Positions 1 through 64,000 of a DNA stretch of 64,000 nucleotides are shown piece by piece (within the stretch, counting starts at the first letter, position 1; the number at the start of each line of letters is the position of its first letter). A program made the translations under genes and the position numbers. The DNA is taken from the NCBI GenBank assembly GCA_902779765.1, contig CACZCQ010000013.1:31829-95828 (forward strand), read 5' to 3'. This DNA is from an uncultured Bacteroidia bacterium (lineage in GTDB: Bacteria; Bacteroidota; Bacteroidia; Bacteroidales; UBA932). A model generated the notes under the pieces. The model saw nothing but the letters and a program-made list of their open reading frames with translations, did not search any database and was not told the origin of the DNA.

Positions 1-279
1 TGCATGCCTGATGCCTCCACCAGTCTCACGGAGGAGATCCCTCTCCTCGGAAAAAGAAACCTTTATCCCGAAATCATCCTGGCCGTGGACATAATCGATG
101 ATCAAATCGGCGAAATGGTGGACATTGATGACGATGTCATCGAAGCCTGCAGCCTTCAGTTTGGTCACGACATGGTACAGAAGCGGCTTGCCGCCTACAG
201 GGACCAACGCCTTGGGCATGGTGTCGGTAATCGGCTTCAATCTGGTGCCCAGACCTGCCGCGAAAACCATGGCTTTCAT
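1..279 (-). CDS. MurU-like sugar nucleotidyltransferase (partial, 3' end off window)
   Basis: Only the first 93 codons are present; the gene runs leftward off the window. They show the sugar-1-phosphate nucleotidyltransferase signature: AAGLGTRL nucleotide loop (residues 7-14), PKALVPVGGKP (22-32) and ETGGGI (85-90). The family transfers NMP to a sugar-1-phosphate. The closest match by eye and by context is MurU (MurNAc-1-phosphate uridylyltransferase), which works with AmgK kinases, and the gene directly upstream is AmgK-like. The start ATG at 279 lies one base after the upstream TGA (281-283), so the two are surely co-transcribed. A mannose-1-phosphate guanylyltransferase-like role cannot be excluded from the fragment. 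Confidence 0.8.
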   Translation of the reverse strand, partial: MKAMVFAAGLGTRLKPITDTMPKALVPVGGKPLLYHVVTKLKAAGFDDIVINVHHFADLIIDYVHGQDDFGIKVSFSEERDLLRETGGGIRHA

Positions 280-280
280 A

Positions 281-1696
281 TCAGAGGATCTTTTCTATGT
301 CGAGTTCCCTGTGGGACAGGGTGATCTTGATATCGAATTTCTCGGAGAGGTGACGGGCAAGATGCTCCGCACAATAGACAGACCTGTGCTGCCCGCCCGT
401 GCAGCCGAAACACACTTGCAAATGGGTGAACTTCCTCTCCATGAAGCACTTGACATGGTTGTCCACCATCGAATACACGTTCTCCAGGAATTTGGTTATT
501 CCTCCGTCATCCTCCAGGAACTTGATCACCTCCGGATCCAATCCCGTGAACTGGCGGTAATGCTCATACTTGCCGGGGTTGTTGATAGCCCTGCAATCGA
601 ATACGAAACCTCCGCCATTGCCGGAATTGTCCACCGGAATGCCTTTCTTGTATGCGAAACTGAATATGCCCACCTCCAAGCGCTTGTCTTCCGCGATGTT
701 GTTGAACTGGGCCATCGTGGTAAGCTTCGTAAGGATCTCGTTGAGGTATGGATAATCGGAGAACGGCTTCTGCAGAAGGCGCCTCAGATTGCTAAGTGCG
801 TAAGGGACGCTGGCAAGGAAATGGGGCTTCTTCTCGAAATATCCCCTGAAGCCATAGGCTCCCAGGACCTGCAGGGTCCTGAACAACACGAAGAGCCTCA
901 ACCTTTCGTGGAAATGGGCCTCGTCGACTTTCACATAACCCTTCAGGGCAGTAAGATATGCCTGGACAAGTTCCTTGCGCAGCTTCTCCGGATAGCGGGC
1001 CCTGGCCTGCCAGACAAAGGAAGCCACATCGTAATAGATGGGGCCTTTCCGGCCGCCCTGGAAATCTATGAAATACGGATTCCCGTCCTTGACCATCACG
1101 TTCCTGGCCTGGAAGTCACGGTACATGAAAGTATCGCCCATATCCTGCATCAGGTCATCCTTGAGGCGTTCGAAATCTTCCTGAAGCCTGACCTCGTTGA
1201 ATTCAAGTCCCGTAGCCTTGAGGAAACAGTACTTGAAATAGTTGAGGTCGAACATCACCATCCTCTCGTTGAATGCGGGCTCAGGATAGCAGACCGACCA
1301 GTCCACGCCCACGGCACCCCTGAACTGGATCTTCGGAAGCATTTCCATGGCCTGGCAGAGCAACCTGCATTCGTATGAACTGTACTCCCCTGTCTCCCTG
1401 CCATGGGACACAAGCTTGTAGAGCTGATCATCCCCCAGGTCCTCCTGGATATACCGCATATTGTCGTCGGATACGGCCAGGACCCTTGGCACCCTGATGC
1501 CCTTTTCCAGGAAATGGCGGCTCAACTGGATGAATGCGATATTCTCATCCCTGTCAGTTCCGATAACCCCAATAATGGAAATATTTCCGCCCTTGAGGCG
1601 GAAATATCTCCTGTTGCTTCCGGAAGAGTTGAGCTCCTCCGCGTCAGTGACTGTCTGACCTGTATAACTTTCGAAAAGTTTCTTCAGATTGTCCAT
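281..1696 (-). CDS. AmgK-like sugar kinase fused to RapZ C-terminal domain
   Basis: 471 residues, two domains. Residues 1-about 320 are an aminoglycoside-phosphotransferase fold kinase: YRDFQARN catalytic loop (192-199) and IDFQGG metal motif (210-215) followed by GPIYYDVASF, the pattern of AmgK, the anomeric MurNAc/GlcNAc kinase of cell-wall recycling. Residues about 340-460 match the C-terminal domain of RapZ (GIFSFAYKKGIP, FDCRAINNP, GLDPEV, FGCTGGQHRS at 430-439), without the RapZ N-terminal kinase-like domain. In E. coli the RapZ C-terminal domain binds glucosamine-6-phosphate and the small RNA GlmZ. The gene is followed at one base by the MurU-like gene and preceded by NamZ and an AmpG-like permease. 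Inferred role: phosphorylating salvaged amino sugar, perhaps with sensing by the RapZ part. Confidence 0.88.
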   Translation of the reverse strand: MDNLKKLFESYTGQTVTDAEELNSSGSNRRYFRLKGGNISIIGVIGTDRDENIAFIQLSRHFLEKGIRVPRVLAVSDDNMRYIQEDLGDDQLYKLVSHGRETGEYSSYECRLLCQAMEMLPKIQFRGAVGVDWSVCYPEPAFNERMVMFDLNYFKYCFLKATGLEFNEVRLQEDFERLKDDLMQDMGDTFMYRDFQARNVMVKDGNPYFIDFQGGRKGPIYYDVASFVWQARARYPEKLRKELVQAYLTALKGYVKVDEAHFHERLRLFVLFRTLQVLGAYGFRGYFEKKPHFLASVPYALSNLRRLLQKPFSDYPYLNEILTKLTTMAQFNNIAEDKRLEVGIFSFAYKKGIPVDNSGNGGGFVFDCRAINNPGKYEHYRQFTGLDPEVIKFLEDDGGITKFLENVYSMVDNHVKCFMERKFTHLQVCFGCTGGQHRSVYCAEHLARHLSEKFDIKITLSHRELDIEKIL

Positions 1697-1700
1697 CTAA

Positions 1701-3272
1701 TCAATAGAGATTGCTGTACGTTACACCGTTGGAGTTGTAATTGTACTTCTGGGCGAGTTTGCCGTACATCTGTCCGAGGACCTCGAGATAGGGCTTGCCC
1801 TCCACGAGAGTGGTGCGGTATACGGTGTCGTCGACCTTGTAGAAGTCCATACCATCCAGGGTGATGATATCGTAATCATCGGGCAACTCCTCGACAAGGG
1901 CTCCGGCCGGAGGTACGATGACCTCGTACTGGCCCTTGGAGTTGACGATGTAGAATACGCCGTCCTGATAGTAGTAAGGCTGGTTCGCGTAGGCAAAGCT
2001 CTGCACGAGTCCGAGCCTGTCCGCAAGGGAGTAAGCGTCGTTGGCTCTGGTAGTATTCAGGGCGAAGGCGCTGTTCTGAGCGGCTATGGTGGCATTATTC
2101 TGGGCGATGATCCTGTTCTGCTCATCGATGATCCTGTTATTGGAGTCGATGGCCCTGAACACCCTGTATGTATTGCAGTAGTACGCGAAGCGCACGGTGG
2201 AAAATACAAGGTCGGAGATCGCCAGGTCGATGCATACTCCGAAAGGAGGTCTGCAGACTACCCAGAACCCATTGTAAGGCCTGTAGTAGATTCCGTCGTA
2301 GAAGCAGTAGTCAATTCCCCAGTAGGTGAGCCTCCTGTAACGAGGCGGCAGGTAGTTGACCCTGTATCCGTAGAAGTGAGGAGCATGTCCCCAGAAGTGA
2401 CCGGGATGGTTGTAAGGCAGGAAGTCGCGCTCCCTCGGAGGGATCCTGTGGACATTCCTGTCCTCGCCGATCCTCATGAAGTCATTGCGGGTCTCGTGCA
2501 TCACATCGTTTCCGGTGCGAGCCATGCTCTTGTCATAGGAAGCAAGTCCGTTCCTGGTGGCATTGCCGACACTGCGGGATTGCTCCCTTCTGGAATTGTC
2601 GGCAGTTCCGCGAGCAACGCTGCTCCTGGAAGAAGAACCGATCGGCTGGGCTACCCTGGCACCTGAACTACGGGAAGAAGTAGCGGAGCTACGTGCAGTA
2701 GTAGCGGAACTACGTGCAGTAGTAGCGGAACTACGTGCAGTAGTTGCAGAGCTGCGGGAAGATGAGCCGGGATTTACCTGAGGATCCCTCGCGGTGGCAG
2801 AAGAGCTTCTGGAGCTGGTCGAAGAGCTGCGCGCGGTTGTTGCGGAGCTGCGGGAGGCAGTCGAAGAACTGCGGGAGCCGGTCGAAGAGCGGGAGCCGTT
2901 GTCTACCTGCTGTCTGGTAACCGTAGCGGAACTGCGGGAAGCAGTCGAAGAGCTGCGGGAAGAGGAGCCGGGGTTGACCTGAGGGGCCCTGGAGGTGGTG
3001 GCGGAAGAACTTCTGGAACTGGAAGCAGCAGTGCTCCTGGAAACACTTCCGGAGGAACTCCTCCGGGAAGAACCTGAGCTTACCTGAGGCCTGGAGGCCG
3101 AGGCGGAGCTGCGGGTGCTTGAAGAACTACTGACCGAAGATCTATTCTGTGATGAGGTAGCGCCTCCGGAACGACCCGAAGAGCTTCTTGCCTGAGAGTA
3201 TGAATCTGCAGGGAATGCAACCATGGCTGCTGCCACTATCGATGCGATTGCAAACTTGAAGATGTTTTTCAT
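1701..3272 (-). CDS. Ser/Arg-repeat exported protein with DUF6515-like C-terminus
   Basis: 523 residues. A Sec signal peptide (about 1-27, ending near DSYSQA) is followed by about 200 residues of low-complexity Ser/Arg/Ala/Thr repeats (units like TARSSA and RSSS). A folded C-terminal half follows, rich in Tyr, Pro and Gly (YYQDGVFYIVNSKGQYEV, VVPPAGALVEELPDDYD), which resembles DUF6515. The function is unknown. A secreted or periplasmic surface protein is likely. It lies between NamZ (13-bp gap) and the AmgK-RapZ gene (4-bp gap), so it is probably part of the operon. The repeat region is encoded by near-perfect 21-bp units and may vary in length. Confidence 0.75.
   Translation of the reverse strand: MKNIFKFAIASIVAAAMVAFPADSYSQARSSSGRSGGATSSQNRSSVSSSSSTRSSASASRPQVSSGSSRRSSSGSVSRSTAASSSRSSSATTSRAPQVNPGSSSRSSSTASRSSATVTRQQVDNGSRSSTGSRSSSTASRSSATTARSSSTSSRSSSATARDPQVNPGSSSRSSATTARSSATTARSSATTARSSATSSRSSGARVAQPIGSSSRSSVARGTADNSRREQSRSVGNATRNGLASYDKSMARTGNDVMHETRNDFMRIGEDRNVHRIPPRERDFLPYNHPGHFWGHAPHFYGYRVNYLPPRYRRLTYWGIDYCFYDGIYYRPYNGFWVVCRPPFGVCIDLAISDLVFSTVRFAYYCNTYRVFRAIDSNNRIIDEQNRIIAQNNATIAAQNSAFALNTTRANDAYSLADRLGLVQSFAYANQPYYYQDGVFYIVNSKGQYEVIVPPAGALVEELPDDYDIITLDGMDFYKVDDTVYRTTLVEGKPYLEVLGQMYGKLAQKYNYNSNGVTYSNLY
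2681..2764. repeat. 21-bp tandem repeats inside the Ser/Arg-repeat gene
   Basis: Three consecutive near-identical 21-bp units (2681-2701, 2702-2722, 2723-2743; unit 1 differs by one base) and a degenerate fourth encode seven-residue Ser-Ser-Ala-Thr-Thr-Ala-Arg units on the minus strand. The period is a multiple of three, so copy-number change would keep the frame. Confidence 0.85.
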
Positions 3273-3285
3273 ATCGTAAGGAGTT

Positions 3286-4593
3286 TTAGTTGTTATCGTA
3301 CATCAGGTACTTTCTGGAGAGCTCCTTGAAACTTTCAACATCCTTGGACCAGTAGTCTGCGATGTCTTCGACTTTCAGTCGCTTCTCAAAAGTCGTTCTT
3401 ACATAATCCGTACCACAAACTTTATCAAACATCCCGTTACGCCCTCCAGATAGCTTGAACGGGTTTTTTGATGGATAAAGTTCATGGACGGCCTGCATCA
3501 CATAGAACTGGGTCAACGTACAGCAAGCTGCATCAAAATCCGTATAATGGTACTGGACTCCGTGCAGGAGGACACCCTGGGAAGAGCCCGAAAAAGGCTT
3601 GAAATGGATTGTCCGGAAGGCTATCCCGGGGAGGTTGTAGCTGTCGAGCCTTGCCTTGAGCTTGTCGGCATCGATCCACTCGGCGGCAAAGACTTCGAAC
3701 GGCAGGGTATAGCCTATGCCGATGTTCAGATAGCCCTGGAATTCTCCCGCTATACCGGCAGAAGGATAATCGATCGCAGACTGCGGGTACGGAATGTTCG
3801 GGGAAGGCAGCACCCACGGCAGACCTGTATCGGAATAGAGCATATTCCTGTGCCAGCCTTCCATTGGGATGACGGTCAGGTCGCACTTCAGAGGTTTCTC
3901 GTTGCCTTTCTCCCCGCAGTTCAGGCCCTCATCATTGATCAGCCAGGCCAGCTCCCCAACCGTAAGTCCGTAGATATAAGGTATTTTGAACTCACTTACG
4001 AAAGAATGGAATCCGTCCTCGACCAGGCACCCTTCGACCTTGTTTCCGCCAAGAGGGTTCGGCCTGTCCAGGACCATGACCTCTATCCCCTGCTCGGCGC
4101 AGGCGCGCATCACTAGTCCCAGGGTGCTGATGAAAGTGTACGAACGGCTGCCGACATCCTGGATGTCATAAACGACCACATCCAGGCCGCTGAGCATCTC
4201 GGGTGTGGGCTTACGGGTAGAGCCGTATACGGAATAGACCGGGAGTCCCGTCCCCGGATCCCTGCCGTCCTGTACACGGCCTCCGGCGTAGACGTCACCG
4301 CGGACTCCGTGCTCCGGGGCGAAGAGCTTACGCAAGTCCACCTGCCCGGCTTCGTTCAGGATATCGATTGTCGAACGAAGGTTGCGGTCGACTCCGCTGG
4401 GATTGGTAACCAGCCCAACCCTCTTTCCGACGAGTCCGTCGAAGCCGCGGCTTTCCAGCACCTCGATGCCGACCTTGACCACAGTGGTATCCTGAACGTT
4501 GCCTCTGGTATCCGATACGTTCCCGGAAGCATGCGCACAATAGGTCAGCAGAAGGGCCGCTGCCAAAAAGAAACAATGGTTCTTCATAATCAT
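3286..4593 (-). CDS. namZ: NamZ exo-beta-N-acetylmuramidase (DUF1343)
   Basis: 435 residues with an N-terminal signal (hydrophobic run to about 22; a possible but atypical lipobox LTYC). The mature part carries the DUF1343 landmarks GLVTNPSG, KLFAPEHGVRG, VVYDIQDVGSRSYTFIS and VLDRPNPLGG. NamZ enzymes remove single MurNAc residues from the non-reducing ends of peptidoglycan fragments, acting outside the cytoplasm. It sits 15 bp downstream of an AmpG-like permease, in the same order of ideas as the Tannerella MurNAc scavenging genes. A second ATG two codons in (4587) is equally possible. Confidence 0.92.
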   Translation of the reverse strand: MIMKNHCFFLAAALLLTYCAHASGNVSDTRGNVQDTTVVKVGIEVLESRGFDGLVGKRVGLVTNPSGVDRNLRSTIDILNEAGQVDLRKLFAPEHGVRGDVYAGGRVQDGRDPGTGLPVYSVYGSTRKPTPEMLSGLDVVVYDIQDVGSRSYTFISTLGLVMRACAEQGIEVMVLDRPNPLGGNKVEGCLVEDGFHSFVSEFKIPYIYGLTVGELAWLINDEGLNCGEKGNEKPLKCDLTVIPMEGWHRNMLYSDTGLPWVLPSPNIPYPQSAIDYPSAGIAGEFQGYLNIGIGYTLPFEVFAAEWIDADKLKARLDSYNLPGIAFRTIHFKPFSGSSQGVLLHGVQYHYTDFDAACCTLTQFYVMQAVHELYPSKNPFKLSGGRNGMFDKVCGTDYVRTTFEKRLKVEDIADYWSKDVESFKELSRKYLMYDNN

Positions 4594-4608
4594 AGGACAA
4601 ATAAGCGG

Positions 4609-5880
4609 TTACTGTTCCTCGATCCGGGGAAGGATCTTGGAACGGGCGATGACGGCCGCCAGGAATGTCCCCAGGCAGGACACCATCACCAACGTAAAGA
4701 ATCCCACATAGCCGAGCCACTGCTGAAGATAACCGGCAACCAGCGCGGGGAGTTTCATGGACAGCCACATGAAGGCGGTACATATGGCATAATGGGACGT
4801 CTTCAGGGGTCCGTCCACGAACTGCATCATGAAGAGGGTATAAGCCGTGAATCCGAAGCCGTATCCGAACTGGTCAATGACGATCAATGAACCGATCGGC
4901 CAGACCCCGGAAGGATGGAAAAGGGCCATAAGCAGATAGACCACGCATGGCAGGGCAAGCGACAGGGCCATCGGCCACATGGATTTACGCAGGCCATACC
5001 TGGATGCGAATATTCCTCCGAGTATTCCGCCCAGCAGCAGGGCCACCACTCCGAAAGTCCCGTAGACCAGGCCATACATCTCGGTTCCGGCTCCAAGGCC
5101 CCCGACTTCCGCTCCGTCCTTGAAGAAAGGATAGAGAAGATTGAGGGAGAGAGCTTCAGGCAGGCGGAAAAGGAGCAGGAACGCTATAGCCCACCATACT
5201 CCTTCCTTAACGAAGAATGAGCGGAAGGATTCGGCGAATTCCGACCAGATACGGGCGGAGGACCCGACATCACGCCTGTCCTTGTCTTCTTCCGGCCTGG
5301 GCAGTATGAACAGATGGTAGACGGCGATGCAGGCCAGAAGGACAGCGGAAATCAGGAGGACGAACGCCCAGGCACGCGGAACGTCGCCGAGGCGTTTCTG
5401 CAATACTCCTCCCAACATCACCAGCAGGCCCTGGCCCAGGACCAGACCACCCCTGTAGAAAGTATTGCGGATGCCGACGAAAGCGGACTGATGCTGGCGG
5501 TCAAGGGCAAGCATGTAATAACCGTCGGCCGAGATGTCGTGGGTAGCGGAGGCGAATGCCACAATGACGAAAAGAGCCAGCAGAACCGACATCGAACAGA
5601 ACGGGAGACAGAAGGCGATCACTGCCAGTGCGGCAAGCATCGTGAACTGCGTAAGCAGGATCCACCATCTCTTGCTCCTGAATATGTCCATGAACGGACT
5701 CCATAGAGGTTTGATCAGCCACGGCAGGCTGATCAGGGTCGTCAAAGGGCCGAGGGTTCCGTTGTCCACGCCCATATCCTTGAACACGGCGAGGGCGATG
5801 GTGTTGACTATGGCGTATGGAAGGCCTTCCACGAGATAAAGCGTGGGGACCCAGAGCCATGGAGATCCTTTTGTTTTCAT
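4609..5880 (-). CDS. AmpG/MurT-like MFS permease
   Basis: 423 residues, about 12 hydrophobic segments. The N-terminus (WVPTLYLVEGLPYAIVNTIA) and the loop ATHDISADGYYMLAL match the AmpG/PAT branch of the major facilitator superfamily, which imports anhydromuropeptides or, in Tannerella, MurNAc (MurT). The gene overlaps the upstream DUF4922-SpoIID gene by 4 bp (ATGA) and precedes namZ by 15 bp, so translational coupling is likely. Its substrate is inferred from neighbours: the MurNAc or GlcNAc-MurNAc products released by NamZ. Confidence 0.9.
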   Translation of the reverse strand: MKTKGSPWLWVPTLYLVEGLPYAIVNTIALAVFKDMGVDNGTLGPLTTLISLPWLIKPLWSPFMDIFRSKRWWILLTQFTMLAALAVIAFCLPFCSMSVLLALFVIVAFASATHDISADGYYMLALDRQHQSAFVGIRNTFYRGGLVLGQGLLVMLGGVLQKRLGDVPRAWAFVLLISAVLLACIAVYHLFILPRPEEDKDRRDVGSSARIWSEFAESFRSFFVKEGVWWAIAFLLLFRLPEALSLNLLYPFFKDGAEVGGLGAGTEMYGLVYGTFGVVALLLGGILGGIFASRYGLRKSMWPMALSLALPCVVYLLMALFHPSGVWPIGSLIVIDQFGYGFGFTAYTLFMMQFVDGPLKTSHYAICTAFMWLSMKLPALVAGYLQQWLGYVGFFTLVMVSCLGTFLAAVIARSKILPRIEEQ

Positions 5881-8081
5881 ATTCTTGTCAATGAAGCTCC
5901 CGGATAATAATGATACAATATTTCGTCATACCTGTACCCCTTGGCACCCATCACGGCTGCTCCGATCTGGCACAGGCCGACACCGTGTCCCCATCCCGAG
6001 CCATCCAGTACGAGACGGTCACCGTCCCAGTTGATGCTGAACGCCGAACTCTTCAGATGGGATTCAGAAAGCCACTTCCTGATTATCAGTTCCTTGCCAA
6101 TAACCATTGAGGACTTGCTCCCGACAATGCGAAGCTTCTTCAGCCTTCCGGAAGGACCGCGCTCGACAGGAACCAGGTCCTTGATCTCGCCGAATTCCAC
6201 ACCCGAACGCCTGTTCACAAGTTCCGACAGTTCCTTTCTGGAATATTCAGTCCTCCACCTGAAGAAATCCTTCGTTTCAAGGTCATAGTCATTGAGAACC
6301 TGCGAAAGGATGGCCTTATCATCCGTGTCGCAGAAAGGTTTCGCCCCTTCCTTCCAGTCCGGAGTGTCGGGAAGGGACCTCAGGTATGGCGGATCCTGAT
6401 CCTCCCAACACGTGCTGAAAAGTTCCATACGACCCCCGCAGCATTTCGAGAATCGGGCGTCGCAGATACTCCCGTCATATGTCAGCACCATCCCCCAGGT
6501 CTGGTCGACAGCCTTGCGGGCAGTCTCGCCAACGACCATGGACAAGCCTTGATAGCGCTGGCAATGGTCATCGGCACAGACATCGAAGCGGGTGTGGTCC
6601 TCGTGGTCGAACCATTTGATGAACTCGTGTCCCCCGGGGACTGCATCAGCCTGAGTTGCCGGAGCGGCGGAATCATCCCTTTCGGAAGAAGATTCGCGAC
6701 GGGCGATCTGGGCCATCACCCACGAACGAGAGATCACCGCATGCGCTTTCAGGAACTCGAGCCCGGCAGAGGCCTTCATCTCCGATGATATTACGCTGAG
6801 GAGATAATCTTCGATGCCCACGATGTTCACCGCCAGTACCTTCCCTTGATCCACAATGAACTTCAAGGTCCCTGCGAACTTCTGTGTGACCTTACGCTCC
6901 CAATGGAAGTCGACTCCTATGGTCACCCCGTAGAGGATGAAAGAAGGCTCCGAAAACATTGTCGACTCGGTCTGGGCATCGAAAAACAACTCGTCGTACA
7001 GCGTTCCGTTGTATGAGATCCTTCCGTCCTGAAAGGAAACCTTCTGCGGACCGGCCCCGTCCGAAATGATCTCGAATACTATTTCGTCGGCGGACATTAT
7101 CCCCACCTCAAGTTTCTTCTGGTCCCTGGTGAGACGCCATATTATGCCATGCTCATCTTCTTCAGGAATAGTCACTTCATCGACTATCCTTTCCAGCAGG
7201 GCGGAATCCATCTTGTCGAAATCCTCCTTCCTCGGGGCCACGAACACTCCCCCCATATCGGCACAGCCGGGACTCATGGCAATCCGGTCAGGCCCTTCCA
7301 GGAAATAATGATGCGGACGATGGGTCTCCCTGAAAATGACTATGGTGCGGTATTCTCCGGCTGAATGCCAGCTGATCACGTTGATCCTCGGCTCGGAATC
7401 ACCATCCTTGACCGGCGAGCAGTCCAGGAGCCTGTAAAAAAGCTTTGCCTGGGACTTGGCTGTTTCGGCACAGATGACGAACACTCCCCTGGCATATTCC
7501 TTCAGATGATAGAGCCTTGCCTCCCTGATACCGGAAAGATATTCGAGGGAACCGCTTCCTCCTGTTCCAAGCAGGGACTCCACACGGTTCTCAAGCGGCA
7601 TGAGCTTCCGTGGGCATGCCTGGAAGTGGATGTGGTCGGGAGCGGATGCGCCTGACTTCGGACCGTTGTAGAAACAGGTAAAATCCTCATTCTCACGGAC
7701 AAAATCCAGCATATCCTGATACCGCTTCCAGATTGCCTGCGGCAGATGGCGGAAACTGGAAATCACCAGATGGCGGGGGAAAATCGGAAAAGGATTTAGC
7801 GTTATCCGGTACATCTTCCCCTTCCGTCCTTCGAATTCGATGTTATATTGCTCCGAAGGCCTGTTTTCCGGGCAGAGGAAGCAGGGCCTGGCGGCGATGG
7901 AAGCCGGATCGGTGGCTGCATCGGAAGAGATGGTCCTGCAGGGATTGTGCTGCAGTACGACTTCCAGTCCTCCAACTGTCAGAGCCTTTACGGACACCTT
8001 CTTCAGGTCCCTGTAGTTCTCAGCGGCCAAAGGCCAGACTGAAAGCTGGTCATTGATGAATTTGTCGATCTCCCCGCCCAT
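5877..8081 (-). CDS. DUF4922 (HIT-like phosphorylase) - SpoIID/LytB fusion
   Basis: 734 residues from the ATG at 8081, which overlaps the upstream stop as TGATG; a GTG one codon earlier is less likely. The N-terminal about 330 residues are DUF4922, a HIT-superfamily domain related to GDP-galactose and Ap4A phosphorylases: paired Cys (PCFLCPENRP), NPFPIFPRHLVI and the ASAPDHIHFQ active-site His motif. The C-terminal about 330 residues are a SpoIID/LytB domain (IEDYLLSVISSEM with the conserved Glu, then GWGHGVGLCQIGA near the end), a family that includes glycan-strand cleaving lytic transglycosylases. No signal peptide is seen, odd for a wall-cutting domain. Context points to amino-sugar nucleotide or muropeptide metabolism. 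Confidence 0.88.
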   Translation of the reverse strand: MGGEIDKFINDQLSVWPLAAENYRDLKKVSVKALTVGGLEVVLQHNPCRTISSDAATDPASIAARPCFLCPENRPSEQYNIEFEGRKGKMYRITLNPFPIFPRHLVISSFRHLPQAIWKRYQDMLDFVRENEDFTCFYNGPKSGASAPDHIHFQACPRKLMPLENRVESLLGTGGSGSLEYLSGIREARLYHLKEYARGVFVICAETAKSQAKLFYRLLDCSPVKDGDSEPRINVISWHSAGEYRTIVIFRETHRPHHYFLEGPDRIAMSPGCADMGGVFVAPRKEDFDKMDSALLERIVDEVTIPEEDEHGIIWRLTRDQKKLEVGIMSADEIVFEIISDGAGPQKVSFQDGRISYNGTLYDELFFDAQTESTMFSEPSFILYGVTIGVDFHWERKVTQKFAGTLKFIVDQGKVLAVNIVGIEDYLLSVISSEMKASAGLEFLKAHAVISRSWVMAQIARRESSSERDDSAAPATQADAVPGGHEFIKWFDHEDHTRFDVCADDHCQRYQGLSMVVGETARKAVDQTWGMVLTYDGSICDARFSKCCGGRMELFSTCWEDQDPPYLRSLPDTPDWKEGAKPFCDTDDKAILSQVLNDYDLETKDFFRWRTEYSRKELSELVNRRSGVEFGEIKDLVPVERGPSGRLKKLRIVGSKSSMVIGKELIIRKWLSESHLKSSAFSINWDGDRLVLDGSGWGHGVGLCQIGAAVMGAKGYRYDEILYHYYPGASLTRI

Positions 8082-8671
8082 CACAACAACGCAAGCAAAG
8101 TATCCCTGAGCGATTCGAATTCCTGCTCGAAATTCGGCGTGAATACACCTTTGCTGATGGATCCTGAGATCTCATCCATAGTCCAGTAGCGGCCTTCCGT
8201 GACTTCGTCGTTAGATGGCGACAGATCGAAATTGCCGACAGCCGCAAAGACATTGACAAGTTCCTTCTCCCTGGAAGACTCCCAAAGGTAGGTTTTTATG
8301 TAGATCGGATTGAAACCGCTGAAACCCAGTTCCTCGAAGGCTTCCCTGAACAGGGCGACCTCCAAAAGCTCGCCGTAATCCACATGTCCTCCGACAGCCG
8401 TATCCCACATCCCCGGAAACTGCCGTTTCTTCATCGACCTTTTCTGGATGAACAGTTCTCCTTTCCGGTTGATGATATGGAGATGTACCACCGGATGCAA
8501 AAGCTTGATACCTCCATGGACATCATAGCGTGAAGCCTGGCCGATCACAAGCCCGTTCTCCTCTACAACAGGGACCATCTCTCCCCTGATGCGGGTCGTG
8601 ATCCCGGGATTATCGGCAGTGGGTAACGGAAGGACAGGTGCCGGATCGACCGGATAAATAAGTTCGAACAT
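8081..8671 (-). CDS. Nudix hydrolase, isopentenyl-diphosphate-isomerase-like
   Basis: 196 residues with a perfect Nudix box, GHVDYGE followed seven residues later by REAFEELGF, that binds the metal ion for hydrolysis of a nucleoside diphosphate-X bond. The preceding HPVVHLHIINRKGELFIQKRS stretch is typical of the IDI-like Nudix subgroup of unknown substrate. I start it at ATG 8671, three bases after the upstream stop; the open frame reaches a TTG at 8677 inside that stop overlap. It ends overlapping the start of the DUF4922-SpoIID gene, so the two are coupled. Confidence 0.88.
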   Translation of the reverse strand: MFELIYPVDPAPVLPLPTADNPGITTRIRGEMVPVVEENGLVIGQASRYDVHGGIKLLHPVVHLHIINRKGELFIQKRSMKKRQFPGMWDTAVGGHVDYGELLEVALFREAFEELGFSGFNPIYIKTYLWESSREKELVNVFAAVGNFDLSPSNDEVTEGRYWTMDEISGSISKGVFTPNFEQEFESLRDTLLALL

Positions 8672-8673
8672 CG

Positions 8674-10359
8674 TCAAGCAATGGCAAAAAGGACCAACAA
8701 CTGGGCAACCAGCACCCTCATGAACATCGATAGAGGATAAACCGTTGCATAATTCACGGAAGGATAATCAGTTCCATAAGCCCCTTGGGTAAAGGCAAGC
8801 ACGGCCGGGTCGGTTGTGCCGCCGGATATCAGGCCGCAGATCTGATAGAAATTCAACTTGCAGGCGTACCTGGCCACCAGGCCGATTACGAGTACCGGAA
8901 TGAAGGTAATGAGGGCGCCATAGAGTATCCACATGTAACCGCCCCCGATAATGGAACTGACGAAACCCTGGCCGGCGCCAAGTCCCACTGCAGCCATGAA
9001 GAAGGATATACCTATCTCACGGAGCATCATGTTGGCACTCTTGGTGGTGTAGATGGTTATCTTCCAGCTGGGGCCGAAATAACCGAGCAGTATGGCTATG
9101 ATCAGGGGGCCTCCGGCAAGTCCGAGTTTTATCGGCTCAGGAATGCCGGGGAACCTCAGAGGAATGCTTCCAAGGAGTACTCCGAGCGCGATGCCGAAGA
9201 ACAAGGGGATAAGGTTCGGCTTGTCAAGGTTGGTAGTCTTGTTCCCTACCAGGTCCGACACGGCATCGAGTCCCTGCTCCGGGCCGACTATCCTCAGGCT
9301 GTCACCCATCTGCAGGATAAGGCCGGGCCTGGCGACCAGGTCGATTCCAGCCCTGGTTACCCTGGTCACGCTGACTCCGAACTTCGTCCTGATATTCAGA
9401 TCCTTGAGTTTGGTTCCGGTCAGGGACGGCCTGGTGACGACAACGCGCCTGGTGGCAGTCTTGAAATCAATCTTCTGCCAGTCCTTGAGGTGCATGGGGA
9501 CCTCCTTCCCGAAGAGGATGCGGATATGGTCGACATCGCTTTGGGTAGTCACTATCAAGAGTTTGTCTCCCTTATGAAGGACGGTGTCGGGACCGGGGAT
9601 GGATATGACCCCGTCATGAAGTATCCTGGACACCACGAAATCCCCTGCAATGCCATCGGTCACATGGGAAAGCTTCTGACCGAAGACAGCCGGATTCTCC
9701 ACCTCGCAGTGCATCCTCCTGGCATTGCCTTCCACCTCGTCTTCCTTTTCCAGTTCCGTTCTCTCCTGTTCCAGATCCACCTTGAACAGAGATCTGAACA
9801 ATATCATCAGTCCGATTACCAGAAGGACACCCAGAGGATAGGCCACGGCATATGCGGAAGCCAATCCTGAGGTTGCATGCGTCACTTCCGAGGAAAGGAT
9901 TCCGTCGGCCCGCATCGCATCACCAAGAGTCTGCTGGGCGGCACCCAGTCCGGGAGTATTCGTAACGGCTCCTGACATTACTCCGACCATCGTCTTCAGG
10001 TCCTCACCGGTCACGAAATGGATGCACAGAGTCACCACCACGGCCAGAAGCACCAGGCAAAGCGCCAGGAGGTTGAGCTTGAGTCCACCTTTCTTGAAGG
10101 AATGGAAGAAACCGGGACCGACCTGGAGTCCTATGGAAAAGATGAAAAGGATCAGGCCGAAATCCTTCATGAAGCTCATGACGGTGGAGTCGACCCTGAC
10201 TCCGAAATGGCTCAGTACTATGGCTACGAAAAGGATCCATGTGGAACCGATCGAAACCCCTTTGACCTTGAAACGTCCGAGCCATAGCCCGAAGCCGATA
10301 ACTACGGCAAAAACCAGGATGGAATGGGCGATCCCAGGGCCCAAGAACAATTCTTTCAT
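8674..10359 (-). CDS. YidE/AspT-family putative transporter with two TrkA-C domains
   Basis: 561 residues in the AspT/YidE/YbjL (AAE) layout: about five N-terminal membrane segments, a central cytosolic stretch (about 200-375) with two TrkA-C (RCK-C) modules (GPDTVLHKGDKLLIV; RPGLILQMGDSLRIVG), then about five or six more membrane segments. GAVTNTPGLGAAQQTL and SGGTTDPAVLAF are the duplicated signature loops. Family members exchange amino or organic acids; the substrate here is unknown. It overlaps the upstream HU-like gene by 4 bp (ATGA). Confidence 0.9.
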   Translation of the reverse strand: MKELFLGPGIAHSILVFAVVIGFGLWLGRFKVKGVSIGSTWILFVAIVLSHFGVRVDSTVMSFMKDFGLILFIFSIGLQVGPGFFHSFKKGGLKLNLLALCLVLLAVVVTLCIHFVTGEDLKTMVGVMSGAVTNTPGLGAAQQTLGDAMRADGILSSEVTHATSGLASAYAVAYPLGVLLVIGLMILFRSLFKVDLEQERTELEKEDEVEGNARRMHCEVENPAVFGQKLSHVTDGIAGDFVVSRILHDGVISIPGPDTVLHKGDKLLIVTTQSDVDHIRILFGKEVPMHLKDWQKIDFKTATRRVVVTRPSLTGTKLKDLNIRTKFGVSVTRVTRAGIDLVARPGLILQMGDSLRIVGPEQGLDAVSDLVGNKTTNLDKPNLIPLFFGIALGVLLGSIPLRFPGIPEPIKLGLAGGPLIIAILLGYFGPSWKITIYTTKSANMMLREIGISFFMAAVGLGAGQGFVSSIIGGGYMWILYGALITFIPVLVIGLVARYACKLNFYQICGLISGGTTDPAVLAFTQGAYGTDYPSVNYATVYPLSMFMRVLVAQLLVLFAIA

Positions 10360-11063
10360 GACAGCGGATGATTGATGATCCTGAGTTCCTCAGGAGAGTA
10401 TAGGATGGAATCCAGCAATCCCGGCGTGAATTTCACCATGATGAAGAATACGATGAAGAAAAGGGCGACAGCGCATACGATGAACAGGGGTATCACGAAA
10501 GCCCAGTTCACCGGGCCCTTCGTGCGTACCGGTTCCTCCCGGACGAAAGCATCCTCGGGTTCAACTGCTTCGACCGGAGCGGATTCGACTATCTCCTGAA
10601 GGTCCTGGACCGCGGCGGCGACTTCTTCCGGGGTCTCCTCATGCGTCTTCAGGGAAACAGGTTCCAGGCCGTAGCCGTACGGGTAAATGTCCAGTTCTTC
10701 ATCGGCAATGAAGAAAAAAGTATTCTCCTTCGTCGCCCTCAGCCTGCCCAGTCCGGGCATGGGTACTACTTTCTTGGCTTGCAAGGTCTCCCTCAGTCCG
10801 TTCAGGAAGTCGGTGAGAATCCTGCGGGAGGTTTCCGGATCGGTCCCGTTGGTCTCCGAATAGAACCGGACCAGCATATCGTCTTCTTCATTCCAACGCT
10901 GGCGGAATGACAGGCGGCGGTATGGTGGATTGATGGTGTAGCCTTTGTCCGAGAATGAAGAGGGTACCAATTCCGAAACGAACGTTCCTACTCCTGGCAA
11001 CGTAACTTCATCGTTGTCAAGAATAAGGTTCTTGACTATGTCCGAGAAAAGGTCGATGTCCAT
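10356..11063 (-). CDS. HU-CCDC81-like domain protein with one membrane segment
   Basis: 235 residues from ATG 11063. The N-terminus (DIDLFSDIVKNLILDNDEVTLPGVGTFV) and a second half-repeat (LRETLQAKKVVPMPGLGRLRAT) match the HU-CCDC81 type of IHF/HU-like fold found in Bacteroidota. An acidic linker and one strong membrane segment (about 188-215) follow, with no SPOR domain. The ATG at 11084 is possible, but the only visible promoter -7 box (11086-11093) lies one base before it, so the RNA would start inside it; 11063 also fits the usual family start. First gene of the amino-sugar operon; a tRNA-Asn promoter diverges from it. Confidence 0.75.
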   Translation of the reverse strand: MDIDLFSDIVKNLILDNDEVTLPGVGTFVSELVPSSFSDKGYTINPPYRRLSFRQRWNEEDDMLVRFYSETNGTDPETSRRILTDFLNGLRETLQAKKVVPMPGLGRLRATKENTFFFIADEELDIYPYGYGLEPVSLKTHEETPEEVAAAVQDLQEIVESAPVEAVEPEDAFVREEPVRTKGPVNWAFVIPLFIVCAVALFFIVFFIMVKFTPGLLDSILYSPEELRIINHPLS

Positions 11064-11085
11064 CTCAAGCTTCAGATTATTCATA

Positions 11086-11093
11086 CAAAGGTA
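11086..11093 (-). promoter_or_regulatory. -7 box TACCTTTG for the HU-like gene
   Basis: TACCTTTG on the minus strand matches the Bacteroidota -7 consensus TAnnTTTG. No TTTG is seen at the ideal -33 spacing. It stands back to back with the tRNA-Asn promoter. Confidence 0.5.
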
Positions 11094-11115
11094 CACAAAA
11101 AAATGTTCAAAAATA

Positions 11116-11146
11116 TTTGGATAAATGTGTTTTTGTTGTACCTTTG
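11116..11146 (+). promoter_or_regulatory. Promoter of tRNA-Asn
   Basis: TTTG (11116-11119), 19 bases, TACCTTTG (11139-11146): an exact match to the Bacteroidota housekeeping promoter, 23 bases before the tRNA. Confidence 0.88.
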
Positions 11147-11169
11147 CAATCCCGAACGGGGATTAACCT

Positions 11170-11243
11170 TCCTCAATAGCTCAGTTGGTTAGAGCACCTG
11201 ACTGTTAATCAGGGGGTCGCAGGTTCAAGTCCTGCTTGAGGAG
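11170..11243 (+). tRNA. tRNA-Asn (GTT)
   Basis: 74 nt with a TCCTCAA/TTGAGGA acceptor stem, D-arm AGCTCAGTTGGTTAGAGC, anticodon GTT at 11204-11206, and T-arm GGTTCAAGTCC. CCA is not encoded. Promoter and terminator flank it, so it is a monocistronic tRNA gene. Confidence 0.97.
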
Positions 11244-11247
11244 CAAG

Positions 11248-11280
11248 AAAAAGCACCAGCAGCAATGCCGGTGCTTTTTG
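11248..11280 (+). terminator. Intrinsic terminator of tRNA-Asn
   Basis: Ten-base stem AAAAAGCACC (11248-11257) / GGTGCTTTTT (11270-11279) with a T-rich tail, four bases after the tRNA. Confidence 0.9.
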
Positions 11281-11522
11281 TTTTATATGCTTGGTTGCAA
11301 AATAGTTGCATAGGGCGTTTATCAGAACGTTTCTCTTTCCTCAACACCATCATCAGGGGAAATGACAATCCCGTTTCCATAGGGTATTTAACCCGTTCTA
11401 CGATTTGAGGTGACATTGGGGATATCCAGGTCCTGTCAGATATAGCTTGTAAGTTTTCCGGACCTCATTGGAAAACTGTATATTATTGATTATAATTGTA
11501 TTTGAATAAAATCAGAACACAT

Positions 11523-12609
11523 ATGAAACGTTTATTTTCATTCCTCGCAGTCGCCCTTCTTGCGATGACAAGTTTATCCGGACAGGAACTCGCTAATTTC
11601 GCCAGAGGCGGTAATGCTCCCCGCATAGTTTCGCCCGAGGTAAAGGAAGGCAAGGTTACTTTCCGCCTGAATGCCAACTACGCCACCCGCGTCCAGCTCT
11701 CCGGCAACTGGTTGGCTGATCCACGGACCGGTGCCATCGACATGGTCAAGGGAGAAGGAGGTATTTGGGAAGTTACCATCGATGCTCCGGAACCGGAAAT
11801 CTACACCTACAACTTCATTGTGGACGGGGTTTCAGTCAATGACCCGCTTAACGATAAGGTCCAAAGGGACGGCACACGTTACTTGAACATGCTTTTCATC
11901 CCAGGTGAACGCAGCGAAAATTACTATGAAGCCAAGAACCACGGTTCAGTCACCTTCCGTTGGTACGACAGCCCGAGCCTTTCCCGTCCTCTACCTTCTC
12001 CACGGCGGTGGCGGTGACGAAGAGGCATGGATTTCAATGGGCCGCGCCGCACAGATCCTGGATAACCTCATCGAGAAAGGGCTCGCCAAACCTATGATAG
12101 TGGTCATGCCTAACGGCAACCCCAACCAGCAGGCAGCCAACATCCTTGGCCTCAGCACCATCACCATGGACCGTCAGGATCCCAAATGGCAGAACGCATA
12201 TGTAAACAGCCTCGTCAAGGATATCATCCCGTTCATCGACAAGGAATACCGCACCATCGCCAAGGCATCCGGCCGTGCAATAGCCGGTCTGTCAATGGGG
12301 GGTGGGCACACCACATCTGCCACCATCCTTTATCCCGGAGTGTTCGATTACATATGCCCCCTCAGCTGCGGCATCCGCGAGAGCGACCACTTGGATGCGG
12401 ACCTGCAGGGTATAAAGAAAGCAGGCTACAAACTATATTGGATCGGAGTAGGCAAAGAGGACAGTATGGCATATCAAAGGTCCCTGTTCCTGGATGAGGT
12501 GCTTACGAAGAATGGCATGCCTCACACCCTGTATGTCAGCGAGGACGCACATGTCTGGAAGAACTGGCGCCTGTACCTGAACACCTTTGCCCAACTGCTA
12601 TTTAAATAA
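11523..12609 (+). pseudogene. CE1-type esterase with E-set domain, broken by an internal deletion
   Basis: A signal peptide (MKRLFSFLAVALLAMTSLSG) and an N-terminal glycogen-binding-like E-set domain (VQLSGNWLADP, YTYNFIVDGV) read in one frame to about 11980. The alpha/beta-hydrolase part (FPVLYLLHGGGGDEEAW, nucleophile in AGLSMGGGHT, catalytic His in EDAHVWKNWR) reads in another frame from about 11981 to the stop at 12609. At the join, RWYDSPSL runs straight into FPVLYLLHG. Intact relatives have roughly 20 residues there (the strand carrying a YTPPGY-like motif), so this looks like a deletion that also shifts the frame, not a single-base slip. Function in relatives: feruloyl or acetyl ester removal from plant polysaccharide. 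An assembly error is possible. Confidence 0.8.
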
Positions 12610-12634
12610 AGATCAGAAAGATAAATGCTAGCTG

Positions 12635-12724
12635 TTAATCCCTCTTGAGCATTTTGTAGTATACACCGTCACGAACGCTGGGACCGAAAGTTTTCCCGAC
12701 CAATTCACGTGTGGATAATATTAT
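12635..12724 (-). pseudogene. Possible C-terminal remnant of a lost gene
   Basis: On the minus strand, about 28 codons read to a TAA at 12635-12637 and contain RELVGKTFGPSVRDGVYY, protein-like in composition, with no start or upstream body; the frame simply begins just past the end of the CPBP gene. It may be the tail of a deleted gene. The family is not recognised and the evidence is weak. Confidence 0.3.
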
Positions 12725-12736
12725 AAGTCGCTGTTT

Positions 12737-13381
12737 CTAAATAGGCAATATCACGAAGACCAGGACGTCCCAGAGGGCGTGACTGATTATGAGGGCCGGG
12801 AGGGCCTTGGGACACAGGCGGTAGATGAAGCCCCATACGAGTCCGGCCACCAGGGCGGCCATTACCAGCATGAAATTGAACGACCAGATGTGTACCAGGG
12901 CATATACCACCGCCGTCAGCAGGAAGGCGAAGTCCTCGGGGTGCCTGCCGCCAAGTGTCCTCGACAGGGTCCGCTGGACATATCCCCTCCAGAAGAGCTC
13001 CTCGGCAGGCCCGATCAAAAACAGCAGCAGGAGGCCTATCGTCCATGTGGGAAGACCGTGTTTCATGGAATATACGGCATCCACCTCCGTGCGAGCAAAG
13101 TCGAAAATCCAGGAGGAAGCCTTGTCCCCTATCCAGAATATTCCCCAAAGGAAGAATGCTAGTGCTATACCTCCGAGAATCTGGAGCATGGGCCTTTCAA
13201 TCCTCGACAGTTCCTGCCTGTCCGGAGTGAATGCAAGTCCAAGGGAAGTGAGTATCACCGCGGAGCAGGACATTACTATCCAGAAATTGGGGCGTCCCTG
13301 GGTCCAGGGGCTGAACATGTAGAACCACAGGAGAGCCGCGGTCGCTACTGCGAGAAGCAGGTTCCTCCTGTCCCTTGTCAT
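12737..13381 (-). CDS. CPBP-family intramembrane metalloprotease
   Basis: 214 residues, about six membrane segments. The CPBP (Abi, CAAX-protease-like) motifs are present in order: EELFWRGYV (paired Glu and Arg), then a His in ALVHIWSF and HALWD near the C-terminus. In other organisms the family acts in prenyl-protein processing, bacteriocin immunity or cleavage of membrane proteins; the substrate here is unknown. It starts inside the stop of the UbiA-family gene (ATGA overlap), so the pair is translationally coupled. Confidence 0.88.
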   Translation of the reverse strand: MTRDRRNLLLAVATAALLWFYMFSPWTQGRPNFWIVMSCSAVILTSLGLAFTPDRQELSRIERPMLQILGGIALAFFLWGIFWIGDKASSWIFDFARTEVDAVYSMKHGLPTWTIGLLLLFLIGPAEELFWRGYVQRTLSRTLGGRHPEDFAFLLTAVVYALVHIWSFNFMLVMAALVAGLVWGFIYRLCPKALPALIISHALWDVLVFVILPI

Positions 13382-14277
13382 AGCAGGCCGGCTATGAACA
13401 GCCCGATCGAAAGCAGGCCGGAGAATGCCATCTGGAGTTTGGCGGAGGCCTGGTCAAGACCGCTCATCGCTTCAAGTCCTTCCTTTTCAAATCCGGCAGC
13501 CTTCTTGAAATTCTTCCAGGCGGGAACGGCCGCTATCAGGCTTATGAGGGCAAGCGGATGCAGCCAACCTGCGATGACCGAAACGATAACGCAAAGGAAG
13601 GGAATCACCATGTAGGCACGGTAGAGGATGCTTGAAGCCTTCAGGCCGATGGCCATCGCGAAGGTCTTGATCCCGGCATCGCGGTCGGAAACGGTGTCAT
13701 AGGTATTGTTGGCATGCAGCACGGACACCGTAATGATTCCGATAGGCAAAGACAGGATGAGGGCCTCGGGGCAGAACCGCCCTGTCAGGGCATAGGCCGT
13801 TCCGAACACCGTAAGGACTCCGAATATTATGAATATGTCAAGGTCTCCCAATGCATTGAACTTTAAGAAGGAATACAGCATCGTCAGCAGGACGCCGATT
13901 CCTCCTATCAAAAGCAGTCCCGGGCCGGTCATCTTGAATATGACAAGGCCGACGATGATTCCCGCAACGAAAAGGATTAAGCTGAAACGGAGATACTCCT
14001 TAGGCTCGAATTTGTGGAACACGAGGTTCGGAACGGCAAACGCGTTCTCGTTGTCGACTCCGCTGCGGTAGTCGAACCAGTCGCTGAGCACATTACCTGC
14101 AGAATGCAGGAGTACGACACCCAGAAGACAGAGCAGAAGGATCAGATAAGGCCGGAATCCTCCGGGAATGAGCCCGCGGCTGAAAAGATAGGCGAAAGTA
14201 GCGATTACAGGCATCGTGGAGACTGCGAACGACCAGTATCTGGTTACCACGAACCATTCTTTTACGGAATGTTTCAT
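13378..14277 (-). CDS. UbiA-family prenyltransferase (MenA-like)
   Basis: 299 residues from ATG 14277, eight or nine membrane segments. Both Asp-rich motifs of the UbiA superfamily are visible: NVLSDWFDYRSGVD and NNTYDTVSDRDAG, which bind the prenyl diphosphate through magnesium. The spacing and Bacteroidales context suggest 1,4-dihydroxy-2-naphthoate prenyltransferase (MenA) of menaquinone synthesis, but no other men gene is nearby. A longer open frame to 14325 would overlap the upstream gene by 40 bp and is rejected. Confidence 0.82.
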   Translation of the reverse strand: MKHSVKEWFVVTRYWSFAVSTMPVIATFAYLFSRGLIPGGFRPYLILLLCLLGVVLLHSAGNVLSDWFDYRSGVDNENAFAVPNLVFHKFEPKEYLRFSLILFVAGIIVGLVIFKMTGPGLLLIGGIGVLLTMLYSFLKFNALGDLDIFIIFGVLTVFGTAYALTGRFCPEALILSLPIGIITVSVLHANNTYDTVSDRDAGIKTFAMAIGLKASSILYRAYMVIPFLCVIVSVIAGWLHPLALISLIAAVPAWKNFKKAAGFEKEGLEAMSGLDQASAKLQMAFSGLLSIGLFIAGLL

Positions 14278-14285
14278 AATACTGA

Positions 14286-15134
14286 TCAAAAACTTGATGA
14301 AATCTTGTTGAAATAATCCATGCATTCACGGATGTCAGGAACGGAATTGTCCCAGTTGTACTCGTACTCGATGGCAAAGTATCCCTTGAATCCCTGTTCC
14401 CTGAGAATCGTGAGCATCGCCGGGACATCGAGGACGCCTGTCCCCCAGACCACATCGTGGGGGCCGCCCTCGGCATCTTCAGGGGCGATATCCTTGAAAT
14501 GCAGGGAAATTATCCTGCCGTCCAGTTTTCTCAGGCACTCCAGATGATCCAGTCCGCACCTTTTCCAATGTCCGACATCGGCACAAGACCCAAGCCTGGC
14601 TGATCTCCCGGAAACCGCAGCCAGAAGGCTGTCCGGAGTCCAGTAAGTCGATGGCCTGGGATGGTTGTGGACGGAAACCGCGATACCATATTCATCGGAC
14701 AGTTTCTCGACGAGATTCCAATCCTCCATGGGAGGCTCGGCGGAAATGTATTCAAGTCCCATGGCCCTTGCGAATTCGAATTCCTTCTCCCATTCGGAAG
14801 GGTCGGAGGGTACGAATACTCCGGAGCCTACGATCCTGACGCCCTTGGATGCCGCGAGTTCGAGGACCTCCTTCCGGGTCTGCCCATCCATAGCATAGCC
14901 GAAGGTCTGGTCTCCCCATTTTCCGCCCAGTTTATGACCGGGATATGCTTCGATATACTTGACACCCAGTTCCGCAGTCTTGTCCAAAGCCTCCTCGAAG
15001 GAGAATTTGTGGAAGGTGTATGACTGCATGGCGAGTTTCCACCCGAGTTTTTCGGCAGCGGTCTGCCTGGGAGCGCAACCGATGGCAGCGACAGCTATCG
15101 CAGCGGCTGCCAGGAACATTCCGATTCTAGTCAT
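14286..15134 (-). CDS. Sugar phosphate isomerase/epimerase-like TIM-barrel lipoprotein
   Basis: 282 residues. The start at ATG 15134 gives a lipoprotein signal with lipobox AIGC (Cys about 20) and overlaps the upstream stop by 8 bp. The rest is an AP-endonuclease-2-type TIM barrel (KYIEAYPG, VSVHNHPRP, SCADVGHWKRCG, ISLHFKDIAP, YFAIEYEYNWD) with the metal-binding His, Glu and Asp positions of the xylose-isomerase-like superfamily. An exported member paired with a Tat-type Gfo/Idh oxidoreductase suggests periplasmic sugar conversion. Substrate unknown. Confidence 0.85.
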   Translation of the reverse strand: MTRIGMFLAAAAIAVAAIGCAPRQTAAEKLGWKLAMQSYTFHKFSFEEALDKTAELGVKYIEAYPGHKLGGKWGDQTFGYAMDGQTRKEVLELAASKGVRIVGSGVFVPSDPSEWEKEFEFARAMGLEYISAEPPMEDWNLVEKLSDEYGIAVSVHNHPRPSTYWTPDSLLAAVSGRSARLGSCADVGHWKRCGLDHLECLRKLDGRIISLHFKDIAPEDAEGGPHDVVWGTGVLDVPAMLTILREQGFKGYFAIEYEYNWDNSVPDIRECMDYFNKISSSF

Positions 15135-16653
15135 TTGGCATGTCAGGTAATGAGTATCCATTATGGTAGGTATGGCGGACCCATTCTTCAGCCATCTCCT
15201 TTGCATTGAACTCGGCATACCTGCGGTCGAACCGTGGATCGCCGTCGATGACCTTGAAGTCGTCGTAATTGACTATCCGGATCTTGTCGGTATCCGAAAT
15301 ATTGGTGAAGCGCATGGCCTCTCCGTCCCATTTCAGTTCGCGATGGAGGCCGGTGGGGCCGGACAGGCGTACGGCCAGGACACCCATATCCACCATCTCG
15401 GTGAAGGGACCTGAGATCTGGAAATTCGAGGATGTCTCCACGCGGTTCTCGGGAGATTCCTTGCAGGCGCGGATCCAATCCTGTTCGTGGGCATTCGTGC
15501 TCCAGATGTCGCCGTTCCCTCCGGGGACCCTCCTGATGACAGGCTTGGGTTCCTTGAAGAATTCCATTGACGACTCGGGCAGTAGCATCGGCTTCAGTCC
15601 ATAGCAGCCGGCCATTATCTTGCCCTTTGTCCCTACGAATATGAGTCCTCCGTTCTCGTCTCCCATCATCTGACCGTCCGGAAGCTCTTCGGGACGCTGA
15701 GGGAGGAGTCCTCCGTCGTACCAGTGGACCTTGACCTCCGGCATCCTGACATTGCCCTTGGGAGCACGGGCCGGGAAGGTATAGGTAATGGTTTCGGCGT
15801 GAGGCGGGGAATAAAGGTTGCTGAGGGTGGAACTTGCCATGACGCTGGTAGGATACTTGATTCCCAGGGCCATGACGATGGGATCCATGATATGGCAGGC
15901 CATGTCGCCGAGGGCTCCGGTACCGAAGTCATAGAATCCTCTCCAGTTCCAGGGCGTGTATGCAGGATCGTAAGGTCTCATCTCGGCGGGTCCGATGAAG
16001 AGGTCCCAGTCAAGTGTCTTGGGAACCTTGACGCCTCCCGCAGGCTGCATAAGTCCCTGTGGCCAGATAGGACGGTCGGTCCAGGCATGGACCTCGTAGA
16101 CGTCCCCTATGACGCCGGACCATATCCATTCGGAAAGCTGACGGCAGTCGTCGAACGAATTACCCTGGTTGCCCATCTGGGTGGCCACCTTGTATTTCCT
16201 GGCGAGTTTTGTCAGAAGGCGTGCCTCATATACCGAATGGGTAAGAGGTTTCTGGACATATACATGCTTGCCCAGTGTAATCGCATTGGCTGCGATAACC
16301 GCGTGGGTATGGTCAGGAGTGGCCACGACGACAGCGTCAATGTCCTTGCCCATCTGGTCCAGCATCACCCTCCAGTCCTTGAAACGCCTGGCGGAAGGAT
16401 AGTCGTTGAATGTCTTCATGGCATAGCTCCAGTCCACGTCGCAGAGGGCGACGATGTTCTCCGTCGCCATATTCTTCAGGTTCCTGCGGCCTACACCGCC
16501 GATTCCCACTCCCGCGATGTTCAGCCTGTCACTGGGAGCCACATGTCCCAGTGTCTTCCCAAGGACATGGCTTGGCACGATGGTAAATGCAGCGGCGCCT
16601 GCAGCTGCAGTGAGACCCGTTTTGATAAAGTCCCTTCTGGTATACTCTTTCAT
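15127..16653 (-). CDS. Gfo/Idh/MocA-family oxidoreductase with Tat-type signal
   Basis: 508 residues. The start at ATG 16653 gives KEYTRRDFIKTGLTAAAG, a twin-arginine type signal (here TRRDF) seen in exported Gfo/Idh proteins. The NAD(P) Rossmann core follows (IAGVGIGGVGRRNL, VVVATPDHTHAVIA, KHVYVQKPL with the catalytic Lys) and the C-terminal substrate domain includes GALGDMACHIMDP. Family reactions are NAD-dependent sugar or inositol oxidation; some exported members are glycosidases of the GH109 type with bound NAD, so hydrolysis is an alternative. It overlaps the TIM-barrel gene by 8 bp. Confidence 0.9.
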   Translation of the reverse strand: MKEYTRRDFIKTGLTAAAGAAAFTIVPSHVLGKTLGHVAPSDRLNIAGVGIGGVGRRNLKNMATENIVALCDVDWSYAMKTFNDYPSARRFKDWRVMLDQMGKDIDAVVVATPDHTHAVIAANAITLGKHVYVQKPLTHSVYEARLLTKLARKYKVATQMGNQGNSFDDCRQLSEWIWSGVIGDVYEVHAWTDRPIWPQGLMQPAGGVKVPKTLDWDLFIGPAEMRPYDPAYTPWNWRGFYDFGTGALGDMACHIMDPIVMALGIKYPTSVMASSTLSNLYSPPHAETITYTFPARAPKGNVRMPEVKVHWYDGGLLPQRPEELPDGQMMGDENGGLIFVGTKGKIMAGCYGLKPMLLPESSMEFFKEPKPVIRRVPGGNGDIWSTNAHEQDWIRACKESPENRVETSSNFQISGPFTEMVDMGVLAVRLSGPTGLHRELKWDGEAMRFTNISDTDKIRIVNYDDFKVIDGDPRFDRRYAEFNAKEMAEEWVRHTYHNGYSLPDMPND

Positions 16654-16671
16654 ATCGGATAATTGTTTATT

Positions 16672-16679
16672 CAAAGATA
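16672..16679 (-). promoter_or_regulatory. -7 box TATCTTTG for the Gfo/Idh operon
   Basis: TATCTTTG on the minus strand, 18 bases before the Gfo/Idh start codon, fits TAnnTTTG. The -33 element is not clear. Confidence 0.55.
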
Positions 16680-16731
16680 ATAAATAATTGTCTATTTTTA
16701 TATCGGGAAATAATAGAATCCCGTTTTGAAT

Positions 16732-17592
16732 ATGAAAGACATCACCAGGATTATCATTAAACTGGGAGCCTCTGCGCTCCTTCTTGTCGCAGCGGTTTCC
16801 TGCAACCAGAAAAATGATTTGAGGACCGAAATCCATGATTATTCGGATTCCACCGCCCACTCATACCTCAAGGTCCACGTTGAACTGCCGGTCCCTGCCA
16901 AAGGGGTGCAGTCCGCCATCCGCGGACAGCTCGTCAATCTTCTGGACGAGCGCCTGAGCCATATCACCTCATACGAACAGGAGCGTTTCTACCCACCGTA
17001 TGAAGGCGACTCGGACGATACCGGCAAGCTTCTGGCTTATTATCAGGACCGCTCCCTCGAGATTATCGGAAAGATGTCCCAGGAAGATGCCGATGAAAGG
17101 GCGAAGTACTCCGAAGACGACGGATGGGATGCCCCGGCATGGGAATATGACTTTTCATTGGGTAAGATTGTAGAGACGGAAGGATATGCCGTGTTCCAGT
17201 CCCAGGATTATATCTACATGGGAGGAGCCCACGGGGGCGTGACCGGGGCAGGATACCTTACGTTTGACAAGAATGACGGGCATCTGGTGGATCCCGTCAT
17301 CGACCCGTCCCAGGCCGAAGCGATGCAGTCCATCCTGGTAAAGGGATTGACAAGCTATTACGAGGGATTCGGCGAAACCATCTCACCTGAAGAGCTGAAA
17401 GACCATCTTATGATCGACGGGGATATCATTCCCCTCCCCTCATGGAATCCTTACCCTGACGGAAAAGGCGGCCTCGTATTCACGTACCAGCAATACGAGA
17501 TAGCCAGCTATGCCGAGGGTATGCCATCATTCACCATCCCTGTCGAAGAGGTGGTGGCATTCCTTTCCGAAGACGCCCGACGGCTGTTATAA
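16732..17592 (+). CDS. DUF3298 (RsiV-like) lipoprotein
   Basis: 286 residues from ATG 16732; a TTG two codons earlier is open but less likely. The signal ends in a lipobox (AAVSCNQ). The mature protein carries a DUF4163-like N-terminal part and a DUF3298 C-terminal part (YIYMGGAHGGVTGAGYLTFD, LVFTYQQYEIASYAEGMPSFTIP), the fold of RsiV and related lysozyme-binding or cell-envelope proteins. No sigma factor accompanies it, so an RsiV-like anti-sigma role is not supported. It converges with the STAS gene, 2 bp apart. Confidence 0.85.
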   Translation: MKDITRIIIKLGASALLLVAAVSCNQKNDLRTEIHDYSDSTAHSYLKVHVELPVPAKGVQSAIRGQLVNLLDERLSHITSYEQERFYPPYEGDSDDTGKLLAYYQDRSLEIIGKMSQEDADERAKYSEDDGWDAPAWEYDFSLGKIVETEGYAVFQSQDYIYMGGAHGGVTGAGYLTFDKNDGHLVDPVIDPSQAEAMQSILVKGLTSYYEGFGETISPEELKDHLMIDGDIIPLPSWNPYPDGKGGLVFTYQQYEIASYAEGMPSFTIPVEEVVAFLSEDARRLL

Positions 17593-17594
17593 AC

Positions 17595-17897
17595 TCACTG
17601 AATATCGAAAAGGCTCAGGAAGCCGGTCATCATGAAGACCTGGCGGATATCGTTATTGATGTCCTTCACGATGACTTTGCCTCCCTGTGCGGCTGCAGCC
17701 TTACGGAGGGCCAGAAAAATCCTGAGCCCGGAACTGGAGATGTAAGTCATATCCTTGCAGTCCAGCACGACAGTACCGTCCGCAGCCTCCATGACAGGAG
17801 CAATGGTTTCGGTAACCGTCTGGGCTGAGGGAGTGTCCAGGCGGCCGACAAAAGCCACCGTGGTCACATTTTCATGTTTAGTGATATTAACGTCCAT
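17595..17897 (-). CDS. STAS-domain anti-sigma factor antagonist
   Basis: 100 residues, the full length of a stand-alone STAS protein of the SpoIIAA/RsbV type. DMTYISSSGLRIFL contains the phosphorylatable Ser in the usual position; VGRLDTPSAQTV and MTGFLSLFDI are the conserved ends. It would be phosphorylated by a HATPase-type kinase and dephosphorylated by a SpoIIE-type phosphatase. Both activities appear in the protein encoded 4 bp upstream. Its downstream binding target is not in the window. Confidence 0.93.
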   Translation of the reverse strand: MDVNITKHENVTTVAFVGRLDTPSAQTVTETIAPVMEAADGTVVLDCKDMTYISSSGLRIFLALRKAAAAQGGKVIVKDINNDIRQVFMMTGFLSLFDIQ

Positions 17898-17901
17898 ATA
17901 A

Positions 17902-20085
17902 TCAGATTTTCTTTGTCATCTTGAGTATGTTCCTGCCACCCTTGCGCTGGTAGGTGACACTGTCCATTATGCTGCGGACAAGATGGATGCCAAGCCCTCC
18001 AACCCTACGCTGCTCCACATCCAGGGAAGTGTCCGGCTTCGGAGCCGAGGTCGGATCAAATTCCATACCGCTGTCCGTAATTGTGAATTCCAACAACCCT
18101 GGGCTGTCTTTTGAATCGATACTGACAGTCCCTTCAGTTCCCTTGGGATAAGCATACATGATGACATTCGTCACAGCCTCCTCAATGGCAAGATTGATAC
18201 TGGCGACCAAACCGGGGTCGAGAGACCTCCTTACGGCTATATCCGCAACGAATGCCTCGAGCCTGGGTATCTGCCTGATATCGTTATTCATCTCCAGATG
18301 CCGGCATGATACCTGTTCGGAGCCGTCTCCGAGGTAATGGATGAGCAGCATCGTCAGGTCATCACTCTGCGGGGCTTTCCCAACGAAGTCATTGACCACC
18401 TTCCTCATGGTTTCCAGGTGCTCGGTAGCTGTCCTGTGCTCATGGAGAACCCCGAAGACCCGTTTCAGGCCGAACTGCTCGTGATGGCTGTCCTCAGCTT
18501 CGGTGAGGCCGTCCGTATAGAGAAGCAGGGCATCATCACAATGCAACTCCGTTTCCTGTTCCTGGAAGGACATATCGGCAATTATACCCAGAGGGAGATT
18601 GGGAACTACCGGCAGTTCCTTTACCGAATCCGAAAGGAGCAACGGTGCGTTATGACCGGCATTGCAATACGTCATCTTACCGGTAACCATGTCGAGGACA
18701 CCGCAGAAGAATGTCACGAACATGTTGTTCTCATTTACATCGGCCATGCTTTCATTCATCTGGGAGACAATCTTTGCAGGACTTGTCTCACGGCCGGAAA
18801 CGGAACGGAACGTACTTCTGGTTATGGCCATGACCAAAGAAGCCGGAACGCCCTTTCCGCTTACATCGCCAATGCAGAAAAACAGTTTCTCGTCCCGCAT
18901 GTAGAAATCGTAGAGATCGCCTCCGACATCCCTTGCCGGGATGATCATTCCGGCCATGTCTATGTCCTTGCGGTCAGGGAAAGGAGGGAAGACCTTCGGT
19001 ATCATGGACATCTGGATTCCACGGCTGATCCTCAGGTCGCTTTCCATCATATCTTTCTTGACACTTACTTCCCTCAGCTTCAACTGGTTCCTCGTAACTG
19101 CCCTGAGGATGAACACCAGCAGCAAGAGTCCTACGATCTGGAGCAGCCTGATCAGCCAGGCCATAGTCCTTATTTCCCCGGAAACCTCGTCTTCCGGAAC
19201 GATGATGCACATCGACCAGCCGGTACGTTCCACCGGAGCATAGTATACGAAATAATCGTCCCCCCTGAAACGGACCGTCTTGCTGCCAGACTCGCCGGCA
19301 AGCATTTCCCGGCTCAGGACGTCGACAACCTCGTTATTCTCCATTGACGCAGCTATGTCCTGTATGGTATCATACATGGCGAAAGCAGGAGCCGGGCTCA
19401 CCATGACCTTGCCCGTACGGCTTGCCATCATGCTGAAAGCGCTCGGATACATCTTCACATCCCCGAACATGCTTGTAAGCCATCCAAGGGAGATGTCAGC
19501 GGTCAGCACGGCGGCAGTCCTGCCTGAATAATCCTTGACGGGCATGGAGAAAGTTGTCATCAGCATATCCCCTCCGCCTTTGTCGATATACGGTTCAGAC
19601 CAGTGACCGGACTCGATGGCAATTCCCTTCTGGAACCACTCCTGGTTAGGATAATCATATTCCGTCGTGGCCAGGGTCTTGTACTTCAGCTCGTCTGTCT
19701 GGCCATCCCTGTATGTATATGGAGAAAAAAGCGCGGAGTTCTTATAGTATCCGGGAACGAAGGCCATCGTGGAACCCACAACCACAGGATTGTTCGATAC
19801 TACCCTCTCGGTGACTCTCTGTATGCTGTCCGGCACGGCGATGCACCACTGGGCGATCCAAATGTTGTTGCGGACCGCCGCTTCGGCCTGGTCCAGGACA
19901 TCTGATATCTGTATCCTTGTATTCTCGAGCTGGCCTTCCGCCCTCAATGAGGCTTCCTCCTTGATTTCCTTCTGGGAATAATAGTACTGAACCACTGAAG
20001 TCGCCTCCAGGGCTAAAGCCGCCAGGATGACAAGCAGGAGGTTCATCATTGCGGACTTACGTATCTCGCTCTTGTTCAGTTTCAT
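17902..20085 (-). CDS. Membrane SpoIIE phosphatase with Cache sensor and fused HATPase kinase
   Basis: 727 residues. Two membrane segments (about 14-36 and 320-340) flank an extracytoplasmic dCache-like sensor (YPNQEWFQKG, WSEPYIDKGGGDMLMTTFS). A short helical linker leads to a PP2C/SpoIIE phosphatase domain (about 370-585: DVGGDLYDF, GDVSGKGVPA, DGLTEAED, SDDLTMLLI). The C-terminus is an RsbW/SpoIIAB-like HATPase (about 600-727: NLAIEEAVTNVIMYAY, DSGMEFD, GGLGIHLVRSIMD). Phosphatase and kinase of a partner switch are thus one protein, with the STAS partner next door. It starts at ATG 20085 within the stop of the kinase-like gene (ATGA). Confidence 0.93.
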   Translation of the reverse strand: MKLNKSEIRKSAMMNLLLVILAALALEATSVVQYYYSQKEIKEEASLRAEGQLENTRIQISDVLDQAEAAVRNNIWIAQWCIAVPDSIQRVTERVVSNNPVVVGSTMAFVPGYYKNSALFSPYTYRDGQTDELKYKTLATTEYDYPNQEWFQKGIAIESGHWSEPYIDKGGGDMLMTTFSMPVKDYSGRTAAVLTADISLGWLTSMFGDVKMYPSAFSMMASRTGKVMVSPAPAFAMYDTIQDIAASMENNEVVDVLSREMLAGESGSKTVRFRGDDYFVYYAPVERTGWSMCIIVPEDEVSGEIRTMAWLIRLLQIVGLLLLVFILRAVTRNQLKLREVSVKKDMMESDLRISRGIQMSMIPKVFPPFPDRKDIDMAGMIIPARDVGGDLYDFYMRDEKLFFCIGDVSGKGVPASLVMAITRSTFRSVSGRETSPAKIVSQMNESMADVNENNMFVTFFCGVLDMVTGKMTYCNAGHNAPLLLSDSVKELPVVPNLPLGIIADMSFQEQETELHCDDALLLYTDGLTEAEDSHHEQFGLKRVFGVLHEHRTATEHLETMRKVVNDFVGKAPQSDDLTMLLIHYLGDGSEQVSCRHLEMNNDIRQIPRLEAFVADIAVRRSLDPGLVASINLAIEEAVTNVIMYAYPKGTEGTVSIDSKDSPGLLEFTITDSGMEFDPTSAPKPDTSLDVEQRRVGGLGIHLVRSIMDSVTYQRKGGRNILKMTKKI

Positions 20086-20912
20086 AATATCGAACTCAAC
20101 GCAGCGCGGAACTCCGGCATGGGGCAATGGGAGTCGCGCTCAACTATCAGTGTTTTAAGACCTGCGTATGGCAGTATTTCTTCTTCAATATCCTTCAACG
20201 ACCTGCCGGGTCCGTAATATACCGGAGCAAAGGCTTCCCAGAAACGGATCGCAAGGGACTTGGGCATATGGAAGGTCTCACGGATATAGGGATCGCCGCT
20301 GAGGTTGCAGCAAAGGTATACCATTCCGATGTCGAAAAGATGGTTGCCGTAGCAGAAGTCTCCCAAGTCGATGAAATACTTCCTGTCTCCGGCAAAGATG
20401 GCATTGCTGAACTGGAGGTCCCCATGGATGGCAGTGTCTTCGTCGGGCGTATCGGATATGAATCTGCCGATCCGGTCCTTCTCCGACGATGTAAAGAATG
20501 GATTCTCGGAAAGCAATCTGAAATACCTGTCCTTCACATTCTCGAAAAGGCTGGTGTCCACATGTGTGGAATGCAGCTTCAGGCACATTTCGGCGAACTC
20601 TCCGGCATATTTTGCGACCAACTCGGGATTATCCCCTGTCGCCCTGGAAAAGGATTTCTTCCCGAGGACCCTGTGGAAGATGATTCCATAACGTCCGTCT
20701 TCAGTTACCACATACTCTCCGGGCTCAGGAGTGGGAATACCCTGGTCATAAACCTTGCGCGAGAGGGTCATCTCATCCAGAGGCTGTTCTATCTTTCCGG
20801 GGAAATAGAGTTTGAGCATCACTGAAGGATCCGTCCTGTGGTCGTAGCTTTCGCCGTTGAACCCACCGCCGGACAGAACGAAATCATCCAATGATATCTT
20901 CCTGGCTTCCAT
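20082..20912 (-). CDS. APH-fold phosphotransferase (TIGR02172-like)
   Basis: 276 residues with the aminoglycoside/choline kinase catalytic loop AIHGDLQFSNAIF and metal motif FIDLGDFCYGNHLFDIG. The family resemblance is to the TIGR02172 group of small putative phosphotransferases common in Fibrobacter and Bacteroidota; the substrate is unknown. It lies between the HD hydrolase (3-bp gap) and the SpoIIE phosphatase (4-bp overlap), so it is part of the signalling operon. A resistance role is not supported by context. Confidence 0.85.
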   Translation of the reverse strand: MEARKISLDDFVLSGGGFNGESYDHRTDPSVMLKLYFPGKIEQPLDEMTLSRKVYDQGIPTPEPGEYVVTEDGRYGIIFHRVLGKKSFSRATGDNPELVAKYAGEFAEMCLKLHSTHVDTSLFENVKDRYFRLLSENPFFTSSEKDRIGRFISDTPDEDTAIHGDLQFSNAIFAGDRKYFIDLGDFCYGNHLFDIGMVYLCCNLSGDPYIRETFHMPKSLAIRFWEAFAPVYYGPGRSLKDIEEEILPYAGLKTLIVERDSHCPMPEFRAALSSIL

Positions 20913-20915
20913 TTC

Positions 20916-21494
20916 CTATCTTGAAAAGACCTTGTCCACAAGCATCTCGAATTCCTGGAAGGCATACGTATCCTTCAGGTCTCTCAGCGAATACGCCAAA
21001 CCGCGGTAGTACCACTCATGATCCTTTGGATTCTTGGTGTGGAACAGGTTCCAAAGCGCATCTCCCTTCTCGACGTAGTCGCGCGAAATCGCCCTCATGT
21101 TTGAAAGCTTGTCACCGAGCGCCACGATCTTCTCTTCCAATGTCGCGCAGGCAAGACGGTCAAGGGTCAACTTCTTGCGGGCGTACCAGTTATTCTCTTC
21201 ATTGGTTTCCTCCTCGATGATGCTGCTCTCGGCGGCAACCAGGCTGGCCACCCTGCTCCCGAATTCATCCCGGATCATCTCGAGTGTCACGTCCGTATCC
21301 TCCACGGTGTCATGGAGTACCGCCGCAGCCAGGAGTTCCTGGTCAGGAGTCATGGTGGAAACTATCTCCATCGCCTCGAGGGGATGGATGATATAGGGAA
21401 AACCTTTCCCGCGACGCTCCGTACCGGCATGCGCCTTGACTGCGAATATGATAGCCCGGTCCAGAAGGGCGGTATCCAGTGGTTTGTTAGGCAT
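20916..21494 (-). CDS. HD-domain phosphohydrolase (small alarmone hydrolase-like)
   Basis: 192 residues. HD motif residues are in place: a His in HAGTERRGKGFPYIIHPLEA, AAVLHDTVEDTDVT (the His-Asp pair), and ALGDKLSNMRAIS with the trailing Asp. This is the SpoT/MESH1 pattern, whose members hydrolyse (p)ppGpp. It has no synthetase, TGS or ACT domain. The gene upstream encodes a separate RelA/SpoT synthetase-like domain, so the pair resembles a split bifunctional SpoT. Substrate inferred, not shown. Confidence 0.88.
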   Translation of the reverse strand: MPNKPLDTALLDRAIIFAVKAHAGTERRGKGFPYIIHPLEAMEIVSTMTPDQELLAAAVLHDTVEDTDVTLEMIRDEFGSRVASLVAAESSIIEEETNEENNWYARKKLTLDRLACATLEEKIVALGDKLSNMRAISRDYVEKGDALWNLFHTKNPKDHEWYYRGLAYSLRDLKDTYAFQEFEMLVDKVFSR

Positions 21495-21503
21495 CTCTTC
21501 CGG

Positions 21504-22568
21504 TTATTGGTTCATGAAGGGCAGATCCTTGGATTGTTCGACCAGCAGCTCGGCTATCATGTCATTGCTCTCAGACTTGCCGTTCAGGACATCGAACAAT
21601 AAACGTATTCCGGCCTTGCCACCACCCTTTTTCAAAATATATGCTATGCAAAGGTCCTGTGGACCGATGGAAGAAGAGATGATGTCCAGGTCGGTCAGTC
21701 CTATCTGGTAGCATGCAATCTGGTATGCCCCTTCGAAGTAATTCTTGATCAACGCGTCAATATCTCCAAGTGTCTTGAATTCCAAGCCCTTGAAAACTTG
21801 AAGGTAAGGCATCAGCGGGACCTGCTGGATCTCGGCCTGGTTCACGGAGGCGATCCTCCTGTTCAACCTTTCGAAAGGCTTCAGCTCAAGATAGCTCCGG
21901 AAAGTATCACCGTCGAGCGGGACCTCGTCCAGATTGCCGGAGGCGACCAATGCCTGGACACGACGGCGGTAGTCCGAAAGCTCGATACGGATACGGCTGA
22001 ACTCATCGTCGATCAGTTCCAGCATGCCGGCTATCCTGCTCATGCTGCGCAGATACCCTTTCGGGACCTCGACCCCGCTCTTGTAGCCGGTATCGTGGCT
22101 CATATTTGCCCATGCGTGCTGGAGGACGGTACGGATCTGGATCTCGAACCTGTAGGGGAACTCCGGCACGGAACAGATATAATGCACGGACAGATATCCG
22201 AAACTGTCTATCTCGTGGAGCTTGCGCTTGTCGACGGAATTCTCCCAATCAACATCGAACATCCGTTCGACTGCCGAGGCGACCTTGTCGACATCGTCGA
22301 TATAGAAGGTGATGACACGCAACCCGATGATATCCGTGATATCAGCCAGGCTATTGTACTTGGTACCCTTGAGTTCGAGTTTTCCGGCGAGTGAACCCTC
22401 GGTCTTGACCCTGTATTCCAGGGCAGCCACCAGAAGGCCGGCATCATCGAAAGTATTCTTCAAACGGGAATGAAGCTGCCTGGCCATATCATTGAACCTG
22501 GGCAGATTCTCCCTGTATTCTTCAAGGATCGCTTCGCAATGCGGATCCAGACACTGAGTATCGGACAT
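21504..22568 (-). CDS. RelA/SpoT-domain protein (small alarmone synthetase-like)
   Basis: 354 residues. The nucleotidyltransferase domain (about 20-200) keeps the (p)ppGpp synthetase landmarks: EYRVKTEGSLAGKLE, ADITDIIGLRVITFYIDD with the metal Asp, FGYLSVHYICSVP, and FEIQIRTVLQHAWANMSHD. There is no HD, TGS or ACT domain. About 150 residues at the C-terminus, mostly helical, are of unknown fold. It heads a five-gene leftward run with an HD hydrolase, a kinase-like protein, a SpoIIE phosphatase and a STAS protein, with its own probable -7 box at 22591-22598. Confidence 0.9.
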   Translation of the reverse strand: MSDTQCLDPHCEAILEEYRENLPRFNDMARQLHSRLKNTFDDAGLLVAALEYRVKTEGSLAGKLELKGTKYNSLADITDIIGLRVITFYIDDVDKVASAVERMFDVDWENSVDKRKLHEIDSFGYLSVHYICSVPEFPYRFEIQIRTVLQHAWANMSHDTGYKSGVEVPKGYLRSMSRIAGMLELIDDEFSRIRIELSDYRRRVQALVASGNLDEVPLDGDTFRSYLELKPFERLNRRIASVNQAEIQQVPLMPYLQVFKGLEFKTLGDIDALIKNYFEGAYQIACYQIGLTDLDIISSSIGPQDLCIAYILKKGGGKAGIRLLFDVLNGKSESNDMIAELLVEQSKDLPFMNQ

Positions 22569-22590
22569 ATTACCTGGAATAACAATTATA

Positions 22591-22598
22591 CAAATATA
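22591..22598 (-). promoter_or_regulatory. -7 box TATATTTG before the RelA/SpoT-domain gene
   Basis: TATATTTG on the minus strand, 22 bases before the start codon, in an AT-rich gap after the GH51 gene. No matching -33 TTTG is seen. Confidence 0.5.
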
Positions 22599-22602
22599 AT
22601 TA

Positions 22603-24504
22603 TTATTTCAGTTTGATTCTCATAATTGCGACACTATGAGGAGGAAGCGTTGTCCCGATACTCTTCTTTCCGGCGTTGACTTCGAGAGGATATCCGGTGA
22701 AATAACTGTCAGGGGTCAGGTCTTCAGAGGCAAGTAGCGTCCCCTCGAGGAATGTACCCTTCAGCTTGAAATCAAACACGCGCTCTTTGTCGTAATATGA
22801 ATTGACGAGGGTGACCGTGAGTATCCCGTCCTTGAGAGTCGCCGCGGTGGAATAATCCTCGTTGCCCTCAACCTTGCAGATCCTGCCGTCCTGATGGGCC
22901 TTCATCATTGCGAATACCTGTCCGTTGGCAGTCAGTCGGCTCCCTTTCGGGGTGATTATGATCGCACCTTCCCCTACAGGCTGGAAATAGCATACGATGG
23001 GGATATCAAGGTCATTGGACTCGTTGAGGTAGAAATGCATGGTAGTAGCCGAATAGATTCCGTCCGCGACACATGAGGGGCGGTACCAGGAGTACCATTG
23101 ATTCCACTCGTCAAAGGAAATGTGCAGGTCCTTGCCCGTGGCATCCAGGCTTTCCCGCATCCTGCGGGCCAGATTGATATTACCGGTATAGGATCCGGTA
23201 ACCTCCTCATAGGAAGTCCTTTCAGCCTCCTGGGTCGTGTAATGCCTGCTTCCTCCTGCATAATGATGCAGGGATATGTACTTCACCCTGTCGGAAAGCC
23301 TCGCGGCAGAATTCGCAGCCCAGTTGTCATTAGGATAAGGTCCTGAAGAACATAACTCCAGGCCGGGACTGACCGCCAGCATAGCATCGGCCTGTTTACC
23401 TGCCATAAGGGCATATTCCTCAGGTGCATCGGGACCTTCCATATGCCCGTAGCCGATTTCGTTGCCGAGGGACCAGTACCTCACGTTATACGGTTCCGTA
23501 TGTCCCCTCTGCGCACGGATCTTTCCGTACTCGGTATCGACCGAGCCGTTGCAGTATTCCACCCACTGGGCACTCTCCTCCGGGGTATTCCAGGAAAGGT
23601 TGATGGTCATCATCGGCTCTGCACCAACTTCGCGGCAAAGGGCGATGAAGTCATCCGTGTCTATCTCGTGGTAGTCATATCCGTCAGAGTAAGGCTGCGT
23701 CTCTATCTCGGTCACCGCCTGCAGGGGGCCACGCTGGTCGACGGGCAGCAGTCCGTCTTTCCAGCGATATTCGCCTGCGAAATTGCCTCCCGGCCAGCGC
23801 AGCAGCCTTGGACCGATAGCCTTCAGGTTGGCGACGACATCGGACCTCATGCCGTGGAAATTGTCCTTGGGCATCATGGAAAGCGCCCCAAACACCACCT
23901 CGGCCTTTTCAACGAACGAAAAGCGTATGCACGCCTCGTCGTCGGATACGGAAGGAACCATGTCGAAAGCATTCACGACCCAGTCGGCTTCCGGCTCAAG
24001 CCTCAGGACATGACTTGCATAAGACCCGCCGCCTGACCAGTCAGTCAACTCCACCTTCAGCGCCACGGGGACAGAAACCTTGGTAACCGTCCTGATCTCG
24101 TATGCCTTTCCTCCCTCCAGCACCAGGCCTTTCTGCCCTATTCCTGCAGCCTGCCCGGCGGCAAGGTTCTGAACGGTCTGAGAGTTCAACTCGTTCCCAC
24201 GGTTCATGCCAGGCAGGCAGATATGCTTGGTGTAGGAAGGGGCACCCATCGAGAAAAAGGCTTTCCCGCCTATTCCGAACCACTGGGAAGAAACGCCTTC
24301 GTTCCTGGACGGCTTTCCCGCGAACTTGCGGTTGCGGAGCATCTGTGCGCTCAGTCCTCCGTTAACCGCAGCCCTGGTATGCTCGAGATTATGCCCGAAT
24401 ACGAATGGAGAATAATCCCGTGCTGACTTGACGTCGATCACCTGGGCCTGTGCGACCTGAATGCAAAAGGCGGCTAATGCCGCCAGTAATAATTTTTTAT
24501 TCAT
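22603..24504 (-). CDS. Alpha-L-arabinofuranosidase, GH51
   Basis: 633 residues with a signal peptide (cut near VAQAQ). Landmarks of the GH51 barrel are visible: FGHNLEHTRAAVNGGLSAQMLRNRKF near the N-terminus, RLLRWPGGNFAGEYRW, the acid/base Glu in YWSLGNEIGYGH and the nucleophile Glu in ISFDEWNQWYSW, then a C-terminal beta domain ending HSVAIMRIKL. It removes arabinofuranose from arabinan or arabinoxylan in the periplasm. There is no SusC/SusD pair nearby, so it is not in a classical polysaccharide utilization locus; it follows the M23/LysM gene by 9 bp. Confidence 0.93.
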   Translation of the reverse strand: MNKKLLLAALAAFCIQVAQAQVIDVKSARDYSPFVFGHNLEHTRAAVNGGLSAQMLRNRKFAGKPSRNEGVSSQWFGIGGKAFFSMGAPSYTKHICLPGMNRGNELNSQTVQNLAAGQAAGIGQKGLVLEGGKAYEIRTVTKVSVPVALKVELTDWSGGGSYASHVLRLEPEADWVVNAFDMVPSVSDDEACIRFSFVEKAEVVFGALSMMPKDNFHGMRSDVVANLKAIGPRLLRWPGGNFAGEYRWKDGLLPVDQRGPLQAVTEIETQPYSDGYDYHEIDTDDFIALCREVGAEPMMTINLSWNTPEESAQWVEYCNGSVDTEYGKIRAQRGHTEPYNVRYWSLGNEIGYGHMEGPDAPEEYALMAGKQADAMLAVSPGLELCSSGPYPNDNWAANSAARLSDRVKYISLHHYAGGSRHYTTQEAERTSYEEVTGSYTGNINLARRMRESLDATGKDLHISFDEWNQWYSWYRPSCVADGIYSATTMHFYLNESNDLDIPIVCYFQPVGEGAIIITPKGSRLTANGQVFAMMKAHQDGRICKVEGNEDYSTAATLKDGILTVTLVNSYYDKERVFDFKLKGTFLEGTLLASEDLTPDSYFTGYPLEVNAGKKSIGTTLPPHSVAIMRIKLK

Positions 24505-24513
24505 AAACTGTAT

Positions 24514-25575
24514 TTACCGTACCCTTAGTTTCCTGCCAAGCCTCAATGTCGTTCTCTCGGAGATTCCGTTGAGCTGACACAACTTCTTCACAGTCGTATG
24601 GTACTTCCTTGCGATGGCACCGAGGGTATCTCCCTGCCGGATCGTATGGTACTGGACTTGAGCAGCAGCCTTCCTCTCGGCTTCGGCCTTCTTTGCGGCT
24701 TCTTCCTTTTCCCGGGTATCCCCTTCGATGATATCTATCTCTTCCTGCTCATCTTCAGGGACATAGTTGCTGCTGGCGTTCAGATACTTCTTCTTCAGGA
24801 TGAACAGCCTGTGCCTCAGCACGCCCGACTTGAAATCTATCAGCCACTCAGGGTCGAAAGCATATCCCTTGTATCTGGTCTCGAAATGAAGGTGCGGTCC
24901 GGAAGAGCGGCCTGTGGATCCTCCGAGGCCTATGATAGATCCTGCATCGACCCACTGGTCCTCCGAGACCATTATCTTTGACAGATGGGCATAGAATGTC
25001 TCCAGCCCGTTCTCATGCCTTAGGACTACGAGATTGCCGTATCCCCTGAAGCTCTTTGCCAGGCGTACCTTGCCGTTGAATGCGGCATATACCGGAGTCC
25101 CGGTATGGAGAGGAAGGTCGACTCCCTGATGCCTGCGTCTGTGGCGGAACCCGAACTTTGAGAAGACTTCTGTCTGGTTAGGGCACTTGTATCCGCTCAA
25201 GGAATCCACGATCCATAGAGCGATCTCGTCGGGAAGGCTTTCAAGGGAAGCCCTGTACGGATCGGGAGCCTCGTGTGTCCAGCATTCAGTAAAGATCGCA
25301 TCGTCGTTCGCGAAACTGGGATCCTTGTAATACTTCCAGGTATAATCATCGTACAAGAGTATCTTGATGCGTGGATCCGAAGTATCCAAAGTATCCAGGG
25401 CTACCATAGTGGCGGCATCCATGGACTGAACCGGCTGGAACGCCGGCCTTGGTACGAGAAGTTCCGCCTGTTTCTTCGTTTTGATTGTCGTATCCTGCGC
25501 CGAGGCGGTGGCGGCTGATATCATCACGGCAAGGGCCAAGACAAAGGTGCTCGCCGAAATCCTTATAAAATTCAT
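24514..25575 (-). CDS. M23 peptidase with C-terminal LysM
   Basis: 353 residues with a signal peptide (to about ATASA). The M23 domain (about 135-235) has the LytM zinc motifs HRRRHQGVDLPLHTGTPV (H-x3-D) and GPHLHFETRY. A Lys/Glu/Ala-rich linker of about 45 residues (EKEEAAKKAEAERKAAA) leads to one LysM (YHTIRQGDTLGAIARKYHTTVKKLCQLNGI). It is likely a periplasmic peptidoglycan endopeptidase that binds glycan through LysM. It is 11 bp from the phosphomutase stop in a mixed housekeeping operon. Confidence 0.93.
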   Translation of the reverse strand: MNFIRISASTFVLALAVMISAATASAQDTTIKTKKQAELLVPRPAFQPVQSMDAATMVALDTLDTSDPRIKILLYDDYTWKYYKDPSFANDDAIFTECWTHEAPDPYRASLESLPDEIALWIVDSLSGYKCPNQTEVFSKFGFRHRRRHQGVDLPLHTGTPVYAAFNGKVRLAKSFRGYGNLVVLRHENGLETFYAHLSKIMVSEDQWVDAGSIIGLGGSTGRSSGPHLHFETRYKGYAFDPEWLIDFKSGVLRHRLFILKKKYLNASSNYVPEDEQEEIDIIEGDTREKEEAAKKAEAERKAAAQVQYHTIRQGDTLGAIARKYHTTVKKLCQLNGISERTTLRLGRKLRVR

Positions 25576-25586
25576 CCGATAATCAT

Positions 25587-26945
25587 TTACATTTTAGCTC
25601 CGAATCTCTCGATGAGCAGATTCTTGGTCAAGGAAACCTTTTCTTCCAGGAGGTCGTTTGACGTCGCTTCGCATATGAACCTGAGATAAGGCTCGGTATT
25701 GGAAGGACGGATGTTGAACCACCAGTCGGGGAACTCAACCCTGTATCCGTCGAAATCCATCTGCGCGGTCGGAGTCTCACGGGAAATGAAGAACTCCCTT
25801 ACCGCGTCCATGGCCCCCTTCTTGTCCTCGATTCGGAAATTGATCTCACCCGAATTCTGGTAGCGGGCAATCCTGCCGATCAGCTGGCTCAGGGATATCC
25901 CCTTCTCCTTCATCGATGCGACTACCCTGAGGATCAGCATCGAAGCGAGGAGTCCGCTGTCGGAATAGAAGAAATCCTTGAAATAATAATGTCCTGCAAG
26001 TTCCCCTCCCCAGACACCGTCCAGTTCACGGAGTTTCTTGGCTGCGAAGGCACGCCCAACCTTCCAGGTCTCCATCCTGCATCCCATGGGTGCAAGATAT
26101 TCGCCGACGGCCTTCGAACTGCGGATATCCTGGAGTACGATCCCCTTCAACCCTCTTTCCTCGACATAATAATGGCCCAGCACGGCGATCATCAGGTCGG
26201 GGGAAATGAACTTGCCTTCGTTGTCCACGAACATGACCCTGTCGGCGTCGCCGTCATAGATTACTCCCACATCGGCACCGACTTCCCTGACGAGTTTCTG
26301 GAGAGGCTCTACATTCTTGAGGATCAGGGGGTTGGGCTCATGGTTCGGGAAGCTGCCGTCCATCTCCTCGAAGATATATGCCGGTGAATCACCGAATATC
26401 TCACGGGCATAAAGGCCGGCCATGCCGTTGGATATATCCATGGCTATCCTGAGCCCGGAATAATCTCCCTTGAACTTCATCAGGAAGTCGAGGTAGTCCT
26501 TGTGGATGTCCATAGGGACGACCTTGCCCCTGACTTCCGCAGCGGGGGTGGGCCTGCCTTCGAGTATCCACTCCTGTATCTGGCCCAGTCCGGAATCGAA
26601 ACCGACCGGGAGGGCGTTCTCCCTGGAAACCTTCATTCCGTTGTACTCCTTGGGATTGTGGGATGCGGTGATCTGGACGGAAGCTTTGAAGCCGTAGTTC
26701 GCAGTCCCGAAATATACCATCGGAGTCGTGCTCAGGCCGATATCATACACATCGGCGCCGGCATCCGTGATGCCTTTCACCAGATAATCATGCACCTCGG
26801 GCGACGATACCCTGCAGTCGCGGCCGACCAGCACCTTGTCCGTGCCGAGGAGTTCAGGTATGAAATATCCTACCTTGTATGCGGTCTCCCTGTCGAAATC
26901 GACATTATAGACCCCGCGTATGTCATATGCGTGGAATGCTCCCAT
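25587..26945 (-). CDS. Phosphomannomutase/phosphoglucomutase
   Basis: 452 residues, full length. All four alpha-D-phosphohexomutase landmarks are present: catalytic phosphoserine in QITASHNPKEYNGMK, the metal loop YDGDADRVMFVD, the sugar loop GGELAGHYYFKDFF, and the phosphate-binding RPSNTEPYLRF. It interconverts hexose-6-phosphate and hexose-1-phosphate for nucleotide-sugar synthesis. The short N-terminus (AFHAYDIRGVYN) is of the ManB/AlgC type, not GlmM. It lies 4 bp downstream of def. Confidence 0.93.
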   Translation of the reverse strand: MGAFHAYDIRGVYNVDFDRETAYKVGYFIPELLGTDKVLVGRDCRVSSPEVHDYLVKGITDAGADVYDIGLSTTPMVYFGTANYGFKASVQITASHNPKEYNGMKVSRENALPVGFDSGLGQIQEWILEGRPTPAAEVRGKVVPMDIHKDYLDFLMKFKGDYSGLRIAMDISNGMAGLYAREIFGDSPAYIFEEMDGSFPNHEPNPLILKNVEPLQKLVREVGADVGVIYDGDADRVMFVDNEGKFISPDLMIAVLGHYYVEERGLKGIVLQDIRSSKAVGEYLAPMGCRMETWKVGRAFAAKKLRELDGVWGGELAGHYYFKDFFYSDSGLLASMLILRVVASMKEKGISLSQLIGRIARYQNSGEINFRIEDKKGAMDAVREFFISRETPTAQMDFDGYRVEFPDWWFNIRPSNTEPYLRFICEATSNDLLEEKVSLTKNLLIERFGAKM

Positions 26946-26949
26946 GTTT

Positions 26950-27504
26950 CTACTTGATTATCGTGGTGTACCTTGCAAAAACCTTACCTCTGGATATCCC
27001 GATGAGCTTCTTTGATATTATCTTTTTCCTTATCGGTGCCACATGGTCCACGAAAAGGTCGCCGTCTAGATGTGACATCTCGTGCTGCACCATCCGGCAG
27101 GCGAACTTGTCGAACTTTTCGGTCACCTTCTCGAGATTCTCATTGTAATACTCCACCGTCATGCTCTCGGGACGGACAACGTCGCAATAGATACCGGGGA
27201 TGCTCAGGCAGCCTTCGGAATACTCGCACTTCCGGTCACTCTCTTCAATGACGACCGGGTTGATCATGACCCTGGTGAAACCCTCCAGGTATGGATATAC
27301 GTCAGCCATGTCCCTTCCGTCCACGATCAGCACCCTTACGCTCTCGCCTATCTGCGGGGCGGCAAGGCCGCATCCCTCAGCCTTGGCCAGGGTATCCTTG
27401 AGGTCGGTAACCAGGTTGGCCAGATACTCCTTGTCGTCCAGGTCGGCCGGAGCCGCAACCTGCCTCAACACTTCGGAGCCATATAAATAGATTGGTCTTA
27501 TCAT
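26950..27504 (-). CDS. def: Peptide deformylase
   Basis: 184 residues from ATG 27504, one base after the ruvX stop. The three peptide deformylase motifs are intact: GCGLAAPQIG, EGCLSIPG (metal Cys) and QHEMSHLDG (two metal His and catalytic Glu). It removes the formyl group from nascent proteins. Upstream ATGs at 27516 and 27531 would overlap ruvX and lengthen the protein beyond the usual start. Confidence 0.96.
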   Translation of the reverse strand: MIRPIYLYGSEVLRQVAAPADLDDKEYLANLVTDLKDTLAKAEGCGLAAPQIGESVRVLIVDGRDMADVYPYLEGFTRVMINPVVIEESDRKCEYSEGCLSIPGIYCDVVRPESMTVEYYNENLEKVTEKFDKFACRMVQHEMSHLDGDLFVDHVAPIRKKIISKKLIGISRGKVFARYTTIIK

Positions 27505-27505
27505 A

Positions 27506-27928
27506 TCATCGTCCATTATTGTTCCGGTCAAGATAGCTCTGGAGTATGATAGCCGCGCTTATCTTGTCCACGGAATTCTTGTCCCTCCTGTCCTTGGCCT
27601 TCATGCCGCCCTCTATCATTGCCCTGTGAGCTAGCACGGAGGTGAATCTCTCGTCCTCCAGCGAAACCGGGATTTCCGGGAACTTCCTGGCCAGGTTCTT
27701 CAGGAATACCTCGACATCGGCGGCCGCCTCGGAGGGGGTGTTGTCCATGTTCAACGGATAGCCCACCACAAATCTGGTGACAGTCTCCTTTGCAGCATAA
27801 TTTTTGAGATAATCTATTATCTTTGCAGCAGGAACAGTGTCCAGGGCGGTGGCGAAGATACCGAGCGGGTCACTAACCGCGACCCCGACGCGCTTGCGTC
27901 CGTAGTCTATGCCTAATATCCTGTCCAT
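27506..27928 (-). CDS. ruvX: Holliday junction resolvase-like RuvX (YqgF)
   Basis: 140 residues, RNase H-like fold: GIDYGRKRVGVAVSD (first metal Asp), FVVGYPLNMDNTPSE, and LEDERFTSVLA (Glu), with a final DKISAAIILQSYL. The family acts in Holliday junction cleavage or pre-16S rRNA end processing. First gene of a leftward operon (ruvX-def-phosphomutase-M23-GH51) with a good promoter at 27936-27967. Confidence 0.94.
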   Translation of the reverse strand: MDRILGIDYGRKRVGVAVSDPLGIFATALDTVPAAKIIDYLKNYAAKETVTRFVVGYPLNMDNTPSEAAADVEVFLKNLARKFPEIPVSLEDERFTSVLAHRAMIEGGMKAKDRRDKNSVDKISAAIILQSYLDRNNNGR

Positions 27929-27935
27929 GAACTTG

Positions 27936-27967
27936 CAAAGTTAACGAAAAAAGGCCATCTAGTCAAA
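27936..27967 (-). promoter_or_regulatory. Promoter of the ruvX operon
   Basis: On the minus strand: TTTG (27967-27964), 20 bases, TAACTTTG (27943-27936), then 7 bases to the ruvX ATG. A good match to the Bacteroidota consensus with a very short leader. Confidence 0.75.
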
Positions 27968-27972
27968 TTTAT

Positions 27973-28824
27973 ATGTCCAAGGAGAAGAAAGAAAGGACTT
28001 ACAACTACCGGATAACCCTGGTCGATGACGATACTCACGACAAGCTCTGGAGCCGGAAATTCACCAAGCTGAATGTTCTTGTCTATGCCATCACCGCGAT
28101 AGTGGTGCTGCTCGCGCTGGCGTGGTGCCTGATAGCCTTCACTCCGGTCAAGACACTTATCCCGGGCTATCCCGACGCACGCTCCAAGTATGACGCGATC
28201 CAGAACGCCATCAGGATCGACTCACTGGAAAACGTGATAAGCAAATGGGAACTGTATTCGGAAAACCTGAGGAGGGTTGTGGACGGAGAGGAGCCCCTGA
28301 AGATCGACAGCCTGATCAAGGCCGGGAACGCTTCCAAGGAAGCTAACGAAAAAAGGCTGGCGGAGTTGAGCCTCAAGGATTCCCTCCTCCGGAAGGAAGT
28401 CGCCTCGGAAGACCGCTTCGATATTACATCAGGGAGCGGGAAGACCCTGCCCATAGAGGGCATGCATTTCTTCACGCCGCTCAAGGGTGTCGTCTCACAG
28501 GGGTATGACAAGGCCCTCCACCCTTTCATCGACATAACAGCTCCGACCAACTCGGTGGTAATGTCCGTGCTGGACGGAACTGTAATCTCGGCAGGCTGGA
28601 CCGATGAGGAAGGCTACACTATCCGCATACAGCATGACGGAGATATCATCTCGGTCTACAAGCACAACCAGAAACTGATGAAGAAAACCGGAGACAAGGT
28701 AAGCGCCGGAACCCCCATCGCGATAGTCGGAGGGACGGGCAATACTGCCGACGGAGAGCACCTGCACTTCGAACTCTGGCATAAAGGCGAAGCAGTGGAC
28801 CCTACGAAATACATTAATTTCTGA
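27973..28824 (+). CDS. Membrane-anchored M23 peptidase
   Basis: 283 residues. A basic N-terminus (KEKKERTYNYRITLVDDD) precedes one membrane anchor (about 38-58), a helical stem with coiled-coil tendency (about 75-145), then an M23 domain with H-x3-D (ALHPFIDITAP) and HLHFELWHKG, all zinc ligands kept. This is the common Bacteroidota inner-membrane LytM protein, a peptidoglycan endopeptidase. It heads a rightward operon and its stop overlaps the dxr start by one base (TGATG). Confidence 0.92.
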   Translation: MSKEKKERTYNYRITLVDDDTHDKLWSRKFTKLNVLVYAITAIVVLLALAWCLIAFTPVKTLIPGYPDARSKYDAIQNAIRIDSLENVISKWELYSENLRRVVDGEEPLKIDSLIKAGNASKEANEKRLAELSLKDSLLRKEVASEDRFDITSGSGKTLPIEGMHFFTPLKGVVSQGYDKALHPFIDITAPTNSVVMSVLDGTVISAGWTDEEGYTIRIQHDGDIISVYKHNQKLMKKTGDKVSAGTPIAIVGGTGNTADGEHLHFELWHKGEAVDPTKYINF

Positions 28825-29996
28825 TGGAGAAACGAAGGATAGCGATATTGGGATCGACGGGATCCATCGGAAGGCAGACCCTCGATGTGATCAGGGAGCA
28901 CAGGGACCTTTTCGAGGTCGAGCTGTTGACTTGCAACAGCAGTTTCATGACCCTGGCCGCTCAAGCCAGGGAATTCGATGCAAACAACGTGGTCATCTGC
29001 GACGAGACCCGCTACAAGGCCCTGAATGACGCACTGAAAGATTCCGACACCAAGGTATTCACCGGTATAAAGTCCGTATGCGACCTGGTCGCGAGCGACA
29101 GGGTGGACATCGTGGTCGCATCGATGGTGGGATTCAGCGGGCTGGCCCCGACCATCTCCGCCATCAAGGCTGGGAAAGTAATCGCCCTTGCCAACAAGGA
29201 GACCCTGGTGGCCGCCGGCTCGATAGTGATGGAGATGTCCAGGAAATACGGGGCTCCCATCCTCCCGGTTGATTCCGAGCATTCAGCGATATTCCAATGT
29301 CTCCTGGCCGCCCAGGGCAACAAGGTCAGCAAGATCCACCTTACCGCCTCGGGAGGGCCTTTCAGGACCTGGGATAAAGAAAAGATTGCTTCGGCTACGA
29401 AGGATATGGCCCTCAAGCATCCCAACTGGAGCATGGGTGCGAAGATCACCATCGATTCAGCCACGATGATGAACAAGGGTTTCGAGGTCATCGAGGCAAG
29501 GTGGCTGTTCGACACCCCTGTCGAGAAGATCAATGTAGTCGTCCATCCCGAATCCGTCATCCACTCGATGGTGGAGTTCGAAGACGGGGCGGTGATCGCC
29601 CAGATGGCCTCCCCCGACATGAGGGAGCCCATCCAGTTCGCTATCGGATTTCCGGAGAGATTGCCGTTGAGCAACCAGAAACTGGATTTCGCCGAGCTTG
29701 GAAGCCTGTCTTTCTTCAAACCAGACCTTGACAGGTTCCCTGCGCTTGGACTGGCATTCAAGGCGATGGAAAGAGGAGGTAACATCCCCTGTGTACTAAA
29801 TGCCGCCAATGAATCAGCAGTGGCAGCTTTCCTCCGCGACGAGATTCCTTTCTATGGGATATCCGATGTTGTCGGGGAATGCATGGAGAAGGCTCAGTTC
29901 ATCGCCGAACCGACCGTGGAGGACATCTTTGCCACTAACTCCCGGGCACGTTCCGACGCAGACCGCCTGATAGAGTCGATCAAACAGAAATCCTGA
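28824..29996 (+). CDS. dxr: 1-deoxy-D-xylulose-5-phosphate reductoisomerase
   Basis: 390 residues, full length. NADPH loop ILGSTGSIGRQTLDVI, ALANKETLVAAG, the metal and substrate motif PVDSEHSAIFQ and the flexible loop region LTASGGPFRTW are all present. It catalyses the committed step of the MEP isoprenoid pathway in the cytoplasm. dxr followed by rseP is a widely conserved gene order. Confidence 0.97.
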   Translation: MEKRRIAILGSTGSIGRQTLDVIREHRDLFEVELLTCNSSFMTLAAQAREFDANNVVICDETRYKALNDALKDSDTKVFTGIKSVCDLVASDRVDIVVASMVGFSGLAPTISAIKAGKVIALANKETLVAAGSIVMEMSRKYGAPILPVDSEHSAIFQCLLAAQGNKVSKIHLTASGGPFRTWDKEKIASATKDMALKHPNWSMGAKITIDSATMMNKGFEVIEARWLFDTPVEKINVVVHPESVIHSMVEFEDGAVIAQMASPDMREPIQFAIGFPERLPLSNQKLDFAELGSLSFFKPDLDRFPALGLAFKAMERGGNIPCVLNAANESAVAAFLRDEIPFYGISDVVGECMEKAQFIAEPTVEDIFATNSRARSDADRLIESIKQKS

Positions 29997-30000
29997 CGCC

Positions 30001-31338
30001 ATGGAAGTCCTGATGAAAGTCCTGCAAGTGATCCTTGCGCTGTCGGTACTGATTGTCATTCACGAATTCGGTCACTTCACATTCGCGAAGCTTTTCGGTA
30101 TAAGGGTCGAGAAATTCTTCCTGTTCTTCGACATCGGCTCAAGCAAGCTATTCAGCACCAAGGGGAGATTCTTCACTTCCCTGTTCCCGAAGGCGAAGGA
30201 TTGGGAGACTGAATATGGAATCGGATGGCTGCCCCTGGGAGGCTACTGCAAGATCAGCGGAATGGTCGACGAGAGCATGGACACCGAAGCCCTCAAGAAG
30301 GAACCCCAGCCATGGGAGTTCCGTACAAAACCGGCCTGGCAGAGGCTTCTGGTGATGGTCGGCGGTGTTCTGTACAACTTCATTTTCGCCATCCTCTGCT
30401 ACATAGCCATCATGGCTATATGGGGCAGTTCGTATATCCGTAACGAGGACAGCTGCATCTATCCCAATGAGTTGGGCGTAGAGATGGGTTTCAAGGCAGG
30501 AGACCGGATCCTCCGCATGGATGATTACGTGCCGGAGAATTTCGGAATGCTCCAGGCCGACCTCGTACGCAGGGACGTGGAGAAAGTCGTCGTACTTCGG
30601 GACGGGGACACGGTGGACGTCTACATCGACCATTCGAAGATCGGGGATGTTCTCAATACTCCGGACATGTTCGACCTGGCCGTTCCCTTCGTGATCGATT
30701 CGGTCATGAGTTTCTCCCCCAACGTCGATGCCGGACTGATGCACGGTGACAGGATAATAGCCCTGGACAGCATCAGCACCCCCTTCCTCCAAGATATGAA
30801 AGCCTATCTGGCAGGAGTCCCCGGTGCTACTGTGTCCGCTTCAGTCCTTCGCGGCACCGACACCTTGACCATACCGGTCATTGTGGATTCCCTCGGAAGG
30901 ATCGGGGCCTACACCCAGGTACCCGCCTACACCACGAAGACATATTCGGTACTGGAAGCAATACCGGCCGGATTCAACCTCACATTCAGCACGATAGGCG
31001 GCTATCTCCGCGACCTCAAGCTCCTAGCTACACCCAGGACGGAGGCATACAAGTCCGTCGGAAGCTTCATCGCTATTGGCCAGGTATTCCCTTCAACATG
31101 GGACTGGTTCCGCTTCATGCACATACTCGCATTGCTCTCCATCATGCTGGGAGTGATGAACCTGCTTCCCATACCCGCCCTTGACGGAGGACACATCGTC
31201 TTCTGCCTCTACGAGATGATCACCGGCCGCAAGCCCAGCGACAAGTTCCTGGAAGTTGCCCAGGTCATCGGCATGATACTCCTGATGCTGCTGATGGTAC
31301 TTGCCTTCGGCAATGACATCCGGAGATTGATTCATTGA
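30001..31338 (+). CDS. rseP: RseP-type site-2 protease
   Basis: 445 residues. First membrane segment with zinc motif HEFGH (21-25), two PDZ-like domains in the periplasmic part (around GFKAGDRILRMDDY and GLMHGDRIIALDSI), and a C-terminal segment with NLLPIPALDGGH, giving the third zinc ligand Asp. It cleaves membrane-embedded regulators such as anti-sigma factors in regulated intramembrane proteolysis. It starts 4 bp after dxr. The second ATG (codon 5, 30013) is also possible. Confidence 0.95.
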   Translation: MEVLMKVLQVILALSVLIVIHEFGHFTFAKLFGIRVEKFFLFFDIGSSKLFSTKGRFFTSLFPKAKDWETEYGIGWLPLGGYCKISGMVDESMDTEALKKEPQPWEFRTKPAWQRLLVMVGGVLYNFIFAILCYIAIMAIWGSSYIRNEDSCIYPNELGVEMGFKAGDRILRMDDYVPENFGMLQADLVRRDVEKVVVLRDGDTVDVYIDHSKIGDVLNTPDMFDLAVPFVIDSVMSFSPNVDAGLMHGDRIIALDSISTPFLQDMKAYLAGVPGATVSASVLRGTDTLTIPVIVDSLGRIGAYTQVPAYTTKTYSVLEAIPAGFNLTFSTIGGYLRDLKLLATPRTEAYKSVGSFIAIGQVFPSTWDWFRFMHILALLSIMLGVMNLLPIPALDGGHIVFCLYEMITGRKPSDKFLEVAQVIGMILLMLLMVLAFGNDIRRLIH

Positions 31339-31359
31339 TAACCCCTTATTTCAGATAAT

Positions 31360-32394
31360 ATGAAACTCATGTCCATCATCACCGCCCTTATGGGAGTGTT
31401 CGCAGGCGGCGCCAGCCGTGCCGACCTTCCCGTCAACGAGTTCGCGGCCATTCTCGGCGAAGGCACTGTCGCACTCGTGGATGTACGTACTGCAGATGAA
31501 TATGCAGCCGGACATATACCCTGCGCCACCAACGTCGACTGGTATGCCACCGATTTCATGGCGAAGATAGAGGCCTCGATACCCAAAAGCTGCCCCATCG
31601 CTGTATACTGCCGTACCGGAAAGCGCAGTGCTGAAGCCACTGAAAAACTGATTGAAGCCGGGTACTCCGTCTATAACCTCCAAGGAGGCTACGAGGCCTG
31701 GATCCGGTCACGGAAGACCGTCAACAAATACTGCGTGGAGAGATTCTTCAGCGGCGGAGGCCAGCCCGTTGACATCACCCTTATCAAGCACGGAACCCTG
31801 GCGATTTCCTTCAAAGGCAAATGGATACACGTAGATCCTGTTTCCGGGCACGGGACACCCACCGATTATTCAGTGGAATTCCCCAAGGCTGACGCAATCC
31901 TCATCACCCATGAGCACGGAGACCACCTTGATGCAAGCGCCATCAAGGCTCTTACGAAGGACGATACCAGGCTGGTGATGAACCGCAAGAGCTGGGACAA
32001 GATCGGCCACGGAGACGTGATGGATAACGGAGATACAGGCAACCTTCCCGGACGTGTCATCATCACGGCGGTTCCCGCCTACAACACGACCGAGGGACGC
32101 GAACAGTTCCATCCCAAGGGCAACGGCAACGGTTATGTCCTTTTCTTCGACGGATTGAGGGTATACATCGCCGGTGATACCGAGAATATCCCCGAGATGG
32201 CGGAACTTCAGGACATCGACGTCGCGTTCCTGCCCGTCAACCAGCCTTACACCATGACCGTCGACCAGTGCGTGGCCGCGGCCAGGACGATCGCCCCGAA
32301 GGTGCTAATCCCCTACCACTTCAGCCAGACCGACCTCTCCTCCCTGCCTTCCAGGCTCCCTGAAATCAAGGTCCTTCTTAGGGATATGCAGTAG
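31360..32394 (+). CDS. Rhodanese - metallo-beta-lactamase fold fusion
   Basis: 344 residues. Residues about 20-125 form a rhodanese domain with the active-site Cys in YCRTGKRSAEA. Residues about 130-344 form an MBL-fold hydrolase of the UPF0173/UlaG-like type: ILITHEHGDHLDAS, IITAVPAYNT, VYIAGDTENIPEM and LIPYHFSQTD. The very N-terminus is hydrophobic (MKLMSIITALMGVFAGG) and may be a weak signal or anchor. The order rhodanese then MBL differs from the persulfide dioxygenase fusions (MBL then rhodanese), and the MBL type is different too. It follows rseP by about 20 bp. Substrate unknown. Confidence 0.88.
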   Translation: MKLMSIITALMGVFAGGASRADLPVNEFAAILGEGTVALVDVRTADEYAAGHIPCATNVDWYATDFMAKIEASIPKSCPIAVYCRTGKRSAEATEKLIEAGYSVYNLQGGYEAWIRSRKTVNKYCVERFFSGGGQPVDITLIKHGTLAISFKGKWIHVDPVSGHGTPTDYSVEFPKADAILITHEHGDHLDASAIKALTKDDTRLVMNRKSWDKIGHGDVMDNGDTGNLPGRVIITAVPAYNTTEGREQFHPKGNGNGYVLFFDGLRVYIAGDTENIPEMAELQDIDVAFLPVNQPYTMTVDQCVAAARTIAPKVLIPYHFSQTDLSSLPSRLPEIKVLLRDMQ

Positions 32395-32584
32395 AAGCCA
32401 TATATTCCTAGCTTTCCCCGGCCGTGGAGTTAATATTCGGTGATATTCACGATCTTAAATGGGGATTCATTATGGCTGAAACATCGCCTGGCGGCAAAAC
32501 GCATGTCAAATTGCTGCCGGGGCAAGGGAAACTGGCGTCCCGGCGTCATGAGGAGGGGTAAAATGCTTCCCGAAAGTATGATAC

Positions 32585-32618
32585 AAAAAAAGACAGCCAG
32601 AATCTCTGACTGTCTTTT
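32585..32618 (-). terminator. Terminator of the tRNA-Glu - rpsT - tRNA-Pro unit
   Basis: Nine-base stem AAAAGACAG (32588-32596) / CTGTCTTTT (32610-32618), loop of 13, with a T-run on the minus strand; nine bases beyond the tRNA-Pro 3' end. The 190 bases between it and the MBL gene show nothing else supportable. Confidence 0.85.
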
Positions 32619-32626
32619 AAGTCTGG

Positions 32627-32700
32627 TCGGGATGATCCGACTCGAACGGACGACCCCTACGTCCCGAACGTAGTGCGCTAGCCAACTGCGCTACATCCCG
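32627..32700 (-). tRNA. tRNA-Pro (CGG)
   Basis: 74 nt with acceptor stem CGGGATG/CATCCCG and discriminator A. Anticodon loop TTCGGGA gives anticodon CGG; T-arm GTTCGAGTC. It lies 8 bases after the rpsT stop and shares its transcript. Confidence 0.95.
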
Positions 32701-32708
32701 ATTGCTCC

Positions 32709-32963
32709 TTAGCTGAGCTTGTTGATGTAGACAGCGATACCGCTCTTAAGGTTGGAAGCCTTGTTCTTGTGGATAACGCCTATCTTTGCAAGCTTGTCGA
32801 TCATTGCATACACCTTCGGTGCGCCTTCCTCTGCAGCCTGCTTGTCAGTTGTGTTCCTTATAGCGCGGATCGCGTTCCGCGTCGACTTTGCATAATACTT
32901 GTTATGCAATCTGCGCCTTTCGCTCTGGCGATTGGCTTTTTTTGCTGATGCGTGATTTGCCAT
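32709..32963 (-). CDS. rpsT: 30S ribosomal protein S20
   Basis: 84 residues, very basic: MANHASAKKANRQSERRRLHN is the S20 N-terminus, and KYYAKSTRNAIRAIR plus KGVIHKNKAS-like IGVIHKNKASNLKS complete the helical bundle pattern. It is a primary 16S-binding protein. It is framed by tRNA-Glu (22 bases upstream) and tRNA-Pro (8 bases downstream). Confidence 0.97.
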   Translation of the reverse strand: MANHASAKKANRQSERRRLHNKYYAKSTRNAIRAIRNTTDKQAAEEGAPKVYAMIDKLAKIGVIHKNKASNLKSGIAVYINKLS

Positions 32964-32984
32964 CGTTTCTATTTTTTAATATTT

Positions 32985-33059
32985 TGGTAGTGGGTAGGAG
33001 AATCGAACTCCTATTGCGGGAATGAAAATCCCGAGTACTAACCGTTATACGAACCCACC
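32985..33059 (-). tRNA. tRNA-Glu (TTC), CCA encoded
   Basis: 75 nt including an encoded CCA. Acceptor GGTGGGT/ACCCACT (G-T first pair), anticodon loop TTTTCAT gives TTC; T-arm GTTCGATTC. A strong promoter lies 39 bases upstream. Confidence 0.95.
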
Positions 33060-33097
33060 AAAGTAGTCCTAATGGCACTCTGCGCCAAATTGGGATG

Positions 33098-33128
33098 CAA
33101 ATATAGAGATTATTTTCGAGCCTTCAAA
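33098..33128 (-). promoter_or_regulatory. Promoter of tRNA-Glu - rpsT - tRNA-Pro
   Basis: On the minus strand: TTTG (33128-33125), 19 bases, TATATTTG (33105-33098). An exact spacing match to the Bacteroidota housekeeping promoter. Confidence 0.88.
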
Positions 33129-33151
33129 ATAAATTTGACTCTTATACCTGC

Positions 33152-34159
33152 TTATTTTTCAACAGCATCGTCCTTGTCCCACTCAAATGAATAGAGCAGC
33201 GACTCGACCTGCCTCAGATACTGCCTCTTGTCATACTTGGCGGCATATACCCAGGCCTCCAGTACGATAATCTCCTTTCCGTCCTTGCTGTAGAAGGAAT
33301 GGGATACGAATGGACCGCCCATGAAATCGTTGTACACCTCCCATAGTCCCCTGGTCTCCGCGAAGTCCATGTCGTGATACTTCAGGAACTTGACACCCGG
33401 AGTGATGTACTGGCTGGTGATCATATAGGTATTGTCGAACATCCCGGGAACGTAATTCTTCAGGAAAGCGTCCCTGTGGGCGATGATATGCTCCTCCGTG
33501 AACGGCTCGGCCTCGGTTGCGGGATACTTGTAGATGAAGACTCCCTGGGTCGTATACTGCTTCTCGTCCGCTATCCAGATAAAGTCATCAGTTTTCTTCT
33601 TGAGGTTATAGCCCATCGGGAAATGGACCCTGCCGCCGATCATCTCAGAGACCACATCGCCCAGCAAGGTCTCCTCATAGAGCAGCGTATTGGCTATTAC
33701 CCTGTTCCTCTCCGCCTGCTCGATGGCTCCGGCAAGGTTCTCGCCGTTCTTCTCAAGCACGACGATCGCGGAGTCGGCGCATGTCGCATTGAGCTGGATC
33801 ACGCACTGAGGATGAGCCCATACGTCAGTCCGGTACACGACTCCCGGCTTCTGGACGGTGGTGTCGATATTGAATATGACTATGTTCCTGTGATACTTGA
33901 ACATGTCCGTGAACGAGCCCGGAGCAAGGTTGACGATAGAATAGAGAGGCTCCCTCTGCGGCAGGAACTCACAGTCCCTTGCAAGTAGTCCCCTGACTTC
34001 ATTCCCCAGGTTTCCTTCCCAGCTGTCCCTGTCGATGACAACTATGACTTCTCCGGCCTTGCCGCTTACGTTGGGCAGAAGGGCCTTGCCGCTGCTCTTG
34101 CAGGCGACCATGGCAACGACCATGGCAACCATTGCCGCGAATTTGAACACTGTCTTCAT
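33152..34159 (-). CDS. DUF4837 lipoprotein
   Basis: 335 residues from ATG 34159; a GTG at 34177 is open but lies right behind the -7 box. The signal ends in a lipobox (AMVACKSS). The rest matches DUF4837, a Bacteroidota family of unknown function: VIVVIDRDSWEG, FKYHRNIVIFNIDTT, WAHPQCVIQLNA, FIWIADEKQYTTQGVFIYKYP. Likely anchored to a membrane facing the periplasm. It stands alone between two leftward units, with its own -7 box. Confidence 0.85.
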   Translation of the reverse strand: MKTVFKFAAMVAMVVAMVACKSSGKALLPNVSGKAGEVIVVIDRDSWEGNLGNEVRGLLARDCEFLPQREPLYSIVNLAPGSFTDMFKYHRNIVIFNIDTTVQKPGVVYRTDVWAHPQCVIQLNATCADSAIVVLEKNGENLAGAIEQAERNRVIANTLLYEETLLGDVVSEMIGGRVHFPMGYNLKKKTDDFIWIADEKQYTTQGVFIYKYPATEAEPFTEEHIIAHRDAFLKNYVPGMFDNTYMITSQYITPGVKFLKYHDMDFAETRGLWEVYNDFMGGPFVSHSFYSKDGKEIIVLEAWVYAAKYDKRQYLRQVESLLYSFEWDKDDAVEK

Positions 34160-34181
34160 AACTGAATACTTTTTCACGTTG

Positions 34182-34189
34182 CAAAGTTA
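34182..34189 (-). promoter_or_regulatory. -7 box TAACTTTG for the DUF4837 gene
   Basis: TAACTTTG on the minus strand, 22 bases before the ATG at 34159. A TTTG lies 21 bases further upstream, slightly longer than the ideal spacing. Confidence 0.6.
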
Positions 34190-34307
34190 CGACACTTTGC
34201 GCCACATCTCCAAAAAAACGGGCGTTAAAAAACTCTCGTCACAGAATCTTATAGCATTAATAATCAACAACATCCAAAGTAATAATCTCTCGCAGAATCT
34301 ATTCCCC

Positions 34308-34423
34308 AGGGTTCGGCAAACGAGAACAATGCCACCCTCGGCACTAGAGGGGGGACCGGAGCGGAACGAAGTGGAGCGAGCGGTGGGGCCGAGCTGAGCG
34401 AGGCGTTCGAGTTGCCGAACCCT
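34308..34423. repeat. Large imperfect inverted repeat with nested arms
   Basis: Outer arms AGGGTTCGGCAA (34308-34319) and TTGCCGAACCCT (34412-34423) are a perfect 12-base inverted repeat. Inside are CTCGGC (34337-34342) with GCCGAG (34389-34394), and a purine-rich centre with repeated GGAGCG and GAAGTGGAGCGAGC words. It is in the gap between the DUF4837 promoter and nrdG, GC-rich against an AT-rich flank. No protein-coding signal is seen. It could be a structured RNA, a bidirectional terminator or a small palindromic insertion. Confidence 0.7.
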
Positions 34424-34457
34424 GTCGCCGGCCATTCGGGCATTTAGGGAACGGATA

Positions 34458-34958
34458 CTATTTAGCGTTCGGGTCGATGCCGCGATGCCAGAAACGGGAA
34501 GTCAGATCGGTAAGACGATAATCCGGCTTGGAGGAAGTATCGTGGGTGACCTTGTAGAGACGCTGGTTGGTCGTAGGAGAATTCAGCGGACCGAAATGCT
34601 CTATATAAGGCCCGATCTTTACGTAGTCGAAAGTCATGTAAAGAGCCCTTTCGACATCCCTGCGACCTGAATACAGCGCCGGGGCCAGCCCTATTGAACG
34701 GACGTGGTCGGCCAGGGCGATCAAGGTCTCGGGATCATTGCCCTCCCCCAGGAAGAGGAAACAGTTCACACCGTAATTCTCAGCGACAAGCCTGTCGATG
34801 ACCTCATTGGTGAGTTCCTCCCCCACATCCTCCTTGAGGAAAGGAGAATGGCACCCAACGCAATTACCTTGGCAGTTGCTGATGTCAACCGCCAAGGTAA
34901 CTCTGTCGGGTATCTCCTCGATGACCACCGAGGTCATCTCGGGTACATATTTGATCAT
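34458..34958 (-). CDS. nrdG: Anaerobic ribonucleotide reductase activating protein
   Basis: 166 residues. Radical SAM cluster motif CQGNCVGC (C-x3-C-x2-C) near residue 29, followed by FLFLGEGNDPETLIALADHVR. Shorter and simpler than other radical SAM enzymes, as usual for NrdG. It installs the glycyl radical on NrdD using SAM. It overlaps nrdD by 4 bp (ATGA), so it is coupled. Confidence 0.95.
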   Translation of the reverse strand: MIKYVPEMTSVVIEEIPDRVTLAVDISNCQGNCVGCHSPFLKEDVGEELTNEVIDRLVAENYGVNCFLFLGEGNDPETLIALADHVRSIGLAPALYSGRRDVERALYMTFDYVKIGPYIEHFGPLNSPTTNQRLYKVTHDTSSKPDYRLTDLTSRFWHRGIDPNAK

Positions 34959-37204
34959 ATCTTCGCCTTCTCGACGTAGACGGGAGATGATGCCTTCACA
35001 GTCTCGCGGGCACCCTCATGGATGTAGAAACGGTGCTCCGCCTCGACCTGGCGCATCTCGCTGAAGGAGGAAACCCTCTTCAGGTAACCGATGACGCGGG
35101 TCAGGTAGTCGAGATTGTGGCTGCCGCACTTGGGGCATACCTCGAGGGTATCCTTGCTGATATATCCGCAATCGTTGCAGACCGTATTGCGGCAGTTGAA
35201 TGTGAAGTAGTTGGTGCCGTAATGGGCGGCTGTCTTCAGAAGCTGCCTGTACTGGTCCTTTGAAAGATGCTCGGCCACATTCATGTGGAGAGCCGAACCA
35301 CCGTCCAGATGCTTGACATAGTCGTTGCCGTGGAGCTTGAACTTGTCGATCATCGAGAGGGTGTCATCCTCCGGATTGTAGAAGTACGAGCTGTACATGT
35401 TGTGCTTGGGAGACACATAGAAGCCGTCTTTCTGGTCCCACTTGTAGTTCTTTCCGGAGAGGTTCTCGCCGGGGACGAACTCGGTGTTGAACATGGCATC
35501 GGGAGTCCTGTCCTTCCTGTTGCACCTGTTGATGGTCTCGAGGATGGTATCCACGAACTCATTGTACTCAGGATTGGGACTGATGGTCAGTCCAAGGAAC
35601 TCGGCGGCATCGGTCAGACCGTTCACACCGACGGTGAGGTACTGGCGCTTCATGTCGATGAAGCCGGCCTGGTAGACGTCGAGCATGCGTGCCTTGAGGA
35701 AATCCTTGATGATCTCGTTGAAGGCGGTCTGGTACTTGTGTACCCTCTCGGTCTCCTCGGTGATGGCTGCGCGTATATACTCATAGAGCTGGTTCTTGTC
35801 GTAGTCAGCCCTTTGGAGAGCCTTGCCGCCGTCGATCATGACTCCTTTCTTCTCAAGGAAGTAACGCCTGGTCGCGAGCTGGATGAGCCTGTTGAGGTTG
35901 ATGGTCATCACGGACTTTGAACCGGTGGAAACCGAGGCCGTACCCATCGAATACTGATGGGTGGTGTGGTTGTGGGATTCGTCTTTCTTGTCGAGGTCGG
36001 TCAGGGAGTTGCGCAGGCGGCAGCAGCTGGCAAGGCTGTCCGGGCTGTCGGAGAGATAGCAGAAGAAGCTGTGCCCCTTCGACCACATCTCGGCAGTGAA
36101 GTCAGCATACTCTAAATCGGCGAAGTCGTCGGCTCCGTCAGTCAGCAGGGCCATGGTCTCGACGGGGAAAGTCAGGATGTAGTGGTTCCTTTCCTCGTTG
36201 AACCAATTCATGAAATGCTTCTGGAGCCAGGAGAGGGTCTCCCACTTGGGAGCGGTGCCGTCCGGGAAGCGGAAGTCACCGAATACACCCCTGAAGTAAG
36301 GCTCGTCGAAATAGCTGATATTCCAGAACACGGTCTGGTAACCACGGTTTCCGGCGGGCATGTTCATGGAATGGACAACCTGCTGGAAGTAGTTGTCGAT
36401 GACCTTTATGAGGGTTCTCTTCTTGATGTTCATCTCCACGACGTCCTCGAGGTGGTCGATGTAGTCGTCACCGTAGTCCTTCCTGATGAAATAGTCGAGG
36501 TACATCAGGAATTCCGGAGTAGCCACGGCGCCCATGAACTGGGAGGAGATAGAGTAGACAAGATTGATGAACTCTCCGCAGAATGACTTCAGGTCGGTAG
36601 GTGCGATTGAGACGCCGCCAAGGTTCCTCAGACCGTCGATGAGGAAGGGATACATCGTGATGGCCACGCAGTAAGGGTAGCCTGGAGTACCGCTTTCGTC
36701 ATGCTTGTAGAGGACGTGGCTCTCGAGGTCCTTGATGTACTGGCTCGCAAGGTTGCGACCGTACAGGGCCTTGATCTTGTCCTTCATGATGTAGCGGTTC
36801 TGCTTGATGTTGTTCTCCTTGTAAAGTTCCTGGCCGAGCGTGACGATGTTCTTGCGGGTCACATTGGCATTGGCGTCAAACTTTGAACCGGTGGCTGCGT
36901 TGGAAGCGGCGATATAGTCCTTGATGAAATCCCTCTTCTTGCGGAGGTCGAGTCCGGCATCGAATTTCTCGATATAGGCGATGGCCACCTTCTTGTTGAT
37001 GGACATGAGGCTTTCTTCCACCTGCCTGCGGATCTCGCGGCTCGTGATCTTGTCGTATATGTAAAGATTCTCCGCTATCGAGACCACCACAGCCTCCGGG
37101 CACTCCTCACCGGCAGTCTTGTAGGCCTCGCGAATACCATTCATCAATTTGACCTTGTCGTACTCTTCGAACGAACCATTGGTCTTGCGTACAGTTACAT
37201 CCAT
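34955..37204 (-). CDS. nrdD: Anaerobic ribonucleoside-triphosphate reductase
   Basis: 749 residues. An N-terminal ATP-cone (about 1-95: VRKTNGSFEEYDKVKLMNGI), the core barrel with the active-site Cys in SLASCCRLRNSLTD, a C-terminal zinc ribbon (CNDCGY and CPKCGS), and the glycyl radical loop RVIGYLKR about 35 residues from the end. It makes dNTPs from NTPs without oxygen, supporting an anaerobic lifestyle. It is preceded by a hairpin leader (37265-37293). Confidence 0.96.
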   Translation of the reverse strand: MDVTVRKTNGSFEEYDKVKLMNGIREAYKTAGEECPEAVVVSIAENLYIYDKITSREIRRQVEESLMSINKKVAIAYIEKFDAGLDLRKKRDFIKDYIAASNAATGSKFDANANVTRKNIVTLGQELYKENNIKQNRYIMKDKIKALYGRNLASQYIKDLESHVLYKHDESGTPGYPYCVAITMYPFLIDGLRNLGGVSIAPTDLKSFCGEFINLVYSISSQFMGAVATPEFLMYLDYFIRKDYGDDYIDHLEDVVEMNIKKRTLIKVIDNYFQQVVHSMNMPAGNRGYQTVFWNISYFDEPYFRGVFGDFRFPDGTAPKWETLSWLQKHFMNWFNEERNHYILTFPVETMALLTDGADDFADLEYADFTAEMWSKGHSFFCYLSDSPDSLASCCRLRNSLTDLDKKDESHNHTTHQYSMGTASVSTGSKSVMTINLNRLIQLATRRYFLEKKGVMIDGGKALQRADYDKNQLYEYIRAAITEETERVHKYQTAFNEIIKDFLKARMLDVYQAGFIDMKRQYLTVGVNGLTDAAEFLGLTISPNPEYNEFVDTILETINRCNRKDRTPDAMFNTEFVPGENLSGKNYKWDQKDGFYVSPKHNMYSSYFYNPEDDTLSMIDKFKLHGNDYVKHLDGGSALHMNVAEHLSKDQYRQLLKTAAHYGTNYFTFNCRNTVCNDCGYISKDTLEVCPKCGSHNLDYLTRVIGYLKRVSSFSEMRQVEAEHRFYIHEGARETVKASSPVYVEKAKI

Positions 37205-37264
37205 GTATATATAGTGTGTTTATTAAGTGTCAGTTACCAGTCTGCGGCACAAGTGGGGGTAAAA

Positions 37265-37293
37265 GGTTCGGACTGTCATCGGCAGTCCGAACC
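37265..37293 (-). promoter_or_regulatory. Perfect hairpin in the nrdD leader
   Basis: GGTTCGGACTG (37265-37275) and CAGTCCGAACC (37283-37293) form an 11-base perfect stem with a 7-base loop. On the minus strand TTTTACCCCC follows the stem. It lies just after the predicted transcription start, so the nrdD mRNA would begin with this hairpin. It may stabilise the message, or attenuate it. Confidence 0.7.
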
Positions 37294-37302
37294 ATCCGTC
37301 AG

Positions 37303-37310
37303 CAAAGATA
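37303..37310 (-). promoter_or_regulatory. -7 box TATCTTTG for nrdD-nrdG
   Basis: TATCTTTG on the minus strand about 100 bases before nrdD. A TTTG lies 22 bases upstream, longer than ideal. A second TAACTTTG at 37345-37352 is an alternative. Confidence 0.55.
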
Positions 37311-37398
37311 GCAGATAAATCGGCCCCTAGTTCAAATTAATTTGCAAAGTTATCAACAGGCTGGTAACGATGTTGTTAATTAGCTGATATTCCGCCTC

Positions 37399-38733
37399 TT
37401 ACAAGAAAATGTATTTCAAGATGAACAAGATTGCCAGAATGATCATGAACGGGCTCACCTTCTTGGCCTTGCCGGTGCAGAGATTGAGCACCACATAGGC
37501 GATCAGGCCGATGAGGATACCATGGGAAATCGAATATGTCATCGGCATGAGTATCATCGTAAGATAGGCGGGGATAGACTCCGAGAAATCCTCGAGAGGA
37601 ATATCCTTGATAGGGCTCAGCATGAACAGACCGACGATCACGAGGGCGGGGCAGACAGCCGAGCCGGGGATAGCGGTGAATATGGGCGCGAAGAACAGCG
37701 CGAGGACGAAGCATCCTGCTGTTGCGGCGGCGGTAAGACCGCTGCGGCCACCCTGAGCGACTCCGGAAGCACTCTCCACATAGGTGGTGACAGTGCTGGT
37801 TCCGAGGGCTGCACCGGCCATGGTGCCGATTGCGTCAGCCAGGAAAGCCTGGTTCAGACGGATGGGCTTGCCCTTCTCGTCGACCATGTCAGCCTTGGTA
37901 GTGACACCGACAAGGGTGCCGATGGTGTCGAACATGTCCACGAACAGGAAGGTGAACACCACGACGAGCATGTCAAGGCTGAGCACCTGGCTGAAATCGA
38001 ACTTGCAGAAGATCGGAGCGATGCTCGGAGGGGCGGACATGAAGCCGGAGAGCTTGGTGATGCCCATGGGGATACCGATGAGGGCGGTCACGATGATACC
38101 GATCAGAAGGGCTCCGGGGATATTCAGGATCACCAGGATGCCGGTTATGATCAGACCGATCACGGAAAGCAGGCCGGGGCCGCTGGTAAGGGTTCCGAGG
38201 TCTACGAGGGTAGCAGGACTGTCGACTACGATTCCACCGCCCTTGAGGCCGATGAGCGCGATGAACAGACCGATACCCGCACCGATGGCTTTTCGCATCG
38301 ACAGCGGCAGGGCGTTCACAATCGCTTCACGCACATTCGTCAAGGTAAGGATCACGAATATGAAACCTTCGATGAGGACAGCGGTGAGGGCGAACTGCCA
38401 GGAATAACCCATTCCGAGGCAGACGGAATAGCAGAAGAATGCGTTAAGTCCCATGCCAGGAGCAAGGGCGAAAGGCAGTTTGGCATAGAGGGCCATCACC
38501 AGGGTGCCGATGATGGCGGCTATGGCCGTGGTAGTAAACAAGGCGTTCTTGTCCATCCCGGTGTCGGCGAGGATGGAGGGGTTGACGGCCAAGATGTAGG
38601 ACATCGCCAGGAAAGTGGTGATACCCGCCATGATCTCAGTGGAGACCTTCATCTTGGAACCGTCGAAACCGAATAGTCTGGTCAGCCAGCTCTTCTTCTC
38701 GGGAGCCTGGGCAGCAGTGTTGGTTTCAGCCAT
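37399..38733 (-). CDS. NCS2-family purine permease (AzgA-like)
   Basis: 444 residues, 12-14 membrane segments. The AzgA/GhxP subgroup of NCS2 is shown by TEIMAGITTFLAMSYILAVNP, LAPGMGLNAFF and the QGGRSGLTA-like GVAQGGRSGLTAAATAG motif. Members import hypoxanthine, guanine or adenine by proton symport across the inner membrane. It is 32 bp downstream of the Tsx-like channel gene, and apt diverges on the other side, so purine base uptake is the likely job. Confidence 0.92.
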   Translation of the reverse strand: MAETNTAAQAPEKKSWLTRLFGFDGSKMKVSTEIMAGITTFLAMSYILAVNPSILADTGMDKNALFTTTAIAAIIGTLVMALYAKLPFALAPGMGLNAFFCYSVCLGMGYSWQFALTAVLIEGFIFVILTLTNVREAIVNALPLSMRKAIGAGIGLFIALIGLKGGGIVVDSPATLVDLGTLTSGPGLLSVIGLIITGILVILNIPGALLIGIIVTALIGIPMGITKLSGFMSAPPSIAPIFCKFDFSQVLSLDMLVVVFTFLFVDMFDTIGTLVGVTTKADMVDEKGKPIRLNQAFLADAIGTMAGAALGTSTVTTYVESASGVAQGGRSGLTAAATAGCFVLALFFAPIFTAIPGSAVCPALVIVGLFMLSPIKDIPLEDFSESIPAYLTMILMPMTYSISHGILIGLIAYVVLNLCTGKAKKVSPFMIILAILFILKYIFL

Positions 38734-38765
38734 GATATTATGTGATTGGAGTGATTATCAAACAA

Positions 38766-39494
38766 TTAGAATGCCCAACGGAGACCTGCGCAAGGATTGA
38801 GCATGAATCCCTTGTTACCTGCGAAGTTGTAGGAAATCTCGAGCTCGCCACCGATATCGAGATGGTTGTCGAAAGCGCTTCCGAGATTCATCCAGAGCTG
38901 AGGCTCGGTCAGGAAGGTCCACTTCGTCTCGCTGAGGTCACTCCAGACGGTATTGTTGCCCCAGAGGTCGGCGAAGCCCTTGAAAGTCAGGCCCTTCACG
39001 CCGAACAGGTTATTGAGGCCCCAAACCGCGGTGAACTTGACGGGGATGTCGGCCTTGCCGAAACCACGGAAGGTCTCGTACATGGCGTAAAGTGAAAGGG
39101 TCTTGGAGAAGTCCTGAGAGTGGAAGAAATACTTCGCACCGAAGCACCAGGTTCCCTGTCCCCAGGTGGTACCGTCATACTCGATATGTCCGCTGAGATC
39201 CTTCAGGTTGCTGTCCTGCCAGAAGTTGATCCCGCGCTCGATCTCGAAGTAGCTGCCGTTGATTGCGCCGCTTGCATTCGGGACCTTGTAATTCTTGTCC
39301 GTGCTGTTGTAATAATGGTCAATGAAGAAGAACGTGTCTCCGAACTTGTCTCCCTTGAACATTTCGAATGTGGTAGTCACATAGTTACGACCCTTTCCGA
39401 AATCGTAAAATGTCTGTACGTTGGTCTGGGCCTTGACTCCTTGAGCCAAAGCTAATGCTGCAATAGCCACAGCAAGGATAGTTTTTCTTGACAT
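38766..39494 (-). CDS. DUF5020 / Tsx-like outer membrane channel
   Basis: 242 residues with a signal peptide (cut near GVKAQ). Alternating aromatic beta-strands (NVQTFYDFGKGRNYVTTTFEM, FFFIDHYYN, TWCFGAKYFFHSQDF) and a C-terminal Phe (LRWAF) mark a small outer membrane barrel of the nucleoside-specific Tsx type (DUF5020). It would let nucleosides or bases through the outer membrane to the NCS2 permease encoded next. Confidence 0.88.
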   Translation of the reverse strand: MSRKTILAVAIAALALAQGVKAQTNVQTFYDFGKGRNYVTTTFEMFKGDKFGDTFFFIDHYYNSTDKNYKVPNASGAINGSYFEIERGINFWQDSNLKDLSGHIEYDGTTWGQGTWCFGAKYFFHSQDFSKTLSLYAMYETFRGFGKADIPVKFTAVWGLNNLFGVKGLTFKGFADLWGNNTVWSDLSETKWTFLTEPQLWMNLGSAFDNHLDIGGELEISYNFAGNKGFMLNPCAGLRWAF

Positions 39495-39565
39495 AGATAT
39501 TGTATTTTGACAGTTGACACAGTAATTCTAGTCACAAATTTAGCCCTATAGTCAGATAAAATCCA

Positions 39566-39573
39566 TATCTTTG
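39566..39573 (+). promoter_or_regulatory. -7 box TATCTTTG for apt
   Basis: TATCTTTG, 33 bases before the apt ATG. The -33 region is only weakly matched. Confidence 0.55.
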
Positions 39574-39606
39574 TTATAACAATAATCCACAAAGTTTTCA
39601 ACAGCC

Positions 39607-40170
39607 ATGTTCGAAGAATACCTGAAATTTTACCAGGACTTTCCCACACCGGGTATCAAGTTCGTTGACATCATTCCTTATCTTCAGGACCGCAAGGTTT
39701 TCGCAGAGGTAACCGCTGAGGTGGGACGCCTCGTGACGGCCCCGACAGTGGCATGTCCGGAAGCCCGCGCCTTCCTTTTCGCATCCCCCCTCCTGCTGGC
39801 GGACTGCGATGTGGACAATATCGTCCTGTTCAGGAAGAGAGGAAAGCTCCCATATAGCGGGGATGACCTCAAGACCATCGAGATAATGAAGGAATACGGT
39901 GCCGACAAACTGATATACCGTAATTCGGACATCGCCGCCGGAAGGGCTGAAGACGGTGTGTTCCACGTCTCGATAGTCGATGACGTGCTGGCGACCGGAG
40001 GTACGGCCGAAGGGATCGCAAAGACACTGACAGCCACCAAGCTGGTCGTCGACGGCAAGGAATACGGCGTGAAGGTCAACGAATTCATATTCATCGTCGA
40101 ACTCGACGGGCTCAACGGCCGCGACCGCCTGGCTGAAATCGCGCCCGTCTATTCCATAGCACACGTTTAA
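39607..40170 (+). CDS. apt: Adenine phosphoribosyltransferase-like protein
   Basis: 187 residues. FPTPGIKFVDIIPYL is the APRT N-terminal base-binding motif, VSIVDDVLATGGTAEGI the PRPP loop, and ELDGLNGRDRLAE the C-terminal motif. EARAFLFASPLLLA replaces the more usual EARGFIFG; this single difference could mean changed base preference. It converts adenine (or another purine base) and PRPP to the nucleotide. It diverges from the Tsx-like/NCS2 pair, and its stop is one base from the GH78 start. Confidence 0.88.
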   Translation: MFEEYLKFYQDFPTPGIKFVDIIPYLQDRKVFAEVTAEVGRLVTAPTVACPEARAFLFASPLLLADCDVDNIVLFRKRGKLPYSGDDLKTIEIMKEYGADKLIYRNSDIAAGRAEDGVFHVSIVDDVLATGGTAEGIAKTLTATKLVVDGKEYGVKVNEFIFIVELDGLNGRDRLAEIAPVYSIAHV

Positions 40171-40171
40171 G

Positions 40172-42820
40172 ATGAGAGTTATCAAAGCAGTTGCCGCCAC
40201 AGCATTGATGGTGCTGATGGCCGGTTGTTCCGACTTCCGTCCGGAAGCGCTCAGATGCGAATACCAGGATGGGCTTGTGCTGGTAGATACCGATTCACCA
40301 AGGCTGAGCTGGATCAATTCGACTGACCAGACAGCCTGTCAGATAATCGTTTCCACGGACAGGAAGATGTCCGGAAAAGGGCTTGTATGGGATTCCGGCA
40401 AGGTCGCTTCCGGAGAATCGCATCTGGTACCCTATGCGGGACCTGCCCTGGAACCCATGACAGAATACTGGTGGTCCGTCAGGATATGGAACGGTAAAGG
40501 GAAGGCTTCAGCCTGGAGCAAACCTGCAAGATGGGTGAAGGGGCCTTCTCCGGACGGCTGGGATGCCGAATGGATCGGAGCGCCCTGGCAGGAAGATGAG
40601 AGAGGCAACTGGTATACCCGGTATCCGATGTTCCGCAAGGAATTCGACGTCGGATCCGGACTCGAAAGTGCAAAGATATTCATAAGCGGCCTGGGTTATT
40701 TCGAGGCACGCCTCAACGGCGAGAAGATCGGTGACGACTTTCTGGCGCCGGGACTTACAGACTACACCCGCAGGCCTTTCCTGGGCGAGAATCCCAGGAT
40801 TCCCCTCGACCCTGACGTCACAGCATACCGTACCTTATACCTGTGTTATGACATCGCCGGGATGCTCAAGGAAGGCGGGAATGCCATAGGCGTCACCCTG
40901 GGGAACGGATTCTTCCACACCCGTCCGACTGCCCAGTCCGCGCAATGCGAGCCTTACGGGGTTCCCCGCCTGATCGCACGCATAGAACTGACTTACAAGG
41001 ACGGTCACAGGGAGCACATCGGAACCGATACTTCCTGGAAGGCGGCAGAATCGCCCGTCACTTTCGGAGACATCTGGGCCGGCGAGGTTTACGACGCCCG
41101 TGAGGAACAGCCCGGATGGGACCGTACCGGATTCGATGACTCAGCCTGGGATGCCGCTGTCGTGCGGACCGCCCCTGACGGCCGGTTGACTGCCAACAAC
41201 GGTCCGACGGACAAGGTGACCGAAGTGTTCAAACCCGTCTCGTTCGAAAAGCAGGATGACGGATCCTATAAGGTAGACTTCGGAAAGGTCATTTCCGGTT
41301 GGGTGCATTTCAGCGGGATTAAAGGCAAACAGGGCGATACTCTGAAAGTCAACTACATAAGCGAGTACCCAAGTCCCAGATGCGAATATGTCTTCGCCTC
41401 TGACGAGCCGGTCTCCTACGCTCCACGTTTCACCTGGTTCGTATTCAGGGAGGCGATTGTCTCCGGAATCGATGACCTTTCGGCCGACCAGCTGACAGCC
41501 GAAGCAGTCAACACGGACGTCCCCGTGAATTCCACCTTCACCAGTTCCAATCCCCTCTTCGGACAGATCCTGGAAATCTTCCAGCGTTCCCAGATGGATA
41601 ACATGCACAGCGCTATCGCTTCAGACTGTCCGCACCGTGAAAGGCTTCCTTACACCGGCGACGGAGAGATCGCCATGGCCGCGGTACTCACCTCATTCGA
41701 TGCCGCAACCTTCTATAATAAATGGATTGGCGATGTCCTCGGAAGCCAGAACCCCAAGACCGGCCACGTACCCAACGGAGCCCCTTGGGAACCGATGTGC
41801 GGAGGCGGTCCCGCCTGGGGTGCGGCGATCTGTGTCATGCCTTGGGAGTTCTACCTCAGGTACGGCGACAGGAATTTGCTAGAGAACAGCTTCGAGGGCA
41901 TGAAGGCCTATACGAAGTTCTTCGGGAACTGGGTGCGGGAGGACGGAACCGTCTATGTCCAGAAAGCGGCCCCCGACGGTGCGGAGACCATGTGGTTCAG
42001 CCTCGGCGACTGGGTCCCGCCTTTCGGGCATCCGGATGCATCCCTAGTTCACACCTTCTACTACTGGCTCTGCGCACACAACACCTGCCTTGCGGCCAAG
42101 GCCCTCGGAAGAGAACAAGAAGCGGAGGAATATGCCAGGCTTTGCGAGTCTGTCAGGGACTCATTCGGCAAAGCCTACTATAATCCTGAAGAAAAAAGCT
42201 ACGGAGACTTCGGAAGCAACGTTTTCGCCCTGTACATGGGAGTACCGGAAGAGCGTCACGCCGACGTCTGCGCCACGCTCAGGAATGAGTTGGAAGTCAA
42301 ATACAAAGGACACGCCAATACCGGTTTCATAGCGACCAGGTTCCTGTTCGAAACACTGTCGATGCACGGAATGGGCGATATCGCCTACACCATCATGAAC
42401 CAACGTGACTACCCCAGCTACGGGTGGTGGATCGAGCAAGGGGCCACGACCACATGGGAAGAATGGAACGGCAACGGATCCAGGAACCATCCCATGTTCG
42501 GAGGCGGACTCACCTGGTATTCAAGAGTGCTGGCCGGGGTTGACACAGACCCGAAGGCTCCCGGATTCAAGCATATAATAATCAGGCCGATACCTACCAA
42601 GGAACTTACTGACGTAAGTTATTCCACCATGACTCCGTACGGCAAGGTAGCTTCCCACGTCAGCCATGACGGAAGCAGCGTGAAGATGGAAGTCGATGTT
42701 CCTTTCGGTTCGACGGCCACGGTGTATGTCCCGAAGAGCGTTGAAGCTGCCGCTGCCGAGCCTCTGTCGGATGAAAGCTACACCATCCACGAAGCCGGTC
42801 CCGGACACCACAGTTTCTGA
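40172..42820 (+). CDS. Alpha-L-rhamnosidase lipoprotein, GH78
   Basis: 882 residues with a lipobox (LMAGCSD). Order of domains: Ig-like N-terminus (SPRLSWINSTDQTACQIIVS), a jelly-roll carbohydrate-binding part with FRKEFDVGSG and SGLGYFEARLNGEKIGDDFL, the GH78 alpha/alpha barrel with SDCPHRERLPYTGDGEIA carrying the acidic residues and YGWWIEQGATTTWEEWNG, and a C-terminal beta domain. It removes terminal rhamnose from pectic or other glycans, probably at the cell surface. Its ATG is one base after apt, an unusual partner, and no SusCD pair is nearby. Confidence 0.93.
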   Translation: MRVIKAVAATALMVLMAGCSDFRPEALRCEYQDGLVLVDTDSPRLSWINSTDQTACQIIVSTDRKMSGKGLVWDSGKVASGESHLVPYAGPALEPMTEYWWSVRIWNGKGKASAWSKPARWVKGPSPDGWDAEWIGAPWQEDERGNWYTRYPMFRKEFDVGSGLESAKIFISGLGYFEARLNGEKIGDDFLAPGLTDYTRRPFLGENPRIPLDPDVTAYRTLYLCYDIAGMLKEGGNAIGVTLGNGFFHTRPTAQSAQCEPYGVPRLIARIELTYKDGHREHIGTDTSWKAAESPVTFGDIWAGEVYDAREEQPGWDRTGFDDSAWDAAVVRTAPDGRLTANNGPTDKVTEVFKPVSFEKQDDGSYKVDFGKVISGWVHFSGIKGKQGDTLKVNYISEYPSPRCEYVFASDEPVSYAPRFTWFVFREAIVSGIDDLSADQLTAEAVNTDVPVNSTFTSSNPLFGQILEIFQRSQMDNMHSAIASDCPHRERLPYTGDGEIAMAAVLTSFDAATFYNKWIGDVLGSQNPKTGHVPNGAPWEPMCGGGPAWGAAICVMPWEFYLRYGDRNLLENSFEGMKAYTKFFGNWVREDGTVYVQKAAPDGAETMWFSLGDWVPPFGHPDASLVHTFYYWLCAHNTCLAAKALGREQEAEEYARLCESVRDSFGKAYYNPEEKSYGDFGSNVFALYMGVPEERHADVCATLRNELEVKYKGHANTGFIATRFLFETLSMHGMGDIAYTIMNQRDYPSYGWWIEQGATTTWEEWNGNGSRNHPMFGGGLTWYSRVLAGVDTDPKAPGFKHIIIRPIPTKELTDVSYSTMTPYGKVASHVSHDGSSVKMEVDVPFGSTATVYVPKSVEAAAAEPLSDESYTIHEAGPGHHSF

Positions 42821-42826
42821 TTGAGA

Positions 42827-44191
42827 CTACCAGATGATGTTCACCCCTGCGGCGAAATTGGGAGTACCCTTGCCGGAGGGATAGAAAGTTGATATGCTGG
42901 AGCCCAGCAGGTTGTCGGTACCGGCAAAGATGCTCAGGAAACCGAGACGGACGTTGGCGAAGGCGCCGGCCGTGATTCCCATACTGCCCATTCCAAGGCT
43001 TCCGATCAACTCTACCTTCTTGACCGGCCTGTAGTTGACATTGCCCCTGATATCCCAGAAAGGGCGGATCGGATCATACCGGAATGTCGCAAGGCCTCCG
43101 AATGACAGGTCCGACAGATAGAGGTACTGTGCACCGAGCCGGAGTGTCAGCGGAAGCAGCACCAGGCTCTGGTATTCATCTTCCTTCAGGAAACCGAAGG
43201 CATCCCCCAGCAGTGCTCCCATGTCGGAGAACTCGTTGTCGACCCTGGTCCCTCCGTGGTGATGAGGTTGATACTCGGTGGAATACTCCAACGCCTGGGA
43301 GGGCGAATGGCCGTAGAGGTTATGGAACCAGAATACGCATCCGATGTCGGAAACCGATGCCGAAAGCTGCCACGAACTGTCATCATACAGGAAACCGATA
43401 TCAGCTCCAACACCGAAACCGTTCATAACACCCTTTGGTTTGCCGAAGACCGTCTTCCTGAAGTCGATGAGTTCTACAGTCGGATCGAACGGAGCCGGGG
43501 CGGTCTTGATGTCATAACCGTCGTATGCGGAGGCGATTACACCGTCAGCCGTCACCGACCAGTCGTTGCCGGTATGCCGGATATTCATCCGGTCCATGTC
43601 AATGTATGAGTTGTTCAAGCCGAACACTCCCTTGAAACGCATCCCGATTCTCAGCTTCCGGGTAAGTTTCCAGGAGGAGGTTATGCCTATGTCGGCCAGG
43701 GACATGGAATGGGCGCGAAGTCCTGACAAGTCGTAAGTACCGTCCGACACAGCCCCATCCTTGAGGAAACGCATGAAATCAGAAGGGAACCAACCGCTGG
43801 AATAACTCCTGATATTGACGTCCACGATGTTGTACATCCCTCCTGCCTTGAAACCGATCGCGAACAGGTTGCTGTATGACTCCGTGCCGAACCTTGCGGG
43901 GCCGTCCTTGAAATGCCCGAGGAACTCGGAAGATGGAACGGCATCATTGATGAACGTAACCCTTTCTCCGCCGACCTTGTAGAAAAGGTCGTTGATGGCG
44001 AAATTACCCTTGTATCCAACTCCGGTAGAACCGATGAAAGGAAGTCCGATGAAACCGTTCTTCGGATGAAATGCCGGGTTCAGCCTGTAGGAATATGCAA
44101 AGTCTTCCGAAAAGTAAGAGGTCTGAAGGGTCTGCGCATTGACGGCGCTGATGCTCAGGATGCACAGGATGGGGATCAGGATCTTTTTCAT
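42827..44191 (-). CDS. DUF5723 outer membrane barrel protein
   Basis: 454 residues with a signal peptide (to about VNAQ). LNPAFHPKNGFIGLPFIGSTGVGYKGN is the DUF5723 opening; many amphipathic strands follow and the C-terminus ends in IIW. DUF5723 is a Bacteroidota family of probable outer membrane proteins of unknown function. It converges with the GH78 gene, 6 bp apart. Confidence 0.85.
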   Translation of the reverse strand: MKKILIPILCILSISAVNAQTLQTSYFSEDFAYSYRLNPAFHPKNGFIGLPFIGSTGVGYKGNFAINDLFYKVGGERVTFINDAVPSSEFLGHFKDGPARFGTESYSNLFAIGFKAGGMYNIVDVNIRSYSSGWFPSDFMRFLKDGAVSDGTYDLSGLRAHSMSLADIGITSSWKLTRKLRIGMRFKGVFGLNNSYIDMDRMNIRHTGNDWSVTADGVIASAYDGYDIKTAPAPFDPTVELIDFRKTVFGKPKGVMNGFGVGADIGFLYDDSSWQLSASVSDIGCVFWFHNLYGHSPSQALEYSTEYQPHHHGGTRVDNEFSDMGALLGDAFGFLKEDEYQSLVLLPLTLRLGAQYLYLSDLSFGGLATFRYDPIRPFWDIRGNVNYRPVKKVELIGSLGMGSMGITAGAFANVRLGFLSIFAGTDNLLGSSISTFYPSGKGTPNFAAGVNIIW

Positions 44192-44222
44192 TTTCTATTC
44201 TTGTCTTTCTTGCGTGATTATC

Positions 44223-45149
44223 TTAGAAACCTTTCGAGATATTGCCTGCTATAGCATCTACCAGGCGGATACGGGCTTCTACGCTCGCCCAGGCGGTATG
44301 CGGTGTAAGGCTCAGTTTCTCCGGATGGCAGGTATGAAGGAGAGGATGGTCTGCGGGCAACGGCTCGGTGACATACACGTCCAGGCCTGCTCCGCCTATG
44401 ATTCCTTCATCTATCACCCTGGCCAGGGCCTGCTCATCCACTATTCCTCCACGGCCCATGTTTATTATGAATGCCGTAGGCTTCATAAGCCTCAGTTCCC
44501 TCTCCCCTACCAGGCCGGATGTCCTGGCATTGAACGGGGCATGGACAGAGACCACATCCGATTCAGCCATAAGCCTGTCGAGCGGGACGGAAGGGTATTC
44601 CTTGCAGTGGGAAGTTCCTGAAGTAGAGAAGTATATCACTTTCATTCCGAAGGCCTCCCCGACCTTGGCCACCTTGGAACCGATGGTTCCCATCCCGATT
44701 ATTCCGAGAGTCTTGCCGGTAATCTCGAGGAAGGGCTTCGAGACATCGGTGAATATCCCGCCCCGGGAATATGCCCCTGACTTTACGGCATGGTCGAAAT
44801 AGGGTCCGTTGCCCATCAGATTCAGGATATGCATGAATGTTTCCTGAACCACGGAATCCGTAGAATATCCGGCCACGTTACGTACCGGGATTTCTCTCTG
44901 GGCGCATGCCTCCAGGTCGATATTGTTGACCCCTGTAGCGGCCTCGCAGATGAGTCTCAGTTTCGGTGCGGCAGCAAGGAGCCCCTTATCCACCTTGACC
45001 TTGTTCACTATCAGGACCTCACAGTCGCCTACACGCTCACGGGCCTCTTCCGGGGTCGACGTCGGCCAGCAAACCAGGTCACCGAGCCTCTCAATCGGAG
45101 CCAGGGACGTGTCTCCGACTGTCGCTGCATCCAGGAATACTATCTTCAT
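44223..45149 (-). CDS. D-2-hydroxyacid dehydrogenase
   Basis: 308 residues. NAD-binding GKTLGIIGMGTIGSKVAKVGEAFGM, the catalytic Arg region (CEAATGVNNID), Glu region (DVYVTEPLP) and His (TPHTAWASVEAR) are all in place. It reduces a 2-oxoacid such as hydroxypyruvate to the D-2-hydroxyacid; no ACT domain, so not a classical SerA. It is about 30 bp from the DUF5723 gene; they may share a transcript. Confidence 0.92.
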   Translation of the reverse strand: MKIVFLDAATVGDTSLAPIERLGDLVCWPTSTPEEARERVGDCEVLIVNKVKVDKGLLAAAPKLRLICEAATGVNNIDLEACAQREIPVRNVAGYSTDSVVQETFMHILNLMGNGPYFDHAVKSGAYSRGGIFTDVSKPFLEITGKTLGIIGMGTIGSKVAKVGEAFGMKVIYFSTSGTSHCKEYPSVPLDRLMAESDVVSVHAPFNARTSGLVGERELRLMKPTAFIINMGRGGIVDEQALARVIDEGIIGGAGLDVYVTEPLPADHPLLHTCHPEKLSLTPHTAWASVEARIRLVDAIAGNISKGF

Positions 45150-45185
45150 GACAATTAAAAATGTATATCAAACCGTATCTAAATC

Positions 45186-46184
45186 TCACTCAGTCACAGG
45201 ACGGATAGTGCGTCCATAGTAACGTAAAAGAGAACCAAAGACAGAGTGTCCAGACTTATAAATATCTAAATCATCTTCACTGATTAAGGAACAAATCGCA
45301 TTATTGTTATTATTATCTTTCTTAGTAAAGGAAGTCCAGTTTTCAACTCTCAATCCGAAATCAAAACGAGAACGTCCATAAATACTACCGCCACTGGGGA
45401 AGAAAATACTATTCTTATTATTCTCATCCTTACTAAATGCATAGTATCCGGGAATACCGTTCTTCGTCCCTGCCTCCCATTTACACTGACTGGCTAAACA
45501 AGTGAACTCATTTGGTGTAGGGATACGCCACTTTCCTCCGAGGATAGCATTAGCCACATCATCCTCCAGAGGGAGGGTCTGACCGTCACCCAAATGCCTG
45601 GCTCCATTATAAGCCTCTTCACTGAAACCAGAACTTTTCCCTTCTTTCCATGTCAGGGGATCAAGCTTGACATAATACGTCTCAGTTTCCCCCCAAGCGT
45701 AATAATCACCATAATCTTCAGGTGAGTTAGCTCCAAGGTTGCGATCGGCAAAGTGAATGATGTAATGGATCTCATTGCCATGTTCATCCTTTATGGCATT
45801 TCCTTTGTCATCCATCCGAGTGCACATAATGTCAATCGGGACAGCGCCGTCAGGTACCGTATATACCGTGACCCTGCATTTATCAGTAAGATTGCCATGC
45901 TGAACGATTATCTCCGCACTTCCGGGAGCGACACTGCTTACCAGACCATCCTTAACCGTAGCTACGCCTGTATCCGTACTACTCCAGATGAGGGTTCTGT
46001 CTGTCGCCTTGGCAGGCAATAACACAGCACCAAGAGTCTGCTCTTCACCAATCTTCAGGAAAATTTCGCGTTTGCTCATCATAATGTCCGTAGCTAAGAC
46101 TTCTTCCACCACTTCTTCATTGCTTTCCTTTTGGCAGGACAGCAGAAGCAATAGAACAGTAAAAGATGAGAAAAACCACTTCAT
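45186..46184 (-). CDS. BIG2 / FISUMP-domain lipoprotein
   Basis: 332 residues from ATG 46184, chosen because it gives a proper lipoprotein signal (WFFSSFTVLLLLLSCQ). Residues about 25-110 form a BIG2-type bacterial Ig domain (LKIGEEQTLGAVLLPAKATDRTLIWSSTD). The C-terminal half is a FISUMP-like domain (DRNLGANSPEDYGDYYAWGE, GGKWRIPTPNEFTCL, YYGRTIRPV). Its base composition is visibly more AT-rich than its neighbours, with several Asn-rich runs, so it may be a later arrival. Probably a surface-exposed lipoprotein; function unknown. Confidence 0.85.
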   Translation of the reverse strand: MKWFFSSFTVLLLLLSCQKESNEEVVEEVLATDIMMSKREIFLKIGEEQTLGAVLLPAKATDRTLIWSSTDTGVATVKDGLVSSVAPGSAEIIVQHGNLTDKCRVTVYTVPDGAVPIDIMCTRMDDKGNAIKDEHGNEIHYIIHFADRNLGANSPEDYGDYYAWGETETYYVKLDPLTWKEGKSSGFSEEAYNGARHLGDGQTLPLEDDVANAILGGKWRIPTPNEFTCLASQCKWEAGTKNGIPGYYAFSKDENNKNSIFFPSGGSIYGRSRFDFGLRVENWTSFTKKDNNNNNAICSLISEDDLDIYKSGHSVFGSLLRYYGRTIRPVTE

Positions 46185-46285
46185 TGCATTCAATTCTGGA
46201 TTCACAAGGATACCTTGGCATAAAGATAGGCAGATAATCTCGGAACTGCATACCTTTTTTGTAAAATATGCTGGTGATGAGGGGA

Positions 46286-46317
46286 AAAACCGGCCTCAAT
46301 GAATACTGAGACCGGTT
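46286..46317. repeat. Second copy of the tRNA-Leu terminator
   Basis: These 32 bases are identical to 46523-46554, the terminator of tRNA-Leu. Beyond them (46324-46331) is TGCGCG-like sequence resembling a decayed tRNA 3' end on the minus strand. Confidence 0.85.
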
Positions 46318-46350
46318 CACCATGCGCGAGAATCCGCAAAGGCTTGGTTA

Positions 46351-46519
46351 TTACTTGATAGGGACTTTGAAACGGGCACGGATACTTGCGAGATCGTTTG
46401 ACTTCTTAGGATCAATCTCACTGTATTTCTGCATGTTCTGATCGATCTTCTTTGCGTCTCCTGCCTTAGGACAAACAGCTGATACAATCCTTGCGATATA
46501 ATGATCTTGCCAAAAACAC
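46351..46519 (-). pseudogene. C-terminal gene fragment between the two terminator copies
   Basis: On the minus strand an open frame reads from a TAG just outside 46519 to a TAA at 46351-46353 without a start codon. It encodes about 55 protein-like residues, including YIARIVSAVCPKAGDAKKID and ending RARFKVPIK. It begins right at the terminator of tRNA-Leu and is followed by the second terminator copy. It is the tail of some larger gene, family not recognised, left behind by a rearrangement. Confidence 0.6.
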
Positions 46520-46522
46520 TAG

Positions 46523-46556
46523 AAAACCGGCCTCAATGAATACTGAGACCGGTTTT
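46523..46556 (-). terminator. Terminator of tRNA-Leu
   Basis: AAAACCGG (46523-46530) / CCGGTTTT (46549-46556) with an inner CTCA/TGAG extension; four bases after the tRNA 3' end. Confidence 0.88.
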
Positions 46557-46560
46557 CCGG

Positions 46561-46643
46561 TGCGCGGGATGAGAGTCGAACTCACACGTCGCAATTGACA
46601 CTAGCTCCTGAAACTAGCGCGTCTACCATTTCGCCACCCGCGC
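46561..46643 (-). tRNA. tRNA-Leu (CAG)
   Basis: 83 nt, class II with a long variable arm. Acceptor GCGCGGG/CCCGCGC, anticodon stem CTAGT/GCTAG around loop TTCAGGA giving anticodon CAG, T-arm GTTCGACTC. CCA is not encoded. Confidence 0.94.
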
Positions 46644-46655
46644 TGAAGTGGATTG

Positions 46656-46686
46656 CAAAGATACGAATTGTTCGCGAATTTGCAAA
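46656..46686 (-). promoter_or_regulatory. Promoter of tRNA-Leu
   Basis: On the minus strand: TTTG (46686-46683), 19 bases, TATCTTTG (46663-46656). It abuts the stop codon of the upstream lipoprotein gene. Confidence 0.88.
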
Positions 46687-46687
46687 C

Positions 46688-48256
46688 CTATTTTGCATAC
46701 TTGTTGAAAGCCTGCGTGATCACCGTCTTCTTAGAAGGGCAGGCGGAAACCAGCTCCTCCTTGAGAAGGTCCAGGTCATTCACCCCGGTCTTCAGACAGG
46801 AGAAGATCACATCCCTGCCTATCCCGCCGCTCTCCAGGGATGAGAGCAGCTCAGGATGGAACCAGTTCGACTTCCCGTAGCCGGGATTGGTGCCATACCT
46901 CTCCTTCAGCATCATATTCTCGATATGATAGGCCCAGATCTCGGCAACCGCACAATAACCGGCGTTTTCACCGTTGCCGGTTCCGTAAGTCGAACCTGTC
47001 ATCAGGAAAGAAGAGAGGATATACGTCGCGAACGTATCCCAATAGGCCGTACCGGCGTTTACGAAATGGGACGCATGTGCCATCTCGTGGACAGTTGACG
47101 CATAGAGCTCAGGATAGTTGCCGTTCTTGTCCTTGGCGCCGATGGTGATGTCCGGAGAGAATACCCTCAGTATCACACTGTATACTCCCAGATAGTTGCT
47201 GACAAGCTTGGTATCCAGCAGCGCACCGTGATGCATCATCAAGGCGCAGGACGGCCTGACGATATTTAGGATCCAGAAACGCAGGTTCTTCGGAGGAGTG
47301 GAGACTCCCCAGGCCTGGCATTTCCGGTAATAGTCATAAGCTGCATTGTTGACCGCGCATCTGCGGAACAGCGTGTTGTCCGAATTCCTGTCCACAGTTA
47401 CATCTATACCGTCGGGATCGTCCTTCCCGAGCGTGGAGACGGAGGCCGGTACAAGAATCAGGTTCATGCCGATCGTGAAACCAAGCTTGTTCTGGAAACA
47501 GATGCTGTAACGCGGCCTGGCCGAGTATTTCGCCGGGAATGCATACTTTCCGTCAGCATCGGTGTAGGTCGTGGAAATCTTCACGAACACATTCGCGACC
47601 ACCTTCACGCCGGAGACCCCTACCGCCTTGCCCAGCTTTTCATCCTTGATGGTGATCCTGCCGGAGGGCTTGACCTTGGCCCGCGTTTCCTCCGCCAGGA
47701 TGCCTGCATTACCCGTGGATTTGAATGACTGCCTCTCTACGGCATCCCAGTCCACATCTTCGAACCCTCTGGTCGCCATCCCGTCCTCCGGGATAAAACA
47801 GTCTTCCAGGATCTCATACCTTATCCCTGAAGGAAACTCGAAACCTGAAGGAACCACGGCATACTGCCAGGTGATTTCATCGTCAGGAATGGAAGGGTCG
47901 TGATAATAATCCCCGTCCGTGAGGATTTCATAGTCGAGAGGATGGTCGAAAAGTTGCAATCCCTTCCCTTCCAGTTCCGAATATTCATCAAGGTCCTTCG
48001 GAAGGAACCGGACATAGAGTGCGGATACCGGAACGGAGGCCACAGTCCTCGTAGGATAAACCGAGGCAAGGGCCTTGCCGATGTTGTCGACTGAATACGG
48101 ATTCTCGAGCCTGGAACCCAGTTCTATCCGTTCATGGCCGGCCACCTCCACTTTCTCACGCGTGCCTGCGGGAGCGGTCTCTACCAGAGACCCTCCCTCC
48201 TTGCTGCAAGACGCCAGCACGAGCGCCGGCAGCATCAGTCTGATTAACCATTTCAT
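46688..48256 (-). CDS. Lipoprotein with HExxH metallopeptidase-like motif
   Basis: 522 residues, lipobox LASCSKE. An N-terminal beta-rich part holds a carboxypeptidase-regulatory-like module (GVSGVKVVANVFVKISTTYTDADGKYAF, about 220-250). A C-terminal part has STVHEMAHASHFVN, an HExxH zinc signature, with EIWAYHIENMML 40-odd residues later as a possible third ligand. No family name is recognised; a surface zinc peptidase is likely but unproven. It has its own -7 box (48282-48289) and precedes tRNA-Leu. Confidence 0.75.
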   Translation of the reverse strand: MKWLIRLMLPALVLASCSKEGGSLVETAPAGTREKVEVAGHERIELGSRLENPYSVDNIGKALASVYPTRTVASVPVSALYVRFLPKDLDEYSELEGKGLQLFDHPLDYEILTDGDYYHDPSIPDDEITWQYAVVPSGFEFPSGIRYEILEDCFIPEDGMATRGFEDVDWDAVERQSFKSTGNAGILAEETRAKVKPSGRITIKDEKLGKAVGVSGVKVVANVFVKISTTYTDADGKYAFPAKYSARPRYSICFQNKLGFTIGMNLILVPASVSTLGKDDPDGIDVTVDRNSDNTLFRRCAVNNAAYDYYRKCQAWGVSTPPKNLRFWILNIVRPSCALMMHHGALLDTKLVSNYLGVYSVILRVFSPDITIGAKDKNGNYPELYASTVHEMAHASHFVNAGTAYWDTFATYILSSFLMTGSTYGTGNGENAGYCAVAEIWAYHIENMMLKERYGTNPGYGKSNWFHPELLSSLESGGIGRDVIFSCLKTGVNDLDLLKEELVSACPSKKTVITQAFNKYAK

Positions 48257-48281
48257 GATAGTTTAAGTTTAGTGACGAAGG

Positions 48282-48289
48282 CAAAGTTA
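48282..48289 (-). promoter_or_regulatory. -7 box TAACTTTG for the HExxH lipoprotein gene
   Basis: TAACTTTG on the minus strand, 25 bases before the start codon. The -33 position reads TTTC at 20-base spacing. Confidence 0.55.
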
Positions 48290-48331
48290 GGGTAGCTTAT
48301 CCGTAGGTTGAAATAATCAACGGATAAAAAT

Positions 48332-48361
48332 AAAAAAAACCCTCACACGGCTGTGCAAGGG
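48332..48361 (-). terminator. Terminator of the ftsY-deoC operon
   Basis: CCCT-CACA (48340-48347) pairs with TGTG..AGGG (48352-48361, two-base bulge), followed on the minus strand by eight Ts. It lies about 30 bases after the deoC stop. Confidence 0.82.
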
Positions 48362-48392
48362 CATATTACAAGACCAAAGGATGGGAATAATC

Positions 48393-49286
48393 CTAGAAAT
48401 ACACGACTGTTTTCTGCTCTATCGCCGACATCAGGGAATTGGCGAGACGGCTGACTCCGAAACGGAAGAGGTCCTTACCGGTCCACTCTTCCCCGAGGAT
48501 GGTCTTGACTATCGAATGATAACCGACCGCATCCTTAGCCGTAGAAATGCCGCCTGCAGCCTTGAAACCGACCTTGCGACCGGTCTTACCATAGAACGCC
48601 TTGATGCATTCACACATCACGAAAGCAGCCATGGGAGTGGCGTTCACGCTTACCTTTCCGGTGGATGTCTTGATGAAATCCGCACCCTCTTCCATAGCAA
48701 GGAATGATGCATTGGCGATATTCTCTGGAGTCACGAGAAGCCCTGTCTCAAGGATGACCTTGAGGACGACCTTCCTGCCGAGCCTGGCTGCAACATCATC
48801 GACCGCGCCCCTCATGGCCCTGATCTCCGACCTGGCCTGCTCGAAGTCCCCTGCCATGAAAGAATTGAGAGCCAGGACGATATCTATCTCGTCAGCCCCG
48901 TTCTCAACGGCCAGTTCGCATTCCTTGACCTTGACCTCCAGGAAACTCTGGGATGTAGGGAAACAACCGGAGACCGCGGTTACATGGACGGACTTGTCCG
49001 CCAGGGCATCCCTGACCACGGACGCAAAGTTGGAGAATACACAGACAGAAGCCGGGAGAGGATACTCCGGAAAATCTTCCGCAAACGAATTGACTTTGCC
49101 GACCAGTTTGGTGACCGAGGCAACTGTATCCTCACTGCGAAGGGTTGTCAGGTCCATTATGGACATGCAATCCTTCAAGATGGCCGGGCTGGTGACGTTG
49201 TCGATATTGGCTGCTATTGCATCCAATCTCTTTGCTATTTTCTCCTTGTCCGGAGTGTAGCCGTACTTTTCTAACAATGCTTCCAT
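48393..49286 (-). CDS. deoC: Deoxyribose-phosphate aldolase
   Basis: 297 residues. The Schiff-base Lys is in DFIKTSTGKVS, a second active-site Lys in KVGFKAAGGIST, with VLKVILETGLL and NGADEIDIVL before them. It splits 2-deoxyribose-5-phosphate into glyceraldehyde-3-phosphate and acetaldehyde during nucleoside breakdown. Last gene of a leftward run; terminator at 48332-48361. Confidence 0.95.
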   Translation of the reverse strand: MEALLEKYGYTPDKEKIAKRLDAIAANIDNVTSPAILKDCMSIMDLTTLRSEDTVASVTKLVGKVNSFAEDFPEYPLPASVCVFSNFASVVRDALADKSVHVTAVSGCFPTSQSFLEVKVKECELAVENGADEIDIVLALNSFMAGDFEQARSEIRAMRGAVDDVAARLGRKVVLKVILETGLLVTPENIANASFLAMEEGADFIKTSTGKVSVNATPMAAFVMCECIKAFYGKTGRKVGFKAAGGISTAKDAVGYHSIVKTILGEEWTGKDLFRFGVSRLANSLMSAIEQKTVVYF

Positions 49287-49311
49287 TATTCTTGCCTTTT
49301 ATGATTATTAT

Positions 49312-50067
49312 CTACCCTCTGACCTGTACCTTGAATCCTTCTTCAACCAAAGGACGGACAAGCGATTCCATTTCCTCAACCGTAAATTTCTCAAGTCCCT
49401 CGGCAGGAGCCTCCCTGTCAAGGGTATACACCATTATTTCACGGGGCCTTAACTCCCTCACGATTTCCATCCACGCCGCAAGTTGCGCAGGCTCGGAAGA
49501 ATCGAACCTGTCAGACTTGAGGAACATTGTCTGAAGCACGAAGTTCCCCTCGAAGCGCTTCAGGTTTTCGACCACTTCGGCGACGTGGTATGCACCCTGC
49601 GGCTGGTTGATCAAAGCCACCAGTCCGTCCGTAGGTGCATCCAGCTTCAGGATCGGATTGTCCACCTTCCTCAAAGCCTCGAAAACAGCCTCCTTACCGA
49701 TCATCGTAGCATTGGAGAGGACTGATACCACCGCCTCGGGATAATACCTGTCCCTCAGTTCCAGAGTGATATCTATGATCTCGGGGAAATCAGGATTGAT
49801 CGTCGGCTCCCCGTCTCCGGAGAAAGTTATGGAATCGATGCGGATACCTTCTTTCCTGCATTCCTCCAGCTTGGCCTGGAGGGCGTCCCTGAGTTTGCGG
49901 GCAGTCGGCAGGACCTTGTCTTCCCTGCCGTCCCTGTTCCATCCGCATTCGCAGTATATGCAGTCGAAATTGCATATCTTCCCGTTTTCGGGAAGAAGGT
50001 TTATGCCCAGCGAGGAACCCAGCCTTCTCGAATGTATAGGACCGAATACTATCTTTTCCCTCATCAT
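49312..50067 (-). CDS. Radical SAM protein (4Fe-4S, CNFDCIYC)
   Basis: 251 residues. The cluster motif CNFDCIYC (C-x3-C-x2-C) is at about 32-39, followed by TFSGDGEPTINPDF (GGE-like SAM-binding motif) and VSVLSNATM. The short form without an extra Fe-S or RNA-binding domain resembles the COG0731-type Fe-S oxidoreductases of unknown substrate, related to wybutosine (TYW1-like) enzymes. It starts 4 bp after the amidohydrolase stop. Confidence 0.85.
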   Translation of the reverse strand: MMREKIVFGPIHSRRLGSSLGINLLPENGKICNFDCIYCECGWNRDGREDKVLPTARKLRDALQAKLEECRKEGIRIDSITFSGDGEPTINPDFPEIIDITLELRDRYYPEAVVSVLSNATMIGKEAVFEALRKVDNPILKLDAPTDGLVALINQPQGAYHVAEVVENLKRFEGNFVLQTMFLKSDRFDSSEPAQLAAWMEIVRELRPREIMVYTLDREAPAEGLEKFTVEEMESLVRPLVEEGFKVQVRG

Positions 50068-50071
50068 AGGC

Positions 50072-51259
50072 CTAAATTATTCTGGACGAAAAACTTCCGG
50101 CTGTAAGACAACCGTCAGCCCCGAGGTTGCAGATATGGACGAGTCCGGGCTTCCTGCCAGTGGTGATCGATCCGAACCGGTCCTGTGTTCCGAGGAACTC
50201 CGCTCCGTTGAGGCAGGCCCAGGAAAGGAGCTCTCCGAGTTCGATTCCCTTGAAATTCTCCTGCAGGCAGTATAGTTCCCTTACGATATCAAGGTCGTCG
50301 TTGCTGGACAATGAATCAGTTCCTACGGTAAGCTTGAGCCCGTTGGAGCGCATCAGCCATACGGGGGGGAGTGCATTATGGATGAAAAGGTTGGAACAGG
50401 GGCAAAGGGCGATGAATGGGTTCTTCATCTTCTCCTTTACCGCATCGATCCCTTCCTGGTCCATGCAGACCTCGTGTACAAGCAGGATATGTTCATCGAA
50501 AGGTGCAGGATGGACCTTCTCCAGCCTGTCCAGGAAATACAGCAGGGAAGACTTACCCGTCACGGGGGGAACGCTCATGCCGGCCGCCTTGCGGTTATCC
50601 CACATGGCTCCGCGTCCGAAACGGACCATATCCTCCTCCTCGGGTGTCTCCTCCGAATGGAAGGACAGGAAGCCTGTCTTCAGGCCTTCCGCAGAGACTG
50701 CGGTCACCAGTTCCGGGCTCATGGTATAGCATGCGTGAGGGGTCGGGGACACGTCAAGTCCCAGGCTTTCAGCCTCCGACTTGAGTCTCATTACTCCCTC
50801 CATGACCGCTCCGCAGTCCTCCGGTTCCGTACCGAAGACTTCAAGGAAAGTCCTGGTATACATCGGGGAAGCCTTCTTTATCGCAAACGAGTCGGAACAG
50901 TTGCTGATATCCGCCATCGCGGACACTCCCCTGTCCCACATCGTTCCCATCCAACGGCGTATGTCACCGACCTTTTCCTCCAGGGGTTTCGTATCCCTCA
51001 GTTCGTTGATCTGGTCGATGAAACCGGCCATACCTGTTCCCTTGCGGAAGAGCTTCCACATATAGGACAGTTCGACATGGCAGTGTGTGTTGACGAATCC
51101 GGGAACGATGGCTCCGTCAAGGAAATTGGGCTCAGATGCAGGATCTGCACACTCGCCCACCGCAGTCACCGTACCGTCCCCGTCATATTCGACGAAGCCG
51201 TCCAGCAAAGGGGCTTCCCTGTCAAGGGTGTACACGTATCTGGCCGCTACTCTTTCCAT
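50072..51259 (-). CDS. Amidohydrolase-family deaminase
   Basis: 395 residues, metal-dependent hydrolase barrel: GFVNTHCHVELSY (H-x-H), GFLSFHSEETPEE (His), ILLVHEVCM (His) and LTVGTDSLSSNDDLDIV (Asp). This set is of the adenosine/cytosine deaminase branch (TrzF/SsnA/MqnX-like). The true substrate is unknown; aminodeoxyfutalosine or guanine-type deamination are candidates. It overlaps the DUF4296 gene by 13 bp. Confidence 0.85.
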   Translation of the reverse strand: MERVAARYVYTLDREAPLLDGFVEYDGDGTVTAVGECADPASEPNFLDGAIVPGFVNTHCHVELSYMWKLFRKGTGMAGFIDQINELRDTKPLEEKVGDIRRWMGTMWDRGVSAMADISNCSDSFAIKKASPMYTRTFLEVFGTEPEDCGAVMEGVMRLKSEAESLGLDVSPTPHACYTMSPELVTAVSAEGLKTGFLSFHSEETPEEEDMVRFGRGAMWDNRKAAGMSVPPVTGKSSLLYFLDRLEKVHPAPFDEHILLVHEVCMDQEGIDAVKEKMKNPFIALCPCSNLFIHNALPPVWLMRSNGLKLTVGTDSLSSNDDLDIVRELYCLQENFKGIELGELLSWACLNGAEFLGTQDRFGSITTGRKPGLVHICNLGADGCLTAGSFSSRII

Positions 51260-51849
51260 GGGATCCTTAAAGGTTCCGGCGCCTCATCCGGGATGCTGTC
51301 CCTGATGATGAGTTCCGGGCCGCTGAAAATGGTATCTTCGATGACTGGTACGGGCGAATAGACTCCCTTGCCGTTCGTCCTGAACTGCACCCTGTCAGTC
51401 ATGGATTTCATATAGAAGAGGTCGCCGTAATAGACGAAATCATCAGGGGCATAGGTCTTCATCGCGTACGCGATCGAATCGGCCCGGGCCTTCATCTTGG
51501 CCCTCTTGTCGATCGACCGGTTGATGGCATCGGCCTCTGACTGGAGATCGTAGACGACCCTCCCCAGCATCTCGGCATAACGTTTCGGATCGCTCAGGTA
51601 ATGGTCCACGCTCTTGCGGTAATCCTCAACGTCATAGCCGTATTTCTCGAATATGGGCTCGTAGAACCAGGTAGTGTCAGCCTTCCTTCTCCTCGTGGCA
51701 TTATCCGCGACCCACTGGTCGGCAAGGAACATCTCCCTGTAGATCTTCTCCATCTTGCGCACCGGGATGACCTTTGCCTTGCGGGCACAGGAAACGGCAA
51801 CCGTGGAAACCACGGCTGCGACGATGAGTATCCCGAGCGACCTTTTCAT
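51247..51849 (-). CDS. DUF4296 lipoprotein
   Basis: 200 residues, signal with lipobox VAVSCARK. The region MEKIYREMFLADQWVADN and YGYDVEDYRKSVDHYLSDPKRYAEML matches DUF4296, a Bacteroidota lipoprotein family of unknown function. It lies 4 bp downstream of pheT in the same operon. Confidence 0.85.
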   Translation of the reverse strand: MKRSLGILIVAAVVSTVAVSCARKAKVIPVRKMEKIYREMFLADQWVADNATRRRKADTTWFYEPIFEKYGYDVEDYRKSVDHYLSDPKRYAEMLGRVVYDLQSEADAINRSIDKRAKMKARADSIAYAMKTYAPDDFVYYGDLFYMKSMTDRVQFRTNGKGVYSPVPVIEDTIFSGPELIIRDSIPDEAPEPLRIPWKE

Positions 51850-51853
51850 ATTC

Positions 51854-54295
51854 CTATCTCAGAGCAGCTCCGTATTCGTTCTGGAAGGTGGACAGGAGCT
51901 TGTTCATTATCCTCTCCACATCGGCGTCCGTAAGGGTCTTCTCCAGGTCCTGGAGGACGAAGCCGAGTGCGTACTGCTTCTTGCCGGCAGGGATCTTGTC
52001 TCCCCTGTAGACATCGAACAGCGTCACGCTCTTGAGCAATTTCCTCGCCGCCTTGAATGAACTCCTGTAAAGGTCTGAATAGCTTACGCTTTCGTCGAAC
52101 AGAAGGGCGAGGTCCCTCCTTACCTCCGGGAACCTTGGCAGTTCCTTGAATGCTACCTTGTCCCTCTTCACGAGCAGGAACAGGGTATTCCAGTTGATCT
52201 CTGCAGCGAAGACCGGCTGCTTGACATCGAATCTCCTCGCAAGGGCCGGAAGCACGGTTCCAACCACAGCAAGGGGGATATGCTGTCCCGGGAGGGAATA
52301 TGCGACTCCTTCACTGAATATATCAGCAGGGGCGGGTGCGGTCTCCATCTGATAGAGGTCGGCACCGAAACGTCTCAGGAGCAGGTCCAGATAGCCTTTC
52401 AGCTCGAAGAAACTGCTCTTGCCGGGCTGATGGTTCCAAGTTTTCTCGGGTGCTCCGGTGATGAACATCGCGAATGCCGGATGCTCTTCATACGAATCCA
52501 AGGTCTTGCCGTCCCCTTCAGGCTTGCGTGAATACACGGAGCCATATTCGAATGTCCTCATCGAAGGAATCTGGCGGTTGATGTTGTATGCTATGACCTC
52601 CAGGCCGTTGAACAGCAGGGTCTGCCTCATCACATTGAGGTCGGAGCTCAGGGGGTTCACGATGGTGGCACATCTCTCTTCCGGATAGGTGGTGAGACCC
52701 TTGTAATACGCTCCCTTGGTGAGGGAATTGTTCATCGTCTCCACGAAACCGTTAGCGGCCAGGAAGTTGGATATTCCGTTACGGATGGCTTCCGGCTCAG
52801 GAGTCGGCGTCGCGTTGACGGACATCTTCATATGGCGTGGCAGGTCGATGTTGTTGTAGCCGTAGATCCTGAGGATTTCCTCGACCACATCGCATTCCCT
52901 GGTGACATCGATCATATAGGTGGGAGCCGCTACCCTGGCACCGCCGGGGCGCTTCTCCAGGAATTCATAATTCAGGCTCTCGAGGATGCTTTCGATGGTA
53001 TCGTGTCCGATCTTCTTGCCGATGAAGGATTCGATGCGGTCATAATCCAGATCGATCTGGCATCTTTCGATCTTCACGGGATAGAATTCCTCCATTCCTC
53101 CCACGATCTCCCCGCCGGCTACCTCCTTGATCAGGAGGGCAGCACGCTTGCAGGCGTATCCGTTGATCGAAGGATCGCAGCCCCTTTCGAAACGGAAGGA
53201 AGCGTCGGTCTGGAGCGTATGTCTCTTGGATGTCTTGCGGATTGAACCCGGATCGAAGTAGGCGCTCTCTATGAACACGTTGGTGGTCGACTCGGTCACG
53301 CCTGAATCGATGCCGCCAAACACACCTGCGATGCACATCGGGCCTTCGGCGTCCGCGATGACTATGTCTTCCGCGGAAAGCTTGCGCTCCTGCTCGTCCA
53401 GGGTCACGATTTTCTCGCCTTCATTCGCCCTTCTGACGATCACCTTACCTCCCTTCACCTTGTCGGCATCGAAGGTATGCAGGGGCTGTCCCAGCTCCCA
53501 GAGGATGAAGTTGGATATGTCAACGACATTGTCAATCGGCCTGAGACCTATCGAAAGGAGCTTCTTGCGGAGCCATTCCGGGGAAGGACCCACCTTGACA
53601 CCCTTGACGGTGATGCCGCAGTACCTGGGAGCAGCCGTAGGGTCCTGGACCTCGATCGGGAGGCCTTTCCCTTCACCTTCCTTCCAGCCTTCGATTGAAG
53701 GATAGGCGAAGGAACAAGGAATATCGTTACGTACCATCCAGGCATAGAGGTCGCGGGCCACGCCGATATGGGAAGATGCATCCACCCTGTTGGCCGTAAT
53801 CTCATATTCGATGACCGCCTCGGTCTTCAGGTGCAGATATTCCTTTGCGGGGGTACCTATGACAGCATCCTCAGGAAGCACCATGATTCCGGCATGGTCA
53901 TCACCGATTCCGAGCTCGTCCTCGGCACAGATCATTCCGAATGACTCGACTCCGCGGATCTTGGACTTCTTGATCTTGAAATCGCCGGGAAGCACGGTCC
54001 CGATGCGTGCGAAGAGGACCTTCTGTCCTGCAGCCACGTTGGGAGCGCCGCAGACCACCGTCAACGGGTCCCCTGAACCGTCATCCACCTTGGTGATGTG
54101 GAGATGGTCCGAATCCGGATGAGGGATGCATTCCAAAACCTTCGCCACCACGACTCCGGCAAGTCCGCCGGGAATCTCTTCCTGCTCCTCCACGGAATCC
54201 ACTTCGATTCCTATCGAAGTCATCGCGTCAGCAACCTGCGTCGGAGTCAGGTCGAATGTGAGATAATCTTTGAGCCAATTGTAAGAAAGCTTCAT
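51854..54295 (-). CDS. pheT: Phenylalanine--tRNA ligase beta subunit
   Basis: 813 residues, full length. N-terminal B1 and EMAP-like tRNA-binding parts (KLSYNWLKDYLTFDLT; HPDSDHLHITKVD), the B3/B4 part (EYEITANRVDASSHIGVARDLYAW), B5 (ILRIYGYNNID), the catalytic-like core, and a C-terminal ferredoxin-like anticodon-binding domain (FPEVRRDLALLFDESVSYSD). Forms the alpha2-beta2 enzyme; pheS is not in the window. It lies 6 bp after ftsY. Confidence 0.97.
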   Translation of the reverse strand: MKLSYNWLKDYLTFDLTPTQVADAMTSIGIEVDSVEEQEEIPGGLAGVVVAKVLECIPHPDSDHLHITKVDDGSGDPLTVVCGAPNVAAGQKVLFARIGTVLPGDFKIKKSKIRGVESFGMICAEDELGIGDDHAGIMVLPEDAVIGTPAKEYLHLKTEAVIEYEITANRVDASSHIGVARDLYAWMVRNDIPCSFAYPSIEGWKEGEGKGLPIEVQDPTAAPRYCGITVKGVKVGPSPEWLRKKLLSIGLRPIDNVVDISNFILWELGQPLHTFDADKVKGGKVIVRRANEGEKIVTLDEQERKLSAEDIVIADAEGPMCIAGVFGGIDSGVTESTTNVFIESAYFDPGSIRKTSKRHTLQTDASFRFERGCDPSINGYACKRAALLIKEVAGGEIVGGMEEFYPVKIERCQIDLDYDRIESFIGKKIGHDTIESILESLNYEFLEKRPGGARVAAPTYMIDVTRECDVVEEILRIYGYNNIDLPRHMKMSVNATPTPEPEAIRNGISNFLAANGFVETMNNSLTKGAYYKGLTTYPEERCATIVNPLSSDLNVMRQTLLFNGLEVIAYNINRQIPSMRTFEYGSVYSRKPEGDGKTLDSYEEHPAFAMFITGAPEKTWNHQPGKSSFFELKGYLDLLLRRFGADLYQMETAPAPADIFSEGVAYSLPGQHIPLAVVGTVLPALARRFDVKQPVFAAEINWNTLFLLVKRDKVAFKELPRFPEVRRDLALLFDESVSYSDLYRSSFKAARKLLKSVTLFDVYRGDKIPAGKKQYALGFVLQDLEKTLTDADVERIMNKLLSTFQNEYGAALR

Positions 54296-54301
54296 AATTA
54301 T

Positions 54302-55234
54302 TTATTTTTCAATATCTTCCCTTGAAAACAGCGAGTTCACGAACTCCTTCTTGTCAAACACTTTGAGATCGTCGATTCCTTCTCCGATACCTATGAATTT
54401 CACGGGGACCTTCAACTGGTCCACTATGCCGATGACTACTCCACCCTTGGCCGTCCCGTCGAGTTTGGTGACAGCCAGGCAGGTTATGTCGGTGGCCCTG
54501 GAGAATTCCTTGGCCTGCTGGTATGCGTTCTGGCCTGTGGAAGCGTCCAGTACGAGCAAAACCTCGTGAGGGGCGTCAGGGATGACCTTGCGCATGACAT
54601 TGCGTATCTTGGTGAGCTCGTTCATCAGGTCCACCCTGTTGTGCAACCTGCCGGCGGTATCTATGAGCACCACATCGGCTCCCCTGGCAACTGCGGACTT
54701 GACGGTATCGAAGGCAACCGAAGCCGGATCGGAACCCATCCCCTGCTTGACGATGTCCACACCTGCCCTGTCCGCCCAGATCTGAAGCTGGTCCACGGCA
54801 GCAGCCCTGAAAGTATCGGCAGCGCCGATCATCACCTTCAGTCCCTTTGCCCTGTACCTGGCGGCGAGCTTGCCTATGGTGGTGGTCTTGCCTACTCCGT
54901 TGACACCGACGACCATTACGACCAGAGGTTTCTTGCCAAGGTCGAAAGGTTCCTCAGGGGCGGTCTCACCTTCGACGTCGAGCATCTTGCCTATCTCGTC
55001 GTGAAGGATGTCGACCAGTTCGTCGAAGGACATGTACTTATCCCTCTCGACCCTCTCCTCAAGACTGTCTACCACCTTCAGGGTCGTATCGACGCCCATG
55101 TCAGAGGCAACTAGAGCCTCCTCGATGGCGTCCAGGACATCATCATCCACCTTGGATTTACCGACGACGGCCCTGGAAAGCCTCTGGAAAAAGCCTTCCT
55201 TAGTCTTGCGTACACCTCTGTCAAAAAGTCCCAT
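54302..55234 (-). CDS. ftsY: Signal recognition particle receptor FtsY
   Basis: 310 residues: N and G domains without the long acidic A domain, as usual in Bacteroidota. GTPase motifs GVNGVGKTTTIGKLA, DTFRAAAVDQL, DTAGRLHNRVDLM, TKLDGTAKGG. It docks SRP-ribosome complexes at the inner membrane. First gene of the leftward ftsY-pheT-DUF4296-amidohydrolase-radical SAM-deoC run; promoter at 55257-55288. Confidence 0.97.
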   Translation of the reverse strand: MGLFDRGVRKTKEGFFQRLSRAVVGKSKVDDDVLDAIEEALVASDMGVDTTLKVVDSLEERVERDKYMSFDELVDILHDEIGKMLDVEGETAPEEPFDLGKKPLVVMVVGVNGVGKTTTIGKLAARYRAKGLKVMIGAADTFRAAAVDQLQIWADRAGVDIVKQGMGSDPASVAFDTVKSAVARGADVVLIDTAGRLHNRVDLMNELTKIRNVMRKVIPDAPHEVLLVLDASTGQNAYQQAKEFSRATDITCLAVTKLDGTAKGGVVIGIVDQLKVPVKFIGIGEGIDDLKVFDKKEFVNSLFSREDIEK

Positions 55235-55256
55235 GATGATTCAGAATGTTATCTTA

Positions 55257-55288
55257 CAAATATACACAAAAACATAGCCGGAAGCAAA
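55257..55288 (-). promoter_or_regulatory. Promoter of the ftsY operon
   Basis: On the minus strand: TTTG (55288-55285), 20 bases, TATATTTG (55264-55257). Its -33 element overlaps the T-run of the preceding ribosomal-operon terminator. Confidence 0.8.
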
Positions 55289-55326
55289 AAAAACACGATG
55301 TCGGGACTGATGCCCCGACACCGTGT
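55286..55326 (-). terminator. Terminator of rpmB-rpmG-DUF4295
   Basis: Thirteen-base stem 55293-55305 / 55314-55326 with one mismatch and an 8-base loop, then a run of eight Ts on the minus strand. Confidence 0.9.
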
Positions 55327-55347
55327 CAAATATCTATTCCGATAGGC

Positions 55348-55509
55348 TTATTTCTTGCCCTCGAAGAAATCCTTGGTCTTGTCAGCCTCGACAAGCTGCT
55401 CGGTGAAGACATAGGCTCCGGTCTTGGGAGACTTGTCCATACGGATGCACTTCACCATGCTCTTTGCGCCGGCCTTAGCGGCGAACGTTGCGACTGCTTT
55501 CTTTGCCAT
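55348..55509 (-). CDS. DUF4295 small basic protein
   Basis: 53 residues: MAKKAVATFAAKAGAKSMVK then SPKTGAYVFTEQLVEADKTKDFFEGKK. This is the DUF4295 family, always found after rpmB-rpmG in Bacteroidota and presumed to be ribosome-associated. Here it is 13 bp after rpmG and followed by the operon terminator. Confidence 0.93.
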   Translation of the reverse strand: MAKKAVATFAAKAGAKSMVKCIRMDKSPKTGAYVFTEQLVEADKTKDFFEGKK

Positions 55510-55522
55510 AACTTATTCTCCT

Positions 55523-55711
55523 TTATTTGATTTCACGATGGAGAGTAACCTTGTGGAGGTAAGGATTGTACTTCTTGCGCTCCAGGCGTTCCGGCGTGTT
55601 CTTCTTGTTCTTGGTAGTGATGTACCTGGAGATACCGGGAACACCGGTAGCCTTCTGCTCAGTGCATTCAAGGATGACCTGCACCCTGGCGTCTTTTGAT
55701 TTCTTTGCCAT
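55523..55711 (-). CDS. rpmG: 50S ribosomal protein L33
   Basis: 62 residues: [42 protein letters not shown]-type core. It lacks the CxxC zinc pairs of some L33 forms, so it is of the zinc-free type. It lies between rpmB (13 bp) and the DUF4295 gene. Confidence 0.96.
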
Positions 55712-55724
55712 AATTCAATACTTT

Positions 55725-55967
55725 TTAAACAAGGCCGACATATCCTTTGTCCTGAGCCTCCTTGAGAGCGGCGTCCAGACCTTTCTTCTCGATGGTTCTC
55801 ATTCCCTTAGCGGAAACTTTCAGAGTAACGAACCTCTGCTCGGCCTCTGACCAGAACTTCTTGGTCTTGAGGTTGAGGGAGAAGTCGCGCTTGGTGTGAA
55901 GCTTCGAATGAGCGACGTTGCAGCCGATCATCCTCTTCCGTCCTGTGATTTGACAAACTTTTGCCAT
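55725..55967 (-). CDS. rpmB: 50S ribosomal protein L28
   Basis: 80 residues: KVCQITGRKRMIGCNVAHSK opening and FVTLKVSAKGMRTIEKKGLDAAL. First gene of the rpmB-rpmG-DUF4295 set. The upstream 77 bases to lepB are AT-rich and presumably hold the promoter, but no clear match is seen. Confidence 0.96.
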   Translation of the reverse strand: MAKVCQITGRKRMIGCNVAHSKLHTKRDFSLNLKTKKFWSEAEQRFVTLKVSAKGMRTIEKKGLDAALKEAQDKGYVGLV

Positions 55968-56044
55968 GATATTTTACTTTTTTATTGATTCAAAATAATT
56001 TGGGGGTGCAAATTTCGCTCAAAAAATTCAGAAATGCAAGAGCT

Positions 56045-57391
56045 CTAGACTATTTTGAAGAATCTGCGCCACCTGATATTATTAGGGAACTTTCTGGTTG
56101 CGTCGGTGGAGAGCCAGATTATCGATGGCTTTCCGACCACGTGGTCCTCAGGAACGAATCCCCAGTACCTTGAGTCCAGGGAATTGTGCCTGTTGTCCCC
56201 CATCATGAAGTAGTAGTCCTGTCCGAATGTGTAGCTTGAGGTTTCCTTACCGTCAATGAATATCCTTCCTTCCTGGTCGACCTTGAGGTCATGACCCTCG
56301 TACGATGAGATGATCCTTTCGTAGAGAGGCAGGTTGTCGGCACCCAGAGTCACCGTGGCACCCTTGGAAGGGATCCAGAGGGGGCCGAAGTTGTCCCTCG
56401 TCCACCTGGAATCCTCCGTGAAGGGGAAGATGCTCAGGTAGGAATCGGGATAGTCCGGCGGGAAGACATCGAGATTGGGTTCGATGCTTGTCACAGCGGC
56501 ATAGCCTTTTACCTCTTCGAGCATTTTCTCGGTAAGAGGCATGGCCGGGTATCCGGGAAGGTCATTGTCGTAGTAGAGTTCGGCCGTATTGAGCCCGAGC
56601 TTTTCGACTGTGCGGGAATTGATCTTCTGCCCGTTGGTCACGACCTTGTAGGTGAGCTGGACACCAGGATAGACTTCCTGCTGTTCCCCGTTGATCCAGA
56701 CAAGGCCGTCACGTACTTCAAGGGAGTCGCCTGCAACGGCAACGCATCTCTTGACATAGTGGTCTTCCTTGTCCATGGGGCGCACCTTGATGGGACCGCC
56801 GTTGGCTATTGTATATTCCCTGCCGGCATTCCTCACCCATGCGTAGTAGTCCTCCGCAGGATAACGGGACAGAACAGTGTCACCGTTGGGGAAATTGAAC
56901 ACCACATAGTCGCCCCTCTTGACATGGCCGCGGCCCTTCAGGCGCCTGTAATCATTCTGGATGAGGGTCGAATACGACTCCTTGCCGAATATCACATTGT
57001 GCGTGAACGGGACTGTGAGCGGAGTCTGGGGGACCTTGGGTCCATACGCCAGCTTGCTTACGAAAAGATGGTCTCCCGTATAAAGGGAACTCTCCATCGA
57101 AGATGAAGGAATCTTGAAGGCCTGGAAAAAGAAGATGTTGATGAAGGTCACGACGACGGTCGCGAATATGATCGCGTCCAGCCAGTCGAGCCAGACATTG
57201 TGCTTCTCACCCGGTTTGTAGTCCTTCTTCCAGAAAAGCCATTTCACCTTGCGGGTGATATGGTGGTCGAAGATTACGATGAGGCCGAGAGCCCACCACC
57301 AGTTTCCGAGCCAAGCCACCCACAACAGATATAGAATGGCCCAGAAACTCATCCTGACCCATTTGTTGTGGTATATGGCGCTCAAGTTCAC
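56045..57391 (-). CDS. lepB: Signal peptidase I
   Basis: 448 residues, longer than enterobacterial LepB, as in other Bacteroidota. Two or three N-terminal membrane segments (to about 95), the nucleophile Ser in PSSSMESSLYTGD, the general-base Lys in VKRCVAVAGDSLEV, and box E GDNRHNSLDSRYWGFVPEDHVVG. A large insertion between the catalytic boxes (about 235-380) is characteristic. It cuts signal peptides at the outer face of the inner membrane. It lies 15 bp downstream of rplT. Confidence 0.95.
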   Translation of the reverse strand: MNLSAIYHNKWVRMSFWAILYLLWVAWLGNWWWALGLIVIFDHHITRKVKWLFWKKDYKPGEKHNVWLDWLDAIIFATVVVTFINIFFFQAFKIPSSSMESSLYTGDHLFVSKLAYGPKVPQTPLTVPFTHNVIFGKESYSTLIQNDYRRLKGRGHVKRGDYVVFNFPNGDTVLSRYPAEDYYAWVRNAGREYTIANGGPIKVRPMDKEDHYVKRCVAVAGDSLEVRDGLVWINGEQQEVYPGVQLTYKVVTNGQKINSRTVEKLGLNTAELYYDNDLPGYPAMPLTEKMLEEVKGYAAVTSIEPNLDVFPPDYPDSYLSIFPFTEDSRWTRDNFGPLWIPSKGATVTLGADNLPLYERIISSYEGHDLKVDQEGRIFIDGKETSSYTFGQDYYFMMGDNRHNSLDSRYWGFVPEDHVVGKPSIIWLSTDATRKFPNNIRWRRFFKIV

Positions 57392-57406
57392 TTTCGGAGA
57401 ATCAAA

Positions 57407-57751
57407 CTATTTGACGGAATTGACGATTGCCTCGAAAGCCTGCGGATTGTTCATGGCGAGGTCGGCAAGGACCTTGCGGTTCAGGCCGATGTTCTGCTTT
57501 GCAAGCTTGCCCATAAACTGGGAATAGGAGATACCGTACTGACGGGCGGCGGCGTTGATCCTCTGGATCCAGAGGGCGCGGAAGTTGCGCTTCTTGGCCT
57601 TGCGGTCACGGTAAGCATAGGTCAAACCCTTCTCATAAGTGTTCTTTGCTACGGTCCAGACATTCTTTCTGGAGAGGAAATTTCCGCGGGTTCTCTTGAG
57701 AATCTTCTTGCGGCGAGCCCTGGAGGCTACTGAATTGACTGATCTTGGCAT
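57407..57751 (-). CDS. rplT: 50S ribosomal protein L20
   Basis: 114 residues: [21 protein letters not shown] opening and [23 protein letters not shown]. In the conserved order thrS-infC-rpmI-rplT. Confidence 0.97.
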
Positions 57752-57832
57752 AATTTGATCTTTTTCTGGAGGCAGCGACCGCGTATTGATGCGATACTTT
57801 AGCGGCTGCGTTCCAAGTTAAACATTAAATGA

Positions 57833-58027
57833 CTAGAGGACCAACATTTCCCTTACCCTCTGCAGGTCGTCCTTCTCGACGATTGCGAAGTGGTCAAGAT
57901 TTCTCTTGCGCTTCTTGGTCTTCTTGGTGAGGATGTGGCTGTGATAAGCATGCTTCCTCTTGATTTTTCCTGTTCCGGTAAGCGTGAAACGCTTTTTGGC
58001 ACCGGAGACGGTCTTAAGCTTTGCCAT
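57833..58027 (-). CDS. rpmI: 50S ribosomal protein L35
   Basis: 64 residues: [29 protein letters not shown]. Between infC (50-bp gap) and rplT (81-bp gap). Confidence 0.97.
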
Positions 58028-58077
58028 TGTTTTAATAATTAAACTGTTAATATTTTTACCGCTGCACAGCGGATTTT

Positions 58078-58698
58078 TTATTTCTTCTTTACAGGAGCGA
58101 TCATCATCGTCATCCTCTTTCCTTCGAGGGACGGCATGTTCTCAGCCCTTCCGAACTCTTCCAGTTCGACCGCGAACCTGAGGAGCTGCTTCTCTCCCTG
58201 GTCGGCGAACATGATGGAACGGCCGCGGAAGAAGATGGTCGCCTTTACCTTGGAGCCCTCCTCGAGGAACTCGCGGGCGTGCTTGAGCTTGAACTGGAAG
58301 TCGTGCTCGTCAGTGTTGGGACCGAAACGTATCTCCTTGATCGTGACCTTGGAAGCATTCTGCTTCATCTCCTTGGCCTTCTTGCGCTGCTGGTACAGGT
58401 ACTTCTGGTAATCGAGTATCTTGCACACGGGCGGATCGGCCTTGGCACTGATTTCCACGAGATCTAATTCCATCTCGTCGGCCATCTTGAGGGCCTGGGA
58501 AATAGGATAGATGCCTGGTTCGGCGATGTTGTCGCCGACAAGACGGACCTGAGGAGCAATGATCTCCTCATTTATGTTCAGTTCATCATCCGCTTTCTGA
58601 CGGACAAATGTGCGTTGGCCACGGGCCCCTGGAGCGGGTTTGGCTCCGGCAGGCTTGAAAGCGGGTTTTGAACCTCCGTAATGTTTCTTGTAAGGCAT
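58078..58698 (-). CDS. infC: Translation initiation factor IF-3
   Basis: 206 residues. The canonical N-domain ([30 protein letters not shown]) begins only at about residue 45; before it is a 40-residue basic, Pro/Ala/Gly-rich extension ([20 protein letters not shown]). The C-domain ([40 protein letters not shown]) binds the 30S subunit. 18 bp after thrS. Confidence 0.96.
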
Positions 58699-58716
58699 TA
58701 TATCTTATATCCAAGT

Positions 58717-60675
58717 TTATGCAAGCTCGGCGGCCATTTCAGCCTTGAGCCATGCTACAAAATCTTCCAGTTTCATGGTACCGGCATCGGCACCTTCCCT
58801 TCTGACAGAAACCGTGCCGTCAGCTACTTCCTTCTCTCCTACGATAGCCAGCACAGGTACACGCAGCAACGAAATCTCGCGTATCCTCTTGCCGAGCGTT
58901 TCGTTTCTGTCATCTACGGAGGTGCGAATATCGGAATTATTCAGCAAACTGCAAACTTTTTTTGCAAAATCTGAATATTTCTCACTGATTGGCAGTACTT
59001 TAACCTGATCCGGACTGAGCCAGAGAGGCAGGTGTCCGCCGGTGTGCTCGAGAAGCACCGCGGTGAATCTCTCGATGGACCCGAAGGGGGCCCTGTGGAT
59101 CATGACGGGGCGCTGCTTGCTGCCGTCGGCGGCGGTATACTCAAGCTGGAACCTTTCCGGCAGGTTGTAATCGACCTGGATGGTCCCGAGCTGCCATTTC
59201 CTTCCGATCGCATCCTTCACCATGAAGTCGAGCTTCGGACCGTAGAAAGCGGCCTCGCCATATTCGACAACGGTCTTGAGACCCTTCTCTGCTGCTGCCT
59301 CGATGATGGCGTTCTCGGCCTTCTCCCAGTTCTCGTCGCTTCCGATGTACTTGGTCTTGTTGTTGGGGTCGCGCAGGGACACCTGGGCGGTGTACTTGTC
59401 GAACTTGAAGATCTTGAACACGTAAAGGATCAGGTCGATGACCTTCTCGAATTCTTCCTTGAGCTGGTCGGGGGTCACGAACATGTGGGCGTCATCCTGG
59501 GTGAAGGAGCGGACCCTGGTAAGTCCGTGAAGCTCACCGCTCTGCTCGTAACGGTACACGGTACCGAACTCGGCAAGCCTGAAAGGCAGGTCCTTGTAGG
59601 ACTTGGGGGAAGAACGGAATATCTCGCAGTGATGAGGGCAGTTCATCGGCTTGAGCATGTATTCCTCACCTTCCTGGGGAGTATGGATAGGCTGGAAGGA
59701 GTCCTTTCCGTACTTGGCGTAGTGGCCTGAGGTCACGTAAAGGTCCTTCCCTCCGATATGCGGAGTCACGACGGGAAGGTAACCGTATTCATTCTGCTTC
59801 CTGCGGAGGAACTTCTCAAGTTCGAACCTCATCACGGAACCTCTGGGAAGCCAGAGAGGAAGGCCCATGCCGACGCGGGGTGAGAAGGTGAAGAGCTCCA
59901 TCTCCTTGCCCAGCTTGCGGTGATCCCTCTTCTTGGCCTCTTCAAGGACCACCAGGTACTCGTCGAGCATCGACTTCTTGGGGAAGGTGATGCCGTAGAT
60001 CCTGGTGAGCTGTCCGCGGGTCTCGTCGCCACGCCAGTAAGCTCCGGCGATGGCAGTGAGTTTGACGGCCTTGATCACCTCGGTGTTGCGGAGATGCGGT
60101 CCGCGGCAGAGGTCGGTGAAATGACCGTTGGTATAATATGTAATGGTACCATCCTCGAGTTCGCTGATGAGCTCGCACTTGTACTGGTCTCCCTTCTCCT
60201 CGAAATGCTTCATGGCCTCGGCCTTGGATACGTCGATCCTGGTGTAGTCCTGCTTTTCGCGGGCAAGCTCGAGCATCCTCTTCTCGATCTTCGGGAAGTC
60301 GGCATCGGTGATCTGGTTGCCACCGAGGTCCACGTCATAGTAGAATCCGTTCTCGATAGCAGGTCCGATTCCGAACTTGACTCCGGGGAAAAGGTCTTCA
60401 AGCGCCTCCGCCATAAGGTGGGAGGAAGAGTGCCAGAAAACCCTCTTGGCCTCGTCGTCTTCCCATTTGAGGAGCATTATGGAGCAGTCCTCCTCGATCG
60501 GACGGTTCAGGTCGAAAGTCTGCCCCTTGCCTATGGTCGTGTCGCCAGCCGGTTTGACAGCTACTGCTAGGACTTCTTCAGCAAGCCTGGGGCTGATTCC
60601 CTTGGCAATCTCGTAACCTGTTACGCCTTTCTCGTAGGCCCTGACGCTTCCGTCAGGAAAAGTGATGTTAATCAT
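58717..60675 (-). CDS. thrS: Threonine--tRNA ligase
   Basis: 652 residues, full length: TGS domain (1-60), the editing domain with [11 protein letters not shown], class II core with zinc ligands in [10 protein letters not shown], motif 3 [12 protein letters not shown], and a C-terminal anticodon-binding domain. First gene of the leftward thrS-infC-rpmI-rplT-lepB operon, with a -7 box at 60699-60706. Confidence 0.97.
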
Positions 60676-60698
60676 ATATCATATTATTAGCCAGAACG

Positions 60699-60706
60699 CA
60701 AAGATA
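60699..60706 (-). promoter_or_regulatory. -7 box TATCTTTG for thrS
   Basis: TATCTTTG on the minus strand, 23 bases before the thrS ATG. No good -33 TTTG. DUF4199 diverges on the other side. Confidence 0.55.
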
Positions 60707-60751
60707 ACAATAATTTTGCTATTTTTGCATATTGCATGCTTATAGAAAACA

Positions 60752-61309
60752 ATGACTAAAGACTATTCTTCAAGTGCTTCCTGGAACAGCGCTGCACTGG
60801 CCGGTCTGATCATGGCTGTGGTGACCATCGCAGTCGATCTGGTCAGGGGTCTCAGCGGCAGGGTCCCCGGTGTCGGAGGTGGAGTGCTCAGCTTCTTCGC
60901 ATGGGCATTCAAGATGGTGCTCTGCGCCTGGACCTTCCATTACCTCATGAAACGGTTCCACGACAGCTTCGAAGGGGTGGATTGCTTTTCCCTCAAGCGT
61001 TACGGCCTGAAACTGGCGTTGTTCTCCTCCCTCATCGTAGCGGCATATTCACTTGTCAGCCTGCTGGTCATCAAACCCGATTCCATCAGCGAGATAATGA
61101 ACACCTACCGTGAAACCTACGCATCGATGATGGATTCGAATTCCGAAGCAGCCCTGGAGAAGATGCTTCCGAAGCTGCCCGTTTACATCGGCGTGGTCAC
61201 GGTCGGATACTGCTTCCTCTGGGGATGGCTCTATTCGAGCCTGTTCTCCAAGAGCATAGCTCCGTACGACCCTTTCGCCGACATCCAAGATTCCCCTGAC
61301 AATCAATAG
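60752..61309 (+). CDS. DUF4199 membrane protein
   Basis: 185 residues, four membrane segments (about 15-33, 45-65, 88-108, 145-167) with the family's DSISEIMNTYRETYASMM loop between the third and fourth. DUF4199 is a Bacteroidota integral membrane family of unknown function that regularly stands before a GT2 glycosyltransferase, as here (3-bp gap), which suggests a joint role in lipid-linked sugar handling. Confidence 0.88.
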   Translation: MTKDYSSSASWNSAALAGLIMAVVTIAVDLVRGLSGRVPGVGGGVLSFFAWAFKMVLCAWTFHYLMKRFHDSFEGVDCFSLKRYGLKLALFSSLIVAAYSLVSLLVIKPDSISEIMNTYRETYASMMDSNSEAALEKMLPKLPVYIGVVTVGYCFLWGWLYSSLFSKSIAPYDPFADIQDSPDNQ

Positions 61310-61312
61310 CTA

Positions 61313-62278
61313 ATGGAATATTCAAAAGACCTTTCTATCATCATTCCCCTCCTTAACGAGGAAGAATCCCTGGGCGAGCTCCTGGCATGGATCAGAAGCG
61401 TAATGAACCGTGAAGGCTATGACTATGAAGTCATATTCGTAGACGACGGCAGCACGGATGGTTCCTGGGCCAGGATATGCGAACTCGCCGAAGGCGACCC
61501 CCGTATCAAGGGAATATCCTTCCGTCGCAATTACGGCAAGTCGGCTGCCCTTTACCACGGTTTTGCGAAAGCTTGCGGTAAGGTTGTGGTAACCATGGAC
61601 GCAGACCTCCAGGATTCTCCCGAAGAGATCCCGGAGATGTACAGGATGGTGGTCGAGGACGGTTATGACGTAGTCTCCGGCTGGAAACAGCACAGACAGG
61701 ACAACAAGGTGACCAAGAACCTTCCTTCGAAACTGTACAATGCCACGGCCCGGAAGATCACCGGCATCAAGCTCCACGACATGAACTGCGGTCTCAAGGC
61801 CTACAGGAATGAAGTCGTAAAGAATATCGAGGTATATGGTGAGATGCACAGGTATATCCCTTACCTGGCGAAGAATGCCGGATTCGGCAAGATCACCGAG
61901 AAGCCGGTGCACCACCAGAAACGGAAATACGGAAAGAGCAAGTTCGGTCTGGAGCGGTTCGTAAACGGTTTCCTCGACCTGCTTTCGCTCTGGTTCCTCA
62001 GCACTTTCGGCAAGAAGCCGATGCATTTCTTCGGATTCTCCGGACTGCTTATGTTCCTGGTCGGATTCGTGATGACCATCTGGATCATCGTGGCAAAGGT
62101 CGTACATCAGGCACACGGCCTGCACTACAGGGCCGTCACCGACCAGCCTCTGTTCTACCTTGCCCTGGTTGCAGTCATGCTCGGAGTAGTCCTTTTCCTC
62201 GCAGGATTCATCTGCGAGATGATATCGAGGAATTCCCAGGACAGGAACAAGTACAACATCAAAGAGACGTTGGACTAG
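61313..62278 (+). CDS. GT2 glycosyltransferase with two C-terminal membrane segments
   Basis: 321 residues. DPM/GtrB-like GT2: SIIIPLLNEEESLGEL, FVDDGSTDGSW, and TMDADLQDSPEEIPEM with the metal Asp residues, then two membrane segments (about 235-258 and 275-298). Such enzymes transfer sugar from UDP- or GDP-sugar to undecaprenyl phosphate. The stop TAG sits in a CTAG palindrome that is also the stop of the convergent small lipoprotein gene. Confidence 0.93.
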   Translation: MEYSKDLSIIIPLLNEEESLGELLAWIRSVMNREGYDYEVIFVDDGSTDGSWARICELAEGDPRIKGISFRRNYGKSAALYHGFAKACGKVVVTMDADLQDSPEEIPEMYRMVVEDGYDVVSGWKQHRQDNKVTKNLPSKLYNATARKITGIKLHDMNCGLKAYRNEVVKNIEVYGEMHRYIPYLAKNAGFGKITEKPVHHQKRKYGKSKFGLERFVNGFLDLLSLWFLSTFGKKPMHFFGFSGLLMFLVGFVMTIWIIVAKVVHQAHGLHYRAVTDQPLFYLALVAVMLGVVLFLAGFICEMISRNSQDRNKYNIKETLD

Positions 62279-62484
62279 TCCTGTTCCAAGGTTGCAGGTT
62301 CCTCATCCGGTTCCTGTGTTTCCAAGGTTTCAGTGGTCTCCTCCTCTACCTCTGGCAAAGCTGCCTGAGTCTGGTTCCGAGGCATTTCGATAATTTCCGG
62401 AGGACAGCCGTAGCAGGCCTGGAAAAGGAATACCGAAGCAGTGAGCGAGCTCCCCATAAGGAGTTTCAACAAAATTTTCTTCAT
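62275..62484 (-). CDS. Small acidic lipoprotein
   Basis: 69 residues: KKILLKLLMGSSLTASVFLFQACYGCPPEI signal with Cys in FQACYG, then an acidic tail rich in Glu, Thr and Pro. Similar small CYG-type lipoproteins of unknown function are common in Bacteroidales. It has a -7 box at 62507-62514 and shares its stop tetranucleotide with the GT2 gene. Confidence 0.72.
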   Translation of the reverse strand: MKKILLKLLMGSSLTASVFLFQACYGCPPEIIEMPRNQTQAALPEVEEETTETLETQEPDEEPATLEQD

Positions 62485-62506
62485 AGTGATTGTAAGGATT
62501 CGTCCG

Positions 62507-62514
62507 CAAATATA
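62507..62514 (-). promoter_or_regulatory. -7 box TATATTTG for the small lipoprotein gene
   Basis: TATATTTG on the minus strand, 22 bases before the start codon; no clear -33. Confidence 0.5.
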
Positions 62515-62528
62515 GTTTATTTCTATTT

Positions 62529-63056
62529 ATGTCTGATAACGTAACTGAAAGGACAGCTGGAGATTCAGCCAAGAGGCCGGGGTTCTTCAAAAGGTTGTGG
62601 CGCGTAATCCGCAGCATGCTGATACTGGCTATGATCCTAGCGCCGTGCGGCTATGCCGTCAAGCTCCATCTGAAGCTCCTGGACGCCCAGGAAACCGCTG
62701 ACAGCCTCAGGACAGCGCTATCGGAGAGCAGTGCCTTGCTGGATTCACTGAAAGTCATGCAGGATAAGGAGATCCTGCTCCGAGATTCGCTTGACGACCT
62801 TGTAGAAAAGAAACTGGACGAAGGAGCCTCGGAGGCCATGATCGTCATAGACACGACTATGGACTGGCTGACGGCGAGGAAAGCCATAGAGGAAAAAATC
62901 GATCTCAGTGGGTGGCTAGACACCTTGTGCGCCGCATATCCCGAGGGAGTCGCAGCCCACGTCAAGCTCCGTTACCTGGAGTCCCGCGCAATCCGCCTCG
63001 AGCGGCTTAGCCACCACTATCTCAATAAGTTCCCGGAGAAGGAAGCCGGAGAATAA
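62529..63056 (+). CDS. Membrane-anchored helical protein, function unknown
   Basis: 175 residues. A basic N-terminus, one membrane segment (about 27-46, RSMLILAMILAPCGYAVKLHL), then a long helical stretch with a Leu/Ser heptad look (ADSLRTALSESSALLDSLKVMQDKEILLRDSLDDLVEK, about 55-98) and a globular acidic C-terminus. No family recognised. It diverges from the small lipoprotein gene and has no downstream partner before the repeat region. Confidence 0.65.
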   Translation: MSDNVTERTAGDSAKRPGFFKRLWRVIRSMLILAMILAPCGYAVKLHLKLLDAQETADSLRTALSESSALLDSLKVMQDKEILLRDSLDDLVEKKLDEGASEAMIVIDTTMDWLTARKAIEEKIDLSGWLDTLCAAYPEGVAAHVKLRYLESRAIRLERLSHHYLNKFPEKEAGE

Positions 63057-63237
63057 AGCATCCCTGCCAAACAGCTGCACGGAGATACTAGTGCACGGTA
63101 CTTGTATCCGGCATCGTTGTGCGCCATAGCCAGTTTTCAGCAAATGGAGCACAAACACAGGCATTAGAGCCGCACATCATTAACATTCCGGTGCGCCTGC
63201 TAGCCCAATATTGACAGACTCATTTTGGACAAGCACC

Positions 63238-63475
63238 CGGCTGCATTTCAAGGGTGATTTTGCTTCTGGGCTCCATCTTAGCGAACTCTCGGCAGCGTTT
63301 CGAGGGTGATTTTGCTTCTGGGCTCCATCTTAGCGAACTCCCGGCAGCGTTTCGAGGGTGATTTTGCTTCTGAGATGCGCTTGGGTAAGCTGCAGGCTGC
63401 GTTTTTGGGGCGCTTTTGCTGCCGGAGTACATCTCAGCGAGTTTTCGGCAGCGTTTCGGGGGTAGTTTTGCTTCC
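63238..63475. repeat. Five degenerate tandem repeats of about 52 bp
   Basis: Units start near 63238, 63290, 63342, 63393 and 63446, each opening with a CGGCAGCGTTTCGAGGGTG-like word and continuing TTTTGCTTCTGGGCTCC. Units 1-3 are very similar over their first halves; unit 4 is divergent; unit 5 is cut short. The period is not a multiple of three, so the array is non-coding. The 180 bases before it (63057-63237) show nothing supportable. Confidence 0.85.
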
Positions 63476-63568
63476 GTCAGGGCGATCCTGAGGCTTCGAG
63501 CGGCAATACGGTACCCGAAATGATGCCCGACGGTCAATGACGCCATTCGGAGCGAAGCGACCCGGGAA

Positions 63569-63858
63569 GTCTGAGGGGATGCCCCTCAGTCCCCCATCGG
63601 GGGGTGCAGGGGGGTGGACTGACTGACAACGGCAGTTGTCTGAGGGGAACGCCCCTCAGTCCCCCACCGGGGGTGCAGGGGGGTGGACTGACGGACAACG
63701 GAAGTTGTCTGAGGGGATGCCCCTCAGTCCCCCACCGGGGGTGCAGGGGGGGTGGACTGACGGACAACGGCAGTTGTCTGAGTGGGACGCCCCTCAGTCC
63801 CCCACCGGGGGCGCAGGGGGGGGGGACTGACGGACAACGGCAGTTGTCTGAGGGGAGC
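63569..63858. repeat. 69-bp tandem array, each unit with three hairpins
   Basis: Units start at 63569, 63638, 63707, 63776 and 63846 (partial), a steady 69-70 bp period. Each holds GAGGGG-nn-CCCCTC, CCCCC-ACC-GGGGG and (at the unit border) GACAAC-GGCA-GTTGTC inverted repeats, plus a GGGGG(G)TGGACTGA arm that can pair with TCAGTCCCCC. Variation is limited to a few positions. There are no unique spacers, so it is not a CRISPR array. Confidence 0.88.
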
Positions 63859-63874
63859 ACCACACGCCCTGGAC

Positions 63875-63919
63875 AAAAAAGAAGAAGTCCCCGACAGGTT
63901 CTATCCTGTCAGGGACTTC
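63875..63919 (-). terminator. rRNA operon terminator
   Basis: GAAGTCCC-C-GACAGG (63884-63898) pairs with CCTGTC-A-GGGACTTC (63905-63919), one mismatch, followed on the minus strand by TTCTTCTTTTTT. It lies just past the 5S 3' end. Confidence 0.9.
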
Positions 63920-63924
63920 CGAAT

Positions 63925-64000
63925 AACGGCGGCGACCTACTCTCCCAACTGGTGGGTCAGTACCATCGGCGCGGATGAGCTTAACGGCTCTGTTCGGGAT
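63925..64000 (-). rRNA. 5S rRNA (3' part; rest off the right edge)
   Basis: On the minus strand the sequence from 64000 reads ATCCCGAACAGAGCCGTTAA, then GATGGTACTGACCCACC and GGGAGAGTAGGTCGCCGCCG, the conserved 3' two thirds of bacterial 5S rRNA. The exact 3' end is uncertain by a few bases. The 23S and 16S genes are presumably to the right. Confidence 0.93.

Follow-up and report, generated by a model that had tools for sequence, protein, structure and literature searches.

The C-terminal domain (CTD) of RapZ is known chiefly from Escherichia coli, as the metabolite-responsive part of an RNA-control system that binds both glucosamine-6-phosphate (GlcN6P) and small RNAs. In the available portion of one study, the substitutions H190A, G249W, R253A, K170A and C247A or C247S abolish control of GlmZ; H190, K170, C247 and R253 are needed for GlmZ binding, with R238 and K251 serving as basic contacts (PMC9841335). 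The same excerpt reports that the domain dimerises, carries the authors' suggestion that the thiol of C247 may be catalytic, and describes the density in crystals with GlcN6P as 'likely a chemically transformed product' (PMC9841335). A second article, likewise cited from an excerpt, gives a KD of 10 nM for GlcN6P and treats the putative GlcN6P site as conserved in diverse bacteria and the RNA-binding part as enterobacterial (PMC7073468). The other system with which our locus must be compared is the salvage pathway of Tannerella forsythia, in which, according to the accessible part of the report, UDP-MurNAc is made from MurNAc via AmgK and MurU, likely in place of the MurA/MurB route (PMC7670621). 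A 2026 preprint, also available in part, describes MurNAc probes whose labelling of E. coli depended on the expression of amgK and murU, and an E. coli strain, RFM795, that expresses the T. forsythia amgK/murU pair (PMC13041923).

In a window of 64,000 nucleotides from an uncultured, gut-type Bacteroidia bacterium, the minus-strand gene at positions 281-1696 encodes a protein of 471 aa that joins an APH-fold, AmgK-like sugar kinase to a complete RapZ CTD, an architecture that had been proposed in a preliminary description and that domain scans confirmed. The kinase occupies residues 1-312 (761-1696, minus strand) and the CTD with its flanks residues 333-471 (284-700, minus strand), the CTD proper spanning residues 341-465. 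Residues D194, N199 and D211 of the kinase part, to which we assign the roles of the catalytic Asp, the Asn and the second Asp in APH-type kinases, are the same in all 45 aligned kinases, 42 of which make up our alignment A1. Within the CTD, the P-loop reads G431-C-T-G-G-Q-H-R-S439, and a Gly-rich stretch (residues 357-363) contains a five-residue insertion. As in the AmgK of Pseudomonas and Caulobacter, an APH-fold kinase lies upstream of a murU-type gene in a salvage context and both NCBIfam AmgK models match; however, the fusion scores far under their cut-offs (NF045759, 63.8 bits against 550; NF045698, 32.8 bits against 500), and the AmgK model of 324 positions has no room for the RapZ CTD. 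The RapZ profile NF003828 matches with 105.5 bits (cut-off 244), exclusively within the CTD. The profile similarity to RapZ, on which the preliminary description had staked its reading of the C-terminal region, is strong. The N-terminal P-loop domain of RapZ (PF03668), which the same kind of scan recognises in Azospirillum RapZ, found no match in the fusion protein, as had also been anticipated, and the fusion is the sole PF22740 (RapZ_C) match of its own genome. The predicted structure of the whole protein (pTM 0.70) leaves the arrangement of the two domains loose; structure comparison assigns the CTD the RapZ fold, and in Foldseek searches only RapZ chains fell below E 0.001, the phosphatase SHP2 appearing at E 2.7 and 5.5.

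Proteins of this architecture already stand in RefSeq under the name 'RNase adapter RapZ', as is the case for the fusions of Parabacteroides distasonis (WP_005858754.1) and Bacteroides finegoldii (WP_237923178.1); the loci of these so-named proteins are L153:1481-2911 and L154:1493-2923. The name is misleading because the N-terminal half is a kinase, as checked for the P. distasonis protein. The same label is attached to a Streptomyces plasmid protein (NZ_CP130726.1; L163:2501-3382, plus strand) in which the RapZ CTD is likewise joined to a different enzyme domain, but here the CTD comes first, the partner is a NUDIX domain and the five-residue insertion is absent; similar CTD matches were seen on other actinobacterial plasmids. 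Our literature search found no paper containing both RapZ and AmgK and, among the titles and abstracts listed, none on a kinase-RapZ_C architecture. Neither the kinase family nor the domain is new; what appears to be undescribed in the literature searched is their combination, together with its breadth and the altered pocket.

One base beyond the fusion gene, on the same strand, begins a gene for a MurU-like nucleotidyltransferase, of which the window holds the 5' part (1-279, minus strand) before its edge; this is the neighbour that the preliminary description had expected. In a copy of the same locus (L002) the whole gene can be read (9542-10279, 245 aa), and its best NCBIfam match is MurU (NF045761, 124.2 bits, cut-off 250). 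Directly upstream of the fusion, and also present in the relatives L053-L055, lies a gene for a Ser-rich protein with DUF6515 (1701-3272, minus strand), followed on the same strand by genes for a NamZ-type exo-beta-N-acetylmuramidase (3286-4593; PF07075, PF20732) and an AmpG-like MFS transporter (4609-5880; TIGR00901, 178.4 bits, below the cut-off of 350). Two further genes of the same putative operon code for a protein with DUF4922 and a SpoIID/LytB domain (5877-8084, minus strand) and for a NUDIX protein (8081-8677, minus strand); farther upstream, still on the same strand, are a YidE-type transporter and an HU-like protein. The 735-aa DUF4922-SpoIID/LytB protein is an odd pairing in itself, DUF4922 having a weak likeness to Ap4A phosphorylase. 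As the genes upstream of the fusion share its strand and are closely spaced or overlap, the fusion, MurU-like, NamZ and AmpG-like genes form a putative operon that may be read as one transcript. Much of this gene order is retained in the closest named relatives (L053-L055). Among 80 named loci, the stretches retrieved contain NamZ in 6 cases and AmpG in 5, which marks the wider group as lineage-specific and the kinase-CTD-murU core as general. The genome that carries the window also encodes MurA (417.8 bits), so that the idea of an organism dependent on salvage for want of MurA was rejected; a MurQ-like gene is present (302.2 bits, cut-off 302), and a profile search of the genome returned no match to AnmK.

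What the kinase does can be approached through T. forsythia, which we recognise in genome G668 of our sample because that genome contains exactly the 26-base primer listed for strain ATCC 43037 (PMC5790795); the primer has one mismatch in G669 and is absent from G670 and G684. Among the 123 genomes of family f3, G668 alone combines a completeness of 90% or more and a contamination of no more than 5% with the lack of a MurA match. Its single match to the fusion is an orthologous protein of 477 aa (61% identity) whose gene overlaps murU by 4 bases, and this protein too scores low against the AmgK profile (66.5 bits of 550). The T. forsythia AmgK of the published studies is thus very probably a kinase-RapZ_C fusion, although the excerpts neither describe the construct nor mention a RapZ domain, and the word RapZ is absent from PMC13041923. 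Since the T. forsythia AmgK and MurU are reported, in that same excerpt, to be active in E. coli (PMC13041923), the kinase of the window is probably a MurNAc 1-kinase, and we hold its identity and the salvage pathway with considerable confidence. The two organisms differ in that no MurA match was found in the T. forsythia genome, whereas the window genome has MurA. Four genomes of genus g181 in family f2 (G452, G470, G502 and G558) likewise gave no MurA match, and all four carry the fusion; three of them are at least 93% complete, and the draft state of the assemblies weakens the MurA absence. They are possible further MurNAc auxotrophs; other members of g181 are MurA-positive and also possess the fusion. 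In G670, a one-contig genome of T. forsythia's own genus, MurA is present and the fusion found no match.

The preliminary description had proposed a survey of how often the fusion occurs next to MurU, and such a survey, conducted on 395 genomes of one phylum, taken as Bacteroidota, revealed the fusion to be common rather than rare. RapZ_C was detected in 49 of the 395 genomes (L001 and L002, both copies of the window locus, were counted once, and so were the duplicates L022/L052): in 37 it is fused to the kinase, in open frames of 471-524 aa, and in 12 it is a separate gene, in frames of 134-169 aa; an open frame of canonical RapZ size occurs in none of the 49. A kinase at 259 bits or more was found in 50 genomes, namely the 49 CTD-positive ones and G009, in which the kinase has no CTD and its gene overlaps murU. 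A more distant kinase (about 110-155 bits) without the CTD is present in a further 84 genomes, all of family f19, and in each of the three f19 loci examined (L169, L170, L171) a CTD-less AmgK-like kinase lies beside a MurU-like gene.

In 39 of the 49 loci a MurU-like gene lies downstream of the CTD, in the same orientation and no more than 500 bases away, and none was seen in that range in the other 10; three of these 10 had flanks of about 1.5 kb, and longer flanks (L172-L174) still revealed none. The 80 named loci, which are the best 80 of at least 588 confirmed and whose titles are all Bacteroidota taxa save one 'uncultured bacterium', comprise 79 fusions and one locus ending at a contig edge, with murU between -200 and 300 bases in 76. 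Among the 12 genomes with split genes, eight have kinase, CTD and murU adjacent in that order, and in four (G331, G271, G306, G180) kinase and CTD are unlinked; the CTD gene is retained in the genome in all 12. In two genomes of family f48 (L039:5627-7441 and L043:5573-7293), a stand-alone CTD gene directly adjoins not kinase or murU but a gene for a conserved protein of about 425 aa, apparently a membrane protein. In a tree of 53 kinase domains the state 'fused' changes four times, and for at least three of these changes branches with good support leave no alternative: family f6 has its split genes nested within fused ones (support 97/96), and the split G031 pairs with the fused G124 (support 98/97). 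This topology suggests that the kinase-CTD fusion is old and was later split more than once. Given that 12 genomes encode the CTD apart from the kinase and that G009 lacks it, the domain accompanies the kinase while the covalent link is dispensable, the CTD can work in trans, and kinase and MurU can exist without it.

Comparison of the 49 CTDs with RapZ of E. coli reveals a pocket of which one side is kept and the other changed. The equivalents of C247, T248, G249, H252 and R253 are conserved in all 49, as are R184 and the CxxGxxR[ST] loop, which we take to be the motif of the P-loop of cysteine-dependent (PTP-like) phosphatases; K170 is Lys or Arg in 47. Conversely, H190 is replaced by Gly and R238 by an aromatic residue (F, W or Y) in all 49, and K251 by Gln in 48. 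Canonical RapZ proteins, represented by that of E. coli and eight outgroup sequences, differ at these positions: none has Gly at 190 (the outgroups have four His, three Tyr and one Phe), position 238 is basic in 9 of 9, and none carries the five-residue insertion that precedes VFDxR. Three of the eight outgroup proteins likewise have Gln at 251, and positions 194 and 211 vary there too, so that only positions 190 and 238 and the insertion are distinctive. Thus, while the fusion shares its C-terminal domain with RapZ/YvcJ, it differs from them in these three features and in having no N-domain. The missing side chain of H190 and the additional glycines suggest a more spacious pocket, which might accommodate a sugar phosphate with a lactyl or N-acetyl group, and because the P-loop side is kept but the side of H190 and the insertion is changed, the ligand may differ from GlcN6P. 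The preliminary description had inferred that the output of the domain must be unlike enterobacterial RNA control, and the invariant replacements at 190 and 238 support this. Taken with the available excerpts of PMC9841335 and PMC7073468, the conserved pocket and the changed RNA residues favour a metabolite pocket operating without RNA.

The reading that we prefer, to which we give an even chance, is that the protein joins a salvage kinase to an RNA-independent amino-sugar-phosphate module, the CTD. NamZ would release MurNAc, the AmpG-like carrier would import it, the AmgK-type anomeric 1-kinase would convert it to MurNAc-1-P (and perhaps produce GlcNAc-1-P as well), and the adjacent MurU-like uridylyltransferase would turn MurNAc-1-P into UDP-MurNAc. 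The CTD would hold a phosphorylated amino sugar in its conserved CTGGxHR pocket and would tune the kinase without RNA, such that salvage tracks the cell's amino-sugar-phosphate supply. Domain make-up, gene order, co-inheritance and the kept and altered residues are observed, whereas a common transcript, the class of ligand and a regulatory output with its direction are inferred. That the CTD regulates the kinase is, in our estimate, a balanced proposition, and a regulatory role is more likely than a catalytic one. Several observations weigh against this reading: the AmgK and MurU cut-offs are far from reached (63.8/550, 32.8/500 and 124.2/250 bits), position 190 and the insertion make a pocket unlike that of E. 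coli and GlcN6P therefore an uncertain ligand, 10 of 49 loci showed no MurU-like gene in the vicinity of the CTD, and the CTD is separate in 12 of 49 genomes and unlinked in four, which fits a separate enzyme equally well.

Such an enzyme is the strongest competitor, if an unlikely one: the C-x-x-G-x-x-R-S loop would support cysteine-dependent catalysis on a sugar 6-phosphate, for example dephosphorylation of MurNAc-6-P to feed the fused kinase. The loop is present in every CTD, the CTD survives as its own gene in the 12 split genomes, four of them unlinked, and the MurQ-like gene of the window genome, at 302.2 bits against a cut-off of 302, means that MurNAc-6-P may occur there. In Pseudomonas, the available part of one study places a MurNAc-6-P phosphatase, MupP, before AmgK, a step that makes a catalytic CTD attractive (PMC13041923). 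Loss of E. coli RapZ activity in C247A and C247S, with the suggested -SH catalysis, points the same way, but in the accessible text these mutants were scored through GlmZ binding and cleavage and not through catalysis (PMC9841335). Below E 0.001, moreover, Foldseek retrieved RapZ alone, SHP2 lying at E 2.7 and 5.5.

A source of MurNAc-6-P is AnmK, and we used AnmK and MurQ, tallied by hand across the genomes, as a gene-profile test of the CTD as a MupP replacement. AnmK shows no enrichment, being present in 31 of the 49 CTD-positive genomes and in 240 of the 346 others (Fisher p 0.41), the window genome has no AnmK match, and 13 of the 49 have neither AnmK nor MurQ at 298 bits or more, MurQ passing its cut-off in 19 of 49 and reaching at least 298 bits in 21. 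The profile lends no support to a MupP replacement. A broader version, which we consider improbable, would derive the RapZ CTD from a small enzyme that works on hexosamine phosphates through its cysteine, still so employed in the AmgK-MurU salvage of Bacteroidota (e.g. from MurNAc-6-P to MurNAc), with enterobacterial RNA binding as a later reuse of its phosphate pocket.

We think it decidedly improbable that the CTD is mainly a ligand-free dimerisation or scaffolding module joining kinase and MurU. The kinase-CTD-MurU order in eight of the 12 split genomes and the dimers formed by the RapZ CTD (PMC9841335, in excerpt) would fit it, but a ligand-free scaffold would not need the pocket C, T, G, H and R that all 49 CTDs keep, kinase-murU pairs without the CTD exist, and kinase and CTD genes are unlinked in four genomes. 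That the CTD still binds RNA as in enterobacterial RapZ and ties salvage to post-transcriptional control is very improbable and was rejected as the main reading on the residues at 190 and 238: the fold is that of RapZ, K170 is Lys or Arg in 47 of 49 and R184 invariant, but Gly replaces H190 throughout where H190A abolishes function in E. coli (PMC9841335, in excerpt), R238 is always F, W or Y, K251 is Gln in 48 (a weaker argument, as it varies in canonical RapZ), the protein has no RapZ N-domain, and an Rfam scan that covered the window together with four loci turned up only tRNAs, neither GlmY nor GlmZ being found there.

A salvage kinase with an RNA-independent module remains our preferred account. 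In 49 of the 50 sampled genomes with this kinase the CTD is present with its phosphate pocket intact and its RNA-contact residues changed, and the recurrence of the pairing in related bacteria suggests a non-RNA role of the domain. Recognising the fusion corrects the RefSeq name 'RNase adapter RapZ', which hides a kinase. The pairing offers a clean system, available in gut bacteria that can be cultured (Phocaeicola vulgatus, for example), for studying what the RapZ CTD does without RNA, and could show how Bacteroidota adjust the salvage of cell-wall sugars, on which T. forsythia depends.
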